From: Pyrinomonadaceae bacterium
Lineage (GTDB): Bacteria; Acidobacteriota; Blastocatellia; Pyrinomonadales; Pyrinomonadaceae
Length of the DNA stretch: 64,000 nucleotides
Direction of reading: 5' to 3'
Assembly: GCA_036277115.1 (NCBI GenBank)
Contig: DASUNM010000023.1
Coordinates: 248,001 to 312,000 of the forward strand
The translations under genes and the position numbers were made by a program. The notes beneath the pieces were generated by a model. The model saw only the letters and a list, made by a program, of their open reading frames with translations. It ran no database searches and had not been told where the DNA came from. Numbering within the stretch: the stretch's first letter is position 1; every line of letters begins with the position of its first letter. This document shows positions 1 through 64,000 of this stretch, piece by piece.

Positions 1-507
1 GCGCCGGGCAAAGTACTCGGCGTCGGTAAATCGTTTTGCGTTCAGCGCGCCGGTGCGCGGCTGTACCAGCGCAAAGCTTAGGGCCATCAGAACTTCAGGA
101 TCAGTCGCCGCGGTGTCGAAGGCTTTTCGATAAGACACTTCAGCGTCGTCCCAGCGCTGCTGATCTACCAGGACATTTCCGATCGCGTAGTGCGCGCGCG
201 AATCGCGCGGCTTCAACACCAAAGCGCGGCGGTAAGCCGCTTCCGCCTGGACGAACCTGCGCGCATCACGATCATCGTTGCCGTCGGCGAGCGCATCCTG
301 AAATCGCGCTTCGATTTCGGCCGGAGTCATTCTCGGCTTCGGCGGACGCGCCGGATTGCCGCTCCGTTTGGCTTCGGGATTCTTCGGCCGAAAGATGCCG
401 GCGCCGCCGCCCAGCTCGCCGCCCGTCTCCTGGGCCAGCACCGCACCCGACGCCACCATCAGGCAGACGAACGCCAGCGCCGCTTTAACAAGCGCGCTAA
501 TTCTCAT
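1..507 (-). CDS. Exported TPR-repeat protein, C-terminus cut by window edge
   Basis: The reverse strand is open from an ATG at 507 to the left edge (169 codons). The product begins with a signal peptide (residues 1 to about 25, ending AVLAQ). A Gly/Pro-rich linker follows, then helical repeats: the stretch with AEAAYRRALVLKP and the next with WDDAEVSYRKAF have the TPR pattern. TPR proteins are protein-interaction scaffolds; the partner cannot be read here. An in-frame ATG at 537 would add ten residues, but neither start has a clear ribosome site, and 507 gives the better signal peptide. Family call is good; function unknown. Confidence 0.8.
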   Translation of the reverse strand, partial: MRISALVKAALAFVCLMVASGAVLAQETGGELGGGAGIFRPKNPEAKRSGNPARPPKPRMTPAEIEARFQDALADGNDDRDARRFVQAEAAYRRALVLKPRDSRAHYAIGNVLVDQQRWDDAEVSYRKAFDTAATDPEVLMALSFALVQPRTGALNAKRFTDAEYFARR

Positions 508-621
508 TCTTGAAAAGGCAATCGAGGGTTTGTTCATGTTTATTAAGACTCAGGGTCTCTGGATTTTTGCGGGTGATAATACTCGGTGAGGTAGCGAGGC
601 TCAAGTAGGTACGGTCGCGAA

Positions 622-754
622 CTCCCTCTCCCTTCGGGAGACGGCTGGGGTAAGGGTGCGAAGCTTAGCGGCTTAAGAGTAAAAAGAAAAATGTTTTTTC
701 TACTTTTCTCGCTGGGACCCTCACCCTAACCCTCTCCCTTTGGGAGAGGGAACC
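622..754. repeat. Inverted pair of CCCTCTCCC-type repeats
   Basis: Two related units face each other: 622-660 (CCCTCTCCCTTCGGGAG core, tail TAAGGGTG) and 718-754 (CACCCTAA, then CCCTCTCCC, TTT, GGGAGAGGG). The second is itself a 9-bp perfect hairpin. The unit lies about 35 bases downstream of the stop of the kinase gene at 787. A close relative sits at 29781-29873 just after another stop codon. It may act as a 3'-end structure; the sequence does not show a T-run. Confidence 0.75.
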
Positions 755-786
755 CGAATCGTAAGGCCAATACCAATCACGCCCCT

Positions 787-3303
787 TTACTGCGGTCGAA
801 CCAGACGAAAGCCCAGCGCGCCAACCTTGGTATTGCCATCGACCCAATCGCGTCGCGTGGTCGAGATTGGCTTCGGCTCCTGCGCCGTACCGAACGAAGC
901 GCCCCGAATGACATACCAGTTGCGCTGTTCGCCTTCGACCTGTTTCGAACTGCCTTGATAGTACCGGGCCTTGGTCGCGGTCCACTCGTAAACGTTGCCC
1001 ATCATGTCCAGCGCGCCCCAGCGTGTTTTGTCATTAGGCGCGGAACCAACCGGCTTCGGCTCGTTAGCACCCGAACTCTTGGTGATCGCGTGGCCCTCCG
1101 TCCACGTGTTTCCCCAGGGATAGATGTTCTCCTGATCGCCGCCGCGCGCGGCGTACTCCCATTCCTCTTCGGTGGGCAGCCGCCACTTCAAACCATCGCG
1201 TTCTGAACGCCACTTGGCAAACGCAACGGCATCGCTGTGGGACACAAAGGTAACCGGCCACAGTTCCTGTCCCGCGATCGGTTTCTTGTTGATCCAGTGT
1301 GACGGTGCTTCGTGACCCGTTTTCTCGACAAACTGCTGATACTCGTAATTTGTAACTTCAGTCTTGTCGATCACCAAGGGCTGCACAGAAGCGGCGTGGA
1401 CCGGAACCTCGGCCACGGTGGCGCCATTGCGGCCCATGTCGAATGTTCCACCCGGAACTGAAATGAACTCGGGAGTAAAGGTGACGGGCGCTGGTCCTGG
1501 ATCCGGATCTTTCGGGTTTTCAATCGGGGGATTGTCGCCGCCACCGGGCGTGGGCGTAGGCCTGGGCCAAAGAACCCACGCGCCGATTCCACCGCCGACC
1601 AGCACCAGCAATAAAACACCCGCAAGCGCGTACGGCAATACGTTCCGCTTGCCGGCCACCGCCGCCGGCGGCACATTGACCATATTCGGATAGCTGTTCT
1701 CCGTAATCGTCGTCGCGCCCACTTGCCGTGCGTTCGCCGCTTCCGCCACCGCGGCGGGCGCGGGGGGAATACTCGACGCGAGTTTCGTCAGCTTCTCTTC
1801 AATCGCTTTCGTCTGCTGCGCGACCAACTCTTCGACACGTTTGCGTTCTTCTTCGCGCCGGCGCTCTTCGTCGAGGCGCTGTTGCTCTTTACGCCGCGCT
1901 TCCTCCAGCCGTTGTTCTTCCTGGCGGCGCGCTTCCTCTGCTTCCCGAAGCTTTCGGGCTTCTTCATCGCGCACACGCTCTGCTTCGCGCTCGCGCTCTT
2001 CCGCGGCGCGCTGCTCGGCGGCGAGGCGCTCTGCTTCGATCCGCTCTTCTTCCTGCTTTTGTTTGAGCTGCTGTTGCCGCTCGGCTTCCTGCCGGGCTTC
2101 GTCTTCTCTTCGTTTGCGCTCGGCCTCAGCGGCGAGTTGGCGTCGCCCTTGTTCTTCGCGGGCCAGTTCCTCGCGCGCTGCGGTCAACTTGTCCTGTTCT
2201 TCCATCCAGGACTTGCTGCTGATGGCGGCCGCGATCAAGTCCTCAGTCGGACGCGTGTAACTGGATCTGCCTACGTGCGGATCGGTCGCGGGCGGCGGGC
2301 CGGTCACCAGCGTCTGGTAAGGATCCGGCTGCCGCGCTTCGCCGGTGGTTTTCAGCAGCGCGCTGGCGGCCTCCATCGCCTGGCGAAACTCTTCAAGGAA
2401 TTCATCCGCGGATGACGTGCGATGCTCCGGCTCTTTTTCGAGCGCGTGACGCACGACCGCTTCAATTTGCGGCGGCACCTCTATGCCGCGGGACGAGAAT
2501 GTCGGCGGCTCCTCAGTCAGGTGCTTCTTCATGATCGCCGGAATCGCGTTCGCTTTGAACGGCACTTCACCGGCGAGCATTTGATAGAGCATCACGCCGA
2601 GGCTGTACACATCAGCGCGCGCGTCGGGTGGTTCGTCCGACCACTGCTCGGGCGCCATGTAAAACGGCGAGCCCATCAGTCCCGTGGTCTGCGCGGCGAC
2701 AAAGGAACCCAGCAACTCGCCTGACTTAATTTTCGCGAGACCGAAGTCGAGAATCTTTGTGCCTTCGGCAATCGTCAGACCGTCCTGAAGCATGACGTTC
2801 AGGGGCTTGATGTCGCGGTGCACGATGTTCTGGCGATGGGCCGCAGCGATGCCCGAACAGATCGGCTGCATAAAGTCGAAGGCGCGCACCGGGCCCATCG
2901 CGCCTTCGGCGGACATCACTTCCTGCAGCGACTTGCCCTGCACGAACTCCATCACGAGAAAAGGCATCGTGCCGCGCACAACTCCAAAGTCGGTGACCGC
3001 AATTATGTTCTGATGGCGAATCGCGGCGGCGGCCAAGGCTTCCTGCCGAAAGCGCGTGACGAGATTTGGATCGTTGCCGACCAGATCGGGAAGAATGATC
3101 TTGATGGCGTGCTGGGTCTTGAGAAAGATGTGCCGGCCTTTGTAAACAATGCCCATGCCGCCCTGGCCCAGCCGCCGCTCAAGGTTGTAGCGGCCGTCAA
3201 GGATCGGTTCGCCGGCGATGGACGGACCGGTCGCGGCGCCGTCGTCAGGGCAAAAAGCCACGTCGTCGGCAAAACATACGCGACACTTTGGACACTCTTT
3301 CAT
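787..3303 (-). CDS. Receptor-type Ser/Thr protein kinase with C-terminal FGE/sulfatase-modifying-factor-like domain
   Basis: This 838-residue protein starts with a four-Cys zinc ribbon (C4, C7, C10, C18). A Hanks-type kinase follows at about 39-310, with glycine loop GQGGMG at 46, K68, HRDIKPLN at 162 and DFG at 186. Residues 365-505 are a long charged coiled coil. One membrane segment lies near 555-580, then a Pro-rich linker. A formylglycine-generating-enzyme-like fold (about 612-838, with GNVYEW and a C-terminal LGFRLVRP) would sit outside the membrane. The paired cysteines that active FGE enzymes carry near their RGGSW motif are absent here (RGASFG with no Cys after it). A ligand-sensing role is therefore more likely than catalysis; that is inference. 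Confidence 0.92.
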   Translation of the reverse strand: MKECPKCRVCFADDVAFCPDDGAATGPSIAGEPILDGRYNLERRLGQGGMGIVYKGRHIFLKTQHAIKIILPDLVGNDPNLVTRFRQEALAAAAIRHQNIIAVTDFGVVRGTMPFLVMEFVQGKSLQEVMSAEGAMGPVRAFDFMQPICSGIAAAHRQNIVHRDIKPLNVMLQDGLTIAEGTKILDFGLAKIKSGELLGSFVAAQTTGLMGSPFYMAPEQWSDEPPDARADVYSLGVMLYQMLAGEVPFKANAIPAIMKKHLTEEPPTFSSRGIEVPPQIEAVVRHALEKEPEHRTSSADEFLEEFRQAMEAASALLKTTGEARQPDPYQTLVTGPPPATDPHVGRSSYTRPTEDLIAAAISSKSWMEEQDKLTAAREELAREEQGRRQLAAEAERKRREDEARQEAERQQQLKQKQEEERIEAERLAAEQRAAEEREREAERVRDEEARKLREAEEARRQEEQRLEEARRKEQQRLDEERRREEERKRVEELVAQQTKAIEEKLTKLASSIPPAPAAVAEAANARQVGATTITENSYPNMVNVPPAAVAGKRNVLPYALAGVLLLVLVGGGIGAWVLWPRPTPTPGGGDNPPIENPKDPDPGPAPVTFTPEFISVPGGTFDMGRNGATVAEVPVHAASVQPLVIDKTEVTNYEYQQFVEKTGHEAPSHWINKKPIAGQELWPVTFVSHSDAVAFAKWRSERDGLKWRLPTEEEWEYAARGGDQENIYPWGNTWTEGHAITKSSGANEPKPVGSAPNDKTRWGALDMMGNVYEWTATKARYYQGSSKQVEGEQRNWYVIRGASFGTAQEPKPISTTRRDWVDGNTKVGALGFRLVRPQ

Positions 3304-3392
3304 TCAGTGAATCGTTACGTAACTTACGACTCCGCGCGAGTCTGGGTTCGCGAGGATTTTAACGGCTGATATGCGAGCAGGCAAGCAGGAGA

Positions 3393-4091
3393 TCATCCTG
3401 GCTGGTGGTCACGGGTTTGCGCCGGAGCCGTGGGTCTCTCTGACTTTCCGTTCGTTGGTTCTGAAACACCGTCACCTTCGTGTCTTCCGAACCACGTAAC
3501 AACCGTGTAGCGCGCGCCATGTTTCACCGGCGTTACCTCGTGGAAGATGTGCGAGGGAAAGGCCAGGAACGTGCCTGGCTCTGCTTTGATCGGAAAACCC
3601 AGACGCTCGGTGCGTGGATCGGAGAGAAGGTTGTAGAGAACAAGCGAACCACCGCCGAAACGACCTTCCGCCGGCTCGTCCGATTCACCGTTTAGAAAAA
3701 TGACAACCGACATGGCGCGTCTCTTAATGAATTGCCGACTTCCCTCGGCCACTGATGAGTCCGTATGCGGTATGAAAAAATCACCGGCACGGTACTGCAG
3801 GAATTGAGGAGCTTCCCAGTCTGCGAGTGGCGCACCAAAGCTCTCTTCAAGCATGCGCTTGTGTTCGCGCAAGCGTTCTCCTACAAGCGAATGTAGACCG
3901 GAAGAGACGCTCGCTCGCAAGACTCTTCTCTTCTGTTCATCCACGCCCTGCGCGCGGCCGTCACGATAAGAGGTTGCAGGCGTCCGCTTCGACTCGCATA
4001 TCTCCGCGATGATTCGCTCGCACGTCGCGACATCGAGGAAATTGCGGACCGTCACAACGCCAAGGCGCTTCAAGATATCCGTTTGGGACAT
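3393..4091 (-). CDS. 2OG-Fe(II) oxygenase (prolyl-4-hydroxylase-like)
   Basis: The 232-residue protein has the double-stranded beta-helix iron site of 2-oxoglutarate dioxygenases: H109 and D111 (PHTDSS), distal H184 (SHIFHEVTPV), and R194 placed to bind 2-oxoglutarate. The segment LQYRAGDFFIPHTD is typical of P4H-like members, which hydroxylate proline or other residues on proteins, or free substrates. Its ATG lies 24 bases after the leuS stop on the same strand, so the two are probably co-transcribed. The link to leucyl-tRNA synthetase may be incidental. The substrate cannot be inferred. Confidence 0.85.
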   Translation of the reverse strand: MSQTDILKRLGVVTVRNFLDVATCERIIAEICESKRTPATSYRDGRAQGVDEQKRRVLRASVSSGLHSLVGERLREHKRMLEESFGAPLADWEAPQFLQYRAGDFFIPHTDSSVAEGSRQFIKRRAMSVVIFLNGESDEPAEGRFGGGSLVLYNLLSDPRTERLGFPIKAEPGTFLAFPSHIFHEVTPVKHGARYTVVTWFGRHEGDGVSEPTNGKSERPTAPAQTRDHQPG

Positions 4092-4115
4092 TCGAGATTT
4101 AAGAAAGCGCAGCAG

Positions 4116-6674
4116 CTACGCTTTCTTCACTACGACGTTCACCAGGCGCTGAGGCACCACAATCACCTTAACGATCTTGTGACCGTCGATGAAGCTTTGG
4201 ACCTTGGCGTCCGCCAGCGCTAACGCGCGCAAGTCGGCTTCAGAAATGTCAGGCGACACGACCACACGCGAACGCAGCTTGCCATTTACCTGAACGGGAA
4301 TCTCCAGCTCATCTTTCTTCGCCAGCTCGCGATCGGCAGACGGCCACCGGGCAGACTTCAACAGACCGCCGGCATGACCCAACCCTTCCCACATCTCTTC
4401 GGCGATGTGCGGAGAGAACGGGGCCAACATAACGACGAGGGCTTCGAGCGCTTCGCGCACGGCGAACACGTCAGTGTCCGAAGCCGTCGCCGGATCGATG
4501 TTGAATTCGCCGAGTGCATTCGACAGCTCCATCAAAGCCGCGACGTTTGTGTTGAGATCGAGCTTCTCAGAATCCTCGGTCACGCGGGCAATCGTTTGGT
4601 GAGTCTTGCGGCGCAGCGTGCGAGCACCATCGCTGAATTCGGTACGTACGTCTTCGGCGTGCTCGGCAGGCGGGAGACCCGCGTACCGGTACACCATCGT
4701 CCACACGCGTCGCAGAAATCGCACCGCGCCTTCAATTCCCGTTTCCGACCAGCGCAGTTCATTCTCGACCGGCGCGGCGAACAGAATGAACAGACGGGTG
4801 GCGTCGGCGCCGAAGGCTTCGATCATCTCGTCCGGATCGACACCGTTGCCGAGCGACTTCGACATCGCTTTCCATTCGTTTGTCTCTTCGACGCGATTGG
4901 TGACCATGCCCTGCGTCAGCAGCCGCTTCACCGGTTCGTTGAAAGTCACCAGGCCTAAGTCGCGCATCACCTTGGTCCAGAAACGCGTGTAGATCAGATG
5001 CATCACCGCATGCGAGTCGCCGCCGATGTATTGATCCACCGGCGTCCATTTCGCGACGCGTTCCGGCTCAAACGGCATCGATTCGTTACCTGGATCGCAG
5101 TAACGAAAGAAGTACCAGGACGAATCGACAAACGTGTCCATCGTGTCCGTCTCACGCGTCGCGGCCGCGCCACACGTCGGGCACCTGGTGTTGACGAATT
5201 CGGGGACGGTCTTCAAAGGCGATTCGCCTGTGCCGGTGAATTCCGCCTTCTCCGGCAACATGACGGGCAGATCTTTCTCCGGCACGGGCACCATTCCGCA
5301 CTTCGGGCAATACACAACCGGAATCGGCGCACCCCAGAACCGCTGCCGCGAGATGCCCCAGTCACGTATGCGATAGGTGACCGCGCCGCCACCGAAGTTC
5401 TTGGCGCCTGCATACTCAGACATTTCGCGAATCGCCTCCTGCGAAAGTTGACCGCTCCATTCGCCACTGTTCACCAGGACACCTTGTTCGACGAAAGCCT
5501 GCTTCATTTCCATCGACTGATCGCTGCCCGGGACGGCATCGTCCGGCTCGTTCTGCTGGCCATGCACGATCGGCGCAATGACCTGTCGAATCGGCAGCGT
5601 GTATTTCTGCGCGAACTCGAAATCGCGTTCATCGTGCGCCGGCACGCTCATCACCGCACCCGCGCCATAATCCATCAGCACGTAATTTGCGACCCAGATC
5701 GGCAACAGCTCGCCGTTGAAGGGATTGACGGCCAGCTGCCCGGTGTTCATGCCGAGCTTCTCTTCCTCAGCCGTCTGGTCTTCTGCTTTGATCGCGCGCG
5801 CCGCTTTGATCTGCTCCGCAAACTTGAGCACGTCGTCTTTCAAAGATGAGCCTTCCAGCAGCTGCGGCAGAATCGGGTGCTCGGCCGCAACCACGATCGC
5901 AGTCGCACCAAAGATCGTGTCGATGCGAGTGGTGAACACACGGATCCTTTCTTTCAGATCTTTGACTCCGAAATCGATATACGCGCCTTCACTGCGCCCT
6001 ACCCAGTCGCGCTGGCGCTTGATGACTTTTTCGGGCCAGCTGTTTTCAATCTCTTTGATGTCCTGGACCAACTGCTCCGCGTATTTCGTAATGCGCAGAT
6101 ACCACTGTTCGATCTCTTTCTTGACCACCGCAGTGCCGCACCGCCAGCAGATGCCGCCTGACGACTGTTCGTTCGACAGCACCGTTTGTTCTTTCGGACA
6201 CCAGTTGACCGGCGAAGTGCGCTTGTACGCCAGACCGCGTTCCAGCATTTTCAGAAAGAACCACTGGTCCCATTTGTAGTATTCCGGCCGGTGCGCGGCG
6301 ATCACACGAGACCAGTCATAACTGATGCCCAGCCGCCGCATCTGCCCTTCCATGTGCGCGATGTTTTCTTCAGTCCAGTCGCGTGGTTGGACGCCGCGTT
6401 TGATCGCGGCTTGTTCGGCTGGCTGTCCAAAACTATCCCAGCCGATCGGATGCAAAACGTTGAACCCGCGCAGGCGCTTGTACCAGGCCAGCGCGTCGCC
6501 GATCGCGTAGTTCCGCACGTGCCCCATGTGCAGAAAGCCGGAGGGATACGGCAGCATCTCGAGCGCGTAAAACTTTTCGCGCGGGTCGTCTTCGCGGGCT
6601 TCAAACGCACGCTCGTCGGCCCAGCGCTTCTGCCACTTCGCTTCGATTTTTTCAGGAAAATATTTCTCGTCCAT
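4116..6674 (-). CDS. leuS: Leucyl-tRNA synthetase
   Basis: This class I synthetase charges tRNA-Leu with leucine in the cytosol. At 852 residues it matches the usual bacterial length. The HIGH motif appears as HMGH at residues 49-52 after PYPSGF, and the KMSKS loop as AMSKS near 605. A large editing insertion lies between them, with a zinc-site-like CPKC..CPTC pair around 440-490. The ATG at 6674 has GAGGAG nine bases upstream. The leader carries a perfect 7-bp hairpin (6714-6733). The gene is complete, and a 2OG oxygenase gene follows 24 bases later. Confidence 0.98.
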   Translation of the reverse strand: MDEKYFPEKIEAKWQKRWADERAFEAREDDPREKFYALEMLPYPSGFLHMGHVRNYAIGDALAWYKRLRGFNVLHPIGWDSFGQPAEQAAIKRGVQPRDWTEENIAHMEGQMRRLGISYDWSRVIAAHRPEYYKWDQWFFLKMLERGLAYKRTSPVNWCPKEQTVLSNEQSSGGICWRCGTAVVKKEIEQWYLRITKYAEQLVQDIKEIENSWPEKVIKRQRDWVGRSEGAYIDFGVKDLKERIRVFTTRIDTIFGATAIVVAAEHPILPQLLEGSSLKDDVLKFAEQIKAARAIKAEDQTAEEEKLGMNTGQLAVNPFNGELLPIWVANYVLMDYGAGAVMSVPAHDERDFEFAQKYTLPIRQVIAPIVHGQQNEPDDAVPGSDQSMEMKQAFVEQGVLVNSGEWSGQLSQEAIREMSEYAGAKNFGGGAVTYRIRDWGISRQRFWGAPIPVVYCPKCGMVPVPEKDLPVMLPEKAEFTGTGESPLKTVPEFVNTRCPTCGAAATRETDTMDTFVDSSWYFFRYCDPGNESMPFEPERVAKWTPVDQYIGGDSHAVMHLIYTRFWTKVMRDLGLVTFNEPVKRLLTQGMVTNRVEETNEWKAMSKSLGNGVDPDEMIEAFGADATRLFILFAAPVENELRWSETGIEGAVRFLRRVWTMVYRYAGLPPAEHAEDVRTEFSDGARTLRRKTHQTIARVTEDSEKLDLNTNVAALMELSNALGEFNIDPATASDTDVFAVREALEALVVMLAPFSPHIAEEMWEGLGHAGGLLKSARWPSADRELAKKDELEIPVQVNGKLRSRVVVSPDISEADLRALALADAKVQSFIDGHKIVKVIVVPQRLVNVVVKKA

Positions 6675-6713
6675 TGTGTTAACTCCTCTTAACTTACAGT
6701 CATTTGGGTCAAA

Positions 6714-6733
6714 TGCACAAAGCCGCTTGTGCA
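6714..6733 (-). promoter_or_regulatory. Hairpin in the leuS leader
   Basis: TGCACAA, a six-base loop, then TTGTGCA: a perfect 7-bp stem about 40 bases upstream of the leuS start codon. It may be a simple leader structure or part of an attenuator. No T-box specifier or antiterminator motif was recognised, and no T-run follows. From 6734 to 6905 no gene or other structure was seen. Confidence 0.4.
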
Positions 6734-6905
6734 GTTACTTCGTTCGGGTTTTGACTGGATTCGCCGCTAACAGACGCGATCAAGCGCAGCGCGCTAGCGG
6801 CAGCGTAAGGAGGAGTTTGGTTAGAGAATGAAACGCGGACCGTTGCATGATGAGGGCATTGTAACTGACCAACCGGAGACCGTAAAGCAGAACTTCGCGA
6901 TGAGA

Positions 6906-7009
6906 TCAGTACCCGGAGCGGACCGGGGTCCCCGCGCGGGCAGCCCGCGTGGGGTGGGGATGCGACGGGGTCAGGAGCGCGACCCGGTCGCTACCGCTCC
7001 CGGTACTGA
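6906..7009. repeat. GC-rich multi-hairpin palindromic repeat
   Basis: About 104 bases end in near-perfect inverted arms (TCAGTACCCGGAGCG and CGCTCCCGGTACTGA, one mismatch). Inside are further hairpins: CCCCGCGCGGG against CCCGCGTGGGG, and GCGAC against GTCGC. The element begins about 20 bases after the stop codon of the endonuclease IV gene. Two arm-like words of the same family occur inside the glucan synthase coding sequence at 14352-14395. It behaves like a REP or MITE-type element; no transposase gene is present. Confidence 0.75.
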
Positions 7010-7028
7010 CTCCGCCCCCGAGGCCGAC

Positions 7029-7895
7029 TCAACTGACGAAGCTCCGCAGGGCTTCCAGGTTCTTCAGATCAGCCCGCGGATCGTCGTAAGGCGTTTCCAA
7101 AATAAACGCACAGTGGGCGAGCTTCGGATGTTGCGCAAAGCGTCGCAGCGCATCGCGCCCGATGTGGCCTTCGCCAATGTGCCAGTGGCGATCGACGCGC
7201 GAATTAAACGGCGCCCGCGAATCATTGAAGTGGACCGCCCGCACGTTGCGCAGACCCACCGTGCGGCGAATGATTTCGATCGTTGCTTCCAACCCGTCTG
7301 GCTCGCGAATGTCATAACCGGCCGTGAATGAATGCGCGGTATCGACGCAGACGCCCAGCGGCAACTTCGGACACTCGTCCATGATCGCGCGCAGATGCTC
7401 GAACCGGTGACCGATGCACTGACCCTGTCCGGCAGTGTTCTCCAGCAGGATGCGCAGCTTTCCGAACCGCAATCCTTTGCAAGCAACCTTCAAACTAATC
7501 GCGGTGGCCGCGATGCCGTCAGCTTCGCATGAGCCGCGGGCGCTACCTGGGTGCACGACGAGGTAGTCGGCACCGAGCGCAATGCCGCGCTGCACTTCTT
7601 CACGGAACGAGGCGATCGATTTCAACAGAATCACATCGTCGGCCGAAGAAAGGTTGATCAGGTAGTTCGCATGAATTAAAACGGGCGACAGCTTCGTGAG
7701 TCTGCGAGTCGCTTTGAACAACTCGACTGATTCACGCGTCAGCGGCTTGGCCATCCAGCCGCGCGGATTCCGCGAGAAGATTTGCACCGCGTCGCAACCG
7801 GTTTCCTTCGCGATGATTAAAGACTCGTGAAGCCCGCCTTTGATGGGGGCGTGGAAGCCTATCCGTGGACGCATTCGTTGACTCGATTGGTTCAT
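7029..7895 (-). CDS. nfo: Endonuclease IV (AP endonuclease)
   Basis: The 288-residue TIM-barrel enzyme incises DNA at abasic sites in base excision repair. The zinc-site signatures of the family are all visible in order: VHPGSARG, LLENTAGQG, CVDTAHSFTAGYD, and HFNDSRAPFNSRVDRHWHIGEGHIG-type text split around residues 220-245. Length is normal. The ATG at 7895 is used; an internal ATG at 7874 (MRPRIGFH) starts closer to the domain, and neither has a strong ribosome site. A GC-rich hairpin repeat follows the stop codon. Confidence 0.95.
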   Translation of the reverse strand: MNQSSQRMRPRIGFHAPIKGGLHESLIIAKETGCDAVQIFSRNPRGWMAKPLTRESVELFKATRRLTKLSPVLIHANYLINLSSADDVILLKSIASFREEVQRGIALGADYLVVHPGSARGSCEADGIAATAISLKVACKGLRFGKLRILLENTAGQGQCIGHRFEHLRAIMDECPKLPLGVCVDTAHSFTAGYDIREPDGLEATIEIIRRTVGLRNVRAVHFNDSRAPFNSRVDRHWHIGEGHIGRDALRRFAQHPKLAHCAFILETPYDDPRADLKNLEALRSFVS

Positions 7896-7971
7896 TGTTC
7901 AGACGAGGCAGCGGTCCTCCCGGTCTTGTTTTCTGGTAGCGGTTTTGCTGGGCAATCATACGTTGTTTCCG

Positions 7972-8000
7972 TTGACAGGACCCCAGCCCCGGAGTAGGAT
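7972..8000 (+). promoter_or_regulatory. Sigma-70-type promoter for the Cys-rich peptide operon
   Basis: A perfect -35 box TTGACA (7972-7977) is followed after exactly 17 bases by TAGGAT (7995-8000), one base off the TATAAT consensus at position 3 and one at position 4. The start codon of the peptide gene is 47 bases further on. It is the best-matching promoter noticed in the window. Confidence 0.7.
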
Positions 8001-8046
8001 TTTGCGCATAGCAGTAAACACTGCAAACAACCCGGAAGGAGACATT

Positions 8047-8343
8047 ATGAAACGACTTCTAGGGATCCTGCTCTTAATCCTTTCCTTTTCGTCTGGACAT
8101 TTGGCCTTTGCCTCAGGAGATTGCTTTTCAAACTGCAATTGCCGATCTTGGACGGTCGACCAGTGGGGCTGCATCTCAACAGAAGTACCGTGTTGCGGGG
8201 TTCCTCAGTTTCCGAACTGTGGTTGCGGTGGGCCGAATACCTGTTGTTATTACGAGTTTGGGTACTGCCATCCCCCGTCCTCTTGTGGTAGTTCCTTTAC
8301 TTATAAAAAGTGCTTTGTCGGTGGCTGCACCGGGGGCGGATGA
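8047..8343 (+). CDS. Small Cys-rich exported protein
   Basis: The ATG at 8047 has GGAAGGA five bases upstream, and a consensus promoter precedes it. The 98-residue product has a clear signal peptide (KRLLGILLLILSF core, cleavage after about residue 22). The mature part of roughly 75 residues carries 14 cysteines, many in CC or CxC pairs, with Gly, Pro and aromatic residues between. Such spacing suggests a disulfide-knotted secreted protein or a metal binder. It resembles no family I can name. The next gene starts 14 bases on with its own strong ribosome site, so the pair is an operon. Confidence 0.75.
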   Translation: MKRLLGILLLILSFSSGHLAFASGDCFSNCNCRSWTVDQWGCISTEVPCCGVPQFPNCGCGGPNTCCYYEFGYCHPPSSCGSSFTYKKCFVGGCTGGG

Positions 8344-8356
8344 TAGGAGGTCTTAC

Positions 8357-9007
8357 ATGAACGTTAAATCTGTTTTACTCGGATCAGGGGTGATCTTGTC
8401 GATGGCCGCCACCGGCTTTATTGTCGCGAAGGTGAGCCCTGTTCCAGCGCCCGCCCAGGGATTTACGGTTCATACCAGGGATATCGTCGATCCAGGCGAC
8501 GGTCGGCCGACTTTTATAGCCGCCACCAGCATCAGGTATCAAAAAGCAGACGGTAGCTGGAGGCAGGACAGAACTTACATGAACGGAAGAACCGATGTCG
8601 GCTTTAAGCTTGCCGGCAAGGGGGTTTTCCGCGTGGATGAGGGCAATAAGAAGCTCGACTACCTGTCTTCTGCCGATCAAAACCATTTTCATGAGGACCG
8701 AGCCCGGCAGGACCCCGGTTTTGTCAGGGAAGAAACGATCCTTGGGTTTAAGACGTTTGTTGTCCGGAAGGAGTTAGCCGCAACGGGCGAGATAACTGAA
8801 TATTACATTTGCCCGGCGCTCCAGGGTTATATGATGAAGGTCGTTATAAAATCCAAGAGCGGGTGGACTAACACGTTTGAAGCGACGAAAGTAGAACTGG
8901 GTGACCCGCCCGAGCATCTTTTCACTTCGCTGCCCAACTACGAAGTTGATTACGAAAACTTTAAGCAAAAGCGTGCAGCTGCAGCAGGACCAAACGACCA
9001 AAAATAG
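8357..9007 (+). CDS. Exported hypothetical protein, partner of Cys-rich peptide
   Basis: The ATG at 8357 has a perfect AGGAGG at the right distance, which decides the start; the frame is open further upstream but overlaps the previous gene. The 216-residue product has an N-terminal hydrophobic segment ending near APAQG, so it is exported or anchored. The remainder is mixed alpha/beta with no cysteine-rich region and an Ala/Lys-rich C-terminus. No family was recognised. Expression is probably shared with the Cys-rich peptide from the promoter at 7972. Confidence 0.75.
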   Translation: MNVKSVLLGSGVILSMAATGFIVAKVSPVPAPAQGFTVHTRDIVDPGDGRPTFIAATSIRYQKADGSWRQDRTYMNGRTDVGFKLAGKGVFRVDEGNKKLDYLSSADQNHFHEDRARQDPGFVREETILGFKTFVVRKELAATGEITEYYICPALQGYMMKVVIKSKSGWTNTFEATKVELGDPPEHLFTSLPNYEVDYENFKQKRAAAAGPNDQK

Positions 9008-9025
9008 CGGGAACTGTCTTCGCCC

Positions 9026-9052
9026 AAAAAGAGCAGGTCGGTAGCCCGACCT
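9026..9052 (-). terminator. Rho-independent terminator of the dipeptidase gene
   Basis: Read on the reverse strand: AGGTCGG, loop GCTA, CCGACCT, then four bases and TTTTT. It lies 14 bases past the stop of the dipeptidase gene and between convergent genes, so it may serve the forward gene weakly too. The stem resembles the GGTCGG words of the palindromic repeats elsewhere. Confidence 0.65.
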
Positions 9053-9065
9053 AAACAATCCAAAA

Positions 9066-10340
9066 TCATTTCTGATGAACGTGGTCCATCACTCGGAGCA
9101 TGTTTCCACCCAGAATCTTCTCAACGTCGCTTGCCGAATAACCGCGCTTTAGAAGTTCTTTAGTTAGGTTCGGCAAGTCCGCAACGGACTTCATGTCCGC
9201 CGGCACTGCCTGCACGCCGTCGAAATCCGATCCGATGCCAACGTGATTGACCCCCACGAGCTTCACGATGTGATCGATGTGGTCGGCAATCCGCGAGACG
9301 TGCACCGGCGGCAGGCGCTTCAGATACTCTTCAAAGCGGACGCGATCGCGGGCCAGTTTCTTTTGCGCTACATTTCCCTGCTCCTGCTCGGACGCGCGCT
9401 GCACCATCGGAGCGATCTCCGCATCAACTCTTTTCTTTTTCTCACTCCAGCCGGGTTCGATGTGCTCGGGATAAAAAATAACGTTCACCACGCCGCCGGT
9501 TTTCGCGAGCGCGCGAATCATGTCGTCCGTCAGATTGCGCGGCACGTTCGCAATCGCGCGGCAAGCCGAATGAGTCGCTACCACCGGCTTCGTCGAAGTG
9601 TTCATGATGTCCCAGAAGGTTTTGTCGGATACGTGCGACACATCGATCATCATGCCCAGGCGGTTCATCTCGCGAATGACTTCTTTGCCAAATTCGTTTA
9701 AGCCGCGCGTCTCGCCGACTGCGTCACCCGAGGACCCGGCCCAGCTCGTGCTGACACTCCACGCCGGAGACATGTAACGCACGCCCATGTCGTAGTAGCG
9801 CTTCACATTCTCGATCTTATCGTCGATCGCATAGCCGCCTTCCAATCCCATCAACGCAGCGATTTTTCCACTCGCGGCGACGCGACGAACGTCATCAGCG
9901 GTAGCGGCCATTTCCCACGTCTCCGGATGTTTCGCGGCCAGGTCCTGAACGGCCTCGATCTGAATGTCCGCGCGCTTCATCGCGCCGGCGCCGCCACCTC
10001 CAAACAACTGCGGCTCGACCCAAATCGAAAAGAACTGCGCGTCGAGCCCGCCTTCCTTCGCCCGCAGAGCGTCAAGATGTCCGTCCGCCAGGCGCTGATT
10101 CAAATCGACGTTTTCGTCGACCAGGCGTTGGGCGGTGTCGGCATGCATATCGACGGTGATCGCGCGCTGATGAATCGCTCCGGGGTCATTTGCACTTGTC
10201 TCTGTTGTCATCTTTATAGGTTCCACCGGTTCAGTAGAATTACGGCAACTTGCGAGCGGAATCAGCGCCACGGCACACAGCCACAGGGTGACAGCCCGGC
10301 GCGGAATCACGACTTGATTGCCCTTCTTATTTGATCGCAA
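9066..10340 (-). CDS. Membrane dipeptidase (renal dipeptidase family, M19), lipoprotein
   Basis: Peptidase family M19 zinc enzymes hydrolyse dipeptides. The 424-residue product carries a lipobox (LASC near residue 32), so it is likely a lipid-anchored envelope protein. The binuclear site is visible: MHADTA with HxD, the bridging Glu in GLEGGYAIDD, DVSHVSD, THSACRAI, and GIGSDFDG near the C-terminus. The first codon at 10340 is TTG. A GTG at 10307 is an alternative that still keeps the signal sequence. A terminator lies just downstream. Family call is secure, physiological substrate unknown. Confidence 0.92.
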   Translation of the reverse strand: MRSNKKGNQVVIPRRAVTLWLCAVALIPLASCRNSTEPVEPIKMTTETSANDPGAIHQRAITVDMHADTAQRLVDENVDLNQRLADGHLDALRAKEGGLDAQFFSIWVEPQLFGGGGAGAMKRADIQIEAVQDLAAKHPETWEMAATADDVRRVAASGKIAALMGLEGGYAIDDKIENVKRYYDMGVRYMSPAWSVSTSWAGSSGDAVGETRGLNEFGKEVIREMNRLGMMIDVSHVSDKTFWDIMNTSTKPVVATHSACRAIANVPRNLTDDMIRALAKTGGVVNVIFYPEHIEPGWSEKKKRVDAEIAPMVQRASEQEQGNVAQKKLARDRVRFEEYLKRLPPVHVSRIADHIDHIVKLVGVNHVGIGSDFDGVQAVPADMKSVADLPNLTKELLKRGYSASDVEKILGGNMLRVMDHVHQK

Positions 10341-10623
10341 GCCGAGTCGATCCTATTTAACTGATGCGTGTTGAGCAAGCGAGTGCGCAAACGACGTTTT
10401 TGAAGTACGGCGGGTTGACGCCGCTTGCCTGGCATCGTCCATAAAAGCTGACCACAATAACAAAGCGCCGTCGAGCCGGCGCACTCCAAAAACCGCAGCG
10501 AAAACCATGACTGGTTATCTTGCCAAGGCCTGCGACTTTAGAGTATCGTGCTTTATCAATTCACTCAGTAATTAAGCACTTCTCGCGGTTCGAAACCGTT
10601 AGTTCTCCAAAGGAGTAAACAGC

Positions 10624-11709
10624 ATGTACTCAATGGGCGATAAGAAGAAAGATGTTGCCACTCCGCGCATTTGTGACCTGGTTTGGCACGACGGCGAGTT
10701 CATCAAATGGAACGATGCCCGCGTCCACGTCATGTCTCACGTTTTGCATTACGGCTCGAGCGTCTTCGAAGGCATTCGCTGTTACTCCACCAAACGTGGG
10801 CCGGCCGTCTTTCGCCTGCGCGAGCACATGCAACGCTTCCTGAATTCCGCCAAAATCTTCCGCATGGATCACGACTGGAGCGCCGATGATTTCTGCGACG
10901 CCGCCGTCGAACTCGTGCGTCGCAGCGGTTTGGATCAGTGCTACATCCGCCCCATTCTGTTTCGCAGTTTGGACGAAGAGAAACCCGCGTTCGGCGTCAA
11001 TCCGTTTCCGAATCCGCTGGCCTGCTATATCGGCGCGTGGGATTGGGGCAAATACCTCGGCGATGAAGCAATTGAAAAAGGCGTCGATGTCTGTGTGTCG
11101 AGCTGGAACCGCCTGAGTCCGAATTCGCTGCCGCCGATGGCCAAAAGCGGCGCGAACTACATGAACTCGCAATTGATCAAGATGGAAGCTTTGGTCAACG
11201 GTTTTGCCGAAGGCATCGCACTTGACGATCGTGGTTATGTTTCCGAAGGCTCGGGCGAAAACATTTTTGTGGTCGCTAACGGCGTCGTGAACACGCCGCC
11301 GCTTTCGTCTTCGGTTCTGCCGGGCATCACGCGCGATAGTGTGATTCAGATTTGCAGCGAGCTGGGGCTGACGATCAAAGAACGAAGTATTCAACGCGCC
11401 GCGCTTTACGTTTCCGACGAACTGTTCTTCAGCGGCACGGCGGCCGAGATTACACCGATTCGATCCGTCGATCGCATCACTATCGGCAACGGCGCGCGTG
11501 GCGAAATCACCGAAAAGATTCAGAAAGTGTTTTTCGAGATCACCAAAGGTGAGCGACCGGCGCCCGGCCCATGGCTCACTTATGTACGTGAACAAGAGGA
11601 ACGCGCCGCCGATCAGCCGGGAAGAAAAGCGACGGACAACGGTCGCGTTCCAAAGTCGACTACAGATGACAGTATCGCGGCTGAACTGGTAGCGCGCGCG
11701 CGCGCCTAG
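10624..11709 (+). CDS. ilvE: Branched-chain amino acid aminotransferase
   Basis: This class IV PLP enzyme carries out the last step of Leu, Ile and Val synthesis and the first of their breakdown. The segment HVLHYGSSVFEGIRCY is typical, as is the PLP lysine context MAKSGANYMNSQL and the following GYVSEGSGENIFVV. The start has AGGAG eight bases upstream. At 361 residues it exceeds the usual 300-310 because of a charged 45-residue tail (about 315-361) of no known role. It is monocistronic, ending in a strong terminator. Confidence 0.95.
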   Translation: MYSMGDKKKDVATPRICDLVWHDGEFIKWNDARVHVMSHVLHYGSSVFEGIRCYSTKRGPAVFRLREHMQRFLNSAKIFRMDHDWSADDFCDAAVELVRRSGLDQCYIRPILFRSLDEEKPAFGVNPFPNPLACYIGAWDWGKYLGDEAIEKGVDVCVSSWNRLSPNSLPPMAKSGANYMNSQLIKMEALVNGFAEGIALDDRGYVSEGSGENIFVVANGVVNTPPLSSSVLPGITRDSVIQICSELGLTIKERSIQRAALYVSDELFFSGTAAEITPIRSVDRITIGNGARGEITEKIQKVFFEITKGERPAPGPWLTYVREQEERAADQPGRKATDNGRVPKSTTDDSIAAELVARARA

Positions 11710-11744
11710 CAGCCGACTGATTCATCAACAACCTGGCAAGAAAG

Positions 11745-11769
11745 AGGCGGGAGGTATCTCCCGCCTTTT
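11745..11769 (+). terminator. Rho-independent terminator of ilvE
   Basis: AGGCGGGAG, loop GTAT, CTCCCGCCT, followed by TTT. A perfect 9-bp GC-rich stem 36 bases after the ilvE stop codon. Confidence 0.9.
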
Positions 11770-11830
11770 CGTTTTCGGGCAGGCTCACAGAGATATAGAA
11801 CACAGCTTTACGAGGGAACTCTCAGGGTTC

Positions 11831-13201
11831 TCACTGCTTCGCATTTATCGCAAAACTGAAATCCGACTTTTTACCGCCCGGTGAGTCCTGCGCACTTTGG
11901 TGACACTCCAAACAACTGTAGGGGGTTGTCTGCGAGACAAACGTCTCGAGCAACGGGTTGCCGAGTTGCGGCGGTTTGGTACCACCGAACCCGCCCTGCC
12001 ATTGAGTGCTGACTAGCTGGTAATAGGCCCATGGCGTCCCCTTCAGTAGTCCCTGAAATGTAGTGTTCAATGAAGGCGAGCTGATCGGGCTGACGCTGGA
12101 GACCTGCACGGGTTTGTTGCGCGGACTGCCGTCGGAATTAAGCTCGACGAATGGCGTGGGCGCCGTCTGCACATTCGGCGGACACTGCGAGGCCGGGCAG
12201 TTCGGGTTGTTGAAGCCCTTGTTTAGATCTGCCTGGATGAACGTTGACCACAGCCAGTGCGGCTGCCGCGGCGTCTTGTGTGCGATATGCAGACCGGCCA
12301 GCCCGACTGTGACGGGATTTGGTCCGGGACTCGGATTGCCGTCCGCATCGTTATAGACAATCGCCTGTTGGGTGAAGAAGTGGGTCGGATCATCGTTGGC
12401 CCCCAGCACTTTCCAGGCGGCTTTGAACTCCATCGCACCGTTGGTGAAGTTCAGGTCGCCGGTCGCCTCCTGTCCCGCCTTCGTCCACAGCTTATTCTGA
12501 ATGATGTACTGGTATTCGATCGGCCCAATGTTAACCGTGTAGCGAACAAAGCGTCCGTTCTGATCGGTCACAACTTGGTTTGTCGCATCCAGGATCCCTT
12601 GCAATTGAGAGGGCGTGTTCGTCAGCTTGCTGGGCGACATCAGAGCGTCGTGCGATTTCGAATTATGATGGAGGAACAATCGCACCTCGGGATGTTTTTC
12701 TGCCAGCGCCCGAACTTTTGGCGGGAGCTTCGCCAGCCGGTTCGCGCGTTGAGCCGCCAGAGCTTCCTCCGCGCTCGCGAAGCGCGCACTAACGCCGGTC
12801 GGCGCGTGACACCAACCAGTAGGCAGTCCAGAGGCCACAAAAATTTCGTCATTGCTAAGATAGCTGAGCCACACCGGATTAGGAGGCGAAGTCAGAATAC
12901 TCGCGTTTGCATTCGCCGTGCATGTCGTCGGGTCGACAGGCCAGTTCACTGCCACGAAGGCTAACCACGAATAAAGATCTGCGTCACCCTGGTTGTCGCC
13001 GCTGCCGAGAATATCGGCCGGAATCTTTGCGCAAGTGCTATCAATAGTGTTTGGTGTCGGCGTTACGTCGCCGGGCGCTTCGGCAGCAGCACAGTTGACC
13101 GGCGTCGGTGTCGCAGCGACTTGAGGGGCCTGTGGATTCCCCGAGCAACCGACGGCGATTGCCGTCAACAGGATCGCGACTGTGATTTTTGTTTTCTGCA
13201 T
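11831..13201 (-). CDS. Lipoprotein with one c-type haem motif
   Basis: The ATG at 13201 has TTGGAG six bases upstream; a TTG four codons earlier is less likely. The 456-residue product has a lipobox (AIAVGC), a Pro/Thr-rich linker, and a large region without a recognised domain. Near the C-terminus is a single CLECHQ motif (CxxCH), which would bind one c-type haem outside the cytoplasm. It may be an electron-transfer or oxygen-related lipoprotein; the middle region gives no enzyme motif. Relatives are often annotated only as cytochrome c family protein. Confidence 0.75.
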   Translation of the reverse strand: MQKTKITVAILLTAIAVGCSGNPQAPQVAATPTPVNCAAAEAPGDVTPTPNTIDSTCAKIPADILGSGDNQGDADLYSWLAFVAVNWPVDPTTCTANANASILTSPPNPVWLSYLSNDEIFVASGLPTGWCHAPTGVSARFASAEEALAAQRANRLAKLPPKVRALAEKHPEVRLFLHHNSKSHDALMSPSKLTNTPSQLQGILDATNQVVTDQNGRFVRYTVNIGPIEYQYIIQNKLWTKAGQEATGDLNFTNGAMEFKAAWKVLGANDDPTHFFTQQAIVYNDADGNPSPGPNPVTVGLAGLHIAHKTPRQPHWLWSTFIQADLNKGFNNPNCPASQCPPNVQTAPTPFVELNSDGSPRNKPVQVSSVSPISSPSLNTTFQGLLKGTPWAYYQLVSTQWQGGFGGTKPPQLGNPLLETFVSQTTPYSCLECHQSAQDSPGGKKSDFSFAINAKQ

Positions 13202-13437
13202 GGCTGGCTCCAAGTCGGCGGATTCGGATGTCCGCGAAGTTTAAAAAAACGGTTAGTGCTATTTGGAAATAACCTGCATGTGAGAGGCCGCGACGATATC
13301 GCCTGGGACTTCAAGCTGTCAACAACAATCCGCGCGAGCTTAGCGAATGGCGTTCTCAACTCATGGACGCAGTTTTGGTGGAAGCGCCGTGAGGCGGATA
13401 CAAAGGCAAGGGCAAACTGATGTGGCGGCGATGAGCG

Positions 13438-16400
13438 TTAGCTCTGGAGAATTTGATCTGTGTGCGGCTCTCTTGGCTGAGCTTCAGTGCCTTCATTATC
13501 GATCCAGGCTCCCATTAGGATCCGCACGTCATGCGGCTTGCCATCATCGGCCAGCGCTATCTCTTTGCTTGCCTGCTCGACGCCGTCAAGTTCGACGCTC
13601 GCGACACCGCGCGACACCGCGTGCGGATTCTCAACTTTGATCCGATAAACTGAACTGCCACGCCGATAGGTGATGTCGAAATCGCGCCAGAACCGGGGGA
13701 TACACGGATCGACGCGCAGGCGGTCCCCCTGTAACTTAAACCCGAGGATGTATTCCAAAGCCGCGCGATACATCCATCCCGCCGAACCGGTGTACCACGT
13801 CCAGCCGCCCCGCCCGGTGTGCGGCGGTACCGCGTAGACGTCGCCAGGCGCGACGTACGGCTCGACCTTATACTTGTGCAAACCGGCGCGGGTCGATGAG
13901 TGATTGATAGGATTCAGTAACCCAAACAACTCGCCCGCACGATCCCCTTCCCCTAACAACGCAAACGCGATGACTGTCCACAACGCCGCGTGCGTGTACT
14001 GCCCGCCATTCTCACGCACACCGGGAACGTAACCTTTGACATAGCCCGGATCGAGTTTGCTTTTGTCGAAGGGGGGCGTGAACAGGATGATTAGACCGTC
14101 GCCGCGCCGAATCAGGTATTGCTCAACCGCCGCCATCGCTCGCTGCGCCCGATACGATTCGGCGACGCCGGATATGACCGCCCAGGTCTGAGCGATGGAA
14201 TCGATCCGGCATTCGTCGTTCTGCGCTGAGCCGAGCGGCGTCCCGTCATCGAAGTAGGCGCGGCGATACCAGTCACCATCCCAGGACTTTTCCAGACCCT
14301 TGCGAAGTTTTTCAAGATGGATTGCGTAGGTTGTGCGGTGATCCACAGGTTGACTGTTGGCTCCCGCTCCCGTTACTGACACGTCCGCTCCGGGTTCTGA
14401 CAAGAACGGTTCGATGCCCTGCAGTACTGTAGCCAGAAACCATCCCAGCCAGACACTTTCGCCTTTGCCGCCGATGCCGATGCGATTCATGCCATCGTTC
14501 CAGTCTCCTGAGCCCATCAACGGCAACCCATGCGCGCCTAACCCGAGACTGCGGTCGATCGCGCGCGTGCAATGTTCGAGGATGGTTCCGCTTTCAGAAG
14601 AGATCTTCGGTTCGATGTAGGCCTCATGCTGATCAGGCTTCAACAACTCCGCTTCCAAAAACGGCACCGGCTCGCTCAGCACGGATTGATCGCCGGTGAT
14701 GTTCACGTAATGCGCGACGACATACGGCAGCCAAAGCAGATCATCTGAAAAGCGCGTGCGCACGCCGCGAGCGGTCGGTTCGTGCCACCAATGCAGCACG
14801 TCACCTTCTTTAAACTGCCGTGAAGCCGCGCGCAGGATCTGTTCGCGCGCAACTTCGGGCCGCGCGTAAACCAACGTCATCACGTCCTGCAACTGATCGC
14901 GAAAACCGAACGCGCCGCTGGATTGATAAAACGCCGAGCGCCCGCGCACGCGGCACGCCAGCACCTGACACAAGAGCCAGCGGTTGACGAGCGTATCGAG
15001 CGAAGCATCGGGAGTTTTGATTTCCACGGTCGAGAGCGTCTGGTCCCAGAAGTTCAGCACGCGTTCCAGGGCTTCATTGACCGCCTGTACGTTGCGAAAA
15101 CGTGAATTGATCTCTCGCGCTCGCTCGATTGACTCGGCCTGTCCCAGCAGAAACACGATCTCGCGGGCCTCGCCGGGCGCGAGCTCGATCTGCGCCTGAA
15201 TCGCTGCGCATGGATCGAGACCGGCGCCGTCACGACCACTCAACCCCACGCGCCGCAAAGCAGCCGGATGGGCGAGGGAGCCATTGCGCCCGATGAACTC
15301 TTTGCGATCGCAGGTCATGGTGCAGCGGAGTTCGCTGGTGCCGACGAAGACGATGCGTTCGGCAAATTCGTTGTTGAAGGAATTTCTCGCGAACACTGCG
15401 CCCTGTTGCTCTTCGATGTCAGTCACGATGTGCGGCGCGGACGCATGACGATCGACGCCCAGGGTTAAATCAACATAATTCGTTACCGACAATCGCCGTT
15501 TTCGTTCAGTCCGATTGCGCAGACGCAAGAGCAAAATTTTCACCGGCGCATCCAGCGGTGCAAACATGAGCAGCTCTTGCGAGATACCGTGACTCGCGTG
15601 CTCAAAAACCGTGTAGCCCTGTCCGTGGCGAATTGAGTACGGAGCATGCTCGCGGATCGGCAAAGGCGTCGGCGTCCAGGTTGCGCCTGAATCCTCATCG
15701 CGCAGGTAAATGACCTCGCCGGGCGTGTCGCTAACAACGTCGTTCGACCAGGGCGTCAGACGATTCTCGTGACTGTTACTGGCCCAGGTGAATCCGCCGC
15801 CGGTTTCGGTCACCAGGAAACCAACATCGGCATTGTTCGCGACCACATTGCTCCACGGGGCCGGCGTCCATTGGCCTTCGCCGAGGATGGTTACGTATTC
15901 GCGCCCGCCGTGCGCAAAGCCGCCGACGCCGTTAAAGAAGGACAGCTTTGGAATTTCGAGTGGCGTCTCGGAATAAGTTTGCGACGGCGCATATGGTTGG
16001 AACTCCGCCGGCAGTGGTCCTTCGGCAGGCCGTCTCACAAGTTGATCTTCAAGCGATCCTCTTTCGCTGACAATCACCACCCGCGCCACCGCATGCAGCA
16101 GAATGCGCTCTTCCTGCGGAATCTGATCTGAGCGACGAATGAATACGCCGGCCGGCTTATCCAGCAACGTTTGCACCCCCGCGGTCCGCGCCGCAGTCTG
16201 CAACGACTCGTGCAGAGACTGGGCGTAACCCGACGGATGGTCATTGAGAATTACCAGATCGAATTGCAGTCCCTTTGAACTGAGGTACTGGTGCGCGCGC
16301 AAGAGCTGTCGCGCCATGGGCACATCTTCTTCGCGCTCGAGACGCAAAATCACGATCGGCAAGTCGCCACCGATGCCGTGGCCCCACAAGCGCGCCTGCG

Positions 16401-19400
16401 TCAGACGATTCAGCGCCAGCACGTGCGGCCGCGGACGTAAGGAAGGGTCGAGGTAAAGAATGCGGCCGGCCAGTCTCTGAAAAAGGTGGGCCTCGTCAGG
16501 ATCGATATGCAGGTGCGTCATCTCAACCTGCGCCCGCGTCCAGGCCATGCGAGACTCGCGTTCAAAGATTCCGGCGTCAAAATACTTTTCACTGAGCGCG
16601 TGCGCTTGTTCGCTTGATTCCGCGACCCCAGTGGTGAAAACAACCTGAACGCTTTCGTTCGGCTGCAAACGCACTCGACAACGCAAGCTGAAGATTGGAT
16701 CGAGTACCGCGCCGACGGTGTTCGACAAAGGCTGGTCGGCCACGACTGAAACCGGGTCCGACGTATTGTGGCCGCGGCCGAGAAAACGCGAGCGATCCGT
16801 TTCGAATTGAATTCCCCCGATCGTTTCCGCCGTAGTCGCCAGCACATGCACACCCCAAACGGGCTTGTCTTCCGAAGAGCGTTGCCGCCGGCGCGCAAAT
16901 AGAGTGTTGTGACGGCCGTGAAATTCAGTCTCGACGAAAAGATTGCTAAACGCGGGATGCGCTACGTCGCTGGCCTGCGGCGCGAGCACGACCTCGCTGT
17001 AGCTGGTCAACTCGATCTCGCGCGGCCGGTTTCCAAAGTTGGTAACGGAGACCCGTCGCATCTCAGCGTTTTCCTCGGCTGAGACGATGACCTCCATATG
17101 CGTCACGATGCCTGAATCGCGCCGCCAGAAATCGGCTTTGTCTTCAGAGAATGCGACTTCATAGTCCTGGGCTCTCGCCGGGATCGGCTGATGACCGGTT
17201 GACCAAACGACGCCACTGCGAATGTCACGCACGTAAATAAAGCTGCCCCAGTGATCACGCGTTGGATCTTCTCGCCAACGGGTCACCGCCAACGGTCCGG
17301 ATCGCGAGTAGCCGCTGCCGGCGGTCGTGATCATCAGCGTGTACGTTCCATTCGACAGCAACTGCGTGCGCGGCGTCGGCAAATCCGCCGTGTCGTACGC
17401 GCGCGTCACCAGGCCCGTCAGCGTGCGCACTACTCGACCCGACAAAACCTCTTCGGCACGCGGATGCGCCGCTGGGACACCGCGCGGCACGCGCTCCTGC
17501 AAAAGCAGTTCAGTTGACTGCACCAGCGGTTCGTTGTGAAAGCGATTCTGCGTGATGTTCTGGTTCAGTAAGTTGTCCAGTGCAACCAGACTCATGCCCT
17601 GATGGTGCGCCATGAACGCGCGCACCGGCGTGCAGTGCTCACCTTTCTTTACGCGCTCAGGCGTGTAGTCGAGCGCTTCGTAAAACCCGTAACGGGACAG
17701 CGCGCCTTCACGCTCAAGTGCGCGCAGGTTCTCGATTGCCTCAACCGGCTTTACCTGTGACGCGAGAATCGTGGCGTAAGGCGAAACGACCAGGTCTTCA
17801 ATCAAGCCGCGTTTCAAACCTAAACCGGGCACACCGAACGGGCCGTACTGATAGTTAAGTTGCAGGTCGCGGGCCGCGTACGCAGATTCTGAAATGCCCC
17901 ACGGAACGCCACGTTCAGTGCCGTACTCAATCTGCCGCATCACAATGGCGTCGTAAGTTTCGCCCAGCAGCGTGTCGCGATAATCACGCATCACGAGCAG
18001 CGGCATCAGATATTCGAACATGGTGCCGGTCCAGGAAATCAGCGCGCGGCCGCCATTAACCGACGTCAGCTGGCGACCCATGCGAAACCAATGTTCCTGC
18101 GGCACGTCGCCTTTGGCGATCGCGACAAAGCTGGCCAGCCGGGCTTCCGACGCCAGCAGGTCATAGAACGAGTTATCGCGGCGACCTTCGGTGACGTTGA
18201 AGCCGACGGTGAAAACTTTTCGCTCCTGCTCGAGCAGAAACTTGAAATCCATTTCGTCGAAGAGGCGCTGGCAGACGGCCGCGATTTTTGCGAGGCGGGC
18301 AGAGATGTCTTTCGCAGCTTCAGTCCCCTCGTCCGAGCTTGAAGCCAACGTCGGTTGCGCCGCCTCTGCCGTGACGCTTTCCGAAATCAGTATTTGGAAA
18401 TCGCGCTGCCAGTTGCCGGATTGCCTCAGCAAAGCGCTGCTCCACCAATGCAGTTCTTCGACTTCGCCGCTCTGGTGCACGTGCGAGAGCGCAGCGACTG
18501 TGTCGTCAATCGTCGCCGCCCGTTCGTTGACGCGCTCAAGCAAGTCGCGCCACTCGTCCAGACTCTGCGGCTCGGGTAGGGCCAACAGTTCTGCCAGCGC
18601 GTCCAGCTCCTGCATCAACTGCTTGATGCTGATCGCGTCGGTGCGCTGGCGGGCGGTGGTGAGTTGCGACATCTCGTGGCGCAAAGCGGCCAGCGTGTCG
18701 CACAAGCCATTCAAAACGCGCGCTCCAAACAACTGGTCATCCGGGATTTCCAAACATGTCTGTTTGAGCGCGAGCAGGCAGGCCGCCAGGTTTCCGCTGT
18801 CAACTGATGACACATAGTGCGGCCACATGGCTTCCAACGTTCTCGTGTCGTACCAGTTGAGCAAATGACCGCGGAACTTTTGCAGCTTTTGGTGACTGGC
18901 GATCGTTTTCTCCAAACGCTCGACCAGCTCAACCACGCCGACATAGCCAAAGTCGTAAGCCGCGACAGTTGAGAGCCATAACAGACCAATGTTCGTCGGT
19001 GAAGTGCGATGCGCCACGAGAGGTTTGGGATCTTCCTGAAAGTTGTCAGGCGGCAACCAGTGATCTTCATCACCGACAAAAGTTTCGAAGAAGCGCCAGG
19101 TGCGACGCGCGACCGTGCGGATGGCGCGCACGTCTTTGGCGTTCAGCGAGAGCGCAACTTCAGCGCGGCGACGGCTAATTACAAAAGCAATGACGGGCGA
19201 GGCCGCCCACGCCACCAGGAAAATCGCCGCGGCCGGCAGTGAGGCGACACTCGACATCACGATTAGCGCGACCGCGACCAACACGATCACCACCGCCGGC
19301 CACATGAAACGAAGGAAAGCGGGGAGATCATGCTTACTCGACGCTTCGGAACTCGCGGCCGTAACCCATTCGAGTAGATGCCGCCGCGAAACAAACTTTC

Positions 19401-22248
19401 GATAGATCGTCCGAGCGATCGCATCCACCATCAGCCCGGCTTGGTGCGCGAGAAACACAATCTCAACGGCGATCTGCGCGGTGTTTGTGCGCGCGTCTCC
19501 CCAGACGCTCCAGAAGTGACTTGTCCACGGCACGCCACGCGGATGAATCAGCAAACCACTGGTGACGTGCGCGTAAACTGGAAACGCCAGCGTCAGCAGC
19601 ACAAACAGTTCCCACCACCAGGCACTGACGGGAAGCACCGTCCAGCCGGCGATCAACAACAGCACAATCGAAGGCGCTAAAAGACTTCGTCGCAAATTGT
19701 CGAGAATCTGCCAGCGCGAGATCGCCGGAATGCGGTTGGGTCGTTTTTGGCCTTGCGCATCACGCACCGTGCCGAATAACCACTCCGTGATTTGCCAATC
19801 ACCACGCGTCCAACGATGCTGCCGGCGTGCGAACGAGTCGTAGTAAGCAGGGTAGTCATCGAGAAACTCAATGTCCGTAACCAGCGCGGTGCGCGCAAAA
19901 ATCGATTCGAACAAGTCGTGACTCAACAGCGTCTGCTCAGGCACGCGTTCATGCATCGCCTGCTCAAATGCTTTGACATCGTAGAGACCTTTGCCGGTGT
20001 AAATGCCCGCGCCGAAAAGATCCTGATAAACGTCCGAAGCTGCCGTCGTGTAGGGATCGACGCCGGTGTTGCCCGAGAAGATGCGCGCAAAGGTCGAGCG
20101 CGAAGCGCTTTCGAGAGAAATACTGACGCGGGGTTGAAAGATCGTGTAACCCTCGGTCATACGATCTTCCGCCGCGTCGAACCGGGGCAGATTCAGTGGA
20201 TGAATAGCTGTGCCGATCAGGCGGTGCGCGGTCTCGCGCGGCAGTTGGGTGTCTGCATCGAGGGTGAGGACGTAACGAATCTCGGACAGCAGTTCTTCGC
20301 CGGCGGTAGTAACGATAAAGCTGGTGTCAGTGGCGCCCAGCAGTAGCTGGTTGAATTCACGCAGCTTGCCGCGCTTACGTTCCCAACCAATCCACGAGTT
20401 TTCCGTCTCGCACCATTGGCGGCGACGATGAAAATAGTGGAAGCGTCCGGGGTGCGTGCCGTTGTAACGCTTGTTGAGTGCCGCGATGCGTTCCAGGGCC
20501 GCTTCCACGATTTCCTTGTCAGCGGGCGTTGTCTCACTCGTCGCATCGGCGAAGTCACCGAGAATCGCAAAGTGAATGTGCTCGTCCTGGTTTCCGAGGT
20601 AGGTAATCTCCAGCTTTTCGGCTATTTCCTCAACCGAAGCCACAGCGGAAAGAATCACCGGCACGACGACGATCGTGCGCGCTTCCGCCGGCACGCCTTT
20701 GGACAAATCGAGTTTCGGCAGCAGCCGCGGCCGGTAGGTGTGTGTAACGCCCCAATTGATAATGCTGATCGCGAGGTCGCTGGCTGGCAACAGCGCCAGG
20801 AGAACTGCGAGCACGACACTTACGGGGTGCGGTTGGGCGCGCGCCACGGCCACTGCGATCACCGCGAGGATCAGGGACGTCAGAAACGTCAACGACCCGA
20901 GAAAAAACAACGTCGCGTGACGTAGTGTCCAACGCTCGAGCCTCTCGCCAATCCGTGGACGATAGCTCGTCTCCGATTCAAGCTGCCCAAGCCCTCGGCC
21001 AATCAGGAAGTAGCCGATGTGCGCTTGCGAGCTCTCTTTGGCATCCGCGGGCGCCGCTTCCGCGGAAGGCGGAAACCCGACCGTGAGGGAGGGTGCGGCC
21101 CGCGCGTTAGCACCCTCCCTTACGGTCGGGTTTCTGCTTTCTGTGGGCGCCGCTTCCGATAATCGTAAAGCCGCACGCGCGACATCCAGTTCCCTGACCT
21201 TCGCCCGTTTTCCGATCCGCTCAACGACCTTGCGGTAACGATCGCGCGTGGCGAAATCCATGCGCGAGTAGATGCGGGCCGGATCTTTCGCTAGCTCACG
21301 ATCGATCAAGCTGACGGTTTCAAAAAAATCCCGCCAGTCCAGCGTCGAGAGCAGGCGCATGCTCGTGATGATGTTGCCCACGGTGACCTGGGCGCCGGCC
21401 TGCCTCCGATGTTCTTCATGAACAATGTCGTGAATCGAGAGGTTAAGTTTGTGCAGTTGCATCTCGAGCCACTCAACCGCGGGCAGGACTGACGGGTCCT
21501 GCTCGCGGAGGCGCTGCATCAACTGCACGACAAACGCACGGCCGAGTGTTTTTCGCTTACCAAGCCTGCCCGAAATCAACGGCACAATTTCCTGCGGATT
21601 GAGCTGCGCGGTTTCGAGAAGGGTGTCGGCGAGCTTGTCAGCTTCTTCGCGCTCAGCGCGCGAGGACACGATCCGGGTCGCGAGCCGGCGTAGATTTTCT
21701 ACCAGTGCGAGACGCAGAGTGATCGGCACCGCCCACAATTCGCCAATCGATAGCGGCGCGACCTTTTGGTAAGCGTTAATGAAGCGGCGCAGCGTTTCGG
21801 AATCGAGATAACTGTCCGTATGTGCGACCAGCGCGACCGAGAGGGCATAGATGCGTGGATAACCTTTGAACGCTCCGTCGGCGAGTTTGGGAAGTTCGTC
21901 ATAGTAGCTCTTGGGCAGGTCTTCGCGAATCTCGCGAATCTGCTCTTCGACAATGTGAAAATTATCTACCAGCCATTCGGCTGCGGGCGAGATGACGTGC
22001 TCACTGCGAATTGATTCAGCGAGCGCGTTGTAAGTCTCAACCAGCTTGCGACCATTCTCTTCCAGACGAGGCAACAGCAAACTGCCGCGCTGAGGCGTGT
22101 CGGCGATCTTGTGTTGCGCAGCTAGTTCTCCGGCGTATTGCTCAAGCCGTTCGACGCTGAAAAGCTCTTCACGAATCGGCGGCTCGCCGCTGTCATCAGA
22201 CGCACGACGGAAAATGCGGATCAATGCTGAGAATGGCCACGGCATCAT
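13438..22248 (-). CDS. Cyclic beta-1,2-glucan synthase-like protein (GT84/GH94, NdvB/ChvB type)
   Basis: At 2936 residues this is the largest gene in the window and matches the length of NdvB/Cgs. These inner-membrane enzymes make, cyclise and trim periplasmic beta-1,2-glucans. In order: an N-terminal helical region; a membrane segment near 445-465; a glycosyltransferase domain with LTLDADTQLPRE near 660; more membrane segments near 855-890 and 975-1025; a glycoamylase-like domain near 1335-1555 (GFNVTEGRRDNSFYD); two GH94 beta-sandwich modules; and a GH94 phosphorylase domain whose GSGDWNDGMN near 2585 holds the general-acid Asp. Residues 364-400 and 2615-2634 are encoded by intergenic-type repeats inserted in frame. 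Product linkage is inferred from architecture only. Confidence 0.9.
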   Translation of the reverse strand: MMPWPFSALIRIFRRASDDSGEPPIREELFSVERLEQYAGELAAQHKIADTPQRGSLLLPRLEENGRKLVETYNALAESIRSEHVISPAAEWLVDNFHIVEEQIREIREDLPKSYYDELPKLADGAFKGYPRIYALSVALVAHTDSYLDSETLRRFINAYQKVAPLSIGELWAVPITLRLALVENLRRLATRIVSSRAEREEADKLADTLLETAQLNPQEIVPLISGRLGKRKTLGRAFVVQLMQRLREQDPSVLPAVEWLEMQLHKLNLSIHDIVHEEHRRQAGAQVTVGNIITSMRLLSTLDWRDFFETVSLIDRELAKDPARIYSRMDFATRDRYRKVVERIGKRAKVRELDVARAALRLSEAAPTESRNPTVREGANARAAPSLTVGFPPSAEAAPADAKESSQAHIGYFLIGRGLGQLESETSYRPRIGERLERWTLRHATLFFLGSLTFLTSLILAVIAVAVARAQPHPVSVVLAVLLALLPASDLAISIINWGVTHTYRPRLLPKLDLSKGVPAEARTIVVVPVILSAVASVEEIAEKLEITYLGNQDEHIHFAILGDFADATSETTPADKEIVEAALERIAALNKRYNGTHPGRFHYFHRRRQWCETENSWIGWERKRGKLREFNQLLLGATDTSFIVTTAGEELLSEIRYVLTLDADTQLPRETAHRLIGTAIHPLNLPRFDAAEDRMTEGYTIFQPRVSISLESASRSTFARIFSGNTGVDPYTTAASDVYQDLFGAGIYTGKGLYDVKAFEQAMHERVPEQTLLSHDLFESIFARTALVTDIEFLDDYPAYYDSFARRQHRWTRGDWQITEWLFGTVRDAQGQKRPNRIPAISRWQILDNLRRSLLAPSIVLLLIAGWTVLPVSAWWWELFVLLTLAFPVYAHVTSGLLIHPRGVPWTSHFWSVWGDARTNTAQIAVEIVFLAHQAGLMVDAIARTIYRKFVSRRHLLEWVTAASSEASSKHDLPAFLRFMWPAVVIVLVAVALIVMSSVASLPAAAIFLVAWAASPVIAFVISRRRAEVALSLNAKDVRAIRTVARRTWRFFETFVGDEDHWLPPDNFQEDPKPLVAHRTSPTNIGLLWLSTVAAYDFGYVGVVELVERLEKTIASHQKLQKFRGHLLNWYDTRTLEAMWPHYVSSVDSGNLAACLLALKQTCLEIPDDQLFGARVLNGLCDTLAALRHEMSQLTTARQRTDAISIKQLMQELDALAELLALPEPQSLDEWRDLLERVNERAATIDDTVAALSHVHQSGEVEELHWWSSALLRQSGNWQRDFQILISESVTAEAAQPTLASSSDEGTEAAKDISARLAKIAAVCQRLFDEMDFKFLLEQERKVFTVGFNVTEGRRDNSFYDLLASEARLASFVAIAKGDVPQEHWFRMGRQLTSVNGGRALISWTGTMFEYLMPLLVMRDYRDTLLGETYDAIVMRQIEYGTERGVPWGISESAYAARDLQLNYQYGPFGVPGLGLKRGLIEDLVVSPYATILASQVKPVEAIENLRALEREGALSRYGFYEALDYTPERVKKGEHCTPVRAFMAHHQGMSLVALDNLLNQNITQNRFHNEPLVQSTELLLQERVPRGVPAAHPRAEEVLSGRVVRTLTGLVTRAYDTADLPTPRTQLLSNGTYTLMITTAGSGYSRSGPLAVTRWREDPTRDHWGSFIYVRDIRSGVVWSTGHQPIPARAQDYEVAFSEDKADFWRRDSGIVTHMEVIVSAEENAEMRRVSVTNFGNRPREIELTSYSEVVLAPQASDVAHPAFSNLFVETEFHGRHNTLFARRRQRSSEDKPVWGVHVLATTAETIGGIQFETDRSRFLGRGHNTSDPVSVVADQPLSNTVGAVLDPIFSLRCRVRLQPNESVQVVFTTGVAESSEQAHALSEKYFDAGIFERESRMAWTRAQVEMTHLHIDPDEAHLFQRLAGRILYLDPSLRPRPHVLALNRLTQARLWGHGIGGDLPIVILRLEREEDVPMARQLLRAHQYLSSKGLQFDLVILNDHPSGYAQSLHESLQTAARTAGVQTLLDKPAGVFIRRSDQIPQEERILLHAVARVVIVSERGSLEDQLVRRPAEGPLPAEFQPYAPSQTYSETPLEIPKLSFFNGVGGFAHGGREYVTILGEGQWTPAPWSNVVANNADVGFLVTETGGGFTWASNSHENRLTPWSNDVVSDTPGEVIYLRDEDSGATWTPTPLPIREHAPYSIRHGQGYTVFEHASHGISQELLMFAPLDAPVKILLLRLRNRTERKRRLSVTNYVDLTLGVDRHASAPHIVTDIEEQQGAVFARNSFNNEFAERIVFVGTSELRCTMTCDRKEFIGRNGSLAHPAALRRVGLSGRDGAGLDPCAAIQAQIELAPGEAREIVFLLGQAESIERAREINSRFRNVQAVNEALERVLNFWDQTLSTVEIKTPDASLDTLVNRWLLCQVLACRVRGRSAFYQSSGAFGFRDQLQDVMTLVYARPEVAREQILRAASRQFKEGDVLHWWHEPTARGVRTRFSDDLLWLPYVVAHYVNITGDQSVLSEPVPFLEAELLKPDQHEAYIEPKISSESGTILEHCTRAIDRSLGLGAHGLPLMGSGDWNDGMNRIGIGGKGESVWLGWFLATVLQGIEPFLSEPGADVSVTGAGANSQPVDHRTTYAIHLEKLRKGLEKSWDGDWYRRAYFDDGTPLGSAQNDECRIDSIAQTWAVISGVAESYRAQRAMAAVEQYLIRRGDGLIILFTPPFDKSKLDPGYVKGYVPGVRENGGQYTHAALWTVIAFALLGEGDRAGELFGLLNPINHSSTRAGLHKYKVEPYVAPGDVYAVPPHTGRGGWTWYTGSAGWMYRAALEYILGFKLQGDRLRVDPCIPRFWRDFDITYRRGSSVYRIKVENPHAVSRGVASVELDGVEQASKEIALADDGKPHDVRILMGAWIDNEGTEAQPREPHTDQILQS
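14352..14395 (-). repeat. Repeat arm words inside the glucan synthase gene
   Basis: On the coding strand, TCAGAACCCGGAGCGGAC, GTG, then TCAGTAACGGGAGCGG lie side by side. They match the two arms of the intergenic element at 6906-7009 with one difference each. They encode about 15 residues (SEPGADVSVTGAGA) in a loop of the GH94 domain, without breaking the frame. Confidence 0.65.
21049..21158. repeat. In-frame palindromic repeat insertion with 14-bp flanking direct repeats
   Basis: A 25-bp inverted repeat (21072-21096 against 21110-21134, one mismatch) with a 13-base spacer lies inside the glucan synthase coding sequence. A perfect 14-bp direct repeat, GGGCGCCGCTTCCG, brackets it at 21049-21062 and 21145-21158. 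The offset is 96 bases, so the insertion adds exactly 32 codons and keeps the frame. A relative of the palindrome lies in the intergenic region at 53221-53316. Confidence 0.85.
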
Positions 22249-22337
22249 CAGGGAAAACAGGGGGAAATTCTTGGGATTTTCGTTAGGATAGCACAGTTAA
22301 CACTCTCGCTCCGGGCAGGAGACTGTCGGGGAAAGAA

Positions 22338-22433
22338 CTCCGTGGTTCTCTGTGCGATCTCCGTGTCTCTGTGGTGAAGCTTTTCCTGCGCAAATTCCAC
22401 CACAGAGACACAGAGAGGCACAGAGTTCGCGCA
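22338..22433. repeat. Inverted pair of CACAGAG-word arrays
   Basis: 22338-22376 carries words such as CTCTGTG and TCTCTGTGG. 22398-22433 carries their reverse complements (CCACAGAGACACAGAG and further CACAGAG). A similar but more decayed copy lies at 33145-33240. The pair sits about 40 bases downstream of the DUF2085 gene stop. The spacer is 21 bases, so the transcript could fold into one long imperfect hairpin. Confidence 0.75.
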
Positions 22434-22472
22434 GAGATTCATTTCGAGACTCTTGGAGATAGTAGGTGAGGT

Positions 22473-23027
22473 TTAAAGCGACGCACCGAAGTCTTCTTTT
22501 TTGCTTCCTCTGCTAAACCGTCGTTGCACGATCACACTCAATTCAATCAATCCCGGCACCACATAAAGCGCCGCCACCGCGCCGAATAACGCACCCGTCG
22601 TCACGCGCGTGAAGTGATTGTTCTGCCAGATTTCAAAATAGGTCAGCCCGAAATCGACGGCGAGCGGGACGCCGGACATTAGAAGCCAGATGACGTGCGG
22701 CGTGTCGGTTCGTTTCAGCGAGCGCGTCAAAGGCAAAGCCAACGTCGCGATCGCGAATCCGGCATACAACCCGGTGCAGCGCGAACAGACGGCGAAGGGA
22801 TGACCGGCGAGATGAAATGAACGCTCGGGAATTTGATGACAGAGGTAACTGAAGGCCTGGTAAATGAATTCTGAGAACCCCAAGTGGCCGCGAGACAAAG
22901 CTGCGGGAGCAGCGACGGTAGCGATGTCGATTAGCAGAACGATCGAGGCGAGCAGGCCCCAGACAACGACTGAGATGCGTGATTCACGCGTGGTGAGAGT
23001 TTCTCCAGAGTTGGGCGACGCGATCAA
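22473..23027 (-). CDS. DUF2085 family membrane protein
   Basis: The 184-residue protein has about four membrane segments and the conserved motif of DUF2085: FSYLCHQIPERSF then AVCSRCTGLYAG (residues about 65-100). The His and Cys residues suggest a metal or redox role, but the family has no established function. The start is a TTG at 23027, 18 bases after the glpX stop, so the two genes are co-transcribed. No better in-frame start is visible upstream of the first membrane segment. Confidence 0.82.
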   Translation of the reverse strand: MIASPNSGETLTTRESRISVVVWGLLASIVLLIDIATVAAPAALSRGHLGFSEFIYQAFSYLCHQIPERSFHLAGHPFAVCSRCTGLYAGFAIATLALPLTRSLKRTDTPHVIWLLMSGVPLAVDFGLTYFEIWQNNHFTRVTTGALFGAVAALYVVPGLIELSVIVQRRFSRGSKKEDFGASL

Positions 23028-23045
23028 AAACCAGAAATCCCAAAA

Positions 23046-24095
23046 CTAAAATCTAATCACCGTATCCGGACCGCCTTCGATGTGAATGCTGTCAACGAAG
23101 CGAATGTGTTTTGATTCGCTCGTCATCACTAAGCTATGCGTGCGCTTGCCGGAACCAAAGAAACGTACGCCGCGCATCAGCGAACCGTCGGTGACGCCGG
23201 TGGCCGCGAAAATGATCTTCTTGCCGGGCGCGAGATCGTCCGTGTCGTAGACTTTGTACGGATCGTGAACCCCCATCGACTTCAAACGCGCGATGACTTC
23301 TTCAGCCGGTGGCACTTTGCTTTTATCTACGCCAAGTCGTTCTGGATCGAAAACCAGGCGTGCCTGAATCTCGCCATTAAGACACTTCACGGCCGCGGCT
23401 GTTAACACGCCTTCGGGCGCGCCGCCGATACCGATGCAGGCATGAATGTTTGTGCCTGCCACCGCAGCGGAAATGCCGGCCGATAGGTCACCGTCAGAGA
23501 TTAAACGAATCCGGGCTCCCGCTTCGCGCACGTCGTCAATTATCTTTTTGTGGCGCGGCCGGTCGAGAATGATGATCGTCAAATCGTCGATGTCACGACC
23601 CAGCCGCCGCGCGATGTTGCGCAGGTTTTCTTTGATGGGCGCGTCGATGTCGATGACACCGCGTGACGAAGGGCCCACCACAATCTTGTCCATGTAAATG
23701 TCCGGCGCGTGCAGCAACCCGCCGCGTTCAGCCGCCGCCAGCACGGCGATCGCGTTGTTCGCTCCGAGGGCGCACAGGTTTGTTCCTTCCAGCGGATCGA
23801 CAGCGATGTCCACTTCGGGACATGATGCCGCCATTTCTTCACCGACGCCGAAGCCGCCGCCAACTTCCTCGCCGATGAAAAGCATGGGCGCTTCATCGCG
23901 TTCGCCTTCGCCTATCACGACCCGCCCGCGCATCGGCACCGTGTCCATGACTTCGCGCATGGCCTCAACCGCGACCTGATCGGAATACTTGCGATCCCCC
24001 TGGCCCATCGTGCGTGCCGCGGCAATTGCCGCCGCCTCGGTCACGCGCAAAAAGTCCAAAGATAGCTCGCGCTCGGTTCTCAGTTCTGGCGCCAT
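23046..24095 (-). CDS. glpX: Fructose-1,6-bisphosphatase class II
   Basis: GlpX-type enzymes remove the 1-phosphate from fructose 1,6-bisphosphate in gluconeogenesis, using divalent metal ions. Motifs: [15 protein letters not shown] near residue 60, [14 protein letters not shown] near 95 (metal-binding Asp and Glu), and [14 protein letters not shown] near 220. Length 349 is slightly above the usual 330. The ATG has AGGAG eight bases upstream. A DUF2085 gene follows in the same transcript. Call is secure. Confidence 0.96.
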
Positions 24096-24353
24096 TCTAT
24101 TCGCTCCTGTGACAGACGAATTGAAATGCTGAAACGAAATGAAGAGTTAACGAAAGCGCGGACATAGTACCAGAGGAATGCACGGTTTTTCCAAGCAGCG
24201 GTTTCGTTCACTTAAGTGAGCAAGCCGTTAGTCTGGATGAGGTTGAGCCGAAACTTCGGCGAGCGGTCGGTCCGGCGGTGACACTTGATCAAGATGGCAG
24301 CCGGGGTGCAATAGCCCGACTGTTAGTGAGGGCGTGGTGAAGCGTTGTGAGAC

Positions 24354-24710
24354 TTAAGTGATTTGTTTCACTTCGACAGTAACGGTCCTGGGATTGCCAA
24401 AACTAAGGACCGGATAACTCTGAACATTGATGAAGTCGCCCGGGCTTGGCTTTCCGTCACTGTCTGCGTCCACCAAAACTTCAATCGAATAGCTTTGGCG
24501 CTGATCTGGCGGCTCACCGGAGATTTCGAACGGGATCAGTTCTCCGGCATTTGCTCTGGAAGTGATGTCTTTCAGCACCTGCTCGGCGACCAGCCGCGAC
24601 GGAGCATCTGACATGCTTGTTTCCCGGAGTTGCACAGTGGCCCGCACCCCGGGAGGCAGATCGGGCTTGCTGGCAAATCGGATTTCACCTCTGACAAGAA
24701 TCTCGCCCAA
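24354..24710 (-). CDS. YbaY/YscW-like domain protein
   Basis: This 118-residue protein begins at a TTG with GGAG seven bases upstream. The segment LPPGVRATVQLRETSMSDAP and a later PFEISGEP match the pattern of the YbaY/YscW beta-sandwich family, whose members are mostly outer-membrane lipoproteins. Here no signal peptide or lipobox is visible: the product starts directly with the domain. Either it is cytoplasmic or the gene has lost its 5' end. A degenerate half of the GTGAGGGAGGG palindrome lies downstream near 24310-24335. Confidence 0.55.
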   Translation of the reverse strand: MGEILVRGEIRFASKPDLPPGVRATVQLRETSMSDAPSRLVAEQVLKDITSRANAGELIPFEISGEPPDQRQSYSIEVLVDADSDGKPSPGDFINVQSYPVLSFGNPRTVTVEVKQIT

Positions 24711-24842
24711 CTTTGAACTCCCATCTCAATTGCGCGGCATTCGTCAGCTCAGCTTCAAATCGGTACCTTGAGACTATCCGCCTGACTCTGATGCTGGTTT
24801 GAATGTGTCTAAGATCGCATATTACGGTTTGAGGAGAAAGAA

Positions 24843-24881
24843 TGCGCGGCCGAACGAACCATTATGATGTTCGGCCGCGCA
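24843..24881 (-). terminator. Probable terminator of the astacin gene
   Basis: A perfect 13-bp stem (TGCGCGGCCGAAC against GTTCGGCCGCGCA) with a 13-base loop lies 40 bases past the astacin stop codon. On the reverse strand it is followed by the T-rich TTCTTTCTCC. Confidence 0.6.
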
Positions 24882-24920
24882 AGATACTTCCTCAAAACGC
24901 GGAAGTTTGATGGTTAGCCT

Positions 24921-26603
24921 TCAGAGCACGCTGAAGAGCATAGAGTTGAGCCGGTGGGCAGCATCAGTGCCGGTCCAGCCCCAAACCAACCGGTTGCCGA
25001 GATTCGTGATCACCGGTCCATCAATGCACGTTTCTCTCGAAGTCTGCTTGCTGCCCCAGGCTGTTCCATTGGCACTCGCAAGCACGTTGAGGAATCGGTT
25101 GCCTACTCCCTGCCAGGTCAGAAAGGCCCGGCCACCGCTCGCGTGCAGAGATGGCGTAGCTACTGTCGTCTCTCCCAGCGTGACTTTGTTGGTGAAGTTC
25201 ACGCCGTTGGAGCTCTGCATCACATTCAACTGGTTGTTGCCAACCCCACGCCATGACAAGAGCAGACGATTCCCTAAAGTCGCCAGGCCGGGACCCGAGG
25301 TCGTGGTGTCTCCCAGCGTAACCTTGCCTCCCCAGTTCACACCGTTAGTGCTTCTCATGACATTCAACTGGTTATTGCCCACTCCGCGCCAGGCGATAAA
25401 GAGCTGATTACCCAGGACCGCCAGTGCCGGCGAAGAGAGTGACGTATCACCCAGAGTCACCTTGTTAGTCCAGGTTACCCCGTTGGTCGACTGCATCACG
25501 TTCAGCCGGTTGTTGCCCACTCCAATCCAGGCCACAACGAATCTGTTTTGGAAAACAGCGAGCGCCAGGGACACGGCCGAGATCTCATTCAAAGTAACCT
25601 TGCTACCGTAGTTCAGGCCGTTCGCCGAACTCATGAAGTTGAGCCGAAGATTTCCGGTGCCGGTCCAACCCAGCAGTACCATTTGATTCGCGCGCGTTGT
25701 CATCGCGGGGCCGTTGCTGCTCGTATCTCCGAGTATGGCCTTGCGGGGATAGAGTGAATTTATCGCCGCGACATCGCCGGCGCTCAAGCCAGTGCGCTGA
25801 CCGATGGGCACATTGGGATCGGGACGAGGGGTGATCGTATCGACGTTCGGATTGATCGCGAAGGCGTTGCGGGGATAGTGCATGATCGACCCGTAATCAT
25901 AACGGCCAATGTCGTCGCCATCGGTGATGTGCTGATTAAAGTTATGGGCCATGCCCGCCTGAATGTTGGCAAAGTTGATGGTGACGAAGTTGTCGCGATC
26001 TTCTCTGCTCTGTTCGTGCCACAGCCCCAGTGCGTGTCCGATTTCATGAATCGTGCTGCCGGTAGAGCACCCGGCGCCCAGGGTGATGAGCTGCTCGCCG
26101 CCCCGCATGCCCACTTGAGAGCTACAACCTCCGCCCGGGACGAACGTGACAAAGTTGGCTTCAGTTGTGCGCTGGCGGAACCTGATATTCGTGTTTGCCG
26201 TCCAGTGGTTAATTGCATCGGTGACTCGCTGTTGGTTGGGCAGGCTCGGATCGATGCGAAAGATCAGCACTCCGTCGGGCCAGCGAAATTGACTGCCGGT
26301 AATGACCACCGCCTCAACCGCGTCCGGCACCGGATTCTCGACCGATTTTTTAATGGCTGCCATTTCGGCAGCGCTGCCCAGAACAATGTCTCCTTCAAAG
26401 ATCGCCTTACCTTCAGAGACCGCGTAATCGACTTTTTTCAGACCGAATGTCTCTCCGGAAATGTAACTGCTCTTCACATTGCTCGAAGCCAGGAACTCGC
26501 CAGAGACGCTGTATTTAACTGCGCCTTGAGTTTTCTTCTTAGACGCACTTTTCTTTGCAGCTTTCTTGGTGGAAGTAGTTTTCTTACTTTTCTTGGTTGC
26601 CAT
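24921..26603 (-). CDS. Astacin-type metallopeptidase (M12A) with C-terminal propeller-like repeats
   Basis: The ATG at 26603 has AAGGAG six bases upstream, which decides the start over a longer open frame. Of 560 residues, 1-27 are Lys/Ala/Ser/Thr-rich, like a histone tail, and no signal peptide is evident. The catalytic domain (about 95-285) has the astacin zinc motif HEIGHALGLWHE at 186-197 and the Met-turn SIMHYP at 239-244 with the switch Tyr. Residues 290-560 are six copies of a 46-residue repeat (pattern TLGDT..P.L...N...W.GVGN..LNVM.S.NG), which would fit a six-blade beta-propeller. Likely an extracellular protease, export route unclear. Confidence 0.92.
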   Translation of the reverse strand: MATKKSKKTTSTKKAAKKSASKKKTQGAVKYSVSGEFLASSNVKSSYISGETFGLKKVDYAVSEGKAIFEGDIVLGSAAEMAAIKKSVENPVPDAVEAVVITGSQFRWPDGVLIFRIDPSLPNQQRVTDAINHWTANTNIRFRQRTTEANFVTFVPGGGCSSQVGMRGGEQLITLGAGCSTGSTIHEIGHALGLWHEQSREDRDNFVTINFANIQAGMAHNFNQHITDGDDIGRYDYGSIMHYPRNAFAINPNVDTITPRPDPNVPIGQRTGLSAGDVAAINSLYPRKAILGDTSSNGPAMTTRANQMVLLGWTGTGNLRLNFMSSANGLNYGSKVTLNEISAVSLALAVFQNRFVVAWIGVGNNRLNVMQSTNGVTWTNKVTLGDTSLSSPALAVLGNQLFIAWRGVGNNQLNVMRSTNGVNWGGKVTLGDTTTSGPGLATLGNRLLLSWRGVGNNQLNVMQSSNGVNFTNKVTLGETTVATPSLHASGGRAFLTWQGVGNRFLNVLASANGTAWGSKQTSRETCIDGPVITNLGNRLVWGWTGTDAAHRLNSMLFSVL

Positions 26604-26962
26604 AGATTTCTCCTTTTCGGCGGTTTGAGTGCATGCGGAGCCCGGCCTCGCTGGAACGAGCCGTTGCTGCGTTCCGTGAAGCTGTCGGTTCACCCCCTTA
26701 TCGTTCACCTTTAATGACCGCGTGCGACAAAGTATTTCAAACGGCGGTTATCACAACCGTCATCCCAAATGGACGGAGCGTTAGTGACCATCTAAGACAG
26801 TCCGCAAGCTGCCGGACCGAGACATCCGCCAGGGTCAGTGAGTAGCGTGTTTAGGATTTATTGTTGACTGGCAGGGCGGGGCGCGTAATTGGCGAGACTT
26901 CGCCAAAGTCTATCTCAGCGAACTCTTCTTGAGGAACAGACGGCTTGTCAGAAACGATTAGC
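26604..26962. other. Gene-free stretch upstream of the astacin gene
   Basis: No open frame with a ribosome site, no RNA gene and no clear hairpin was seen here. The part next to 26604 is the leader of the astacin gene. Confidence 0.5.
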
Positions 26963-27038
26963 CGCGGATTGACGCAGATTCACGCGGATAAAATCGAACA
27001 CTTTTTCTATCTGCGGGTATCCGCGTTTATCCCGGCTG
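26963..27038. repeat. Inverted pair of 10-bp word arrays
   Basis: Left half: three 10-bp words, CGCGGATTGA, CGCAGATTCA, CGCGGATAAA (26963-26992). Right half: ATCTGCGGGT, ATCCGCGTTT, ATCCCGGCTG (27009-27038), the inverse pattern. The array starts right after the stop codon of the acyl-CoA dehydrogenase gene. Confidence 0.75.
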
Positions 27039-27039
27039 G

Positions 27040-28260
27040 TTATGCCGATGCGCCTCGCGCATCTTGCCACGGCGGCAGACTCTTCCGCGCAGGCTTTTCT
27101 TTCTTCAAACCCAGCGCCCAATCCGCCTGCATCAGCGTGTGAATGTCCCGCGTCCCTTCGTAGATGACCGCGGCCTTACAGTTTCGCAGGTAACGTTCAA
27201 CGGGATAATCGTTCGAGTAGCCGTTCGCGCCGTGAACCTCGATCGCCATTGATGCGGCTTTCTCGCTGCGAATAGTGGCCTGCCACTTAGCCAGCGAAGT
27301 GGCACGGCCGCTCGGCAAGCCTTCATTTTTCTGCCAACCCGCGCGCATCCAAAGCAGCCGCGACATCTGGTAGTCAGCCTCCATGTCGGCGATCTTCTGT
27401 TTGACGAGTTGATGGTTAGCGATCTTCGTTCCGAACGTTTCGCGATCGTTGGCGTAAGCCACCGACGCATCACGCGATGCGCGAATCACGCCCGTCGCGC
27501 CGGCGGCGACGGTGTATCTTCCCTGCTCGAGGGCGAACATGGCGATCTTGAAACCTTCGCCTTCTTCACCCAGCCGATTTTCTTTCGGCACCCGCACGTC
27601 CTGCAATGAAAAATAGCCCGTGTTGCCGGCGCGAATGCCGAGCTTCCCGTGAATCGTTCCCGAGGTGAAGCCCTTCATGCCGCGTTCGATGATGAAGCAG
27701 GACATGCCTGAGTGATCGCGCTTGCGCCGCTTCTCTTCATCTGTCCAGCAGAAGAAAAGAAAGTTGTCGGCGAAACCGGCGAGGCTGATCCACATCTTCT
27801 CGCCGTTCAAAACGTATTCGTCGCCTTCGCGCCGGGCGGTGGAACGTGCGCCCACCACATCTGAGCCCGCGCCGGGTTCCGTCAGTCCGTAGGTAGCGAT
27901 TTTTTCGCCTTTCGCCTGCGGCACGAGATATTTCTGCTTCTGCTCTTCAGTGCCCCAGGCGTAAAGCGTGAGGCAATTCAGGCCCGTGTGCACCGACATC
28001 GCGACGCGCAGAAAAGTGTCGACGGCTTCCAGCTCTTCACAGACCAGGCCGAGGGAAATGTAGTCGAATCCCGCGCCGCCATACTGTTCCGGAATACAAA
28101 CGCCGAGCAGATTCAGCTCAGCCATCTTCTTGAAGATTTCGGGGTGCGCTTCCTGCTTCTCGTCCCACTCTTTGATGTAGGGCGCGACTTCTTTCTGCGC
28201 AAACTCGCGCACGGTTTGCACCAGCGCGTCGTGATCGTCGGTAAGTTGAAAGTCAATCAT
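27040..28260 (-). CDS. Acyl-CoA dehydrogenase
   Basis: These FAD enzymes introduce the alpha-beta double bond into acyl-CoA thioesters. The 406-residue product from the ATG at 28260 begins [15 protein letters not shown], as in the family. FAD/substrate motif [12 protein letters not shown] lies near 130 and WISLAGFAD near 165. The catalytic Glu is in [13 protein letters not shown] near 375, as in short-chain enzymes. An ATG six codons upstream exists but lacks support. With the acyl-CoA ligase and thioesterases at 30.6-33.1 kb it suggests fatty or aromatic acid metabolism in this neighbourhood. Exact chain specificity cannot be read. Confidence 0.93.
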
Positions 28261-28291
28261 GGCGCGATACTTTAGCATAACGTTGGAGGAT

Positions 28292-28337
28292 GAGACTTAT
28301 GGGTCCCATATGTCCTATAAGACCTATAGGTCCCATC
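28292..28337. repeat. 9-bp word array with inverted ends
   Basis: Words GTCCCATAT, GTCCTATAA, GACCTATAG, GTCCCATCC repeat every nine bases. The two ends are inverse of each other (13 of 16 positions). It lies between the cca stop codon (28344) and the start of the acyl-CoA dehydrogenase gene. Confidence 0.7.
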
Positions 28338-28343
28338 CCGTAT

Positions 28344-29735
28344 CTACCTATCTGTGGAGATCTTTTCTTTCGCTGCTTCCTTCGCATCAGACAGATCAAG
28401 CACGCGCCCATCCAGCTGCATCTCGTAAACCGCTTTCGTGATTTCGCCAACGCGCGGCCCCGGTTGCATACCCATCTCAAGCAGATGCCGGCCCAGCAGA
28501 ATCGGCGCCGGCGCGCCCTTCTGCAACTCAAGTTCGCGGACGCGTTCGATGAACCATTCCTGCGCTTCCGCGTCGAACCACTTTTCGCGCGGCACCCAGT
28601 CTGCGTTGCGGCCGAGCGAATCTGCTTTCGCCACTCGATAGAGCAAATCGAGATCGCATTTACGCGCCAGGCGGCGAAACGCGCCGACGCTTACTTCCAG
28701 GCGTCTCTTGAAGAACTCTCCCGGCTTCAGATGATCGCGGACAACCGCGATCACCTGTGCACGCACGTCATAGCCGTCGAGCGTGTGAAGGTTCAATCGA
28801 TCGAGAAAGCCGATCGTCGGTGGGACGCCTTCCTCTTCATGTTCCCGCGAACGAATGCGACCGTCGATAAAAGCGGTGGTGGCGGGCTTGCCAAAATCAT
28901 GGGCGAGCGCGGCCAGCATCACTGTCACTTGCTTCGCGTACGGCAAATCGTCAATTGACTCGCGCGCGCGGTCCACCGTGAGCAACGTGTGAATCCAGAC
29001 GTCACCTTCCGGATGCCACTCGGGTTCCTGAGGGACATCGATCAGCGCTTTAAGTTCCGGAAACAATTGATCGACCGCGCCAAGTTCGCGCAGCCACTTC
29101 AATCCGGTCGAAGGCCTTTGCGCGCGCAGCAGAAGCTTTTCCATCTCTCCCCAGATGCGTTCGGCCGGCAAGTCAGAAAGATCAATTGAGCGGCTAAGCT
29201 CCACCGTTTGCGCGTCAAGTTCAAATTCGAAACGCGCCGCGAATTGGGCGGCACGAAGGACGCGCAGACTGTCCTCTGCGAACGTGTCGGGCGACACGGC
29301 GCGCAGTAACTTGCTGCTCAGATCATCGCGGCCATTGAAGGGATCGAGGATTTCCTGCGTCAGCGGATCTTGCAGGATCGAATTAATGGTGAAGTCGCGC
29401 CGCCGTGTTGCTTCTTCGATAGCCATCAACGGGTCGCCTTCAATAAAGAACCCGCGGTGGCCTCGCCCGGTCTTTCGTTCGCGACGCGGCACTGAAACAT
29501 CCAGGTGCGCGCCCAGTTTGTAAACCGTGAACGCTTCCCCGACGACATTCACACTGCCGATTTGATCGAGCAGTTCACGCAGGCGCTCCGGGTGAATTCC
29601 ATAAACTTCGAGGTCCCAATCCTTGGGACGTTGTCCCATCAGTTCATCGCGCACACAGCCACCGACGAGCAGCGCACGGCCGCCTTCAGCGCGCACCGCG
29701 CGAGCGATTTCGAGAACTTGAGACGGAATTTCCAT
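28344..29735 (-). CDS. cca: CCA tRNA nucleotidyltransferase / poly(A) polymerase family with HD domain
   Basis: The enzyme adds or repairs the 3' CCA of tRNAs. The ATG at 29735 is chosen; the upstream TTG lacks support. The head domain has LLVGGCVRDELMG and the catalytic DWDLEVYG (DxD). The RNA-binding helices with RRRDFTINSI follow near residue 110. A metal-dependent HD phosphohydrolase domain with LAALAHDFGKP lies near 255, as in bacterial Cca proteins with phosphatase activity. Length 463. Whether it adds CCA or only poly(A) cannot be settled from sequence alone. A 9-bp word array abuts the stop codon. Confidence 0.9.
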   Translation of the reverse strand: MEIPSQVLEIARAVRAEGGRALLVGGCVRDELMGQRPKDWDLEVYGIHPERLRELLDQIGSVNVVGEAFTVYKLGAHLDVSVPRRERKTGRGHRGFFIEGDPLMAIEEATRRRDFTINSILQDPLTQEILDPFNGRDDLSSKLLRAVSPDTFAEDSLRVLRAAQFAARFEFELDAQTVELSRSIDLSDLPAERIWGEMEKLLLRAQRPSTGLKWLRELGAVDQLFPELKALIDVPQEPEWHPEGDVWIHTLLTVDRARESIDDLPYAKQVTVMLAALAHDFGKPATTAFIDGRIRSREHEEEGVPPTIGFLDRLNLHTLDGYDVRAQVIAVVRDHLKPGEFFKRRLEVSVGAFRRLARKCDLDLLYRVAKADSLGRNADWVPREKWFDAEAQEWFIERVRELELQKGAPAPILLGRHLLEMGMQPGPRVGEITKAVYEMQLDGRVLDLSDAKEAAKEKISTDR

Positions 29736-29780
29736 TCGTTGAGTATAAAGGCGGGGCAACGCCCGCCTCTAAAGAGATTG

Positions 29781-29873
29781 TTCCCTCTCCCTCTGGGAGA
29801 GGGTTAGGGCGAGGGCATAGGACGTGTACACAGACCCTCATCCCCAACCCTTCTCCCAAAGGGAGAAGGGAGA
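29781..29873. repeat. Second copy of the CCCTCTCCC inverted repeat
   Basis: 29784-29816 (CCCTCTCCCTCTGGGAGAGG core) faces 29835-29871 (CTTCTCCCAAAGGGAGAAG core). It belongs to the same family as 622-754. It begins immediately after the stop codon of the leftward gene at 29875. Confidence 0.75.
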
Positions 29874-29874
29874 G

Positions 29875-30228
29875 TTATTCGTCATCGATGACGACGTTCA
29901 GGCCGCGCGTGGAAGGGATGCAACTGATCACTTGTACGCGCTCAATCTTTCCTAATTCGGAACCGGCGGCGTGCCATAGCTTGACCCAGAATGTGCGCGT
30001 ATCGCCGTGAATAGCGAACGTCGCTCCATCGTTCATTACGGCGATTGGTTCGGCAGTGGTTCCATCGCGCAGCTCTTCCAGCAACTCGGGAATGAACTGC
30101 TTGAGTTTTTCGAACTGAAGTATCACGGCGCTGTCGGCGACTTCGGCCGGCGGCAACTCGACCGGGTCACCGGATTCAAGCAGCAACCGCGATTCGGTCT
30201 GTTGGTTTCGTTTCTTGACGACGGGCAT
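29875..30228 (-). CDS. Hypothetical protein
   Basis: This 117-residue soluble protein has no signal peptide and no recognised domain. A helical middle (FEKLKQFIPELLEELRD) precedes a beta-rich end with a negatively charged C-terminus (VIDDE). Its ATG lies two bases after the TGA of the membrane-protein gene before it (TGAATATG), so translation of the two is probably coupled. Confidence 0.65.
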   Translation of the reverse strand: MPVVKKRNQQTESRLLLESGDPVELPPAEVADSAVILQFEKLKQFIPELLEELRDGTTAEPIAVMNDGATFAIHGDTRTFWVKLWHAAGSELGKIERVQVISCIPSTRGLNVVIDDE

Positions 30229-30230
30229 AT

Positions 30231-30545
30231 TCAGCGAAGGGACGGGTGAAGATGCCGCCTTTCATCCTCCTCAATTTCAGCCTGAGACTTGGGGCGAATG
30301 CTGATGATGCCGGCGCCTTCGCGTTCATACTTTTCCTCTTCCTCAATGTCTCGGCCACCCTCTTTTCGCCAGGCGAGCAAACGCTTATTTAAAGGCGTCA
30401 GCGCAACTACCAATAACGGCATGAGCACCAGAAGCGCGACCACCGCTCCAATTCCGAACGGAACTCTAACGCCTGCGAATCTGAGCGCGAAGAGCACCCC
30501 GAACGCCAGGATTGAACATAATCCCGCAAGGGTTTTCTTTCTCAT
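30231..30545 (-). CDS. Small membrane protein
   Basis: From the ATG at 30545 (GGAGG ten bases upstream) the product has 104 residues: two close membrane helices (about 3-22 and 26-50), then a charged cytoplasmic tail with a Glu-rich stretch (DIEEEEKYEREG). No family recognised. It is paired with the downstream gene with only two bases between stop and start. The promoter region is shared head-to-head with the acyl-CoA ligase gene. Confidence 0.65.
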   Translation of the reverse strand: MRKKTLAGLCSILAFGVLFALRFAGVRVPFGIGAVVALLVLMPLLVVALTPLNKRLLAWRKEGGRDIEEEEKYEREGAGIISIRPKSQAEIEEDERRHLHPSLR

Positions 30546-30606
30546 AAGGATCCAGCCTCCGGCACGCCAGCATTCTAGTTTGCTCACACTGAAAGCCGCA
30601 AACAGA

Positions 30607-30612
30607 TATAAT
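30607..30612 (+). promoter_or_regulatory. Perfect -10 box before the acyl-CoA ligase gene
   Basis: TATAAT lies 16 bases before the ATG at 30629. The likely transcript would start about ten bases before the start codon and carry no Shine-Dalgarno sequence, so it is nearly leaderless. No good -35 box is seen at 17 bases. Confidence 0.45.
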
Positions 30613-30628
30613 CCGCGCGCAAAACTCC

Positions 30629-32206
30629 ATGAACGGCAATCTCTTCGCAGAAATCTTTAAGCCTGAGCGTGACGCGCACGTCGCGGTCATGTTTGAGCAG
30701 CGCGAAATCACGTACAGCGAACTACGCACACTTACCCTTGAGACGGCTGAGAAACTAAACGCTCTGGGTCTGCGCCGAGGCGAACGCGTAGCGATCCTGC
30801 TGAACGACTCTCCGGAATTTATCGCTTCTTTCGTCGCAGTTATCTCTCTCGGGGCTATCGCCGTGCCCATCAATATGGCGCTGCGAAAGAGCGAGCAGAC
30901 GATCATTTTGAAGGATTGCGGCGCGCGCGTCGTCATTGTCGAGAATCAAGCGGCGCCGTCACTGTTTGGTGATGAGAACGAAACAGTCGATCTGAAACTG
31001 CTGGTCGTGACACGTGACGGCGAAACCGGCCTTTCCCCTTCAAACATTTTCGTTATGCGGTTCGACGACGCCGAACGGCGACCACTTCCCAACGACTTTT
31101 CCAGCAGTACGACGCCTGACGCAGATGCTTTCATTCTCTACACCTCCGGCAGTACCGGCGAACCGAAAGGCGCCGTGCACAGTCAATCCGACATCTTCTA
31201 CACGAACGAAACGTTCTGCCAGGAGGTTTTGCAACTGCGCGAAGGCGACCGCTTGTTTTCGTCTTCACGTCTGCCGTTCGCGTACGGCCTGGGCAACGCG
31301 TTCACGTTTCCCCTCCTGAACGGATTCACGACGATCTTGTGTCGTGAGAAACCCACCCCGGAAGTTGTCTCGCGTATCTTCCGCGACTATCGGCCGACAA
31401 TCTTCTTTGGGGTGCCGGTCGTGTATCGCATGCTGCTCGAACATCACCGAAGTGTTGCACTCATCGACTGCTCCAGCCTGCGCTTGTGTGTTTCGGCCGG
31501 CGAAGCTTTGCCAGCGCAACTGGGCGAAGACTGGCAGCGAACACTCGGCGTGGAAGTACTCGACGGCATCGGTTCGACGGAAATGCTGCACATGTTCATA
31601 TCGAATCACGCCGGCGAAGCGCGCTACGGCAGCAGTGGGCGGCTCGTGAACGGCTACGACGCAAAACTGATCGATCATGACGGGGCGCCCGTGGCGCCCG
31701 GCGCGGAAGGAAATCTCTGGATCCGTGGCGCGAGCGCGGCGAGTCGATACTGGCAGCGGCCGGAAACTTCGGCGGATACGTTCGTCGAAGGCTGGGCGCG
31801 AACGGGAGATCTGTATCGTCAGGACGCGGATGGATTCTGGTGGCACATGGGCCGGAGCGATGACTGCTTCAAACCGACCGGCCAGTGGGTTTCACCCGTT
31901 GAAGTCGAAGGCGTACTTTTGAAGAGCGACCGGATTCGCGCGGCGGCCGTCGTTGAAGGGCTCGACAAAGACAACTTGTCATGTGTGTGCGCGTTCGTCG
32001 TGCGCGCGCACGAAGACGATGGTGATGAAGTAGTCGAGCAAGCGTTGCGCGCGTTGTGCGAATCCGCACTGCCAAGATTTAAACAGCCGCGGCGCTACAT
32101 CTTTGTTTCAGAACTGCCTTACACTGCGACCGGAAAGGTGCAACGATTTAAATTGCGTGAGCAGCTTAGAAGTCCAATGTCCAAGGTCCAAAGTCCGACG
32201 TCGTGA
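30629..32206 (+). CDS. Acyl-CoA synthetase of the benzoate-CoA ligase type
   Basis: ANL-superfamily enzymes activate a carboxylic acid with ATP, then load it onto CoA. P-loop: YTSGSTGEPKGAVHSQ near residue 170. The motif DGIGSTEMLHMF near 312 is typical of benzoate-CoA ligases. Also visible are RTGDLYRQD near 390 and the C-terminal lysine in TGKVQRFKLRE near 508. Length 525 is normal. The last 12 codons (RSPMSKVQSPTS region) are encoded by a heptamer array, not by family sequence. The thioesterase gene follows 47 bases later. Aromatic acid is the likely substrate, but this is inference. Confidence 0.88.
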   Translation: MNGNLFAEIFKPERDAHVAVMFEQREITYSELRTLTLETAEKLNALGLRRGERVAILLNDSPEFIASFVAVISLGAIAVPINMALRKSEQTIILKDCGARVVIVENQAAPSLFGDENETVDLKLLVVTRDGETGLSPSNIFVMRFDDAERRPLPNDFSSSTTPDADAFILYTSGSTGEPKGAVHSQSDIFYTNETFCQEVLQLREGDRLFSSSRLPFAYGLGNAFTFPLLNGFTTILCREKPTPEVVSRIFRDYRPTIFFGVPVVYRMLLEHHRSVALIDCSSLRLCVSAGEALPAQLGEDWQRTLGVEVLDGIGSTEMLHMFISNHAGEARYGSSGRLVNGYDAKLIDHDGAPVAPGAEGNLWIRGASAASRYWQRPETSADTFVEGWARTGDLYRQDADGFWWHMGRSDDCFKPTGQWVSPVEVEGVLLKSDRIRAAAVVEGLDKDNLSCVCAFVVRAHEDDGDEVVEQALRALCESALPRFKQPRRYIFVSELPYTATGKVQRFKLREQLRSPMSKVQSPTS

Positions 32207-32248
32207 CTCTGAACGGCTTTGGACCTTAGACTTTGGACATTGGACTTT
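32170..32248. repeat. Inverted GTCCAA heptamer arrays spanning a stop codon and a start
   Basis: Left array: AGTCCAA, TGTCCAA, GGTCCAA, AGTCCGA (32170-32197), inside the acyl-CoA ligase coding sequence. Right array: TGGACCT, TAGACTT, TGGACAT, TGGACTT (32219-32246), ending just before the thioesterase ATG. The halves match as a 26-bp inverted repeat with about three mismatches. Confidence 0.85.
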
Positions 32249-32253
32249 GAATT

Positions 32254-32715
32254 ATGGAAAAAAGCATCCAGGAAACTTACGCGCCGAACATGGCGTGTTT
32301 CGGCTGTGGCCCCGCGAATGAGAAAGGTCTGCACATTCGCAGCTTTCCCGAGGGTGATGAAGTGGTCGCCACTTTCAACCCCGATACTTATCAGGAAGCC
32401 TTCCCCGGAATGTTGAGTGGCGGCATCATCGGTACCCTGCTGGACTGTCACTGCAACTGGACGGCGGCATACCACCTGATGAAGCAAGCCGGAATCGATC
32501 GTCCGCCGTGCACAGTGACTGCTGATTACACGATCACTTTGAAGCGGCCGACGCCGACAGACCAAGCGGTCGAATTAAAAGCGCGGGTGGTCGAATCAAA
32601 AGAAGATCGCGCAATAGTTGAAGGTGAGCTAATCGCGCACGGTAAGGTAACGGCTACTTGTCGGGGGACTTTCGTGGCGGTCAAGCCGGGTCATCCCGCA
32701 TATCACAGGTGGTGA
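32254..32715 (+). CDS. PaaI-like hot-dog thioesterase
   Basis: The 153-residue product has the hot-dog fold pattern with CFGCGPANEKGLHIR near the start and GMLSGGIIGTLLDCH near 52, the segment that holds the catalytic region in acyl-CoA thioesterases of the PaaI/YbgC type. No ribosome site precedes the ATG, because the leader is a heptamer array. The gene follows the acyl-CoA ligase and may hydrolyse stray CoA esters from it. Its stop codon touches that of the convergent thioesterase gene with no base between. Confidence 0.82.
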   Translation: MEKSIQETYAPNMACFGCGPANEKGLHIRSFPEGDEVVATFNPDTYQEAFPGMLSGGIIGTLLDCHCNWTAAYHLMKQAGIDRPPCTVTADYTITLKRPTPTDQAVELKARVVESKEDRAIVEGELIAHGKVTATCRGTFVAVKPGHPAYHRW

Positions 32716-33090
32716 TTATTGCACCTTGATCTCTCGCTTCTTACCTTCTCGATCAACCGCGACATAAATAACTTCCGCTTCGGTTACGCGAGCCTTCACG
32801 CCCGGGGATCCGTACCGCTCGGCTTCCACCACCACGCGGGTCGTGATTGAAGTATTGCCTACTTTGACTGTTTCCGAATAAAAACTCACGAGGTCGCCGA
32901 CGAACACGGGTTGGTGAAAGATGACTTCGCGCATGGCCACGGTGACAAACCGCTCCATCCCCGTGCGCCGATGCGCTTCGATCGCGCCGGCCATGTCGAT
33001 GTAACTGAGAATGACGCCACCGAAGATCGTGCCCTGCGAGTTCGTGTCGCGCGGCAGCATCGTGATGCGAATTGCGGGATCAGCGTTCAT
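32716..33090 (-). CDS. Acyl-CoA thioesterase (YciA/BACH family)
   Basis: The 124-residue hot-dog thioesterase has the YciA-type signature: [27 protein letters not shown] near residues 11-37, with the catalytic Asp in DTN. These enzymes hydrolyse a range of acyl-CoAs. It converges on the neighbouring thioesterase, the two stop codons being adjacent. Confidence 0.9.
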
Positions 33091-33144
33091 CGCACGATAG
33101 TAAAGCGTGAAGGCTGAATCGTAAATGGATGGTCGATAGGGTCC

Positions 33145-33240
33145 TGGCTCTGTGGGGCTCTGTGGAACTCTGTGTCTCTGTGGTGAATTTGTCTTTAAGA
33201 ACTACCACCCCCAAGACACCGGGAACCACAGAGGCGCACC
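33145..33240. repeat. CTCTGTGG-word array, degenerate second copy
   Basis: 33147-33187 repeats CTCTGTGG-like words every 9-10 bases and ends CTCTGTGGTGAA, identical to the core of the array at 22338. The inverse half (around 33220-33240) keeps only part of the pattern. It lies just after the FAD/Rieske gene stop at 33261. Confidence 0.65.
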
Positions 33241-33260
33241 GAGAAAAGCTTCCCAGGACG

Positions 33261-34829
33261 CTACTCGTCAGGATCTTCGACCGGCGGCAGATCGCTGTTC
33301 GCGGGCCCGCAGAAGACGGTGCCGAATCGATCGTAACGCGAGCCGTGACATGGGCAGTCCCAGGTCTTCTCGCATTGGTTCCACGCCACCACACAACCGA
33401 GATGCACGCAGATAGCTGACATCCGATGTGCTGTGCCCTCATCGTCTCGATAGACGGCCACTTTGCTTAGGCCGCTGCGCAGGACCGCGCCGTCGCCGTT
33501 GGCAATCTCATCCTCTGAATCGACTTCGCCGGACGTAACCAGATCCGTGTACTGCGCCATCACGTTCAGGTTTTCCGCTGCGAAGTCTTTCGCCGCGCTC
33601 AAAGTCTTGCGTGAAGGATCATAAAGTTCGGCCCAGGGATTCTCGCGCTCCATAATCAGATCGGTGATGAGCATTCCCGCAATCGTGCCGTGGGTCATGC
33701 CCATGCCCGAATCGCCGGTGGCGATAAACACGTTGTCGGAATCGAGCGGATTGCGGCCGATAAAAGCAAGACAATCAAACGGCTCCATCACCTGGCCCGA
33801 CCAGCGGAACTCAATCTCTTCAGCCATCGGAAAGCGATTGCGCGTCCACTGCTCGAGCTTGCCCCACCGCTGGGCGCAGTCGGACTGTTGGCCTGTTTTG
33901 TGATCCTCGCCGCCCACAACCAGCACGTCGTGATCCCCACCTGAGGTGACGCGAATGTAGTGATACGCATCCCATAGATCAGGCGGAGCGTCCCAAAGCA
34001 GAATCGGCGGCACCGAGCCCTTCGGGATGCGCGCGCCGATCACGTACGTGGTGTACGGAGCTTGTTTCGTATGAATTGCGAAGCGATCGTTCACGGGCGT
34101 GTTCGTGGCCACCACGACGACACGGCATTTGATTTCGTGGCCGTTGCTGGTGGTGACGTGTGCGTCGTCGCCGCCTTCGACTTCATCCGCGTGCGTACCG
34201 GTGTACACCTTGCCCCCGTCGCGTTCAATCGCGCGCACCAATCCGTTCAAGTAAAGCAAAGGATGAAATTCGGCTTGCCGCGGAAAGTGTAAACACGGCC
34301 CCGTGTCCCAAAACTCAAGCGGCGCTCGTTCCAGACGCCGAACTTCAGTAAGTCCCGCTCGATGCGCCGCGGGCAGCTCGTCTTCCAGGACTTTTACGCG
34401 ACCATTTGTCGGCAGAAACAAATACCCATCGGTCCGCTGGAACTCGCACTCGATCTTTTCGTTGTTGACGATGGCCTCGACCTGATCGATGGCCGCGGTG
34501 TGACTCTGCGCCGCCAGCCGCGCTCCTTCTTCACCGAACAGTCGCTCCAATTCAAAGTAGCGATCGTCGAGCGCGTTCGAGAGGTGCGCCGTGGTGCGCG
34601 AAGTCATCCCACCGCCGATGGGTCCATCGTCCAACACGACGACCGACTTCCCTTCCTGCGCCACCAGGTACGCGGTGGTTAATCCCGCGATCCCGGCGCC
34701 GATCACCACGACGTCAGCGCTCGTGTCTTTGGTCAGCGGCTTTTGCGTCTGGGTGCCGGCAGTGGCGACCCAAACTGAGGTGGTGATTCCGTCAGCGAGA
34801 TGCTCTTTAGCTTCTGTAGTTGTGGCCAT
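33261..34829 (-). CDS. FAD-dependent oxidoreductase with C-terminal Rieske [2Fe-2S] domain
   Basis: The 522-residue protein is a DAO-type flavoenzyme: dinucleotide-binding GAGIAG at 44-49, then a GMTSRTTAHLS stretch. It continues to a GDSGMGMTHGTIAG segment near 390 that closes the FAD site. A Rieske domain is fused at the C-terminus, with ligands C474, H476, C492 and H495 and the extra pair C479/C494 that forms a disulfide in bc1/b6f-type Rieske proteins. The fusion is known from glycine/D-amino-acid-oxidase-like proteins. Substrate unknown. The iron-sulfur site is complete. No signal peptide. Confidence 0.9.
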   Translation of the reverse strand: MATTTEAKEHLADGITTSVWVATAGTQTQKPLTKDTSADVVVIGAGIAGLTTAYLVAQEGKSVVVLDDGPIGGGMTSRTTAHLSNALDDRYFELERLFGEEGARLAAQSHTAAIDQVEAIVNNEKIECEFQRTDGYLFLPTNGRVKVLEDELPAAHRAGLTEVRRLERAPLEFWDTGPCLHFPRQAEFHPLLYLNGLVRAIERDGGKVYTGTHADEVEGGDDAHVTTSNGHEIKCRVVVVATNTPVNDRFAIHTKQAPYTTYVIGARIPKGSVPPILLWDAPPDLWDAYHYIRVTSGGDHDVLVVGGEDHKTGQQSDCAQRWGKLEQWTRNRFPMAEEIEFRWSGQVMEPFDCLAFIGRNPLDSDNVFIATGDSGMGMTHGTIAGMLITDLIMERENPWAELYDPSRKTLSAAKDFAAENLNVMAQYTDLVTSGEVDSEDEIANGDGAVLRSGLSKVAVYRDDEGTAHRMSAICVHLGCVVAWNQCEKTWDCPCHGSRYDRFGTVFCGPANSDLPPVEDPDE

Positions 34830-34983
34830 AACCCGCTAAACAGAGGCGAAGGACATGCCAGCGGCGCACAGCGTGGGTTTCCGTGATTCGGGGCACAGAC
34901 AGATGAGTACTCAATCTCGGCTGTCTCGAATTACAACATCAGATTTGGGCGCGAGTTAATTCGGTACGGCGAGACGACGAAGG

Positions 34984-35850
34984 TTAATCAAACCAAAAGT
35001 ATTTCCAATGTGGGCTTGAGGCATCGTAAGCGGCATTCCATCCTTGCCGCGCCTTCAGCTCTGCCGATGGCCCGGTAAGAATCCAGGCGGTGTGACTCAT
35101 CATAAGATGCTCGTCACGCTGGTTGTACATCGCAATCTCCCTGATACCGAAATCGAAAAGGAAGGTGGGCTGCTCAAAGAACAAATTGTATGCGTCACCA
35201 TGAGGCGCGTAATGGAACTGATCGATGCCGACAATAGACGGGTGATAGTCCCTGTTAACGGCTTGCAAAAACTTCGGATAATGTCCATGCCGCGCCCGAA
35301 ACGCCTCGATGTCATTCCTCAGTTCCGCGCTCTGCGCGATTGCATAGTTGCGGCTGAACTCTCGGGCGGGAGCCGCCAGCGCTAATTGAAAGACGAACAC
35401 GATGGCAGGTATGAAAACCAGATAGAGCGGCGCCGGATTGAAGTGTTTAGCTTCCGCTTTTTTCAACGACTTTAATCCGGGTGCGAGTCTCGCGCCGATG
35501 TAAACCCACAGGGCGACTGTCAAAAGACTCAGTGGCAGACTGATACCCATGAACGCGCCGAAAGAAATCGCCAGTGCGATAATCGAAGCCGCAACCACAG
35601 CAGCGAGCGCGAAATGGTAACCGCGCGCTTTCGTCGCGAGACTTCTCTTTGCGCGCGCCCGCTTCCGCAATTCGTAGGCTAGCCACAAACCTCCAACCGG
35701 AACGAGCAACAGTCCGGCGATTCCAAAGATCTGAGCCATCCCCGATAGCGGCATCGCGAGGGCGTCATACTTTCCGGGGAGGAAAGGATAGAACGTGCAA
35801 AGGACCAGTAGAGTTATTACTCCGGCTATTCGGACAGCATGTAAAGTCAT
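34984..35850 (-). CDS. Membrane protein with pseudopilin-like C-terminal segment
   Basis: The 288-residue product has about five membrane helices in its first 170 residues. The C-terminal part begins with SAELRNDIEAFRARHGHYPK, a pattern like the soluble domain of type II secretion pseudopilins (helix, then HG.YP), but the pilin N-terminus is missing. GGAG lies eight bases before the ATG. It starts 18 bases after the stop of the gene upstream, so they form an operon. No function assigned. Confidence 0.65.
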   Translation of the reverse strand: MTLHAVRIAGVITLLVLCTFYPFLPGKYDALAMPLSGMAQIFGIAGLLLVPVGGLWLAYELRKRARAKRSLATKARGYHFALAAVVAASIIALAISFGAFMGISLPLSLLTVALWVYIGARLAPGLKSLKKAEAKHFNPAPLYLVFIPAIVFVFQLALAAPAREFSRNYAIAQSAELRNDIEAFRARHGHYPKFLQAVNRDYHPSIVGIDQFHYAPHGDAYNLFFEQPTFLFDFGIREIAMYNQRDEHLMMSHTAWILTGPSAELKARQGWNAAYDASSPHWKYFWFD

Positions 35851-35868
35851 TTCGTCAGCTCCGCAGTT

Positions 35869-36528
35869 TCATCGGTAAAGCGGCCGTCCTTCGAGAGCAT
35901 CCTTCGGGTCCATAATTCTTGGTTCGCGAAAATGTCCGGGGTGCGGACTCTTGCGCCCGACTACTTTCCACGAAATTGTGACCTCATCATTTGGCACCAG
36001 TTTCTCAACGCGAAACAAAGTAAAGAGGTCGGATTGAGAATCTTTCGATCGCAGCACGTAGATGTGTCCCGGGACGACTCTGGTCACCCGACCCTTCGAT
36101 GATTGTTCGAAAGTTTCGTTCTTAGCCGGCCATCTGATCCCCAGATTCAACTCAGGGTTGGGCGGTAGGTCAGGAACTTCAAACGGGTCAGACCATTTCA
36201 ACTCACCTAAATCTTTGATTCGGCTGCGATCGTCTGTAACCATGGTCACGCTGAACCAATCACAGTCTCCATTCCAGCAAATACTGCCGTACAGCAGCTC
36301 ATAGTTATTGCCTGTATTGCGCGGCCCGCGATCACTTCTTAAGCCGTGGTTAAAACTAAAAGCGGATTTTCCATACCCTTGAACTTTATGTTTCGAGCGG
36401 GAAAAGAGCGTTACGGTCTTCGGTTTAGCGCTGCGCCAGCTTTCACCGGAACTCGACCCAGGTTGTGCCGAATGGGTAATGACGGTAAGGACAAGAATCA
36501 ACGGTAGGCCGAGGTATCTCAATTTCAC
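35869..36528 (-). CDS. Exported hypothetical protein with YVLRS module
   Basis: A GTG start at 36528 with GGGAGG eight bases upstream opens this 219-residue protein. It has a signal peptide (LPLILVLTVITHSA) and a beta-rich mature part. The last 60 residues contain IYVLRSKDSQSDLFTLFRVEK and later ISWKVV, a pattern repeated in the exported protein at 52287-53018. No family is recognised. It is co-transcribed with the membrane protein after it. Confidence 0.65.
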   Translation of the reverse strand: MKLRYLGLPLILVLTVITHSAQPGSSSGESWRSAKPKTVTLFSRSKHKVQGYGKSAFSFNHGLRSDRGPRNTGNNYELLYGSICWNGDCDWFSVTMVTDDRSRIKDLGELKWSDPFEVPDLPPNPELNLGIRWPAKNETFEQSSKGRVTRVVPGHIYVLRSKDSQSDLFTLFRVEKLVPNDEVTISWKVVGRKSPHPGHFREPRIMDPKDALEGRPLYR

Positions 36529-36669
36529 TTCTAAGACCTCCCAGGTTTGGGAACCTCACGGCTAAGAAGTTGGCGCTGCGACGCAAGGTTAAGCGCGGAT
36601 GAAGGATGAACGTAGTCTCGCGTCTACGCTCATCCTCTATCCTTACGCATTCCCTGGCGCGGCTCGCGT

Positions 36670-37614
36670 CTACAGTCCGCGATACAGCAACGACAGCGCT
36701 TCCATTCTCGCTGACTGCCCGCCGGTGAACTGATACATGCACGGGTCTTCGCTGTAGTCCATGAAGTTCTCGATTGGATCGAGACCGGGTTTCGGACAGG
36801 TATCGCGCCCAAACGGACATCCGAATGCCGGTGAACGCTCTGACGGCGTGTCAGCGACAAAGTCGTTGAAGTTTGCCGCGCAGCCACCCTGGAAAGTGTG
36901 GAACAATCCGAGCCAATGCCCGACTTCATGTGTGCCGGTGTCACCCTGGTTGTAAGCGCGCGGCGCACAACAGTCGCCGCCGGGCAGGCTCGAGTAAAGA
37001 ACCACGACGCCATCCTGCGTGGGATCGCCTGCATACCAGAACGGGAAAGTGGCCCAGCCCAGATACACACCGCCGGCGTTGTTCACATAAAAGTTCAGCA
37101 CGTTCGCGCCGGGAACGTGCAACGCTGTCTTCATCTCGCGTTCTTCTTCCGAGCCGATCGCCGAGTTAAACCATTCTTCGTTCGTCACTCGATCGACGCC
37201 GGCGAGCTCAAACCGAAATGGCGTGTTAGCGGCGGTAGATACGGCCGCCGGATCGGCGCCGGCATAAGCCGCATTTAGCACGCTAATTTGATCGCGCAAC
37301 CATTTGATCGGCACGTCGCCATTCTCGATGCCGCTGCCTTTGTTAACGACGTGATAGTAAACCGGAATCGTGACTGAGCCGGATTTGCGAATCTGTCCCG
37401 GCGAGCGCTTCGAATTGAATTTGCTCAGCGCCTGTTCGTATTGCGCCGCGGTCGTTTCATCAATATGTCGCGTGGCACAGCGGTCGCGCGAATTTTTTGC
37501 TAAGGCCGCGGTACCGATGGTCGCGGTCGCGTTGCTTCGCGTTAGCATTGTCGAACCGCACACCGCTGCCAAAACAAAGCCGGCCAACCCAACCAATATC
37601 CTGTTTCTTGTCAT
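36670..37614 (-). CDS. Zinc metalloprotease, pappalysin/M43 family
   Basis: Extracellular protease of 314 residues with an N-terminal signal sequence (LVGLAGFVLAAVCGS). The zinc site HEVGHWLGLFH is at 229-239, and the Met-turn ENFMDYSED at about 287, the order and spacing of M43 metallopeptidases. The mature part starts with an unassigned prodomain-like region (30-80). Four or more cysteines near the active site probably form disulfides. It is the second secreted-type metalloprotease in the window, after the astacin. Confidence 0.93.
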   Translation of the reverse strand: MTRNRILVGLAGFVLAAVCGSTMLTRSNATATIGTAALAKNSRDRCATRHIDETTAAQYEQALSKFNSKRSPGQIRKSGSVTIPVYYHVVNKGSGIENGDVPIKWLRDQISVLNAAYAGADPAAVSTAANTPFRFELAGVDRVTNEEWFNSAIGSEEEREMKTALHVPGANVLNFYVNNAGGVYLGWATFPFWYAGDPTQDGVVVLYSSLPGGDCCAPRAYNQGDTGTHEVGHWLGLFHTFQGGCAANFNDFVADTPSERSPAFGCPFGRDTCPKPGLDPIENFMDYSEDPCMYQFTGGQSARMEALSLLYRGL

Positions 37615-37823
37615 GTACGCCCTCCTGGGTCTAAAGCTGACGTTAAAGCCGAGCCGGTAAAATCGGGACGGGAACCGGCGACTGTTTGAAAGAGGAGGAA
37701 ACTTTATGGCAGGCGTCTGATGCTGTCAACGGTTGGCGATCAAGAGCTAAACTTGACTCGCGCGACCGCCAAAGTTAGATTGCGTTCGTACTTCTAATCC
37801 GCTCTCCGAAATACTCTGAACCC

Positions 37824-38321
37824 ATGAAAAAGAAAATTGTTCTACTGATAAGTTTGCTTTGTGCGTGTAGTTCGATCGCCGTTGCCCAACGCAGCCTCGC
37901 GCCCGAAGTCGTGGTGAGAAACCTATACGCCGCGCAAAAAAGTCGCAAGACCGATCCGTTCTTTCAAACGAAAAGCCGCGCACGTCTGGATAAGTTCTTC
38001 GCTAAAGAATTGGCTGATTTGATTTGGAATGACGCCGTTTCGTCAGCGCGGACCAATGAAGTAGGCCAGCTCGGCGGCGATCCGCTTTACAACGCGCAGG
38101 ACATGAAAATTACGGGCTTCAGAATTAAGCGGCCAATGGTGGGTGAAGGAAACCTCGATCTCGTCGAGGTACCGGTGACGTTCAAGAACTTCGGCAAAGA
38201 GCAGACGATCCTGTTTCGCCTGGAACGCGACAAGCGCCGCGTATGGAGGATCACAGAGATCTTCTATCCCGGCAACGAAGACTACGCGTCATCGCTGACG
38301 AAGATCCTCACAACTCACTGA
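37824..38321 (+). CDS. Exported hypothetical protein, DUF3828-like
   Basis: The 165-residue protein has a signal peptide (KKKIVLLISLLCACSS, cleavage near AVAQ) and a single small alpha/beta domain resembling DUF3828: an N-terminal VVRNLYAAQ helix and a closing stretch with WRITEIFYPG. Function unknown. No ribosome site is obvious before the ATG. It stands alone, followed by a mosaic of hairpin repeats. Confidence 0.6.
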   Translation: MKKKIVLLISLLCACSSIAVAQRSLAPEVVVRNLYAAQKSRKTDPFFQTKSRARLDKFFAKELADLIWNDAVSSARTNEVGQLGGDPLYNAQDMKITGFRIKRPMVGEGNLDLVEVPVTFKNFGKEQTILFRLERDKRRVWRITEIFYPGNEDYASSLTKILTTH

Positions 38322-38393
38322 AGCGCCGAACAAAGTATTGAGGTTGATGTAAACGAAAGACCGAATCCTTCGCAGGTGGGCCGAAGAGCCCAC

Positions 38394-38562
38394 ATTGTAA
38401 TAGCCCCGACCGCTAGGTCGGGGTTCTGGTGTGGATAAATGATCACAAGGTCCGAAGGACCGCAATGATAATGCCGGCCCTTCAGGCCTCGTTGTCTAAA
38501 GGGATGTGTTACTCCGACCTAACGGTCGGGGCTGGTACATCCCGGCCCTTCGGGCCATGTGG
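38394..38562. repeat. Mosaic of short hairpins
   Basis: Several hairpins follow one another: CCCCGACC-GCTA-GGTCGGGG (38404-38423), GGTCC-GAA-GGACC (about 38449), GGCC..TTC..GGCC (about 38475), CCGACC-TAAC-GGTCGG (38514-38529) and GGCCCTTCGGGCC (about 38543). The pattern resembles mosaic intergenic elements of repeated units rather than one terminator. Confidence 0.65.
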
Positions 38563-38571
38563 ACTTCCGCG

Positions 38572-39057
38572 CTACTTCGCTGGAATCGTCAATTGCTGAC
38601 CGATCTGGATCTTGTCCGGATCGCGCAGTTGTTCGCGATTGGCGTAGTAGATGCGCATGTACTCGTTCGCATCGCCGTAAAACTCTTTGCTTATCTTCGA
38701 AAGAGTGTCACCGGATTTGACCGTGTAACTCGATCCGCCGCTGCCTGAGCCGCCGCCGGCCGCCGCGCCCATCGCTTTTGCGTCCACCGAAATGTCCGCC
38801 GTGATGTCGTCCATACTCGGATTGGCGAGCTTAATCTGGTCCCAGATCTTGTTCTTCGCATCCTCGGACGGGGCCGTGGCGCGAATGTATAGTTTGTCAT
38901 CCTGCACATGCAGATTCTGAAACTGGATCTGTTGCTGATCCGCGGCATTCAGCACTGACTGATATTTCTGTTTCAGCGTATTAAAGCGCTGCTCACTGTT
39001 CGGTTGTTGTTGAGCCTGTCCTGCTCCACTTCCGAACATCTTGTCAAAAATCCCCAT
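38572..39057 (-). CDS. BON-LysM protein (Kbp/YgaU-like)
   Basis: From the ATG at 39057 (GGAGG nine bases upstream) the product has 161 residues. A short N-terminus is followed by a BON domain (about 25-95) and a LysM domain at the end (YTVKSGDTLSKISKEFYG, about 110-160). The same order occurs in E. coli Kbp, a cytosolic potassium-binding protein. LysM otherwise binds peptidoglycan. No signal peptide is present, which fits the Kbp model. Confidence 0.85.
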   Translation of the reverse strand: MGIFDKMFGSGAGQAQQQPNSEQRFNTLKQKYQSVLNAADQQQIQFQNLHVQDDKLYIRATAPSEDAKNKIWDQIKLANPSMDDITADISVDAKAMGAAAGGGSGSGGSSYTVKSGDTLSKISKEFYGDANEYMRIYYANREQLRDPDKIQIGQQLTIPAK

Positions 39058-39212
39058 GATTAAGTACCTCCGTAAAGTTTCCTTAAAAAGGAGCAATGCT
39101 TATGCCGCTGTGAAATTAGGTTGGGAACTCCGGTGTCCGGTCCGCCGTACAGCTAACGAACCCAGCCGGCCCCGATAGTTCTCCGGCTCGTCCTGTTTTA
39201 GAGAGGTGAACG

Positions 39213-39899
39213 ATGATTTCTGCACAGCGCACCGGCCGCACGATCGGCTTTCTGCTACTACTTCATTTGATAACCGGCCTGATGACGCCCTATATGCTGC
39301 TTCAGCAACTGTCGAGGCCGCTGACTTTTTCTGCAATTCAGTCGGTAAACAGTTTTCAAGTCAGACTTGCGATCATGATGTTGTTTGTCGGTGGCGCCGT
39401 GCCGATATTTATCGCGATCACCGGGATGCCCGTGTTTCGAAAGTTCAGTTATGCGCTGGCGTTATGGCTGTTCGGGTTGGCAATCGTTAACTTCGCGCTC
39501 CAGGGCGGGGAGATCGCCGGCTATATGTCTTTGTTCACTTTCAGCCAAAACTACGCGAGTGCCAACGCCGCGGATCTCGCTGTGCACGAGCTTGTCGGCG
39601 CGACGGTACGCTCGGCGTGGAAGTGGATTCACTACACGCATCTGCTGATCATGGTCGGTTGGATGTTTTCTCTCGGCCTAATGCTCTGGAAGTCCGGACT
39701 CGTTCCGCGAGTTCTCGCCGGCTTGTTGCTGATCACAACCGTGCTTCAGATTACCGGCATCACGTTGCCGCAGTTTCTCGCTTATCCCAGTCCCAACTTA
39801 ATGCTGATGGGAATGCCGCTCGGCTTCATTTATCTCGCGCTCTCCGTTTGGTTGATGATTAAGGGATTCAGCACGAGAGACAACGAGGCAGCACAATGA
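39213..39899 (+). CDS. DUF4386-like membrane protein
   Basis: The 228-residue product has about six membrane helices and few charged residues, resembling the DUF4386 family of unknown function. AGAGGTGA lies four bases before the ATG. The stop codon overlaps the next gene's start (ATGA), so the pair is translationally coupled. Confidence 0.75.
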   Translation: MISAQRTGRTIGFLLLLHLITGLMTPYMLLQQLSRPLTFSAIQSVNSFQVRLAIMMLFVGGAVPIFIAITGMPVFRKFSYALALWLFGLAIVNFALQGGEIAGYMSLFTFSQNYASANAADLAVHELVGATVRSAWKWIHYTHLLIMVGWMFSLGLMLWKSGLVPRVLAGLLLITTVLQITGITLPQFLAYPSPNLMLMGMPLGFIYLALSVWLMIKGFSTRDNEAAQ

Positions 39900-40417
39900 C
39901 TACAGCCGTCGAATCAACGATCGTGAAGGACACAATTCTCAACCGCCTTTTGCCGCGGCGTATCGACAACGGGTATCAGGGAAGCAAGATCGCGCTTTGG
40001 ATTCTCGGGCTCCTGATAGCGGTGCGGACAATGCAAAGCGTCATGCTCCTCGTCAACGGCCGCTCGATCGTGCAATCCGCGGACGGTGTTCCGCTCGATA
40101 CTTATCCGGCGGCAGCCGCGCAAACGATCCTGGCGCTCTTCGCGCTGTCGGCCATCAGCCGGTTTGTAATCTCGTTGATATGCGTCGTGGTGTTGGTGCG
40201 CTATCGGCGCGCCGTGCCTTTGATGTTCGTTCTGCTTCTGGTGACTTACGCCGCCGGTCAACTGGTTGGCCGCGTCATACCCATCGTCAGAGTCGGCCAG
40301 CCGCCGGCCGCCGTGATGAACCTGACGCTGCTGGGGCTCACGATTATTGGTTTGGTTTTGTCGCTGTGGAAACGGCGGAAAGTTAATCGCGCGGGTTCAA
40401 CACTGAAAATGACCTAG
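39896..40417 (+). CDS. Hypothetical membrane protein
   Basis: The 173-residue product has four predicted helices (about 28-50, 68-92, 95-115, 128-150) and short charged ends. Its ATG overlaps the stop of the preceding DUF4386-like gene by four bases. No family recognised. Confidence 0.7.
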   Translation: MTTAVESTIVKDTILNRLLPRRIDNGYQGSKIALWILGLLIAVRTMQSVMLLVNGRSIVQSADGVPLDTYPAAAAQTILALFALSAISRFVISLICVVVLVRYRRAVPLMFVLLLVTYAAGQLVGRVIPIVRVGQPPAAVMNLTLLGLTIIGLVLSLWKRRKVNRAGSTLKMT

Positions 40418-40418
40418 C

Positions 40419-40440
40419 AGTCGGCGCGCGACTAATTAAT
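40419..40440 (+). terminator. Weak terminator-like hairpin
   Basis: AGTCG, loop GCGCG, CGACT, then AATTAATTTT. Just after the stop of the membrane-protein gene. The stem is only five pairs. Confidence 0.35.
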
Positions 40441-40525
40441 TTTGCCACCGGCGCTTTGGGTGAAGTTTCACCGAATTGCGTTGTCATGATCCATAGGCAT
40501 TCTCTAAAACTCCTGGCTCAACTGG

Positions 40526-41776
40526 CTAACCAATCTTGCAGAGGTCTCCCGAAGCTACGATGCCTCCGGCATCTGGTGGGCCAATTTCTTTTCGCCCCGC
40601 CGCTTCGCTGGCGTAGAGCCACTTAAGAAATGGCGGGGCGACAAGTGTAGTCGCGACCGCCATGAACAGGACCACCCCGTAGAGCTCTGCTCCGATCACC
40701 GCCAGACTCAGCCCGATCTGAGCGACGATAATTCCCACTTCACCGCGTGGCACCATTCCCATACCAACTTGTGCCGCTCGTCTGGTACCGAGGTTGATCG
40801 CGCCCATGCCACAACCTAACAACTTCGTGGCAATCGCCACCAAAGTGACTAAAACGCAAAGAGCGATGACCGACCACGAACGAAAGACGTCAAGCCTGAG
40901 CTGCATTCCAATATTGACCAGAAAGAACGGCACGAGAAATTCAGTTACGCCGTTCATGTGCCGGTGCATCTTCGAATCGTTTTCAGCCGCTTCAGCCAGG
41001 GCCATACCGGCAAGAAAAGCTCCAATGATCGCTGCAACTCCGATGTAGGCGGCGGCGACCGATAGCCCGAGACACAACACGAGTCCGAAAATAAAAATTC
41101 CATGCCCGGTTCGCATCCGCGCAACTTGGGGTACAAGGCGCGTAACGACCGGGGCGCCAACCAGCGCGATAAACATCGTGAACCCGATTGCCAGACCGGC
41201 AGTTGTCAGAATCTCGAAGTAATTGATGGTGCCTGCGGCCATGCTTGAGACAATCGCCAGTACCAGGAGTCCAAGTATGTCGTCAATGACCGCGGCACCG
41301 AGAATAATGCGCGCGGTGGGAGCGTCGAGTAGGCCCATCCCCGAAAGAACGCGCGCGGTAATTCCGACAGAGGTTGCGACCATTGCTGTGCCGACGAACA
41401 GAGCCTCAATGCTTGTACCTCCCCAAGCCTTCATCAGGAGCCATCCACCCAGAAACGGAGCTACGACGCCTAGCACGGCCACAATCGCCGCTTGCTTTCC
41501 AACTTTGAAGATGGCCGCCGGCTTGGTCTCAAGTCCTACAAGAAACAGGAGGAAGATGACGCCAATCTCAGCAAGTAGACTTGTAATCTCTGAGGGAGCC
41601 GCCCAACCGAGTAGGCTCGGGCCGATGATAACTCCTGCCAGAATCTCTCCCGCCACCGCCGGCTGTCGAAGACGCTCAAACAGCTCACCCAGTAGCTTAG
41701 CCGCAACAAGCATGATGAAGAGAGTGAGAAGAACTCTCGTTTCGCCTCCCGTTGCGAGCGCTAAAAAATGATTCAT
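40526..41776 (-). CDS. CPA2-family cation:proton antiporter
   Basis: This 416-residue protein exchanges Na+ or K+ for protons across the inner membrane. It has about 12 helices and the family's hallmark LRQPAVAGEILAGVIIGPSLLG near the N-terminus. ATVIDDILGLLVLA-type text near 155 holds the paired Asp residues of the ion site. The GTG at 41836 precedes an ATG at 41776; the ATG starts at the first helix and has AAGGA upstream. No TrkA-N domain is attached, so it is the Na+/H+ NapA-like type rather than KefB. A 47-residue membrane peptide is encoded upstream. Confidence 0.88.
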   Translation of the reverse strand: MNHFLALATGGETRVLLTLFIMLVAAKLLGELFERLRQPAVAGEILAGVIIGPSLLGWAAPSEITSLLAEIGVIFLLFLVGLETKPAAIFKVGKQAAIVAVLGVVAPFLGGWLLMKAWGGTSIEALFVGTAMVATSVGITARVLSGMGLLDAPTARIILGAAVIDDILGLLVLAIVSSMAAGTINYFEILTTAGLAIGFTMFIALVGAPVVTRLVPQVARMRTGHGIFIFGLVLCLGLSVAAAYIGVAAIIGAFLAGMALAEAAENDSKMHRHMNGVTEFLVPFFLVNIGMQLRLDVFRSWSVIALCVLVTLVAIATKLLGCGMGAINLGTRRAAQVGMGMVPRGEVGIIVAQIGLSLAVIGAELYGVVLFMAVATTLVAPPFLKWLYASEAAGRKEIGPPDAGGIVASGDLCKIG

Positions 41777-41917
41777 CTTGTTCTCAGTCCTTCTGGTCCT
41801 AAACTTTGGATGTGCGGGCGCACGTAAGCTGGGCACTCACCGCAGCCAAGACTTTATGACTGCGGCAAGCGTCAGCTTCTGCGTTCGATGCGATTCTGGT
41901 TCTGGATTCTACCTGCT

Positions 41918-42061
41918 TTACCGCTCGCGACCAGAATCGGGCGCTTTAATCGTGGTCTGCTCTCTGTGTTTTTCGCCGCGCTTGCCGCCGAAAACTACCA
42001 GCCAGAAAATGAACGCGATTGTTATGACTGAAATTACTATCCCGATTACAGTATTACTCAT
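41918..42061 (-). CDS. Small single-helix membrane peptide
   Basis: From the ATG at 42061, with GGAGGAG six bases upstream, the product has 47 residues: one membrane helix (MSNTVIGIVISVITIAFIFW) then a charged tail. The good ribosome site supports a real small gene. It lies 142 bases upstream of the CPA2 antiporter and may belong to its transcript. Function unknown. Confidence 0.6.
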   Translation of the reverse strand: MSNTVIGIVISVITIAFIFWLVVFGGKRGEKHREQTTIKAPDSGRER

Positions 42062-42184
42062 AATCACTCCTCCGTGCGCCTGACCCAGGTCAGACGCGGT
42101 TATGCCTGAATGGACGCCACTCCGCTCGCGCAATTATTGTTGGCGAGCAGATCCAAAACACCTTAATGGCAATGAGTTTTTGGA

Positions 42185-42556
42185 CTAAAGAGGTGGAGCG
42201 CGCCCCGGAGGTTGTAACGCTAAGGCACAGACATAAAGCTGAACTGCTGAATTGAATTCCGCGAAAACTCTCGTGTCATTTGAAGCGATGGAACCTGTTT
42301 TGAGCGTTCCCGCAAACGGTTGGGAATGAAGCTGCTTAGCTTCACGCTTTTGGGAGTAAGTAGTTATCGGTACACGTACACTCTGGTTGTCAGATCGTGA
42401 TCGCGACCGTGACAACTGTTCCTGATCAATTGTCTTCTGAGCGTCAGTCTGGTGATCAGCAACGAGCGGTAAGGGGAGAAAACTCAGTCCGACGTTGTTT
42501 GAGGCACAAAACGCGAAGAGCGTGACCACACAAAGAACGACACGAAGACAAAACAT
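42185..42556 (-). CDS. Possible exported small protein
   Basis: From the ATG at 42556 the product has 123 residues with a signal-like start (MFCLRVVLCVVTLFAFCAS) and a polar mature part with no repeats. An upstream ATG at 42583 is in frame. Neither start has a good ribosome site, so the gene is doubtful. Confidence 0.4.
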   Translation of the reverse strand: MFCLRVVLCVVTLFAFCASNNVGLSFLPLPLVADHQTDAQKTIDQEQLSRSRSRSDNQSVRVPITTYSQKREAKQLHSQPFAGTLKTGSIASNDTRVFAEFNSAVQLYVCALALQPPGRAPPL

Positions 42557-42637
42557 CCTCGAGGTGGGCGCTGATCCAATCATCGCTGCTTGGAAAATGT
42601 TACCAGAATTCGATGCTTGCGCCCAACGCGAGCAGTG

Positions 42638-42838
42638 TCAATGGATTATCGACAAACCGCCTCGAGCATGTTTCTTCGAAACTCGTCGGTCACGTGAATT
42701 TTTTAGGACGGCAGTTTTGTTGATCTTCAGCGGATGTTCGAGCGCAATCGCCGCGTAGCCCAGGACAAATATCGCGATGAGAATCGCTTCCACGATTGCG
42801 GCAGTATAGATGTTGACAAAGGTTGGAGTAAGTAGCGG
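42638..42838 (-). pseudogene. Fragment of a NhaD-type Na+/H+ antiporter gene
   Basis: Reverse-strand frame without an ATG, from a stop at 42839 to a stop at 42638. It encodes TAAIVEAILIAIFVLGYAAI and then ALEHPLKINKTA, a close match to the first membrane segments and the EHPLKINK signature of NhaD antiporters. After that, 20 or so unrelated residues lead to a stop. The other 350 or so residues of NhaD are absent nearby. This is a remnant next to a working CPA2 antiporter gene. Confidence 0.75.
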
Positions 42839-42862
42839 CTAACCGCTGACATATTAAGCGAT

Positions 42863-43162
42863 TCAGCGCGTCATGCCACACGCTTGCTTGCTTCGCGCCC
42901 AGCCGAATGATCGCAAGAGCGCAAATAGAGCAAAGACCGCCAGTCCGTGGATCGGTTGCGGATCAGCCGTAGGCGGATGCTGATACCGTTCGAGGATGTC
43001 GCTGTCGTACCTGCCCGTGTACTCGCACTTCACGCATTGGACCTTGTAAGTGGCACGCAGATGGGCGCGGCCTTCAGAGAGATCCGGGAAAAGGATCTGG
43101 CGCGTCTTGCACTCAGTGCACTCGAACAGGATGTACCATTCACCGGGAACAAGTGTGCGCAT
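42863..43162 (-). CDS. Zinc-ribbon-like small protein with C-terminal hydrophobic segment
   Basis: From the ATG at 43162, with GAGGTGA six bases upstream, the 99-residue product has CTEC (about residue 15) and CVKC (about 43), a four-cysteine zinc-ribbon pattern. A hydrophobic helix near 73-88 may anchor it. No family recognised; the start is well supported. Confidence 0.7.
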   Translation of the reverse strand: MRTLVPGEWYILFECTECKTRQILFPDLSEGRAHLRATYKVQCVKCEYTGRYDSDILERYQHPPTADPQPIHGLAVFALFALLRSFGWARSKQACGMTR

Positions 43163-43263
43163 TTAAGTTCACCTCGTGTGTGACCTGAAGCATTCTATAC
43201 GCCACATCAAGACCTCAGCAATACCTATTTTCCGTCACGTACTGGCGCACTTTGAACTCTTTC

Positions 43264-43372
43264 ATTCACACCGCGGCTTTAGCCCGGTGGCGAACTGCGG
43301 CCGTGCAATGGAAATCGTTTAAACGGTTTCCCCACGCCATCGCCAACCTGATCGCCGCGCTAAAGCGACGGC
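43264..43372. repeat. Degenerate inverted repeat with GCTTTAGC core
   Basis: CCGCGGCTTTAGCCCGGTGG (43271-43290) and CGCCGCGCTAAAGCGACGGCG (43352-43372) face each other around GCTTTAGC/GCTAAAGC. The rest of 43163-43593 shows only a short hairpin (TGTGGC-AA-GCCACA near 43503) and the leader of the next gene. Confidence 0.4.
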
Positions 43373-43593
43373 GAGAATTAGAGATTCTCTCAAAACTGAA
43401 CCAGTACTTTCTCCCCCGGGCCCGTCTCATCACATTTGAAGGCTCCCACAACCGGCCAGCTTCGGCGTTTCTCAGGCGGAAGGGCTACTGACAGGCGCTG
43501 CATGTGGCAAGCCACATTGGCGCAGTCGCGTCGATAATCGAGAATCGCGACATACCAAATGTTTACTCAACCCAATCCGCAAAGGAACTGCCG

Positions 43594-44889
43594 ATGATCA
43601 AACGTATCGCTGCTATCACATTCATTTTCCTGTGCACCGCATTCGCGTGGGCGATTCTGGGAGCGACCATTTTCCAGCGCACTTACGATTCCGACAGCCA
43701 GTCAGGAAGTCGCGTTGAATCGACCTGGGGCGCACCACAAAATCAGACGCCGCCCACCGCCAGTTTCGAAGAGTTACTGCCGAAAAAAACGATCAAGACG
43801 GAGAACGGTAAAACGGTTGAGACGGTCGTTCAGGAAAAATTCACCAGAGAGTTGCCGCTCGAAAGCAGCCGCTTGAACGCGGATTTGAATTTAGAGCATC
43901 GGCAGAAAGGGTTGCTCTGGTACAGCACGTACAAAGTTGGCTTTGCCGGCACTTACACCTTTCGTAACACCAGCGAGAAAGAACGGGACGTTACTTTCGC
44001 TCTGCATTTTCCAACGGCACAGGCAATCTATGACGATTTGGTTTTCACGGTTGACGGCGCGCCGCTGCCTCTGAAGAACGAGAAGAACAGCGCCAGCAGC
44101 ACGCTGAAGATCGCGCCCGGCAAAGTTGCGACCCTGAAAGTCGGCTACAAGTCGCAGGGCCTGAACCACTGGTCCTACAGCCTGGCGCATGGAGGCGAAT
44201 CGTCGAACGATGTCGCGCGTGTACGTGACTTCTCGTTAAAGATGACGACGAACTTCAAAGACATCGATTTCCCGAACAACACTTTGTCGCCGTCGATTAA
44301 GCGCGAGAGTGGGAGCGGTTGGGAACTGGATTGGAACTACACGAACCTGGTCTCGGGTTATCAAATCGCGATGACCATGCCTGAGAAGCTTCAGCCCGGT
44401 CCGCTGGCTGGTCGCATCAGTTTCTTTGCGCCCGTGTCGCTCTTCTTCTTTTTCTTCCTGATGCTAATCATCACGACGCTGCGTGGTATTGAGGTGCATC
44501 CGATGAACTACTTCTTCCTGGCCGCGGCGTTCTTCTCGTTTCACCTGTTGCTGGCATACCTGGTCGATCACATTTCGATTCATCTCGCGTTTGCGATCAG
44601 CTCAGCCGTCTCGATCTTTCTGGTCATCTCGTATCTGCGACTGGTGGTGGGCCTTCGCTTCGCGATGCGCGAGGCGGCGCTGGCGCAATTCATCTACTTG
44701 GTCGCGTTCTCGTACGCTTTCTTCCTGAAAGGCTTTACCGGACTCGCCATCACAATCGGTTCGATCCTGACGCTGTTCGTGGTGATGCAGGCAACCGGAA
44801 GGATTCGCTGGAAAGAGCGCTTCGCGCCGCAGCCGCCGCCGGAATCCTTTGCGCCGCGGACGCCGGTGTCATCGGTGCAGGCGGTGTAA
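43594..44889 (+). CDS. CreD-like inner membrane protein
   Basis: From the ATG at 43594, with AAGGA seven bases upstream, the product has 431 residues. One helix lies at the N-terminus, then a large periplasmic region (about 30-285), then about five helices (290-410). The motif SYSLAHGGESSNDVARVRDF near 205 is not a known active site, but the layout and the FAPVSLFFFFFLMLI..HPMNYFF stretch match the CreD family, an envelope-stress associated protein in E. coli. A GTG 30 codons upstream is not needed. Envelope-stress link is inference from family. Confidence 0.75.
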   Translation: MIKRIAAITFIFLCTAFAWAILGATIFQRTYDSDSQSGSRVESTWGAPQNQTPPTASFEELLPKKTIKTENGKTVETVVQEKFTRELPLESSRLNADLNLEHRQKGLLWYSTYKVGFAGTYTFRNTSEKERDVTFALHFPTAQAIYDDLVFTVDGAPLPLKNEKNSASSTLKIAPGKVATLKVGYKSQGLNHWSYSLAHGGESSNDVARVRDFSLKMTTNFKDIDFPNNTLSPSIKRESGSGWELDWNYTNLVSGYQIAMTMPEKLQPGPLAGRISFFAPVSLFFFFFLMLIITTLRGIEVHPMNYFFLAAAFFSFHLLLAYLVDHISIHLAFAISSAVSIFLVISYLRLVVGLRFAMREAALAQFIYLVAFSYAFFLKGFTGLAITIGSILTLFVVMQATGRIRWKERFAPQPPPESFAPRTPVSSVQAV

Positions 44890-44925
44890 TCAAGAGTGTT
44901 AACTCACGGGATAAATTAGATTCGG

Positions 44926-45116
44926 CAACCCGAAGGGTTGCAAGACAGTAGCCGGGGGTCGTAGCGAAGCGTAGACCCCCGGAAAGCGTCGGCGTAGAAT
45001 TCGCACCCTGAAAGGGTGCGAGACGAGTTCTGTGACCCTTTCAGGGTCAGAATCATGGACACTTAATCCGGGGGTATCGCGCTGCGCGCTCAACCCCCGG
45101 CTACTCTCTTTCAGCC
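44926..45116. repeat. Compound hairpin element, upstream copy
   Basis: Six hairpins in series: GCAACCCGAAGGGTTGC, CCGGGGGTC..GACCCCCGG, CGCACCCTGAAAGGGTGCG, GACCCTTTCAGGGTC, CCGGGGGT..ACCCCCGG, CAGCCCTTTGGGCTG. The first half is the inverse of the element at 46440-46566 and the second half is in the same direction. The stretch lies between the CreD-like and cytochrome genes. From 45127 to 45272 only a short hairpin (GCACGCC-AGA-GGCGTGC) was seen. Confidence 0.75.
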
Positions 45117-45272
45117 CTTTGGGCTGACCGGCTTTGCCTCACCCTACGTCCGCCCGAGAAAGCCCGAAAATCCGGCCAAAAACTCCGATTAAGCACGCCA
45201 GAGGCGTGCGTACCGTGCCTGACACATTTCGCCTTGATCTGTCGCTATCTGGATTAAGAGGTGAGAGAGATC

Positions 45273-46286
45273 ATGGAACGCAGGAAACAGTTCATTCAAA
45301 TGGCACTTGTCGTTTTGGCTGTGGCAGGTGCGATTCTTTCGGTCGGCTACACCGTGCGCAAAGATCGCGCACACGCGCCGATGGCGGGCGTAAAGTTCGC
45401 CCGCACGCCGGAGCGCTTGGAGCGCGGACGTTACATCGTCGAATCCACCGCGCATTGTTTTCAATGTCACTCGGACGTTGACTACTCGAAGCCGGGCGCG
45501 CAACCGAAACCCGGCCAGAAAGGCGCCGGCGCCGTGTTCGCTGAAGACGGCATGGAGTGGCTGGTCGCGCCGAACATCACACCGGATGTTGAGACAGGCG
45601 CAGGCTCATGGACGGATGAACAGTTAGCACGCGCGATTCGCGAAGGCATCGGCCACGACGGCCGGCGTTTGTTCCCGGTGATGCCTTACATGAATTTCCG
45701 AAACATGTCGGATGAGGACCTGGCTTCGGTAATCACCTACATTCGCTCGATCGAACCAGTGCGCAACAAGCTGCCAAAGACGCAAATACCCGAACCTTTG
45801 AAAGCTGCGCTGCCGCCGCATGAACCGATCACTTCACAGGTGTCGGCGCATCATGCCTACAATCAAGTGGCGCGCGGTCGTTACATGGCAACGTTAGGCA
45901 ACTGTGTTACCTGTCACACGCCGATGAACCAAAACGGACAGCCCATGATGGAGATGGCCTTTGCCGGTGGGTTCCATTTGAAAGGATCGTGGGGTGACAT
46001 CTACAGCGCCAACATTACGCCTGACCCAACAGGTATTTCGTACTACGACGAAGCGCTGTTCATCCGGACAATGCGCACGGGCCACGTCGGCGCGCGCAAA
46101 CTGAATTACGTGATGCCGACCGGCTACTTCAAGAACATGACGGATGATGACCTGAAAGCGATTTTCGCTTACCTGCGCACCCTCCGTCCGGTGAAGCATC
46201 GCCTGGACAATACGGAAGAAGCGACGTTGTGCCCGCTCGACGGTCAAAAACATGGATTCGGAGACCGGAACCACAAGGCGGAATAA
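45273..46286 (+). CDS. Dihaem cytochrome c
   Basis: From the ATG at 45273, with GAGGTGA upstream, the 337-residue product has an N-terminal membrane anchor (about 8-28) and a periplasmic part with two haem sites: C62-C65-H66 (HCFQCHSD) and C211-C214-H215 (NCVTCHTP). The two halves are homologous, each followed by a MPYMNFRNMSDEDL- or MPTGYFKNMTDDDL-type stretch supplying a methionine ligand. This resembles dehydrogenase-linked dihaem cytochromes. No partner dehydrogenase is nearby. Compound hairpin elements lie on both sides. Confidence 0.9.
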   Translation: MERRKQFIQMALVVLAVAGAILSVGYTVRKDRAHAPMAGVKFARTPERLERGRYIVESTAHCFQCHSDVDYSKPGAQPKPGQKGAGAVFAEDGMEWLVAPNITPDVETGAGSWTDEQLARAIREGIGHDGRRLFPVMPYMNFRNMSDEDLASVITYIRSIEPVRNKLPKTQIPEPLKAALPPHEPITSQVSAHHAYNQVARGRYMATLGNCVTCHTPMNQNGQPMMEMAFAGGFHLKGSWGDIYSANITPDPTGISYYDEALFIRTMRTGHVGARKLNYVMPTGYFKNMTDDDLKAIFAYLRTLRPVKHRLDNTEEATLCPLDGQKHGFGDRNHKAE

Positions 46287-46290
46287 GGAA

Positions 46291-46305
46291 GTAATGAGTA
46301 ATGAG
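46291..46305 (+). repeat. GTAATGA heptamers after the cytochrome stop
   Basis: GTAATGA twice in phase, starting five bases after the stop codon. The inverse word, ACTCATC, repeats three times at 46571-46591 (and encodes the end of the sigma factor), so the two arrays bracket the whole intergenic element. Confidence 0.7.
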
Positions 46306-46336
46306 TGACAAAGCGTGGCGCGTGGGGCGCTTGCGG

Positions 46337-46378
46337 ACCGGCTGCTGATTCATGATGAACGGCAGCCGGTTTTTTTTT
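46337..46378 (+). terminator. Rho-independent terminator of the cytochrome gene
   Basis: ACCGGCTGC, 16-base loop, GCAGCCGGT, then nine Ts. Perfect 9-bp stem. Confidence 0.92.
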
Positions 46379-46439
46379 GACGCGTGGCATCGGCGTCATT
46401 TATTCACACTCTTGAGGCAAAGGATCTAGTGTGAACATT

Positions 46440-46566
46440 TTTTCTGACCCTGAGAGGGTCACAGAACTCTGGCACCCTTTCAGGGTCCGATTCTTAAACC
46501 CACGGTTACCGGGGGTCTTCGCTTCGCTGCGACCCCCGGCTACTCTCTCGCAACCCTTCGGGTTGC
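46440..46566. repeat. Compound hairpin element, downstream copy
   Basis: Hairpins TGACCCTGAGAGGGTCA, ACCCTTTCAGGGT, CCGGGGGTC..GACCCCCGG and GCAACCCTTCGGGTTGC. From CCGGGGG on, it is nearly the inverse complement of 44926-44980. It sits downstream of both the cytochrome and the convergent sigma factor gene. Confidence 0.75.
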
Positions 46567-46570
46567 TTTC

Positions 46571-46591
46571 ACTCATCACTCATCACTCATC
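46571..46591. repeat. ACTCATC heptamers overlapping the sigma factor stop codon
   Basis: Three perfect ACTCATC units. The sigma factor stop codon (reverse strand, 46583-46585) and its last codons (Asn-Ser-Asp-Glu) lie inside the array. Confidence 0.75.
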
Positions 46592-47164
46592 ACTGTTCTT
46601 AAGTTCATGATTCAGCCAAGCCTTGGCCATACGTAATTCCCGCTGCACCGTAGCGCGTGAGACGCCGAGCGCTTCAGCCACTTCTTCATTGCTCAGCCCG
46701 CCGAAGAAATGCAGTTCGACGATTTCGCTCTTCCTTTGATCAAGGGTCGCGAGTTGGCTGAGCGCCTCATCGAGCGCCAGCAGGTCCGAAGCCGGCTTGC
46801 ATGAAACCTCCAGCGCGTCATCGAGCGAAACTTTCGGTCCGCCCTCGCGCTTGGCTCGATGCTGGGCTCTTGCATGATCGACCAGCATGCGCCGCATCAG
46901 CCGCGCCGCCACCGCGAAGAAGTGCGCGCGGTCCTGCCAGGAAACCTTCATGTCCACCAGCCGCAGGTAGGCTTCATTCACCAGCGCCGTCGCTTGCAGC
47001 GTGTGTTCAGGCCGTTCCGCGCGCATGTAGTGCTGCGCCAAACGCCGCAGCTCGTCGTACACCACGGGCATCAGCGCATCCAGCGCTTGTTGGCTGCCGC
47101 CGCGCCACTCAAGCAGCAGTTGGGTGAGATTCGTTAGCGATGGTGAAGACACTGATCGGCTCAC
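46583..47164 (-). CDS. ECF-type RNA polymerase sigma factor
   Basis: The 193-residue protein has sigma region 2 (ALMPVVYDELRRLAQHYM near 30, and LVNEAYLRLVD near 65). Region 4 ends with VSRATVQRELRMAKAWL, the DNA-recognition helix near 165-185. It is of the acidobacterial TIGR02999 type, in which a DELRRLA motif and VDHARAQ are typical. A GTG is used as start. No anti-sigma factor gene adjoins it, so control may be through the receptor kinase or elsewhere. The last codons are shared with a heptamer array. Confidence 0.9.
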   Translation of the reverse strand: MSRSVSSPSLTNLTQLLLEWRGGSQQALDALMPVVYDELRRLAQHYMRAERPEHTLQATALVNEAYLRLVDMKVSWQDRAHFFAVAARLMRRMLVDHARAQHRAKREGGPKVSLDDALEVSCKPASDLLALDEALSQLATLDQRKSEIVELHFFGGLSNEEVAEALGVSRATVQRELRMAKAWLNHELKNSDE

Positions 47165-47277
47165 GTGCGCATTCTAGTAACGCGTCGAGCGTTCTTCAAT
47201 GATTAATGCACCTAAGTTAGTAAAGCCGGGTAACGGCCGGCAGGTGACGTCCAAGCGTCGCTTTAATCACACGGCAG

Positions 47278-49221
47278 CTAATTCTGCAGGCGGAAGTGCT
47301 GCTTACAAACTGTGGTGACGCAGCTCTGCTGAAGTTCTTTGACGCGTGGCGGTGACGCCTTCCATGATTTCGCGTGAAGCATCGCCCAAATCAACTCCCT
47401 CTCGGCTCGGCCCTGACCATTAGCGTCTGCTTCCGCAGCTCGGCCTCTCCACTGTGCCTGCCACCGTTGCAAACGCTTTTCGATGGCTGCCTGATCAGAC
47501 GCGGGTCCATGTTTCGAAATAAGGTAGGCGGCAGTGCTGACGATGTCAGGATCATCACTGTCCAGTCGCGTTCGCAAGAGCGCGCCCACCCCATCCGAGA
47601 AATACAACTTTGTGAAGTCGGGCAGAATATTGAATTGAAGAGCCGGGCCGACTTTTTCCAATGCCTGCTCCAACAAAGCGAGCCCTTCCGCTTCATTGTG
47701 ACGCGCGAAGTAGGCGAGAAAGCCGGCTCGTGCTTCAACCGGCAAATCGTCGGAACTTCGATAGATATCCATCAGGTCGGCGTAGATTGACTTGGTTGCG
47801 AATCGCGCCGCGAGGGAAGTTTTGTGCTTCATGTGTACCCGACTAAAGTTTGCCTTCGATTTTGAAAGCTCTCGAATTTGATCTACCAGGGCGTCGTCAA
47901 CTTCCGGCAGGGTCTTATCGGCGAGGCTACTGACTACTTCAAGATCGATGAATGATTTAGGATCGCGAATTTGTGCGATGACGTAAGGACGCGCTTCATC
48001 CGGAGCCATTTCAAGCAAGCGCTTCAATGCGGTGTCGTGAACGTTTTTGCTCGAGGCCGCCGTGAAGGCCAGCATCTTCTTGAGCGACGGAACCAGCGAA
48101 GCATCGCGCAGCTGTTCCCAGTACATGCGCATGAGGTATTCCTGATCGTACGGGTGCAACGTATCGAATTGGGCCCTCAGGATACGTTGTACTTCCGCCA
48201 GAAGTGCGGCCGCGGCTTGCTCGCTCTTTGGCAGATTCATGAGCAGCGTCTTGGCGGTGAACGTTTGGCTCGTGCCACTTCGTTTATTGAGGCTGTTGCC
48301 TAACTCGACCAGGTAAGCGTCGCGAATTTCGAGAAACCTTGGGTCCCCGCCATTAATCATCAAACTGCCGCGTGGCATGGCCTTTTGGGCTGACCCAACT
48401 CGTTCGAGCAGCAGATGAACTTTCGCAACCACGTTGAGCAAACTGTATGTGACTGGCGTGTCCACATCTCTCATTGCCGCCTGCAACAGTTGCAGGAGCA
48501 ACGCGCGATTTCTCGCAATGAACAACCCGTGATAAATCTGCGCTGAATAGTTGCCTGAGCGCGATCCCGGCGTCAGGAACCGGCGCACTTTCTCGCGCGT
48601 TGAAATGTCCCCGGTCAGATACGCGAGCTGTCGCGCGGCTGCTTCCTCGGCCTGATAGCCACGCGCCGAATCAATCAACTGCGAAATCCGCTTGACCTCC
48701 TTTTCTTCCTCGTCGTTCGTCATCGGTACGACATTGAAAGTGAGCGCGTTGGTCGTGAGTGTGAGGGGCACATTCCGTTGCTCGAGCGGTCCGCCGGGAG
48801 AAACACGCCCCGTTGTAATCTGGACTGAGTAACGGCCGGGCCGGTCGATGCGAATCGAGTCGTTCAGATAGATGTCGACGACAATCGGTTTCGTCGTGAG
48901 CGCCGCGTTCGAGAAGTAATCTCGCATGCCGCGGTTCCCAAGGGACTCCTCGGCCCAACGATACACGCCCGCTTCCGGTGAGATCGTTATCTTGTCCCAG
49001 GTCAGGTCGGTGCCGTCGGAAATGATGTCGGTCGAATAGCCTTCGCGCTCAGCCGTTAACTCGAGCATCAGCCGAATAGGTTCGCCGATCCGATAAGTCG
49101 TCTTGTCTTCGGGGAATTTGAGAGTGGCGCGAACTCCGGCGCCGTCTTGAGCCGGTGTCCGCCCGGCGCCCAAGAAGTACAGCGCGGCCACGAAGAAGAT
49201 AATTACAAACTTGGGATACAT
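47278..49221 (-). CDS. Exported protein with Ig-like and HEAT-like regions
   Basis: From the ATG at 49221 the product has 647 residues, starting with a signal peptide (VIIFFVAALYFLGAG). An N-terminal beta-rich region (about 30-150) with YRIGEPIRLMLEL resembles an Ig-like or carbohydrate-associated module. From about 200 on, helix pairs with DPDIVSTAAYLISKHG are of the HEAT type, which bind other proteins. No catalytic motif seen. It is the last gene of a leftward group with the amidohydrolase and dnaX. Confidence 0.65.
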   Translation of the reverse strand: MYPKFVIIFFVAALYFLGAGRTPAQDGAGVRATLKFPEDKTTYRIGEPIRLMLELTAEREGYSTDIISDGTDLTWDKITISPEAGVYRWAEESLGNRGMRDYFSNAALTTKPIVVDIYLNDSIRIDRPGRYSVQITTGRVSPGGPLEQRNVPLTLTTNALTFNVVPMTNDEEEKEVKRISQLIDSARGYQAEEAAARQLAYLTGDISTREKVRRFLTPGSRSGNYSAQIYHGLFIARNRALLLQLLQAAMRDVDTPVTYSLLNVVAKVHLLLERVGSAQKAMPRGSLMINGGDPRFLEIRDAYLVELGNSLNKRSGTSQTFTAKTLLMNLPKSEQAAAALLAEVQRILRAQFDTLHPYDQEYLMRMYWEQLRDASLVPSLKKMLAFTAASSKNVHDTALKRLLEMAPDEARPYVIAQIRDPKSFIDLEVVSSLADKTLPEVDDALVDQIRELSKSKANFSRVHMKHKTSLAARFATKSIYADLMDIYRSSDDLPVEARAGFLAYFARHNEAEGLALLEQALEKVGPALQFNILPDFTKLYFSDGVGALLRTRLDSDDPDIVSTAAYLISKHGPASDQAAIEKRLQRWQAQWRGRAAEADANGQGRAERELIWAMLHAKSWKASPPRVKELQQSCVTTVCKQHFRLQN

Positions 49222-49261
49222 CACAGGAGGATCTTCCAGGCTTTCGAGTGCAGATGGCGGA

Positions 49262-50533
49262 CTAAGGTTGCTTGTAAACCTCGCCGCCTTTCATGACAAA
49301 CCGCACGCGACGCAGGGATGAGATGTCGCGAGTCGGATCGCCTTCCACGGCAATCAGATCGGCGAGAAGTCCGCTTTTCACAAAGCCGATCTTATCTTCC
49401 ATGTGCAGCACGCGCGCATCGACCGATGTCGCGGAACGAATCGCATCCAGCAGCGGCATTCCCCACGCGACCATCGTTTCGATCTCTTTAGCGTTGTCGC
49501 CGTGCGCGAAGACGCCAACGTCGCTGCCATTCGCAATCACCACGCCGGATTCGAGTGCCTGTTTAAAGACTCGCTTCTTGTTGTCCATGTTCGCGGCGCT
49601 GGCCACCGAAAGTGTCGGACAGAAAGCGATGCCGCGCTCCTTCATCATGCGAAAAAGTTCCGGCGTCAGGCCGTCGCCGTGTTCGATCGTTTCGACGCCC
49701 GCGAGAATCGCGCGGCGCGCGCCTTCGGTTGAGCCCGCGTGCGCGGCCACCGGGATACCGGCGCTCCTCGCGACTTCGACGATAAGCTTCAATTCGTCGA
49801 GCGTGAAAGTCGCGTGCGCGGCGCCGCCCGCGCCCCAACGATAGTCGGCGTACACCTTGATCCAGTCCGCGCCTTTGCCAATCTGATCGCGTACCACGCG
49901 GGTCAGGTTGTCGACACCGTCGGCTTCTTCCGCACCCTGCGGCACGCTCCATTCGGACGCGTAACCTTTCGGACCGTACGTGTTGGTCGCGACAATCGCG
50001 CGGGTCGTCACGATCAATCGCGGACCGGGGATAATTCCCTGCTGCACTGCCTGCTTCAGACCAACATCCGCATAGCCCGCGCCTTCAGTTCCAAGATCGC
50101 GCAACGTCGTAAAGCCTGCCATCAAACTGCTGCGCAAATGATTTGTCGCGCGGGCCGTACGCAGGCTAAGACTCTCGCGCGCAACCTGATCGTTCCAGGA
50201 AGTCTCGCTGTACGGATGGAGCAGCACGTGCGAGTGCGCATCAATTAGCCCGGGCATCAAAGTCATCCCGCGCAGCTCAATCACTTTCGCGCCTGAGGGC
50301 GCTTTGATTTCACTCGCCGGACCAACGGCCTCGATCTTTTCGCCGCGCACGAGCACCACCCAACCGGTGTGGAGTTGCGCAGACTCGCCGTCGAAGACTC
50401 GCGCCGGCTTTAGCAGATAGACGGTTGGGGTTGGTTTTGAGGCGGAGGATTGAGCGCCCGCTGGAAGGGCCGTCAGAAAGACGAGCAGTAGCAACGCCCA
50501 ATTCCCGATTAGAGATTGTCGCGTTGGGTTCAT
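49262..50533 (-). CDS. Amidohydrolase (imidazolonepropionase/prolidase-like), exported
   Basis: From the ATG at 50533 the product has 423 residues with a signal peptide ([15 protein letters not shown]). The metal site of the amidohydrolase superfamily is visible: DAHSHV near 100, the lysine in DWIKVYADY near 227, [14 protein letters not shown] and GSDVG near 345. Family members hydrolyse cyclic amides, dipeptides with Pro, or similar bonds. The start lies 35 bases after the dnaX stop on the same strand. It lies far from hutHU, and, being exported, is unlikely to be hutI. Confidence 0.88.
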
Positions 50534-50567
50534 GCGCGAGAGCCGAGTTCCTTTGCGTTTAGTGACT

Positions 50568-52280
50568 CTAGGTCTGTTTGACGTCAACGATCTCGGCGCC
50601 AAACGTGCGCTGGACCTGCTGGATGGTTGGATCTGCGGCCGCGGCGCGGCGCGCTTTCTGTTTCGCCTCGCGAGCGTCCGGAGTGACGTTGGTTGAAGCC
50701 ACCGGGTCGTCCTCAGACTTGATTAAGTAACGAATCGCGACCTCTCTTCCATGAACCTCAGCACAAGTTTCGCGTAAGGCTTTTGCGTTCTCGGGCTTCA
50801 TCAGCGTGTCCCGATAGTGCTTCGCCTCTGCCGTGAACTCAATGACGAGTTCGTCACCCTCGAGATCAACGCGCAACGAGCTGTTAAGTGCGGCGACCAG
50901 CAGGCGACGCCGCTTGTGCTCAAGCTTCGCTTTGACGTTTCCGCAGAACGAGTCGTCGCCGCTCGCGTTCACGGTTGGCCGCTCAGTAGAGGTAGTCATT
51001 GCCGGTGCGGTTTCGGTGGCGACGCTGTGCGCCGATGTTTCCGGTCGTGACGACGGCGCCGGCGCCACGCGCGCGGTTTGCAGACTCGCTGTTTCCGCTG
51101 GAGGCTTGCCGGTTCGCAATGCTGATTCAAGCGCCGCGATGCGTTCAACGAGATTGCCCAACGGCGCGAGCCGGCGCATCTCCATCAGTTTCACCAGGCC
51201 CACTTCGACCTGGTAACGCGGGTTCGCTGCATCTTTCAAAGTGCTTTCTGTTTCCGCGAGCGAATGGAAGAAGCGGACCAGATCTGATTCGGAAAACTGT
51301 TCTGCTTGCTGTGCCAGCGCGGCAGCATGAGTCCAAGCTGAATCGAGAATTTTGGGATCGGCTGAAACTTTCACTACCAGCAGATCGCGCAAGTGGGCCA
51401 GCACTTCGCGGCAGAAATTTCGCAGGTTGTGCCCCCGCATGACGATGTCGTCGACAATCGCCAGAGCTTCGGCCGGTTTGTTTTCAGCAATGCCGCACAT
51501 CACGCGCGCGAGCACGTCGGCGCCGGCGAGCCCTAAAGCTTTCTCGACATCTTCAGTGGCGATCTTCTTGCCGGCAAAACTGATCACCTGATCGAAAGCC
51601 GATTGCGCGTCACGCATCGAGCCATCACCGGCGCGGGCGATTTCGCGGACCGCTTCATCCGAAATCGAAACCTTTTCCGCGTCGGCAATCAATCGCAGCC
51701 GTTCGGCAATCTTGGCCGTGGCAATCGTGCGGAATTCGAAAATCTGGCAGCGCGAAGAAATTGTCTCGGGCACCTTGTGCGCGTCAGTCGTCGCCATGAT
51801 GAAGACGACACGTGGCGGCGGCTCTTCGACCGTTTTCAGCAGCGCATTGAACGCCGGCCCGGAAAGCATGTGCACTTCGTCAATGATGAAGACTTTGTAG
51901 CGGTCACGTGCGGGAGCGATAGCGACGCTGCCGATGATTACGTCGCGCACATTGTCCACGCCCGTGTTCGAGGCGGCGTCGATCTCCAGCACGTCCATCG
52001 AACGGCCCTCAGAGATCTCGCGACACGAAGAACAAGCCTTTTCGTCAGTCGTCGGGCACGGCGTCGCCGTCGGGCCTTTTGCTTTGTGACAGTTGAGACC
52101 TTTGGCGACCAGTCGCGCAGTGGTCGTCTTTCCCACGCCGCGGGCGCCGGAAAAAAGATACGCGTGATGCAGACGATCGTGCTCCAGAGCATTCTGGAGC
52201 GTGCGGGTCAGGACTTCCTGACCCGTCACATCTTCAAATGTTTGTGGCCGCCACTTGCGGGCGATGACTTGATAGGACAT
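50568..52280 (-). CDS. dnaX: DNA polymerase III subunit gamma/tau
   Basis: The clamp-loader ATPase of the replisome, 570 residues. Walker A is [12 protein letters not shown] near residue 45; the zinc site C..C..C..C appears as [12 protein letters not shown] and CSSC near 65-90; Walker B is [11 protein letters not shown] near 125, followed by a sensor region with [11 protein letters not shown]. The tail (390-570) is Ala/Thr-rich with a tau-like end. The ATG is six bases after the stop of an exported-protein gene. No slippery A-run for frameshifting was spotted in the visible tail. Confidence 0.97.
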
Positions 52281-52286
52281 TAAGGC

Positions 52287-53018
52287 TTATCTGGATGCTG
52301 TATTTCGATTCAGCTCGGGCTTGGGATATTTCTTCAAAAGCTTCCAGGCAATGATCAGACTGCCGTCAGTATCCTGGCGCACGACTTTGAATGCGACAAG
52401 CACGTCGGAAGCCTCAAAAGCAATTGAGCGCAAGACATATGTCGCGCCGACTTCGGGCCGCAAATTCCCTTTATAAGAAATGCCTTCGATCACTGTGCCG
52501 GCGCTGCCAAAACGGCGTTGTTCGATGCGGGCATCGGGCTCAGACGACACCGCGGCGTATTTCGCGAGGAAAGTAATGCCGGGAAGCTCTGTCGAGACGT
52601 CCTCCAGATTCGCGCCCTCGAGTTTGATGAGCATCCCGTAGTCCGCACCGGCAAAACCAACGGACAAGTTCCCCTGCTGCAAACCAAGGTCAGTCGCTCT
52701 GCCGTACTCATTCGACTGACGCGTGAAGGAATAATAGGAGCCACCGCCGCGAATAGTCAGGCCGGATTTGCCGTTGGCGTGCGAGTCATATTTCTCTCGA
52801 GGCAGCAGCCGCATTAGTCCGGTGTCCGGCTGAGCAAGAAACTGCGCATACGCCTCGCGGTCCTCAGTCGCCGGCTCGAGCACCCTCAGTTCGAGTTTCC
52901 CGAGCTCAGCCCGTTTTGTCTCGAGTTCTTTGAGCAGCTCGGTTCGGGAATCGCCTTGGCTAAAGGCGGACAGGGAGCACGTGACGATGAACAGGGTTGC
53001 TGCAATGATTGATTTCAT
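52287..53018 (-). CDS. Exported hypothetical protein with YVLRS module, upstream of dnaX
   Basis: AGGAG eight bases before the ATG at 53018 supports this 243-residue protein. It has a signal peptide (FIVTCSLSAFSQ) and then a short helical segment (LLKELETKRAELGKLE). A beta-rich domain (75-240) ends with TYVLRSIAFEASDVLVAFKV and IIAWKLLKK. The closing module resembles the end of the exported protein at 35869-36528. The stop is six bases before dnaX, so the genes are co-transcribed, though no functional link to replication is known. Confidence 0.7.
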   Translation of the reverse strand: MKSIIAATLFIVTCSLSAFSQGDSRTELLKELETKRAELGKLELRVLEPATEDREAYAQFLAQPDTGLMRLLPREKYDSHANGKSGLTIRGGGSYYSFTRQSNEYGRATDLGLQQGNLSVGFAGADYGMLIKLEGANLEDVSTELPGITFLAKYAAVSSEPDARIEQRRFGSAGTVIEGISYKGNLRPEVGATYVLRSIAFEASDVLVAFKVVRQDTDGSLIIAWKLLKKYPKPELNRNTASR

Positions 53019-53220
53019 TTCGAAGTCTCCTTCGTATGAAGTGGCCTTAGGAGAGATGCGACGAAAAGTTTAGGTCAGACTCCGGACTTACCCGCAACAC
53101 ACGCTGTCGATGCTACCGTTGCTCCGTTCCCGGCCTGGCGGGGTTCACAAGACGAGCGTTGTGCGGAGCCCGAAGTCTGATAAGAGCATTCTAGATTGCC
53201 GATTGCCGATTGTCGAAACG

Positions 53221-53316
53221 GGGCGGTAGCCCGACCGTGAGGGAGGGCTGTTGAAATCTCAGATCTCAAATTTGAGATCTCATAAATTGCCCTCCCTCAT
53301 GGTCGGGCTACTGCCC
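53221..53316. repeat. Palindromic repeat with nested perfect palindrome
   Basis: Arms of 28 bases (53221-53248 and 53289-53316) match with two G/A differences. They contain GCCCGACC..GAGGGAGGGC, the same words as the in-frame insertion at 21072-21134. The loop holds a second, perfect 20-bp palindrome, AGATCTCAAATTTGAGATCT (53261-53280). It occupies the gene-free stretch 53019-53339. No T-run follows it, so it is not a standard terminator. Confidence 0.85.
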
Positions 53317-53339
53317 CTCGGCTGAGCCTCACTCACCGG

Positions 53340-53858
53340 CTAAATCGCGGTTTTGCGATGCGCAATCAGCCGCAGTAACCCATTGATGCCGAGATGCAAT
53401 AGCAGATACGCGATGATCGCGATCACCAAAGGCATCATCAACGTGTGCCCACCATCTGTCCGAGGACTGGCGACAATGCCGCGAAACGGTTCATAGAGCG
53501 GGTCCGTCACTGCCACGATAAATCGCACGAAGCCTGAAGTACTGCGCGCGGCCATCAGCGCTAACAGGAAGCGCAGTCCCAGCAGTGCGTAAACAACGTA
53601 AAAGAGGTAATCGACGATCTGCGAGACTCGCGCCAGCCCGCGGGCGCGCTCAACCTCATGCTCATGCTCGACAACTTCATCAACGGCTTTGGCACGAAAG
53701 TTCTGAGCCACCTGTTCGACTCTCGCTTCTTCCGGCGGAGCAGTGCGCGCCGCTTGCTCAGCGATCTCAGCTTCCACCTCGCCTTCAACCTGCGCTTTGA
53801 CCGAGCCGTGCTGTCCGGCACGGCGCGCCTCTTCGAGTGCCAGTTTGTCGTCGTTCAT
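53340..53858 (-). CDS. YggT family membrane protein
   Basis: The 172-residue product has a charged, coiled N-terminal half (about 1-80) rich in Glu/Ala/Arg, then two YGGT-type helices. FVRFIVAVTDPLYEPFRGI near 115-133 is the family signature. GGAAGGA precedes the ATG. The long charged N-terminal extension is unusual for YggT, which is normally about 90-180 residues. Role unknown, possibly in cell envelope or division. Confidence 0.82.
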   Translation of the reverse strand: MNDDKLALEEARRAGQHGSVKAQVEGEVEAEIAEQAARTAPPEEARVEQVAQNFRAKAVDEVVEHEHEVERARGLARVSQIVDYLFYVVYALLGLRFLLALMAARSTSGFVRFIVAVTDPLYEPFRGIVASPRTDGGHTLMMPLVIAIIAYLLLHLGINGLLRLIAHRKTAI

Positions 53859-53899
53859 AAAAGGTCCTTCCGGTAAATCAACAAATAAATCGAAGAGGG

Positions 53900-54868
53900 C
53901 TATTGGTCTCTAAAGGGGCGTCGCTGTTGGTAGAGTTTCAGTCGCAGGTTGGCTGGCTCCTCATTTTTTGCCTCGGGGAAGGTTAAAGCCCGGGTCTGCC
54001 ATTTAATCGCTTCTCTGAAGTTGCGAACTTCAGCATAAGCTGCGGCCAAAGTTTCCAGTGACCCTGGACTTTTCCACGCTGTCAGCTCAGCCCCTTTCAG
54101 GGCGTACTGCACCGCCTGTTTTCCATTCCTCAAATCGGCCCGGGGGGAAGTCGCTAGCAGCCAGGCTAAGGAGTTATAGGCCTCGGCATGTTTCGGATCA
54201 ATCACGATAGCCTTGCGGTAATCTGCTATGGCTCCAGCCGGATCGCCTTTCAATTGTTTGGCGAAGGCACGGTTGAAAATGCCCGAGACATTTCGCGGCT
54301 CGAGCTCCAAGCCTTTGGTAAAGTCCTCAATTGCGCGGCTGAGATCGCCGCTGTGTCCCCGAGCGAATCCACGATTGAAGTAAGCCATCGCGAAACGCGA
54401 ATCGGTTTCAATGGCTTTGTCGAAATCAGCGATGGCCTTTTGGAAGTCTCGTCGGTCGAGCCAGATGTGACCGCGATTGTTGTAAGCCGATGCGTATCTG
54501 GGATCGATCTCGATCGCTTTGGTGTAGTCGGCGATGGATCCGTCAAGATCGCCTTTCGCTTTTTTCGCGATGGCGCGATTGTAAAAAGCTTTCGCCAGCC
54601 GCGGATCGATCTCAATGGCACGCGTGAGGTCGGCGAGTGCGCCATCGAAATCACCGAGGTCGTTGCGAGTCGCGCCGCGATTGTTGTAGGCCATCGCGTA
54701 CTGCGGATCGACTTCAATAGCTTTGGTGAACTCCGCGATCGCACCGGCGCGATCACCTTTGGCGTGAAGCGCTTTGCCGCTTTCGTTAAAGTTGACCGCA
54801 GCCGGCGCTTGGGCGTGAGCCCCACCCGCAAAAACCATCAGAAGCAGGACAAGTTTGATTGATCGCAT
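53900..54868 (-). CDS. Exported TPR-repeat protein
   Basis: Signal peptide (LVLLLMVFAGGAHAQ) and then about seven TPR units of 34 residues (AYNNRGATRNDLGDFDGAL pattern) covering residues 30-270. Such proteins bind partner proteins outside the cytoplasm. The 322 residues carry no enzyme motif. It is followed by no close gene on the same strand except YggT after 41 bases. Confidence 0.88.
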   Translation of the reverse strand: MRSIKLVLLLMVFAGGAHAQAPAAVNFNESGKALHAKGDRAGAIAEFTKAIEVDPQYAMAYNNRGATRNDLGDFDGALADLTRAIEIDPRLAKAFYNRAIAKKAKGDLDGSIADYTKAIEIDPRYASAYNNRGHIWLDRRDFQKAIADFDKAIETDSRFAMAYFNRGFARGHSGDLSRAIEDFTKGLELEPRNVSGIFNRAFAKQLKGDPAGAIADYRKAIVIDPKHAEAYNSLAWLLATSPRADLRNGKQAVQYALKGAELTAWKSPGSLETLAAAYAEVRNFREAIKWQTRALTFPEAKNEEPANLRLKLYQQRRPFRDQ

Positions 54869-54905
54869 GGTGCGTTTGCGAAGCTTGCGTGTTGGGGTTG
54901 ACCTA

Positions 54906-55415
54906 TTAGGTGCCGTTGAATCCCGCCCTCATCCGTTTCACATAGGCCCCGGAGAACTTGCTCATCGCTTTGGCCGCTGCCAGCACCCGATTCGCTTCCG
55001 CCAAAGTTGGGCCGGCATAAACGGCCATCAAGCGGGTGTTTGGCCGCGTGTTGGTGTAATACAAAGTCCCCGGTTCAACGCAACGCGAAGCGAAAACTTT
55101 ACGGTCAGGAAAAAGCGTTTGCGCGGCCAGACGTTCCGCTTCCGGAATATGGGCGTCGCAATTTTCATCGGACGCGTTCATGCTTTTAAGCACGACGGCG
55201 TAGAACAACTCGGTTTCCCAGATGACTGCATTCTGCGGCACGCGAAACTGCAAGTCGTGCGGTTCGAAGGTGGCCTGCGAAGGACACGCAGCGTTGGGAT
55301 TGCCGCAGACCGTCAGTCGCTTCGTCGTTCTCCGCTGCGCGTCAACGGCAGAAACGAAAATCAAGACGGCGGTCGCCGCGGTGATGACTGTCAGGAATAC
55401 TTTAGATTTGATCAT
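54906..55415 (-). CDS. Exported hypothetical protein
   Basis: From the ATG at 55415 the product has 169 residues with a signal peptide (FLTVITAATAVLIFVSAVDA). Residues 35-50 hold two Cys (CGNPNAAC), with two more near 83 and 110, suggesting disulfides. No known family. A TCAGA heptamer array begins 16 bases upstream of the start, which replaces any normal leader. Confidence 0.65.
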   Translation of the reverse strand: MIKSKVFLTVITAATAVLIFVSAVDAQRRTTKRLTVCGNPNAACPSQATFEPHDLQFRVPQNAVIWETELFYAVVLKSMNASDENCDAHIPEAERLAAQTLFPDRKVFASRCVEPGTLYYTNTRPNTRLMAVYAGPTLAEANRVLAAAKAMSKFSGAYVKRMRAGFNGT

Positions 55416-55430
55416 GGAATTCACCACAGA

Positions 55431-55500
55431 ATCAGAGGTCAGAGATCAGATGTCAGAGATCAGACGTCAGACATCAGAGGTCAGAGGTCAGAGGTCAGAA
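55431..55500. repeat. Ten in-phase [AG]TCAGA[N] heptamers
   Basis: Ten 7-bp units in perfect phase, ATCAGAG or GTCAGAN. The inverse array is at 55570-55663. Confidence 0.92.
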
Positions 55501-55569
55501 AGCCGACGCCAGCATCAGAGCGCTGGAAATGTTTAATCGTCAAGGTAAAGAGTTGGTCGCGCGCCCCAG

Positions 55570-55663
55570 TCTGATCTGACGTCTGACATCTGATCTCTGA
55601 CCTCTGACCTCTGATGTCTGACTTCTGACCTCTGATGTCTGACGTCTGATCTCTGACCTCTGT
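55570..55663. repeat. Inverse array of TCTGA heptamers before tRNA-Ser(GGA)
   Basis: Two TCTGA words, then twelve in-phase 7-bp units [NN]TCTGA. Inverse of 55431-55500, with a 69-base spacer. It ends six bases before the tRNA 3' end. Confidence 0.92.
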
Positions 55664-55668
55664 TGTTA

Positions 55669-55756
55669 TGGCGGAAAGGGTGGGATTCGAACCCACGGTA
55701 CGTTGCCGCACACAGCATTTCCAGTGCTGCCAGTTAAGCCACTCCTGCACCTTTCC
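55669..55756 (-). tRNA. tRNA-Ser(GGA)
   Basis: Reverse strand: acceptor GGAAAGG pairs with CCTTTCC, followed by G and an encoded CCA. The anticodon loop is CTGGAAA (anticodon GGA) between GCA and TGC stem ends. A long variable arm (GTGTGCGGCAACGTACC region) identifies tRNA-Ser, and the T-loop GGTTCGAATCC is normal. It lies between heptamer arrays. Confidence 0.95.
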
Positions 55757-55768
55757 CCGGAAACTGAC

Positions 55769-55796
55769 ATCAGATGTCAGAGATCAGAGATCAGAT
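55769..55796. repeat. Four TCAGA heptamers upstream of tRNA-Ser(GGA)
   Basis: ATCAGAT, GTCAGAG, ATCAGAG, ATCAGAT in phase, 12 bases from the tRNA 5' end. An inverse array is at 55844-55878. Confidence 0.85.
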
Positions 55797-55843
55797 TTTG
55801 CTCGACCGACTTCTGATCTCTTGATTGAGCGCTGAAGGTGATT

Positions 55844-55878
55844 TTTCTGACCTCTGATCTCTGACATCTGACTTCTGC
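55844..55878. repeat. Inverse TCTGA heptamers before tRNA-Ser(CGA)
   Basis: About five in-phase units with TCTGA, ending six bases from the 3' end of tRNA-Ser(CGA). Confidence 0.85.
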
Positions 55879-55881
55879 ATT

Positions 55882-55973
<92 letters not shown>

Positions 55974-55989
55974 GCGCGAACAAACAGAT

Positions 55990-56017
55990 GTCAGACGTCA
56001 GAGATCAGATGTCAGAA
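55990..56017. repeat. Four TCAGA heptamers overlapping the tadA stop codon
   Basis: GTCAGAC, GTCAGAG, ATCAGAT, GTCAGAA. The tadA stop codon (56005-56007, reverse strand) lies inside the third unit. Confidence 0.85.
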
Positions 56018-56559
56018 TCTGCCTCGATTAACAAGTTTCCATCTGACGTCGGATGTCTGACTTCCGACCTCTGACGTCTGTCTCTAAAGAACTCTTGCAT
56101 CAGCGCGCGGCACTCTGCTTCCAAAACCCCGCGCACCACTTCGACTCGATGATTCAGATGATCGGAGTCGCAGATCTGGAAGTGGGAATCGACTGCGCCG
56201 GCTCTTTCGTCCGGTGCGCCGTAAACCAACAGCGGCACCCGCGCTTGAATCAAAGCGCCCGCGCACATCGCGCACGGTTCGATCGTCGAGTAAACCACCG
56301 CCTTCGCCAACCGGTAGTTGCCGAATTTCCGCGCGGCTTCACGCAACGCGACAATCTCAGCATGGGCCGTCGGATCGCAATCCGTGCGCGTGCGGTTTCC
56401 GGCAACGGCGTGCAGTTCTCCGTCGATGACGATGCAGGCTCCAATCGGCACCTCGCCGGCGGCTTCTGCTTCGCGCGCCGCCCGAATCGCTTCGCTCATC
56501 CAGCGCTCGTGCGCGGCTCGCGCTTCGACACTCACTTCTTCTGCTACGACTGAAAACAT
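56005..56559 (-). CDS. tadA: tRNA-specific adenosine deaminase
   Basis: TadA converts A34 of tRNA-Arg(ACG) to inosine. The zinc site is complete: HAEI with the catalytic Glu, and PCAMCAGALIQAR. The ATG at 56559 is chosen; a TTG five codons upstream is also in frame. The family core ends at about residue 157 (ALMQEFFRDRR). The next 25 residues are encoded by heptamer repeats and serve no recognisable purpose. The gene adjoins two tRNA-Ser genes, which are not TadA substrates. Enzyme call is secure; the C-terminal tail is an addition. Confidence 0.95.
   Translation of the reverse strand: MFSVVAEEVSVEARAAHERWMSEAIRAAREAEAAGEVPIGACIVIDGELHAVAGNRTRTDCDPTAHAEIVALREAARKFGNYRLAKAVVYSTIEPCAMCAGALIQARVPLLVYGAPDERAGAVDSHFQICDSDHLNHRVEVVRGVLEAECRALMQEFFRDRRQRSEVRHPTSDGNLLIEADSDI
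56041..56082. repeat. Six TCTGAC-type heptamers inside the tadA coding region
   Basis: ATCTGAC, GTCGGAT, GTCTGAC, TTCCGAC, CTCTGAC, GTCTGTC in phase. On the reverse strand they encode the end of TadA. They are the inverse of the array at 55990-56017. Confidence 0.85.
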
Positions 56560-56652
56560 CGCTTCAAACAGCAAGGCCCAACTATACTCATTTCATGTTA
56601 TTATCTTCAAGGCTTCCGCGGACGCTCCCAAACCGCACGTTCTCAGCCTAAG

Positions 56653-57729
56653 ATGCCGACGACTACTGAGCCAACCCAACGAACTACCGGCGCGCGCACA
56701 GACAGCATTCACGAATCGCAGATTACTTCGCGAATCCCGTCACGACCGTCGGGCGGTGTCCGTGATCCGTCGCTGGCCGTGCCGGGCGAACGGCCCGCGG
56801 GTCGCTTGCGGCCGGTGTCAGTCGATTCATCGCATGAGACAGTGACGCCGGATCGGCAGAAAGTAAACCCGGTAGATCCGGCCAAACGAATGTCGTCAGC
56901 AGAAGTCACCACCGCGATGGTGCACTTCTACCGGGGAGAGATTCAGCGCTCGAACACCTGGCGCAACCGGCTGGATACGACGACGAATTGGGCAGTGTTG
57001 ACGGCCGGCGGCGCACTCTCGTTCGCTTTCAGCTCGCCGAACAATCCGCATTTCATCATTCCGATCATTTCGATTCTGGTGGCGATCTTTCTTTTGATGG
57101 AAGCGCGTCGCTATCGTTATTACGAAATTTGGGCCAGCCGCGTCCGCGTCCTGGAAACCGGGTATTACGCGCCAATGCTGGCGCCCGACAACGTCCCGCG
57201 CGATCAAGAGTGGGCTTCCCACCTGGCGGCGGATTTACTGACCCCGCATTTCACGATCAGCGTCTGGGAAGCGATCGGCCGGCGCTTGCGCCGAAACTAC
57301 ATCTGGCTGTTCGCGCTGTTGGCGTTGAGCTGGAACCTGAAGGTTTATCTGCATCCGGTTTCGGCCCACACATTTGATGAGTTCCTGTTCCGCGCGCAAG
57401 TGGGTTTGATTCCCGGATGGATCGTTTTCCTCATCGGGTTCCTTTTCAACACGGCTTTATTCATTGGCGCAGTCGGCACCGTCAAGCTGCGCGAAGCGAC
57501 TGGCGAAGTTCTGCCGCGTCACGAGTTTTCGCTGCATCCGTTGCAACGCATGAGCAGTTGGACACGCGCCGCCACGTCAGTCCCAAAAGCCACGGTCCGC
57601 CGTGCGAAACGCGCGCGCCAGCGAATGCGCGGCACCACCGGCGAGCACAAGAAGATCGATATTACGCGTACGCCCGATCGCCGGATTCACACCACCGACA
57701 CTCCTGACCGGGTGAAATCAAAGCAGTAA
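56653..57729 (+). CDS. DUF2270 family membrane protein
   Basis: Of 358 residues, 1-75 are a disordered, Pro/Arg-rich N-terminus. From AMVHFYRGEIQRSNTWRNRLDTTTNWAV (near 90) to the end of the last helix the protein matches DUF2270, with about four membrane helices. The C-terminal 60 residues are basic (RRAKRARQRMRG). No ribosome site or neighbour suggests a function. Confidence 0.82.
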   Translation: MPTTTEPTQRTTGARTDSIHESQITSRIPSRPSGGVRDPSLAVPGERPAGRLRPVSVDSSHETVTPDRQKVNPVDPAKRMSSAEVTTAMVHFYRGEIQRSNTWRNRLDTTTNWAVLTAGGALSFAFSSPNNPHFIIPIISILVAIFLLMEARRYRYYEIWASRVRVLETGYYAPMLAPDNVPRDQEWASHLAADLLTPHFTISVWEAIGRRLRRNYIWLFALLALSWNLKVYLHPVSAHTFDEFLFRAQVGLIPGWIVFLIGFLFNTALFIGAVGTVKLREATGEVLPRHEFSLHPLQRMSSWTRAATSVPKATVRRAKRARQRMRGTTGEHKKIDITRTPDRRIHTTDTPDRVKSKQ

Positions 57730-57788
57730 ACCGCGAGCCGTCAGCAGTCGCGCAGAACTGCTTATCGCTCACTGCTTACTGCACGAAT

Positions 57789-59294
57789 ATGATCGAACTT
57801 GACGGCCAAAGACTGTCGCTCGCTGAAGTGTCGGCGGTGGCGCGAGCTACAGAAACGGTTGCCCTCGCCTCGAAAGCACGCCAGCGAATCGAACAGTCCC
57901 GCCTCGTGGTCGAAAAAATCATCGCCGAAAATCGCACGGTGTATGGCATCAACACCGGCTTTGGAAAATTGTCCGACATTCGTATCGACCCGTCGCAGAT
58001 TCGCGAGCTCCAACTGAATCTGGTGCGCAGTCATGCGTGCGGACTCGGCAATCCACTTTCAATTGAAGAAGCGCGCGCGATGTTACTGCTGCGCGCTAAC
58101 GTGCTGGCGCTGGGGTTCAGTGGCTGTCGACCGATCGTCGTCGAGACGCTGGTCGAAATGTTGAATCGCGGCGTCACCCCCGTAATCCCCGAGAAAGGAT
58201 CGGTTGGTGCGAGTGGCGATCTCGCGCCCCTGGCTCATCTCGCTTTGACCGCTATCGGCGAGGGCGAAGCATTCCACGAAGGTGAGCGCATGGGGAGCTC
58301 CGATGCTTTGAAGCGCGCGGGGATCGCATCACTACAACTCGAGGCGAAGGAAGGACTCGCGCTGTTGAATGGGACGCAGGCGATGGCGGCGGTGGGCGGA
58401 CTCGCGCTGCATCATGCAGCTCGGTTGACGCGTCTAGCCGATGTCGCCGGCGCGATGTCTTTGGAAGCTTTGAAAGGAACGCCCGTCGCATTCGATAAAC
58501 GAATTCATGCGGCGCGTCCCCACCGCGGACAAACCGAAGTTGCGGCGCACCTGCGAGAACTGCTGCGCGACAGTGAGATTCGCGAGTCGCACGTGGAAAA
58601 CGATCCACGCGTGCAGGATGCTTATTCGCTGCGCTGCATGCCGCAGGTACACGGCGCGGTTCGTGACGCGCTCGCGCACGTGCGCGACATTGTCGAAACA
58701 GAAACCGGCAGCGCGACGGACAACCCGCTGGTGTTCACCGATACGGGCGAAGTTCTTTCCGGCGGCAACTTTCACGGTGCGCCCGTCGCGATGGCGTTAG
58801 ATTACGCGGCCATAGCGCTGACGGATTTGATGAGCATCACCGAACGACGCATCGATCACCTGGTGAATCCCTTGACGAACGAAGACCTGCCTCCGTTTCT
58901 GACAACTCAACCAGGCGTCGGCTCAGGTTTCATGATGCTGCAGATTGTCGCCGCTTCGCTGTTGAGTGAAGCGAAAGTGCTCGCGCACCCGGCCAGCATC
59001 GACAACATCCCAACGGACGGCGGCAAAGAAGATCACGTTTCGATGGGCATGACCGGCGCGACCAAGCTGCGAGCGATCGTGGAACTGGCAGAGAGAATCG
59101 TAGCAATTGAACTGATCACCGCGGCCGAAGGTTTGGAACACCGCCAGCCTTTGCGGCCGGGTAGCGGCGCGCGCGCAGCCTATGACATTGTGCGCAAACA
59201 TGTGACGAGGCTCACCGCCGACCGGTCTATGTCGGCGGACATTCAAGCGATTGCGGACGCTACGCGAACTGCTGAATTCGACACCCTCCTTTGA
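57789..59294 (+). CDS. hutH: Histidine ammonia-lyase
   Basis: This enzyme removes ammonia from histidine to give urocanate, the first step of histidine breakdown. The MIO cofactor forms from the Ala-Ser-Gly in [15 protein letters not shown] near residue 140. The family motif [10 protein letters not shown] near 55 and a conserved TDNPLVF segment near 315 are also present. Length 501 is normal. hutU starts one base after the stop, so the two are one operon. No hutI or hutG gene is seen in this window. Confidence 0.97.
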
Positions 59295-59295
59295 G

Positions 59296-60966
59296 ATGAC
59301 GATAAGAAACATTCGAGCGCCGCGCGGCGCCAAACTCAACTGTAAAGGCTGGCATCAGGAAGCTGCTTTGCGCTGCCTGATGAACAACCTGGACCGCGAA
59401 GTCGCCGAGAAACCCGACGACCTGATCGTTTACGGCGGCACAGGCAAAGCCGCGCGCAACTGGGAATCGTTTGACGCAATTGTGCGGTCGCTTCATGAAT
59501 TAGAGAGCGACGAAACGCTCCTCGTGCAATCGGGCAAACCCGTAGGCATCTTTCGCACACACGAATATGCGCCGCGCGTTCTGATTGCGAATTCGAACCT
59601 GGTCGGTGCGTGGGCCAACTGGGATTATTTTCATGAACTCGAACGCAAAGGCCTGATGATGTACGGGCAGATGACCGCGGGCAGTTGGATCTACATCGGC
59701 ACGCAGGGCATTGTGCAGGGAACGTTTGAAACGTTCGCGTCGATGGCCGACAAGCATTTCGGCGGCGACTTGCGCGGCAGGCTTCTGTTGTCAGGTGGAT
59801 TAGGCGGCATGGGTGGCGCGCAGCCACTCGCCGCGACTCTAAACGGCGCGGTCTTTCTTGGCATCGAAGTCGATCCGGCCCGCATTGAGCGTCGCGTGCT
59901 CAACGGGTATTGCGACCGCATGGCGCAGGATTTGGATGAAGCGCTCGATATTTGTGAAGACGCGCGGCAACAGAACCGCGCTGTGTCAGTTGGCCTTGTT
60001 GGCAATTGTGCAGAACTTTTACCGGAGATTGTTCGCCGGGGCGTGAAGATTGACGCAGTCACCGATCAAACCAGCGCGCACGATCCTTTGAACGGATATG
60101 TTCCGGCGGGCGTGTTGATGGAAGACGCCAGCGAACTGCGACGCACGAATCCTAAATCGTACGTTCAGCGCTCCATGGAATCGATGGCGCGTCATGTCGA
60201 AGCGATGCTGGCGCTGAAACGCGCGGGCGCGGTGGCCTTCGATTATGGAAACAACATTCGCAAAATGGCGTTCGAAGCCGGCGCGAAAGACGCTTTCGAG
60301 ATTCCCGGCTTCGTGCCTGAATACATTCGCCCGTTGTTCTGTGAAGGCAAAGGCCCTTTCCGCTGGGTCGCTCTGTCCGGTGAAGCGGAAGACATTCGCA
60401 AGACCGACGATCTTGCGCTCGAACTTTTTCCGGACGATCAGACTTTGAATCGCTGGCTGCGGTTGTCGCGCGATCGAGTGCAGTTTCAGGGGCTTCCTTC
60501 GCGCATCTGCTGGCTCGGCTACGGCGAGCGTGCGGAGATGGGCGAAGCGATTAACGAACTGGTAAAGCGTGGCGATTTGAAAGCTCCGATTGCGATTGGG
60601 CGTGATCATCTCGACACCGGATCAGTGGCGTCTCCGTTTCGCGAAACTGAGGGAATGAAAGACGGCTCAGACGCGGTCGCTGATTGGCCGATTCTGAACG
60701 CACTGCTGAACACGGCGAGCGGCGCCAGCTGGGTTTCATTTCACCACGGCGGGGGTGTCGGCATAGGCTATTCGCTGCACGCCGGCCAGGTCTCAGTTGC
60801 CGACGGAACGGATGAAGCCGCGAAGCGTCTGAACCGCGTGCTCACCAACGATCCCGGCCTCGGGGTCGCTCGTCATGTCGACGCAGGTTATGAAGAAGCC
60901 GCGGATACGGCGCGCGAAAAGGGCGTGAAAATTCCGATGAGATTACCTGTAAAAGGAAAGTTCTAA
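59296..60966 (+). CDS. hutU: Urocanate hydratase
   Basis: Converts urocanate to imidazolone propionate with tightly bound NAD+. From the ATG one base after the hutH stop, the product has 556 residues, as usual. Family stretches: [14 protein letters not shown] near 44, [21 protein letters not shown] near 75, [17 protein letters not shown] near 120, and [15 protein letters not shown] near 235 followed by [13 protein letters not shown]. The upstream start that would overlap hutH is not needed. Complete gene. Confidence 0.97.
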
Positions 60967-61060
60967 TTGACCTAACCAGTCTTGCTGTCTATACTGCGCG
61001 CAAAAAAGGCCCAGATCGTGGGCGCCGGTGAGCCTCAATCTTTCAACGGAGAATCCAAGC

Positions 61061-62563
61061 ATGAGCAATCTAAGCTCCCTCACACTGCAAAATCAGATTG
61101 CGACCAAGCGCACTCGGATCGAGGTCAGATTAGAAACCGACCCGCGAAGTTTCCGCCGCATTGAGCCTCAATTCGTTGCGGATCTTGCAAGCGCCTTAGG
61201 AACCGATCCAGAACAGATTCGAAAAATAAAAATAGTCGAGGGCTGCGTCCGCTTCTTTTTCGACCTGCCGACCGACGTTGCTGAGAAGTTCAAACAAGCT
61301 CTCAGGCAAAAACCGCTGCCCGCGGAGTTACAGCAATTATTCGATGCTTACAACATCGATCCACGAGACACCAAGTTCGATGTGGTGGAAGAGGCTCCTT
61401 ATGTGAAGCGCTGGCTCACGTTGTCAGATCAACTGCGAAAGGATGGAAGAGTCCTCACGTGGCTCCATCTGTCTGACGTCCATTTCCAGAATGCAGTGGG
61501 CGCAATGCGTTGGACTCAGGACAAAGTGAAAGAGAGCTTCCTATCTCAACTTCCAAAACTTTTGGCTGAGTGGGAATTGAGCCCAGACCTGCTGTTCTTC
61601 ACCGGCGATATTGCGTATTCCGGTGAGATTGAGCAGTACCAGATCGCTAACGATTTTTTAAAACAAATTGAATCGCGATTGTCGAAGCAGATTCGCACTT
61701 ATGTCGTTCCAGGTAATCACGACGTTGCTTGGAGCAAAATCGACAATGATAAGAGGCTAAGGAAAACGTTGTCTGACCAATACGAGGTCAGCGATTTTTT
61801 TGTTAATACCGCTAACGAGCCTGATCGAAAAAAGACCTTTGCTCGTTTCGACGATTTTTGGAAGTTCCTGGATGACAAGCTGCCAAAGCCGCCGATTTTT
61901 AAGAACGATTATTTTTACGTGGATCAGTTCGAGCATTCTGGAGTCAAACTTGGAGTTGCCGGCCTCAATTCGGCCTGGCTTTCGACGAAGAAGAGAAGCC
62001 GGACGTACGACGTTGACCTGGGCGAACTCGTTCTTGGAGAACCCCAGATTTTCAAATCGGTGCAGCTGCTTGAGTCGGCTGACATAAAGTTCGCGTTGCT
62101 GCATCATCCACCAGAATCGATGTGGTTCAAGGACTTTGACAGACGAATGCAACGGGCGCTCTTACCCAAATTTGACTTTATTCTGCGCGGCCATGAGCAC
62201 GAACCCACGACTGAAACCACGATTAACGTCTTGACCGATGACGAGTATATGCATTTTGCGAGCGGTGCGCTGTACGACACATCAGAACTAAAAGGGAGGC
62301 TTGGCTATCCAATATCTTTCAACTGCGTGAGGATCAACCTGGATACTGGTGAGGGTGTAATTTTCTACTGGCGGTATTTCTCCGACTTGTATAAATGGAA
62401 GCGAGACGTAATCGTTGACGATGGATACAAGGAATTCACTATTCCACCCCGAGTTTTGCAGCGGCTCGAAGCAAAGAAGGTACCGGATGAATCTCGGCCA
62501 AAGGGCGCGGGCCTACCGATTCCACCCTATAAAAAAAAACCGCGTCGGCCGAGTGATGAGTAG
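61061..62563 (+). CDS. Calcineurin-type metallophosphoesterase with N-terminal alpha/beta module
   Basis: From the ATG at 61061, with GGAG nine bases upstream, the product has 500 residues. Residues 15-105 form a small alpha/beta unit with the pattern I.VRLE then KIVEGCVRFFFDLP, reminiscent of modules seen next to effectors in bacterial conflict systems. The phosphoesterase domain (130-400) has all metal-site motifs: D139xH141, GD182, GNHD at 219, HH at 348-349 and GHEH at 377-380. It cleaves phosphoester bonds; the substrate is unknown. The gene looks more AT-rich than its neighbours, which may reflect transfer. It is solitary between hutU and a peptidase gene. Confidence 0.85.
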   Translation: MSNLSSLTLQNQIATKRTRIEVRLETDPRSFRRIEPQFVADLASALGTDPEQIRKIKIVEGCVRFFFDLPTDVAEKFKQALRQKPLPAELQQLFDAYNIDPRDTKFDVVEEAPYVKRWLTLSDQLRKDGRVLTWLHLSDVHFQNAVGAMRWTQDKVKESFLSQLPKLLAEWELSPDLLFFTGDIAYSGEIEQYQIANDFLKQIESRLSKQIRTYVVPGNHDVAWSKIDNDKRLRKTLSDQYEVSDFFVNTANEPDRKKTFARFDDFWKFLDDKLPKPPIFKNDYFYVDQFEHSGVKLGVAGLNSAWLSTKKRSRTYDVDLGELVLGEPQIFKSVQLLESADIKFALLHHPPESMWFKDFDRRMQRALLPKFDFILRGHEHEPTTETTINVLTDDEYMHFASGALYDTSELKGRLGYPISFNCVRINLDTGEGVIFYWRYFSDLYKWKRDVIVDDGYKEFTIPPRVLQRLEAKKVPDESRPKGAGLPIPPYKKKPRRPSDE

Positions 62564-62649
62564 TACTCAATTCATCTTTCGCTTTACCACCCGCACCTCT
62601 TACCTTACTCTTTTAAAGCGGTCTACGTTTCATCTACACGAGAGTAAAC

Positions 62650-62795
62650 AGAGCCCGCAAAGTGGGCGACAGCCGCTCCGCGATTAATCTCGCAGCCTCT
62701 GTCGCCCGTTTCACGGGCTGATTCAATTTGGGTTATGTTTCCTGGGGCTTACGCCCCAGGCTTTACGCTGCCGCCTGCTCCGCAGGCTCAATCCC
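62650..62795. repeat. Compound hairpin element before the S9 peptidase gene
   Basis: AGCCCGCAAAGTGGGCGACAG faces CTGTCGCCCGTTTCACGGGCT (imperfect, 17 of 21). Two short hairpins follow: CCTGGGGC-TTAC-GCCCCAGG and GCCTGC-TCC-GCAGGC. It fills the space between the phosphoesterase and peptidase genes. Confidence 0.65.
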
Positions 62796-62809
62796 TCGAG
62801 GAGAATCAC

Positions 62810-64000
62810 ATGAACCCCAAACGCTTCGCCACAATTCTATTCGCCTTTGTTATGACCGCGGCCGCGGTCGCGGCGCAGGAAAGTTCAAAACCAAAAGCCG
62901 ATCCCGAGCCACGCGCCAAAGACGGGAAGAAACTTTTAACAGCAGTCGACCTGCTAAAGATAAATGGCGTCGGCGCGCCACGAATTTCGCCCGACGGCTC
63001 GCGCGTGCTCTACACCGTCAGCGAGATCAAGATGGAGAAGGACAAAGAATGGAAGAGCGTGACGCAGCTTTGGGTGGTTCCTACAAACGGCGGCAAAGCG
63101 CGGCAGTATACGCGCGGTGAAAAGAGCGCGACCGCGCCGGAATGGTCGCCCGACGGCACGATGATCGCTTTCCTTACTGACCGCGAGAAGGACGGCGAGC
63201 GCCAGGTTTGGATGATGATGGCCGACGGCGGCGAGGCCTGGGCGGTCACTGCGCACAAAGGCGGCGTCAGCGGCTTTCGTTTCTCGCCGGATGGCAAGCG
63301 ACTGGTGCTGACGGCCGTGGATCAGCCGAACAAAGACGAAGAGGATCGTAAGAAGGTCAAAGACGACACGATCGTTATGGATCGCGACATCAAGATGTCG
63401 CACCTCTGGCTGTTCGATGTCGATAAGAAAGAAGAGAAGCGTCTGACGGAAGGCGCGTTCACCATCGGCGATCCGCAGTGGTCGCCGGATGGTACTCGCA
63501 TCACCTACGTCACCAGGCCAACGCCGAAAGCCGACGACGGCGGTCTCAGCGATATCTGGATGGTGACCGTCGCAAGCGGCGAAAAGAAAAAGATCGTCGC
63601 GGATGAAGGCTCGAGCGACTCAGCCCGCTGGTCACCAAATGGTGAATGGATCGCGTATGCGGGCAATCCGGATGGTGGTGACGGAGTGGCTACGAACTAC
63701 CTTTATCTGCTCCCCGCAGCCGGCGGCGCGCCAAAACAACTTACCGCGAAGTTCGAGCTGGATGCGGGCACGCCGGTTTGGTCGCGCGACGGCAAGACGA
63801 TCTACTTCAGCACTAATATCCTTCAAGCTAACGAAGTGTTCTCAGTGGACGTCGGCACCGGCGCCGTCAAACAATTAACTAAGCGCGGCGGATCGACAGG
63901 CATTACGGAAATTAGCCGTGACGGCAAAACTATTGTGGGCACGACAGCTTCATCGCAGCACCCGGCGCAGATCTACACGTCGAACCTCGCTTTCACCACA
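62810..64000 (+). CDS. S9-family peptidase (prolyl oligopeptidase/acylaminoacyl peptidase type), start only
   Basis: The ATG at 62810 has GAGGAG six bases upstream; the frame stays open to the window edge (397 codons). A signal peptide (FATILFAFVMTAAAVAAQ) leads into a beta-propeller: several blades with SPDGSRV, SPDGTMIAF, SPDGKRLV, SPDGTRITY and SPNGEWIAY. This is the usual N-terminal domain of periplasmic S9 peptidases, whose alpha/beta-hydrolase domain with the catalytic Ser/Asp/His would lie beyond the edge. A TolB-like protein is a weaker alternative. Confidence 0.87.
   Translation, partial: MNPKRFATILFAFVMTAAAVAAQESSKPKADPEPRAKDGKKLLTAVDLLKINGVGAPRISPDGSRVLYTVSEIKMEKDKEWKSVTQLWVVPTNGGKARQYTRGEKSATAPEWSPDGTMIAFLTDREKDGERQVWMMMADGGEAWAVTAHKGGVSGFRFSPDGKRLVLTAVDQPNKDEEDRKKVKDDTIVMDRDIKMSHLWLFDVDKKEEKRLTEGAFTIGDPQWSPDGTRITYVTRPTPKADDGGLSDIWMVTVASGEKKKIVADEGSSDSARWSPNGEWIAYAGNPDGGDGVATNYLYLLPAAGGAPKQLTAKFELDAGTPVWSRDGKTIYFSTNILQANEVFSVDVGTGAVKQLTKRGGSTGITEISRDGKTIVGTTASSQHPAQIYTSNLAFTT

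Follow-up and report, generated by a model that had tools for sequence, protein, structure and literature searches.

Genomic and comparative analysis showed that the palindrome within the glucan synthase gene of this Pyrinomonadaceae bacterium is a REP doublet, that is, an inverted pair of members of a repeat family spread through the genome. We consider it very probable (about 0.88) that this non-autonomous doublet (BIME/REPIN), belonging to an HUH/Y1-linked family, was placed in a linker of NdvB by one insertion in this lineage. The locus is a clear-cut example of how a REP doublet enters coding DNA, with an inferred empty site and a candidate transposase in the same genome.

A single 96-bp in-frame insertion in the glucan synthase gene

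The window (the whole stretch of 64,000 nucleotides analysed) contains the gene and the inserted segment at the following positions.

13438..22248, minus strand: host gene, cyclic β-(1,2)-glucan synthase (NdvB/Cgs type), 2936 aa (open reading frame, domain profiles, PDB 8rf0)
21049..21158, no strand: inserted region, with both copies of the direct repeat counted in; it adds 96 bp (32 aa) net that no same-genus orthologue has
21049..21062, plus strand: direct repeat copy 1, GGGCGCCGCTTCCG, encoding the distal AEAAP
21063..21067, no strand: CGGAA, 5 extra bases separating direct repeat 1 from the left REP
21068..21096, plus strand: left REP half, GGCGGAAACCCGACCGTGAGGGAGGGTGC, matching the left REP of a Y1 transposase unit (G000:C21:579319-579347) at all 29 nt
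21097..21109, no strand: 13-nt spacer, the loop of the doublet hairpin, with nothing in common with the transposase unit
21110..21137, minus strand: right REP half, GCAGAAACCCGACCGTAAGGGAGGGTGC as read on the minus strand, matching the right REP of that unit at all 28 nt
21138..21144, no strand: TTTCTGT, 7 extra bases separating the right REP from direct repeat 2
21145..21158, plus strand: direct repeat copy 2, GGGCGCCGCTTCCG, encoding the proximal SEAAP

Profile searches found GH94 supersandwich, GH94 catalytic and Glycoamylase domains in the protein, and the solved Agrobacterium NdvB/Cgs (PDB 8rf0) matched along its whole length (2143 bits). The reading frame stays open across the insert (13438-22248, minus strand), with the translation ...RLSEAAPTESRNPTVREGANARAAPSLTVGFPPSAEAAPADAK... 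in this part. Orthologues were compared by tblastn followed by MAFFT, the nearest relative having about 79% amino acid identity over the C-terminal half. The results showed that all six same-genus orthologues (G001-G006, from six other species) are exactly 32 residues shorter at this site, with gapless alignment on both sides; their sequence runs from ALRLAEEAR directly into RAGEDAAHAHVGYF, whereas the host protein has ALRLSEAAP, the 32 residues and then ADAKESSQAHIGYF. The 32 residues and the palindrome were also missing from the other relatives compared. The absence of the segment from six of six orthologues with gapless flanks demonstrates a single 96-bp insertion event, composed of 82 bp and one 14-bp repeat; the empty site itself we infer from these six orthologues.

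The first-pass annotation of this sequence had described a 14-bp direct repeat at a 96-base offset, a gain of 32 residues with (S)EAAP at both ends, and a repeat element that had entered the gene in frame, and each of these observations was borne out. By protein comparison the insertion measures 32 aa, and the direct repeat is spaced at the corresponding 96 bp. As the two measurements are independent, this agreement shows that the 14-bp repeat arose in or together with the insertion.

In the alignment with 8rf0, residues 365 and 399 of the synthase pair with Cgs residues 358 and 361, so that Cgs has almost nothing at the insert position. The insert follows approximately residue 365, with the N-terminal cytoplasmic domain on one side and the first membrane segment on the other. 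More distant relatives show length changes of other small sizes at the same NdvB position (for example L044 and L061), marking it as an indel-tolerant linker of the synthase. The NdvB gene of another genome of the genus (G005) carries a single REP at a different point.

Anatomy of the inserted segment

On the plus strand, the order of the parts is GGGCGCCGCTTCCG–CGGAA–(GGCGGAAACCCGACCGTGAGGGAGGGTGC–13 nt–GCACCCTCCCTTACGGTCGGGTTTCTGC)–TTTCTGT–GGGCGCCGCTTCCG. The inverted-repeat arms (21048-21096 and 21110-21158) are 80% complementary across 49 nt, and a single G/A position distinguishes the inner 24-bp arms, AAACCCGACCGTRAGGGAGGGTGC, from each other. As single-stranded DNA, the stretch enclosed by the direct repeats (82 nt, 21063-21144) folds into a single hairpin of 33 bp with −36.6 kcal/mol (z = −9.0), and none of 200 shuffled sequences gave an equally good fold. 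The annotation had reported a 25-bp inverted repeat in the coding sequence; the inverted repeat was found there, but the hairpin exceeds that length. Each REP half alone forms an imperfect hairpin of −3.8 kcal/mol, with an ACCC/GGGT stem, GA mismatches, CC/GG pairs and a GTRA loop, for which the z score is modest (only about −1.5). In the left half, the ACCC/GGGT stem is followed by tandem G·A mismatches, CC/GG and a GTGA loop.

The direct repeat extends to 19 bp when two C/T differences are allowed, and in the 4.85-Mb genome the only exact copies of GGGCGCCGCTTCCG are the two described here. The palindrome does not adjoin the repeats, being separated from them by 5 bp on the left and 7 bp on the right. 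These extra junction bases mirror or repeat their neighbours, a pattern compatible with template switching but no proof of it.

The palindrome belongs to a REP family

The core CCGACCGTNAGGGAGGG gave 57+51 genomic matches with at most two mismatches, against 0+1 for the reversed control, in keeping with a high-copy palindromic unit of 20-40 nt. These approximately 108 copies occur singly or as inverted pairs, doublets being about as common as singles in the host genome alone. Most copies have the form cggGGCAGTAGCCCGACCGTNAGGGAGGGC, and a minority, including the NdvB insert, the form GGCRGAAACCCGACCGTNAGGGAGGGTGC; between the two, the outer stem pair switches jointly from G-C to A-T. The arms of the NdvB insert have GAAA (GCGGAAACCC and GCAGAAACCC), and the tetranucleotide GTAG typical of the GTAG REP superfamily was not found 5′ of their hairpins, whereas the majority of the other genomic copies do have GCAGTAGCCC.

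The same inverted pairs abound in other genomes of the genus (31 in G003 and 22 in G001) and are rare elsewhere in the family. Pairs of the core further occur in records of Blastocatellia/Pyrinomonadaceae, other Acidobacteria, Gemmataceae, Phycisphaerales and other groups. In this and related genomes, 104 inverted pairs had one orientation and 1 the other, a ratio to be read with the fact that the loci were largely picked by the inverted-pair pattern. The free loop base agrees between the two arms in 73 of the 104 doublets, where 28 are expected, as one would expect of two arms that are copied or maintained together.

A candidate transposase gene flanked by the same REPs

On another contig of the genome, we found a Y1 transposase gene (G000:C21:579353-579871, 173 aa) that matches PF01797 Y1_Tnp with 30 bits (cut-off 23) and encodes the HUH motif NHFHVVV and the motif YVLYGQ. 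It is bracketed by inverted REPs to which the arms of the NdvB insert are identical over 29 nt on the left and 28 nt on the right, including the two A/G positions that distinguish the left arm from the right. No second doublet with both such arms was found in the genome within three mismatches, and a comparison of the transposase interior with the NdvB insert revealed nothing in common. Since neither the interior nor the 13-nt spacer is shared, direct derivation of the insert from the Y1 unit is a presumption; the NdvB copy may descend either from this unit or from a lost sister doublet.

Among homologues of the transposase gene, two (L215 and L225) have inverted copies of this REP core on either side, the same GAAACCC variant as in the NdvB insert adjoins a third (L219), and other palindromes bracket seven more (L214, L220, L221, L223, L224, L226 and L229). 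CGGA/CAGA sit one base outside the stem, and YVLYGQ fits Y----Q; both were read by motif, not with the published class-3 profile. Judged from the same motifs, the enzyme, a RAYT-like HUH/Y1 transposase, probably belongs to class-3 TnpA-Y1, and the gene with its flanking REPs has the layout of a REPtron. REP-type Y1 enzymes act on imperfect single-stranded hairpins and need their mismatches (PMC8266576). The cognate transposase would recognise such hairpins and may have moved or copied the REP pair as single-stranded DNA.

In-gene copies and preservation of the reading frame

The host genome has about eight more copies that fall inside reading frames coding for known proteins; the in-frame hosts are an amidohydrolase, an AddB-like nuclease (a doublet), a penicillin acylase, EgtB, an S9 peptidase, a 3-hydroxyacyl-CoA dehydrogenase (HADH) and a propeller protein. 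Many of them encode a (GSS)PTVREG peptide, so that small mobile hairpins repeatedly give unrelated proteins the same peptide. The in-gene copies tested by alignment with relatives lie at variable sites. In EgtB, a separate PTVRE-type insert is present in the same loop of one relative (L185), and other relatives have different insert-like stretches there, which marks the loop as a landing place for repeats.

An average of 1.9 of the 6 reading frames (about 31%) are open through a doublet, as measured on 70 doublets in named records. Eight of these 70 (about 11%) lie in candidate genes, some of the calls being weak, whereas about 85% of the window is coding. Across the doublets, both the length of the insert and the spacer vary freely. 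The annotation had proposed that elements entering genes without breaking them must be tuned in length or selected afterwards. The free variation in length, the low number of open frames and the low share of doublets in genes speak against tuning and favour selection afterwards. The preservation of the frame is best explained by such later selection, and the frame-keeping copies look like survivors; insertions that shifted the frame or brought in stop codons would have been lost.

Origin of the direct repeat and alternative explanations

The annotation had also interpreted the direct repeat as a target duplication and suggested collecting the other copies of the palindrome to see whether those in genes keep frame and carry direct repeats. 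Other copies do lie in frame in genes; over the doublets as a whole, flanking direct repeats are at chance level. We determined the longest word shared by the left and right 45-bp flanks of each copy, using mismatched flanks as the control. The mean was 5.15 for 104 doublets against 4.96 for mismatched flanks, and 5.16 against 5.16 for 58 singles; only the NdvB copy reaches 14. A target duplication as the rule of this element family was therefore rejected, because the other 103 doublets show chance-level repeats only, and copies elsewhere without direct repeats are what the annotation had itself named as counting against its general claim. A donor copy with the same 14-mer elsewhere in the 4.85-Mb genome was not found. 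From what is established for enzymes of the IS200/IS605 type, a 14-bp direct repeat is not expected from single-stranded DNA transposition by Y1 enzymes. As it is also absent elsewhere in the family, the insertion step is not fully explained. The repeat thus looks like an accident of local repair or strand transfer rather than a target duplication by the transposase, produced by an untypical step at this one site. That GAAA-type doublets of a class-3-like Y1 enzyme sometimes insert with a 14-19 bp target duplication seems very improbable; if true, the chemistry of the enzyme would be unlike known single-stranded DNA transposition by Y1 enzymes.

The same flank comparison of 104 doublets largely refutes the idea of a MITE moved by a DDE transposase with 14-bp target-site duplications. 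Such an element should show terminal inverted repeats and, as its signature, an exact 14-bp direct repeat spaced by the length of the insertion, as is the case here. However, duplications of fixed length were found neither at the other 103 doublets nor at the 58 singles, the direct repeats do not adjoin the REPs, and the arms match REPs that flank an HUH/Y1 gene, so that we regard this origin as highly unlikely. Entry of the doublet by replication error or break repair (a template switch from another REP, or the filling-in of a staggered break) without a transposase would leave the nature of the element as in a transposase-mediated insertion, the two accounts parting only at the insertion step. 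On this account, the 14-bp repeat would be a repair scar, and so would the few untemplated or repeated bases at the junctions, TTCCG|CGGAA (a fold-back) and TTTCTGC|TTTCTGT (a tandem); this fits both the uniqueness of the direct repeat to the NdvB copy and junction bases that resemble their neighbours. These junction patterns are nevertheless short and could be due to chance, and a complete inverted REP pair with both arms would have to be captured, when such pairs behave as the normal mobile unit; we therefore judge this route rather unlikely, but deserving of some weight. With regard to the protein, the intact frame and the position of the segment between the N-terminal and membrane domains are compatible with 32 residues kept for its benefit as a new linker or regulatory segment. 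A conserved functional insert in NdvB is ruled out by the orthologues without it, all of which lack the segment; the site tolerates other length changes, and the same peptide in unrelated proteins follows from translation of the repeat, leaving selection for function a slim prospect.

Relation to known REP systems

In-frame REPs within genes have been published, and what is unusual here is only the 14-bp duplication beside the doublet. GTAG REPs of Proteobacteria, Cyanobacteria, Chloroflexi and the PVC group were catalogued in genes and in frame, including those of Opitutus terrae and the DnaE2, RecBCD and UvrA genes of several species; linkers were proposed as tolerant sites, and many DNA-repair genes are among the hosts (BMC Genomics 2013, PMC3733652). 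The present family is similar in that singles and dimers lie in frame in unrelated genes (the published dimers encode 20-30 residues), in that DNA-repair genes are among the hosts (here AddB-like, and a DnaE2-like ORF in L292), and in that the RAYT genes are flanked by REPs. It differs from that catalogue in its Blastocatellia-type acidobacterial host and in arms with GAAA instead of GTAG. Compared with published cases in general, the differences are GAAA for GTAG by the stem, an acidobacterium as host, the presence of the 14-bp repeat and a cognate transposase whose REPs are identical to those of the insert. In-frame intragenic REPs and the pairing of REPs with a transposase are thereby extended to Blastocatellia-type Acidobacteriota.

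Acidobacteria are among the main hosts of class 3 TnpA-Y1 (REPtron), which has high-copy hairpins, and REP insertions preserving the frame of tnpA-REP genes were described in the same report (BMC Genomics 2018, PMC6006769). The unit described here resembles that class in the HUH motif and in the REP-like hairpins that surround the gene, and its YVLYGQ and CnGA-like foot may correspond to the Y----Q and CnGA of the class, whereas many hairpins in this genome have GTAG and not CnGA. As in REPINs (PLoS Genet 2011, PMC3116915), an inverted REP pair with complementary arms and a long hairpin is the replicating unit; the in-frame position within a gene and the direct repeat are different here. The classic analogue is the Rickettsia palindromic elements (RPE; Ogata et al. 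2000, 2002, cited in the review PMC10969869), which are alike by behaviour only, being in-frame palindromes in protein genes with a conserved peptide. The intragenic R. conorii RPE-4 and RPE-6 correspond to CGTC REPs, for which a dedicated transposase was not reported (PMC3733652); in contrast to these, the genome studied here contains a cognate Y1 transposase.

Further copies of the REP family

Two further sites in the window belong to the same REP family as the doublet at 21049-21158. One is a second doublet, an inverted REP pair, at 53230-53307, and the other is a half-site at 24315-24332, which carries 2 mismatches and is a decayed member of the family. The spacer of the doublet at 53230-53307 is an AT-rich palindrome (AGATCTCAAATTTGAGATCT). 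Spacers of this AGATCTCA type were found again in several other doublets (loci L108, L073, L078, L081, and L100), and such a sequence also adjoins a single REP at L015, so that the recurring spacer looks like a second repeat lodged within REP pairs.

In the congener G005, a single REP lies in frame in the C-terminal part of the NdvB gene (L260, C435:921-945), where the protein reads CEKSE[TRPSGRV]QRYRAYLEK, and it is an independent insertion. The EgtB loci L084, L183-L186, and L191 were compared at the loop following GGLFELGY. A PTVRE-type REP occupies this loop in two species (that of the window and that of L185), and different insert-like stretches are found in further species; the loop is a hotspot of in-frame repeat insertion.

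An S9-family peptidase (L101, L187) contains PAVREG and a second, TTVREG-like stretch. The latter is also present in a congener, as SPTVKEG, so this stretch is possibly the relic of an ancient REP passed on by inheritance. In an acidobacterial MAG, a doublet lies in frame within a DnaE2-like (error-prone DNA polymerase) ORF (L292, 2141-2216), similar to the in-frame REP published for DnaE2 of other phyla.

Follow-up and report, generated by a model that had tools for sequence, protein, structure and literature searches.

On the whole, our analysis of the window, by which we mean the whole 64,000-nucleotide stretch of DNA, demonstrates a repeat that is dispersed, has a stereotyped form, fills gene junctions and changes its heptad word between genomes. 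The array at the junction of an acyl-CoA ligase gene and a thioesterase gene is, on balance, taken here as one copy of such a dispersed DNA-level repeat, with a heptad unit, two facing arrays and an STRR-like character, and a switch that serves this gene pair in particular is improbable. Related soil bacteria often carry arrays of this sort between adjacent genes, with a seven-base word that differs between genomes. The junction is made up as follows.

30629..32206, + strand, acyl-CoA ligase, benzoate-CoA-ligase-like (TIGR02262, 456 bits against a cut-off of 375)
32170..32204, + strand, arm 1, heptads GTCCAAn
32204..32206, + strand, ligase stop codon TGA, on the inner side of the array (in the loop if counted from the GTCCA cores)
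32205..32212, 8-nt gap that separates the extended arms (22 nt between the heptad cores)
32213..32247, + strand, arm 2, heptads nTTGGAC
32248..32253, + strand, six bases from arm 2 to the start codon, without a Shine-Dalgarno match of at least 4 nt
32254..32715, + strand, hot-dog thioesterase (PF03061 and PF13279, both just above their cut-offs)

The two arms are 35 nt each and 83% complementary, and the tandem unit is 7 nt long (lag 7 at 32168-32253, identity 0.61, p 0.00; TRF period 7), which confirms at 32170-32247 the two facing heptamer runs claimed in an earlier, sequence-only reading. Arm 1 is translated as SPMSKVQSPTS, the C-terminal 11 residues of the ligase, plus the last base of the preceding Arg codon; the heptamers thus encode the end of the ligase as that reading had stated, with 11 full residues in place of its 12. 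The thioesterase ATG at 32254 follows arm 2 after 6 nt. It was also correctly noticed that the thioesterase has no Shine-Dalgarno site, the longest match in its leader being the 3-nt GGA. The statement that all mismatches between the halves are transitions which keep pairing in RNA is wrong, because of the two RNAs that could be made, a transition leaves the pair intact in just one. Heptad pairs one to four have 4 transitions, read as 2 G.U and 2 A.C in the + strand RNA, and the fifth adds one more G.U and one transversion. The alignment of the junction array has 27 standard pairs, 3 G.U, 2 A.C and 1 other. An Rfam search of the window gives three matches above the gathering cut-off, the SRP RNA and two tRNAs, and none at the junction.

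The dispersal of the repeat is seen already in this genome (G000). When the 141-bp junction is compared by BLAST with its own genome, 26 matches are found. Two classes of heptad are distinguished, the GTCCAAn flavour (class 1) and the TCAGAnr...ynTCTGA flavour (class 2, TCTGAyn on the other strand). With at most one mismatch there are 71 three-heptad class 1 matches, while the reversed-pattern control has 18, and class 1 triples, grouped by hand, fall at 23 genome places, 15 of them with an exact triple. The exact four-heptad class 1 pattern occurs 10 times against 1 for the reversed-pattern control, which is not silent in all relatives (up to 11 in G057). Class 2 has 150 three-heptad matches against 0 in the control, and three of its arrays enclose two minus-strand tRNA genes at 55432-56081 of the window:

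55432..55663, class 2 array of 10 + 13 heptads, flanking a tRNA gene on one side
55770..55878, class 2 array of 4 + 5 heptads, between the two tRNA genes
55984..56081, class 2 array of 5 + 6 heptads, overlapping the 3' end of the minus-strand ORF 56005-56574

The last array encodes the tail (RRQRSEVRHPTSD...) of ORF 56005-56574, a gene which we take to resemble a tRNA adenosine deaminase. Other periodic or palindromic stretches are also present in the window:

57730..57788, gene junction of period 7 (p 0.007), with GAGCAGT-like units named by eye

The GAGCAGT-like word is that of four congeners at accB-accC. Besides, a 9-nt, GTCCCATnn-like unit lies at the gene junction 28279-28343, a perfect tandem TCACTCA heptamer of 3.7 copies at 46569-46594, and other palindromic repeats (CCCTCTCCC...GGGAGAGGG) fill the neighbouring junction 29736-29874.

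The arrays share a constant form. Among neighbouring opposite arms in the fetched loci, 32 of 33 run GTCCA...TGGAC and the sole exception has a gap of 199 nt; this count accepted both orientations, while the pair finder used later for placement accepted only the polarity first seen. Class 1 arms average 4.1-4.7 heptads, and their loops measure 5-137 nt among the first 33 pairs. In the class 1 heptad positions 1-6 (GTCCAA) are near invariant and position 7 is free, whereas class 2 heptads are free at positions 6 and 7. If the two arms were copied from each other, the free bases should agree, and here the classes part. For class 1, own-arm matches at the variable base are at chance both in G000 (8/34, permuted mean 8.8) and in G014, a genome of another genus (41/90, permuted mean 41.0). 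Since the free base matches only at the rate of unrelated arms, the arms of class 1 have the look of a single directional word placed in both orientations, not of mutual copies. For class 2, own-arm matches are 47/116 against 37.4 expected, a borderline excess (p 0.050), and arm lengths correlate (rho 0.63, p 0.016), so that class 2 arrays may include copied arms. Deviations at the fixed positions which coincide in both arms are few.

To place the arrays relative to genes, genes were called with a home-made caller whose codon usage was trained on the ORFs of the window, so starts are approximate and the distances below depend on the calls; the first 20 regions of G014 were picked for facing listed matches and the 15 later ones are other listed places. 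There are 41 class 1 pairs, 13 from this genome and 28 from G014: 28 lie between co-directional genes, 5 at convergent junctions and 1 at a divergent one, 6 fall within a predicted gene, and 1 is unassigned. The 14 class 2 pairs comprise 13 co-directional and 1 convergent. Single arms also occur (23 of class 1, 11 and 12 in the two genomes, and 15 of class 2), many of them within predicted genes. In 17 of the 28 co-directional class 1 pairs the array spans from stop to start, beginning inside the upstream gene or at most 18 nt past its stop and ending 0-16 nt before the next start. Counted by hand, the upstream stop lies within -1 to +8 nt of arm 1 in 16 of the 28, where an offset of -1 means that the array's initial G serves as the last base of a TAG stop, and in 8 of the 28 it lies inside the array, as at the ligase-thioesterase junction. 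Overall, the 48 classified arrays are divided into 41 co-directional, 6 convergent and 1 divergent, against 34, 6 and 7 of the window junctions; the convergent share is therefore at baseline (6/48 against 6/47), and divergent junctions are depleted (1/48 against 7/47, p 0.03). With any base at the seventh position, class 1 heptads are free of stop codons in all frames of both strands, and two large predicted ORFs (L156:664-2700 and L192:287-1999) run through two or more arrays. Because class 1 heptads are stop-free, separate genes may have been fused in these predictions, or arrays may have been inserted in frame.

Besides ligase-thioesterase, the junctions common to the array-bearing loci of G000 and G014 are accB-accC, the L156/L192 ORF and pheS-pheT. 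We followed accB-accC and pheS-pheT through the relatives, using mononucleotide shuffles as period tests on junctions of 30-300 nt; both were chosen since the two genomes carry arrays there, and the rates are not a genome average. For accB-accC, 30 loci yield 24 junctions, with lag 7 best and significant in 19, lag 9 in 3 and no period in 2, the six other junctions being short or overlapping (G008, G011, G016, G043, G047) or 872 nt long (G048). For pheS-pheT, 30 loci yield 24 adjacent pairs and 20 junctions, with lag 7 in 13, lags 6, 9, 10 and 11 in four and none in three. By comparison, lag 7 at p <= 0.01 is found at 0 of 27 junctions of E. coli K-12 and in 0 of 150 coding pieces of the window, and lag 7 is found at 4 of 38 junctions within the window. 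The accB-accC junction is 70-100 nt long in 20 of 24 genomes with different sequences, whose words, read by eye, are GTCCAAn in G000 and G014, GAGCrGT-like in four congeners, GCCGATT-like in two genomes and others in other families. At pheS-pheT the flavours differ between G000 and G014; a GTCAGTk flavour is read there by eye, and this genome's own junction has a 9-nt unit (L268) like that at 28279-28343. Within pheT itself, both genomes have a GTCCA (class 1) arm in frame at an orthologous place (L158:1172-1190, L231:918-950), which apparently serves as a peptide linker. We tentatively propose, as a possibility which we do not hold to be the probable one, that in Blastocatellia one and the same device, a pair of facing 7-nt-unit arrays from stop to start, repeatedly occupies the space between consecutive genes. 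Its period, polarity and geometry would stay constant while, at a given junction, each genome has its own seven-letter word, so that the period outweighs the sequence, which would imply a machinery of changing specificity that reads or writes heptads.

A comparison of the ligase-thioesterase junction with relatives, in line with a check which the sequence-only reading had proposed, covered ten other genomes with both genes in order (L038 and G002 being the same locus): the array is shared by G014 and missing from the other nine, including all other genus members examined. The array of G014 is again of GTCCA type and in the same reading frame, with KLR-KTVQ-SPMSKVQSP against KLR-EQLR-SPMSKVQSP in G000. 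Other palindromes, read by eye, occupy this junction in G001, G002, G003, G004, G005, L039 and L040, the spacer of G034 has no evident palindrome, and in the congener G006 the two genes overlap as ATGA with AAGGA inside the ligase. Both trees place G000 inside its genus and G014 outside (genus fork 90/93 for the thioesterase, 100/100 for the ligase), and the fourfold sites of the thioesterase differ at 45 of 68 between the two, near saturation. From these sequences, the arrays of G000 and G014 at this junction may be either inherited or parallel.

What the array may do to the thioesterase locally is considered here from predicted structure. RNA folding of 32155-32280, the other check which had been proposed, predicts a stable hairpin of -53.8 kcal/mol against a shuffle mean of -28.6 (z -7.2, 0 of 200 shuffles as good), and the opposite strand folds as well (-48.1 kcal/mol, z -6.1). 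The earlier idea that the hairpin hides the leader of the start codon agrees with the prediction for positions -20 to -9, which are fully paired in it and the most paired among 48 predicted window starts (mean unpaired 0.00, rank 1/48), and does not for -8 to +15, which is open (0.60, with 43 of the 48 starts no more open). The thioesterase is ordinary in having no 4-nt Shine-Dalgarno match, since such a match of at least 4 nt is missing for 24 of 48 predicted window genes and for 21 of 30 thioesterase orthologues, this one included. A separate thioesterase promoter with its own ribosome site had been named as the finding that would oppose coupling; consensus scans of 31900-32350 find no promoter-like or terminator-like site, and an intrinsic terminator was rejected after a GC-rich stem with a T run was sought there and 0 were found. 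Co-translation of ligase and thioesterase is plausible because the genes of G006 overlap as ATGA with AAGGA inside the ligase. If transcribed, the predicted stem would cover the thioesterase leader, and ribosomes ending the ligase would traverse arm 1 and open the stem; from the position of the stem and the translation of arm 1, thioesterase translation probably depends passively on that of the ligase. The idea that the hairpin couples or blocks translation is thus partly supported, while the open start region, the commonness of leaders without a 4-nt Shine-Dalgarno match, dispersal, convergent and tRNA sites, the array's presence in just G014 of the ten other genomes and the missing G.U preference described below oppose the array being there for that.

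The most serious alternative, which we consider unlikely, is a selected mRNA device, a hairpin that staples a stop to the next start for coupling, reinitiation or message protection, with any stable stem sufficing. It would account for the stop-to-start span of 17 of the 28 co-directional class 1 arrays, for the accB-accC length of 70-100 nt kept in 20 of 24 genomes despite sequence change, and for the strong folds predicted at many accB-accC and pheS-pheT junctions, and overlapping or abutting genes (G006 at ligase-thioesterase, G008 and G011 at accB-accC) would be its alternative state. Selection on pairs in mRNA should, however, raise G.U above A.C on the sense strand, and in 81 junctions, aligned for pairing under a strand-symmetric score, G.U occurs 125 times and A.C 121 times (p 0.85), or 46/35 for acc, 24/35 for phe and 17/14, 14/16 and 24/21 for the array sets. 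Matched changes between arms are likewise at chance in class 1 and borderline in class 2 (p 0.050). The convergent share at baseline, the tRNA genes flanked by arrays, the unmatched variable base of class 1, and the stop inside the array in 8 of 28 pairs, where the ribosome would open the stem, also speak against such a device. As an account of why the array exists, a specific device for coupling by RNA was rejected on the equality of G.U and A.C, the convergent and tRNA sites and the unmatched free base. A function that needs just some stable stem may exist alongside the DNA-level repeat, which is favoured because G.U equals A.C and because arrays occur at convergent junctions and beside tRNA genes.

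A second alternative, to which we give a rather low probability, is that the heptad is a directional protein-binding site read either way, as by analogy with the omega ribbon-helix-helix protein on WATCACW, so that the hairpin would be a by-product. Six fixed positions and one free position per heptad, constant polarity and some 4-5 heptads per class 1 arm are consistent with it, and pSM19035, according to the relevant part of PMC9499535, requires four or more contiguous 7-bp repeats of mixed orientation. The parS of omega (an RHH ParB) is likewise made of contiguous 7-bp directional units, direct and inverted, while it differs in its word WATCACW and its place at plasmid promoters as given in that part (PMC9499535), and the likeness is one of DNA pattern. 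Against a binding array, flavours coexist in one genome and change between genomes, which would need several proteins or a loose one.

Slightly less probable again is an element of REP type that a Y1 transposase of the RAYT kind would mobilise. Y1_Tnp genes are present in 31 of 36 genomes, with 9 matches in this one, and at accB-accC four of the five Y1-less genomes have no array, only G015 having one; REP/REPIN elements are likewise dispersed intergenic palindromes that abut genes, and in the accessible part of PMC3733652 their ends often supply a TAG stop, as TA|GTCC does here. The junction array differs in its tandem heptad build and in having, by eye, no GTAG (or CGTC) tag at the end of a 20-40 nt palindrome in 32160-32260. 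Moreover, the Y1-less G011, G015 and G016 carry period-7 arrays at pheS-pheT (G015 at accB-accC too), although a Y1 gene may have been missed in these genomes, which are 89-93% complete. A RAYT was rejected as a requirement on the arrays at pheS-pheT in three genomes without a detected Y1 gene. No mechanism of array spread was found. As to range, the class 1 word is local, a stricter pattern being found in 2 of 119 genomes of the phylum and in 0 of 108 outside the class, and class 2 has a broader range, with matches in 22 of 60 relatives. Three of these (G044, G052 and G056), which belong to another family of the class, have many copies, with 28, 64 and 85 four-heptad TCTGA matches. Finally, chance or an assembly artefact, which might be thought of for a genome assembled as 30 contigs, can practically be set aside in view of the fold (z -7.2), the dispersed copies exceeding controls and the array of G014 at the same junction.

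Cyanobacteria and a small number of other groups are known to carry heptamer repeats, on whose function there is no agreement. For the dispersed DNA-level repeat which we prefer, the closest known kind by analogy is the heptamer STRR hairpin of cyanobacteria, e.g. at hupS-hupL, and the arrays would belong to this heptamer-repeat kind without being STRR proper. In the accessible part of PMC2670836, STRRs usually have 7-bp units, are intergenic and hairpin-capable, and one location is the gap from hupS to hupL; a role in stabilising transcripts or in coupling translation is suggested for them and their function is given as unknown, so the sequence-only idea of coupling has been in print since 2009 for another phylum, Cyanobacteria. 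The present arrays share with these descriptions the 7-nt tandem unit, the dispersal at many intergenic places and the capacity for hairpins. They differ from them in the two facing arms of one polarity, the free seventh base, the frequent stop-to-start span and the word changing per genome. Some copies are in predicted coding sequence, 6 among the 41 pairs of class 1. The host is also different, here Acidobacteriota (nearest named records Blastocatellia / Pyrinomonadaceae). Among the words given in the accessible part of PMC2408588, ttgtcagttgtcagttgtca, present 44 times in the genome of Nostoc PCC 7120, resembles the GTCAGTk flavour at pheS-pheT here, and GTCCAAn differs from the Nostoc words given there. 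The TAACTGA heptamers of Beggiatoaceae, Cyanobacteria and Bacteroidetes are similar in lying near start codons with few canonical ribosome sites, and unlike in comprising, as far as the accessible part of PMC4679880 describes them, 169 direct sets against one indirect, one fixed word and no predicted RNA structure. In the open PMC literature, no description of such arrays in Acidobacteria was found.

Under the preferred reading of a dispersed DNA-level repeat, arrays would become established or grow at the borders of genes, places that tolerate them, and would often supply the stop or the last codons of the upstream gene, and the facing arms would arise from one directional word in both orientations, not from selection of individual RNA pairs. 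The following count against this reading: no mechanism of spread was found; class 2 arms may be paired or copied, with own-arm matches at p 0.050 and correlated lengths; an architecture kept while the sequence changes looks more like function than like passive junk; and G014 has an array at the same junction despite fourfold differences at 45 of 68 sites. A conserved operon junction with constant architecture and a changing word offers a natural series on the purpose of period seven, for which RNA pairing, a DNA-binding protein and a replication process are candidates. For these soil bacteria, predicted proteins gain spurious residues at their C-terminus from the arrays, and the annotation of operons and start codons may be led astray.
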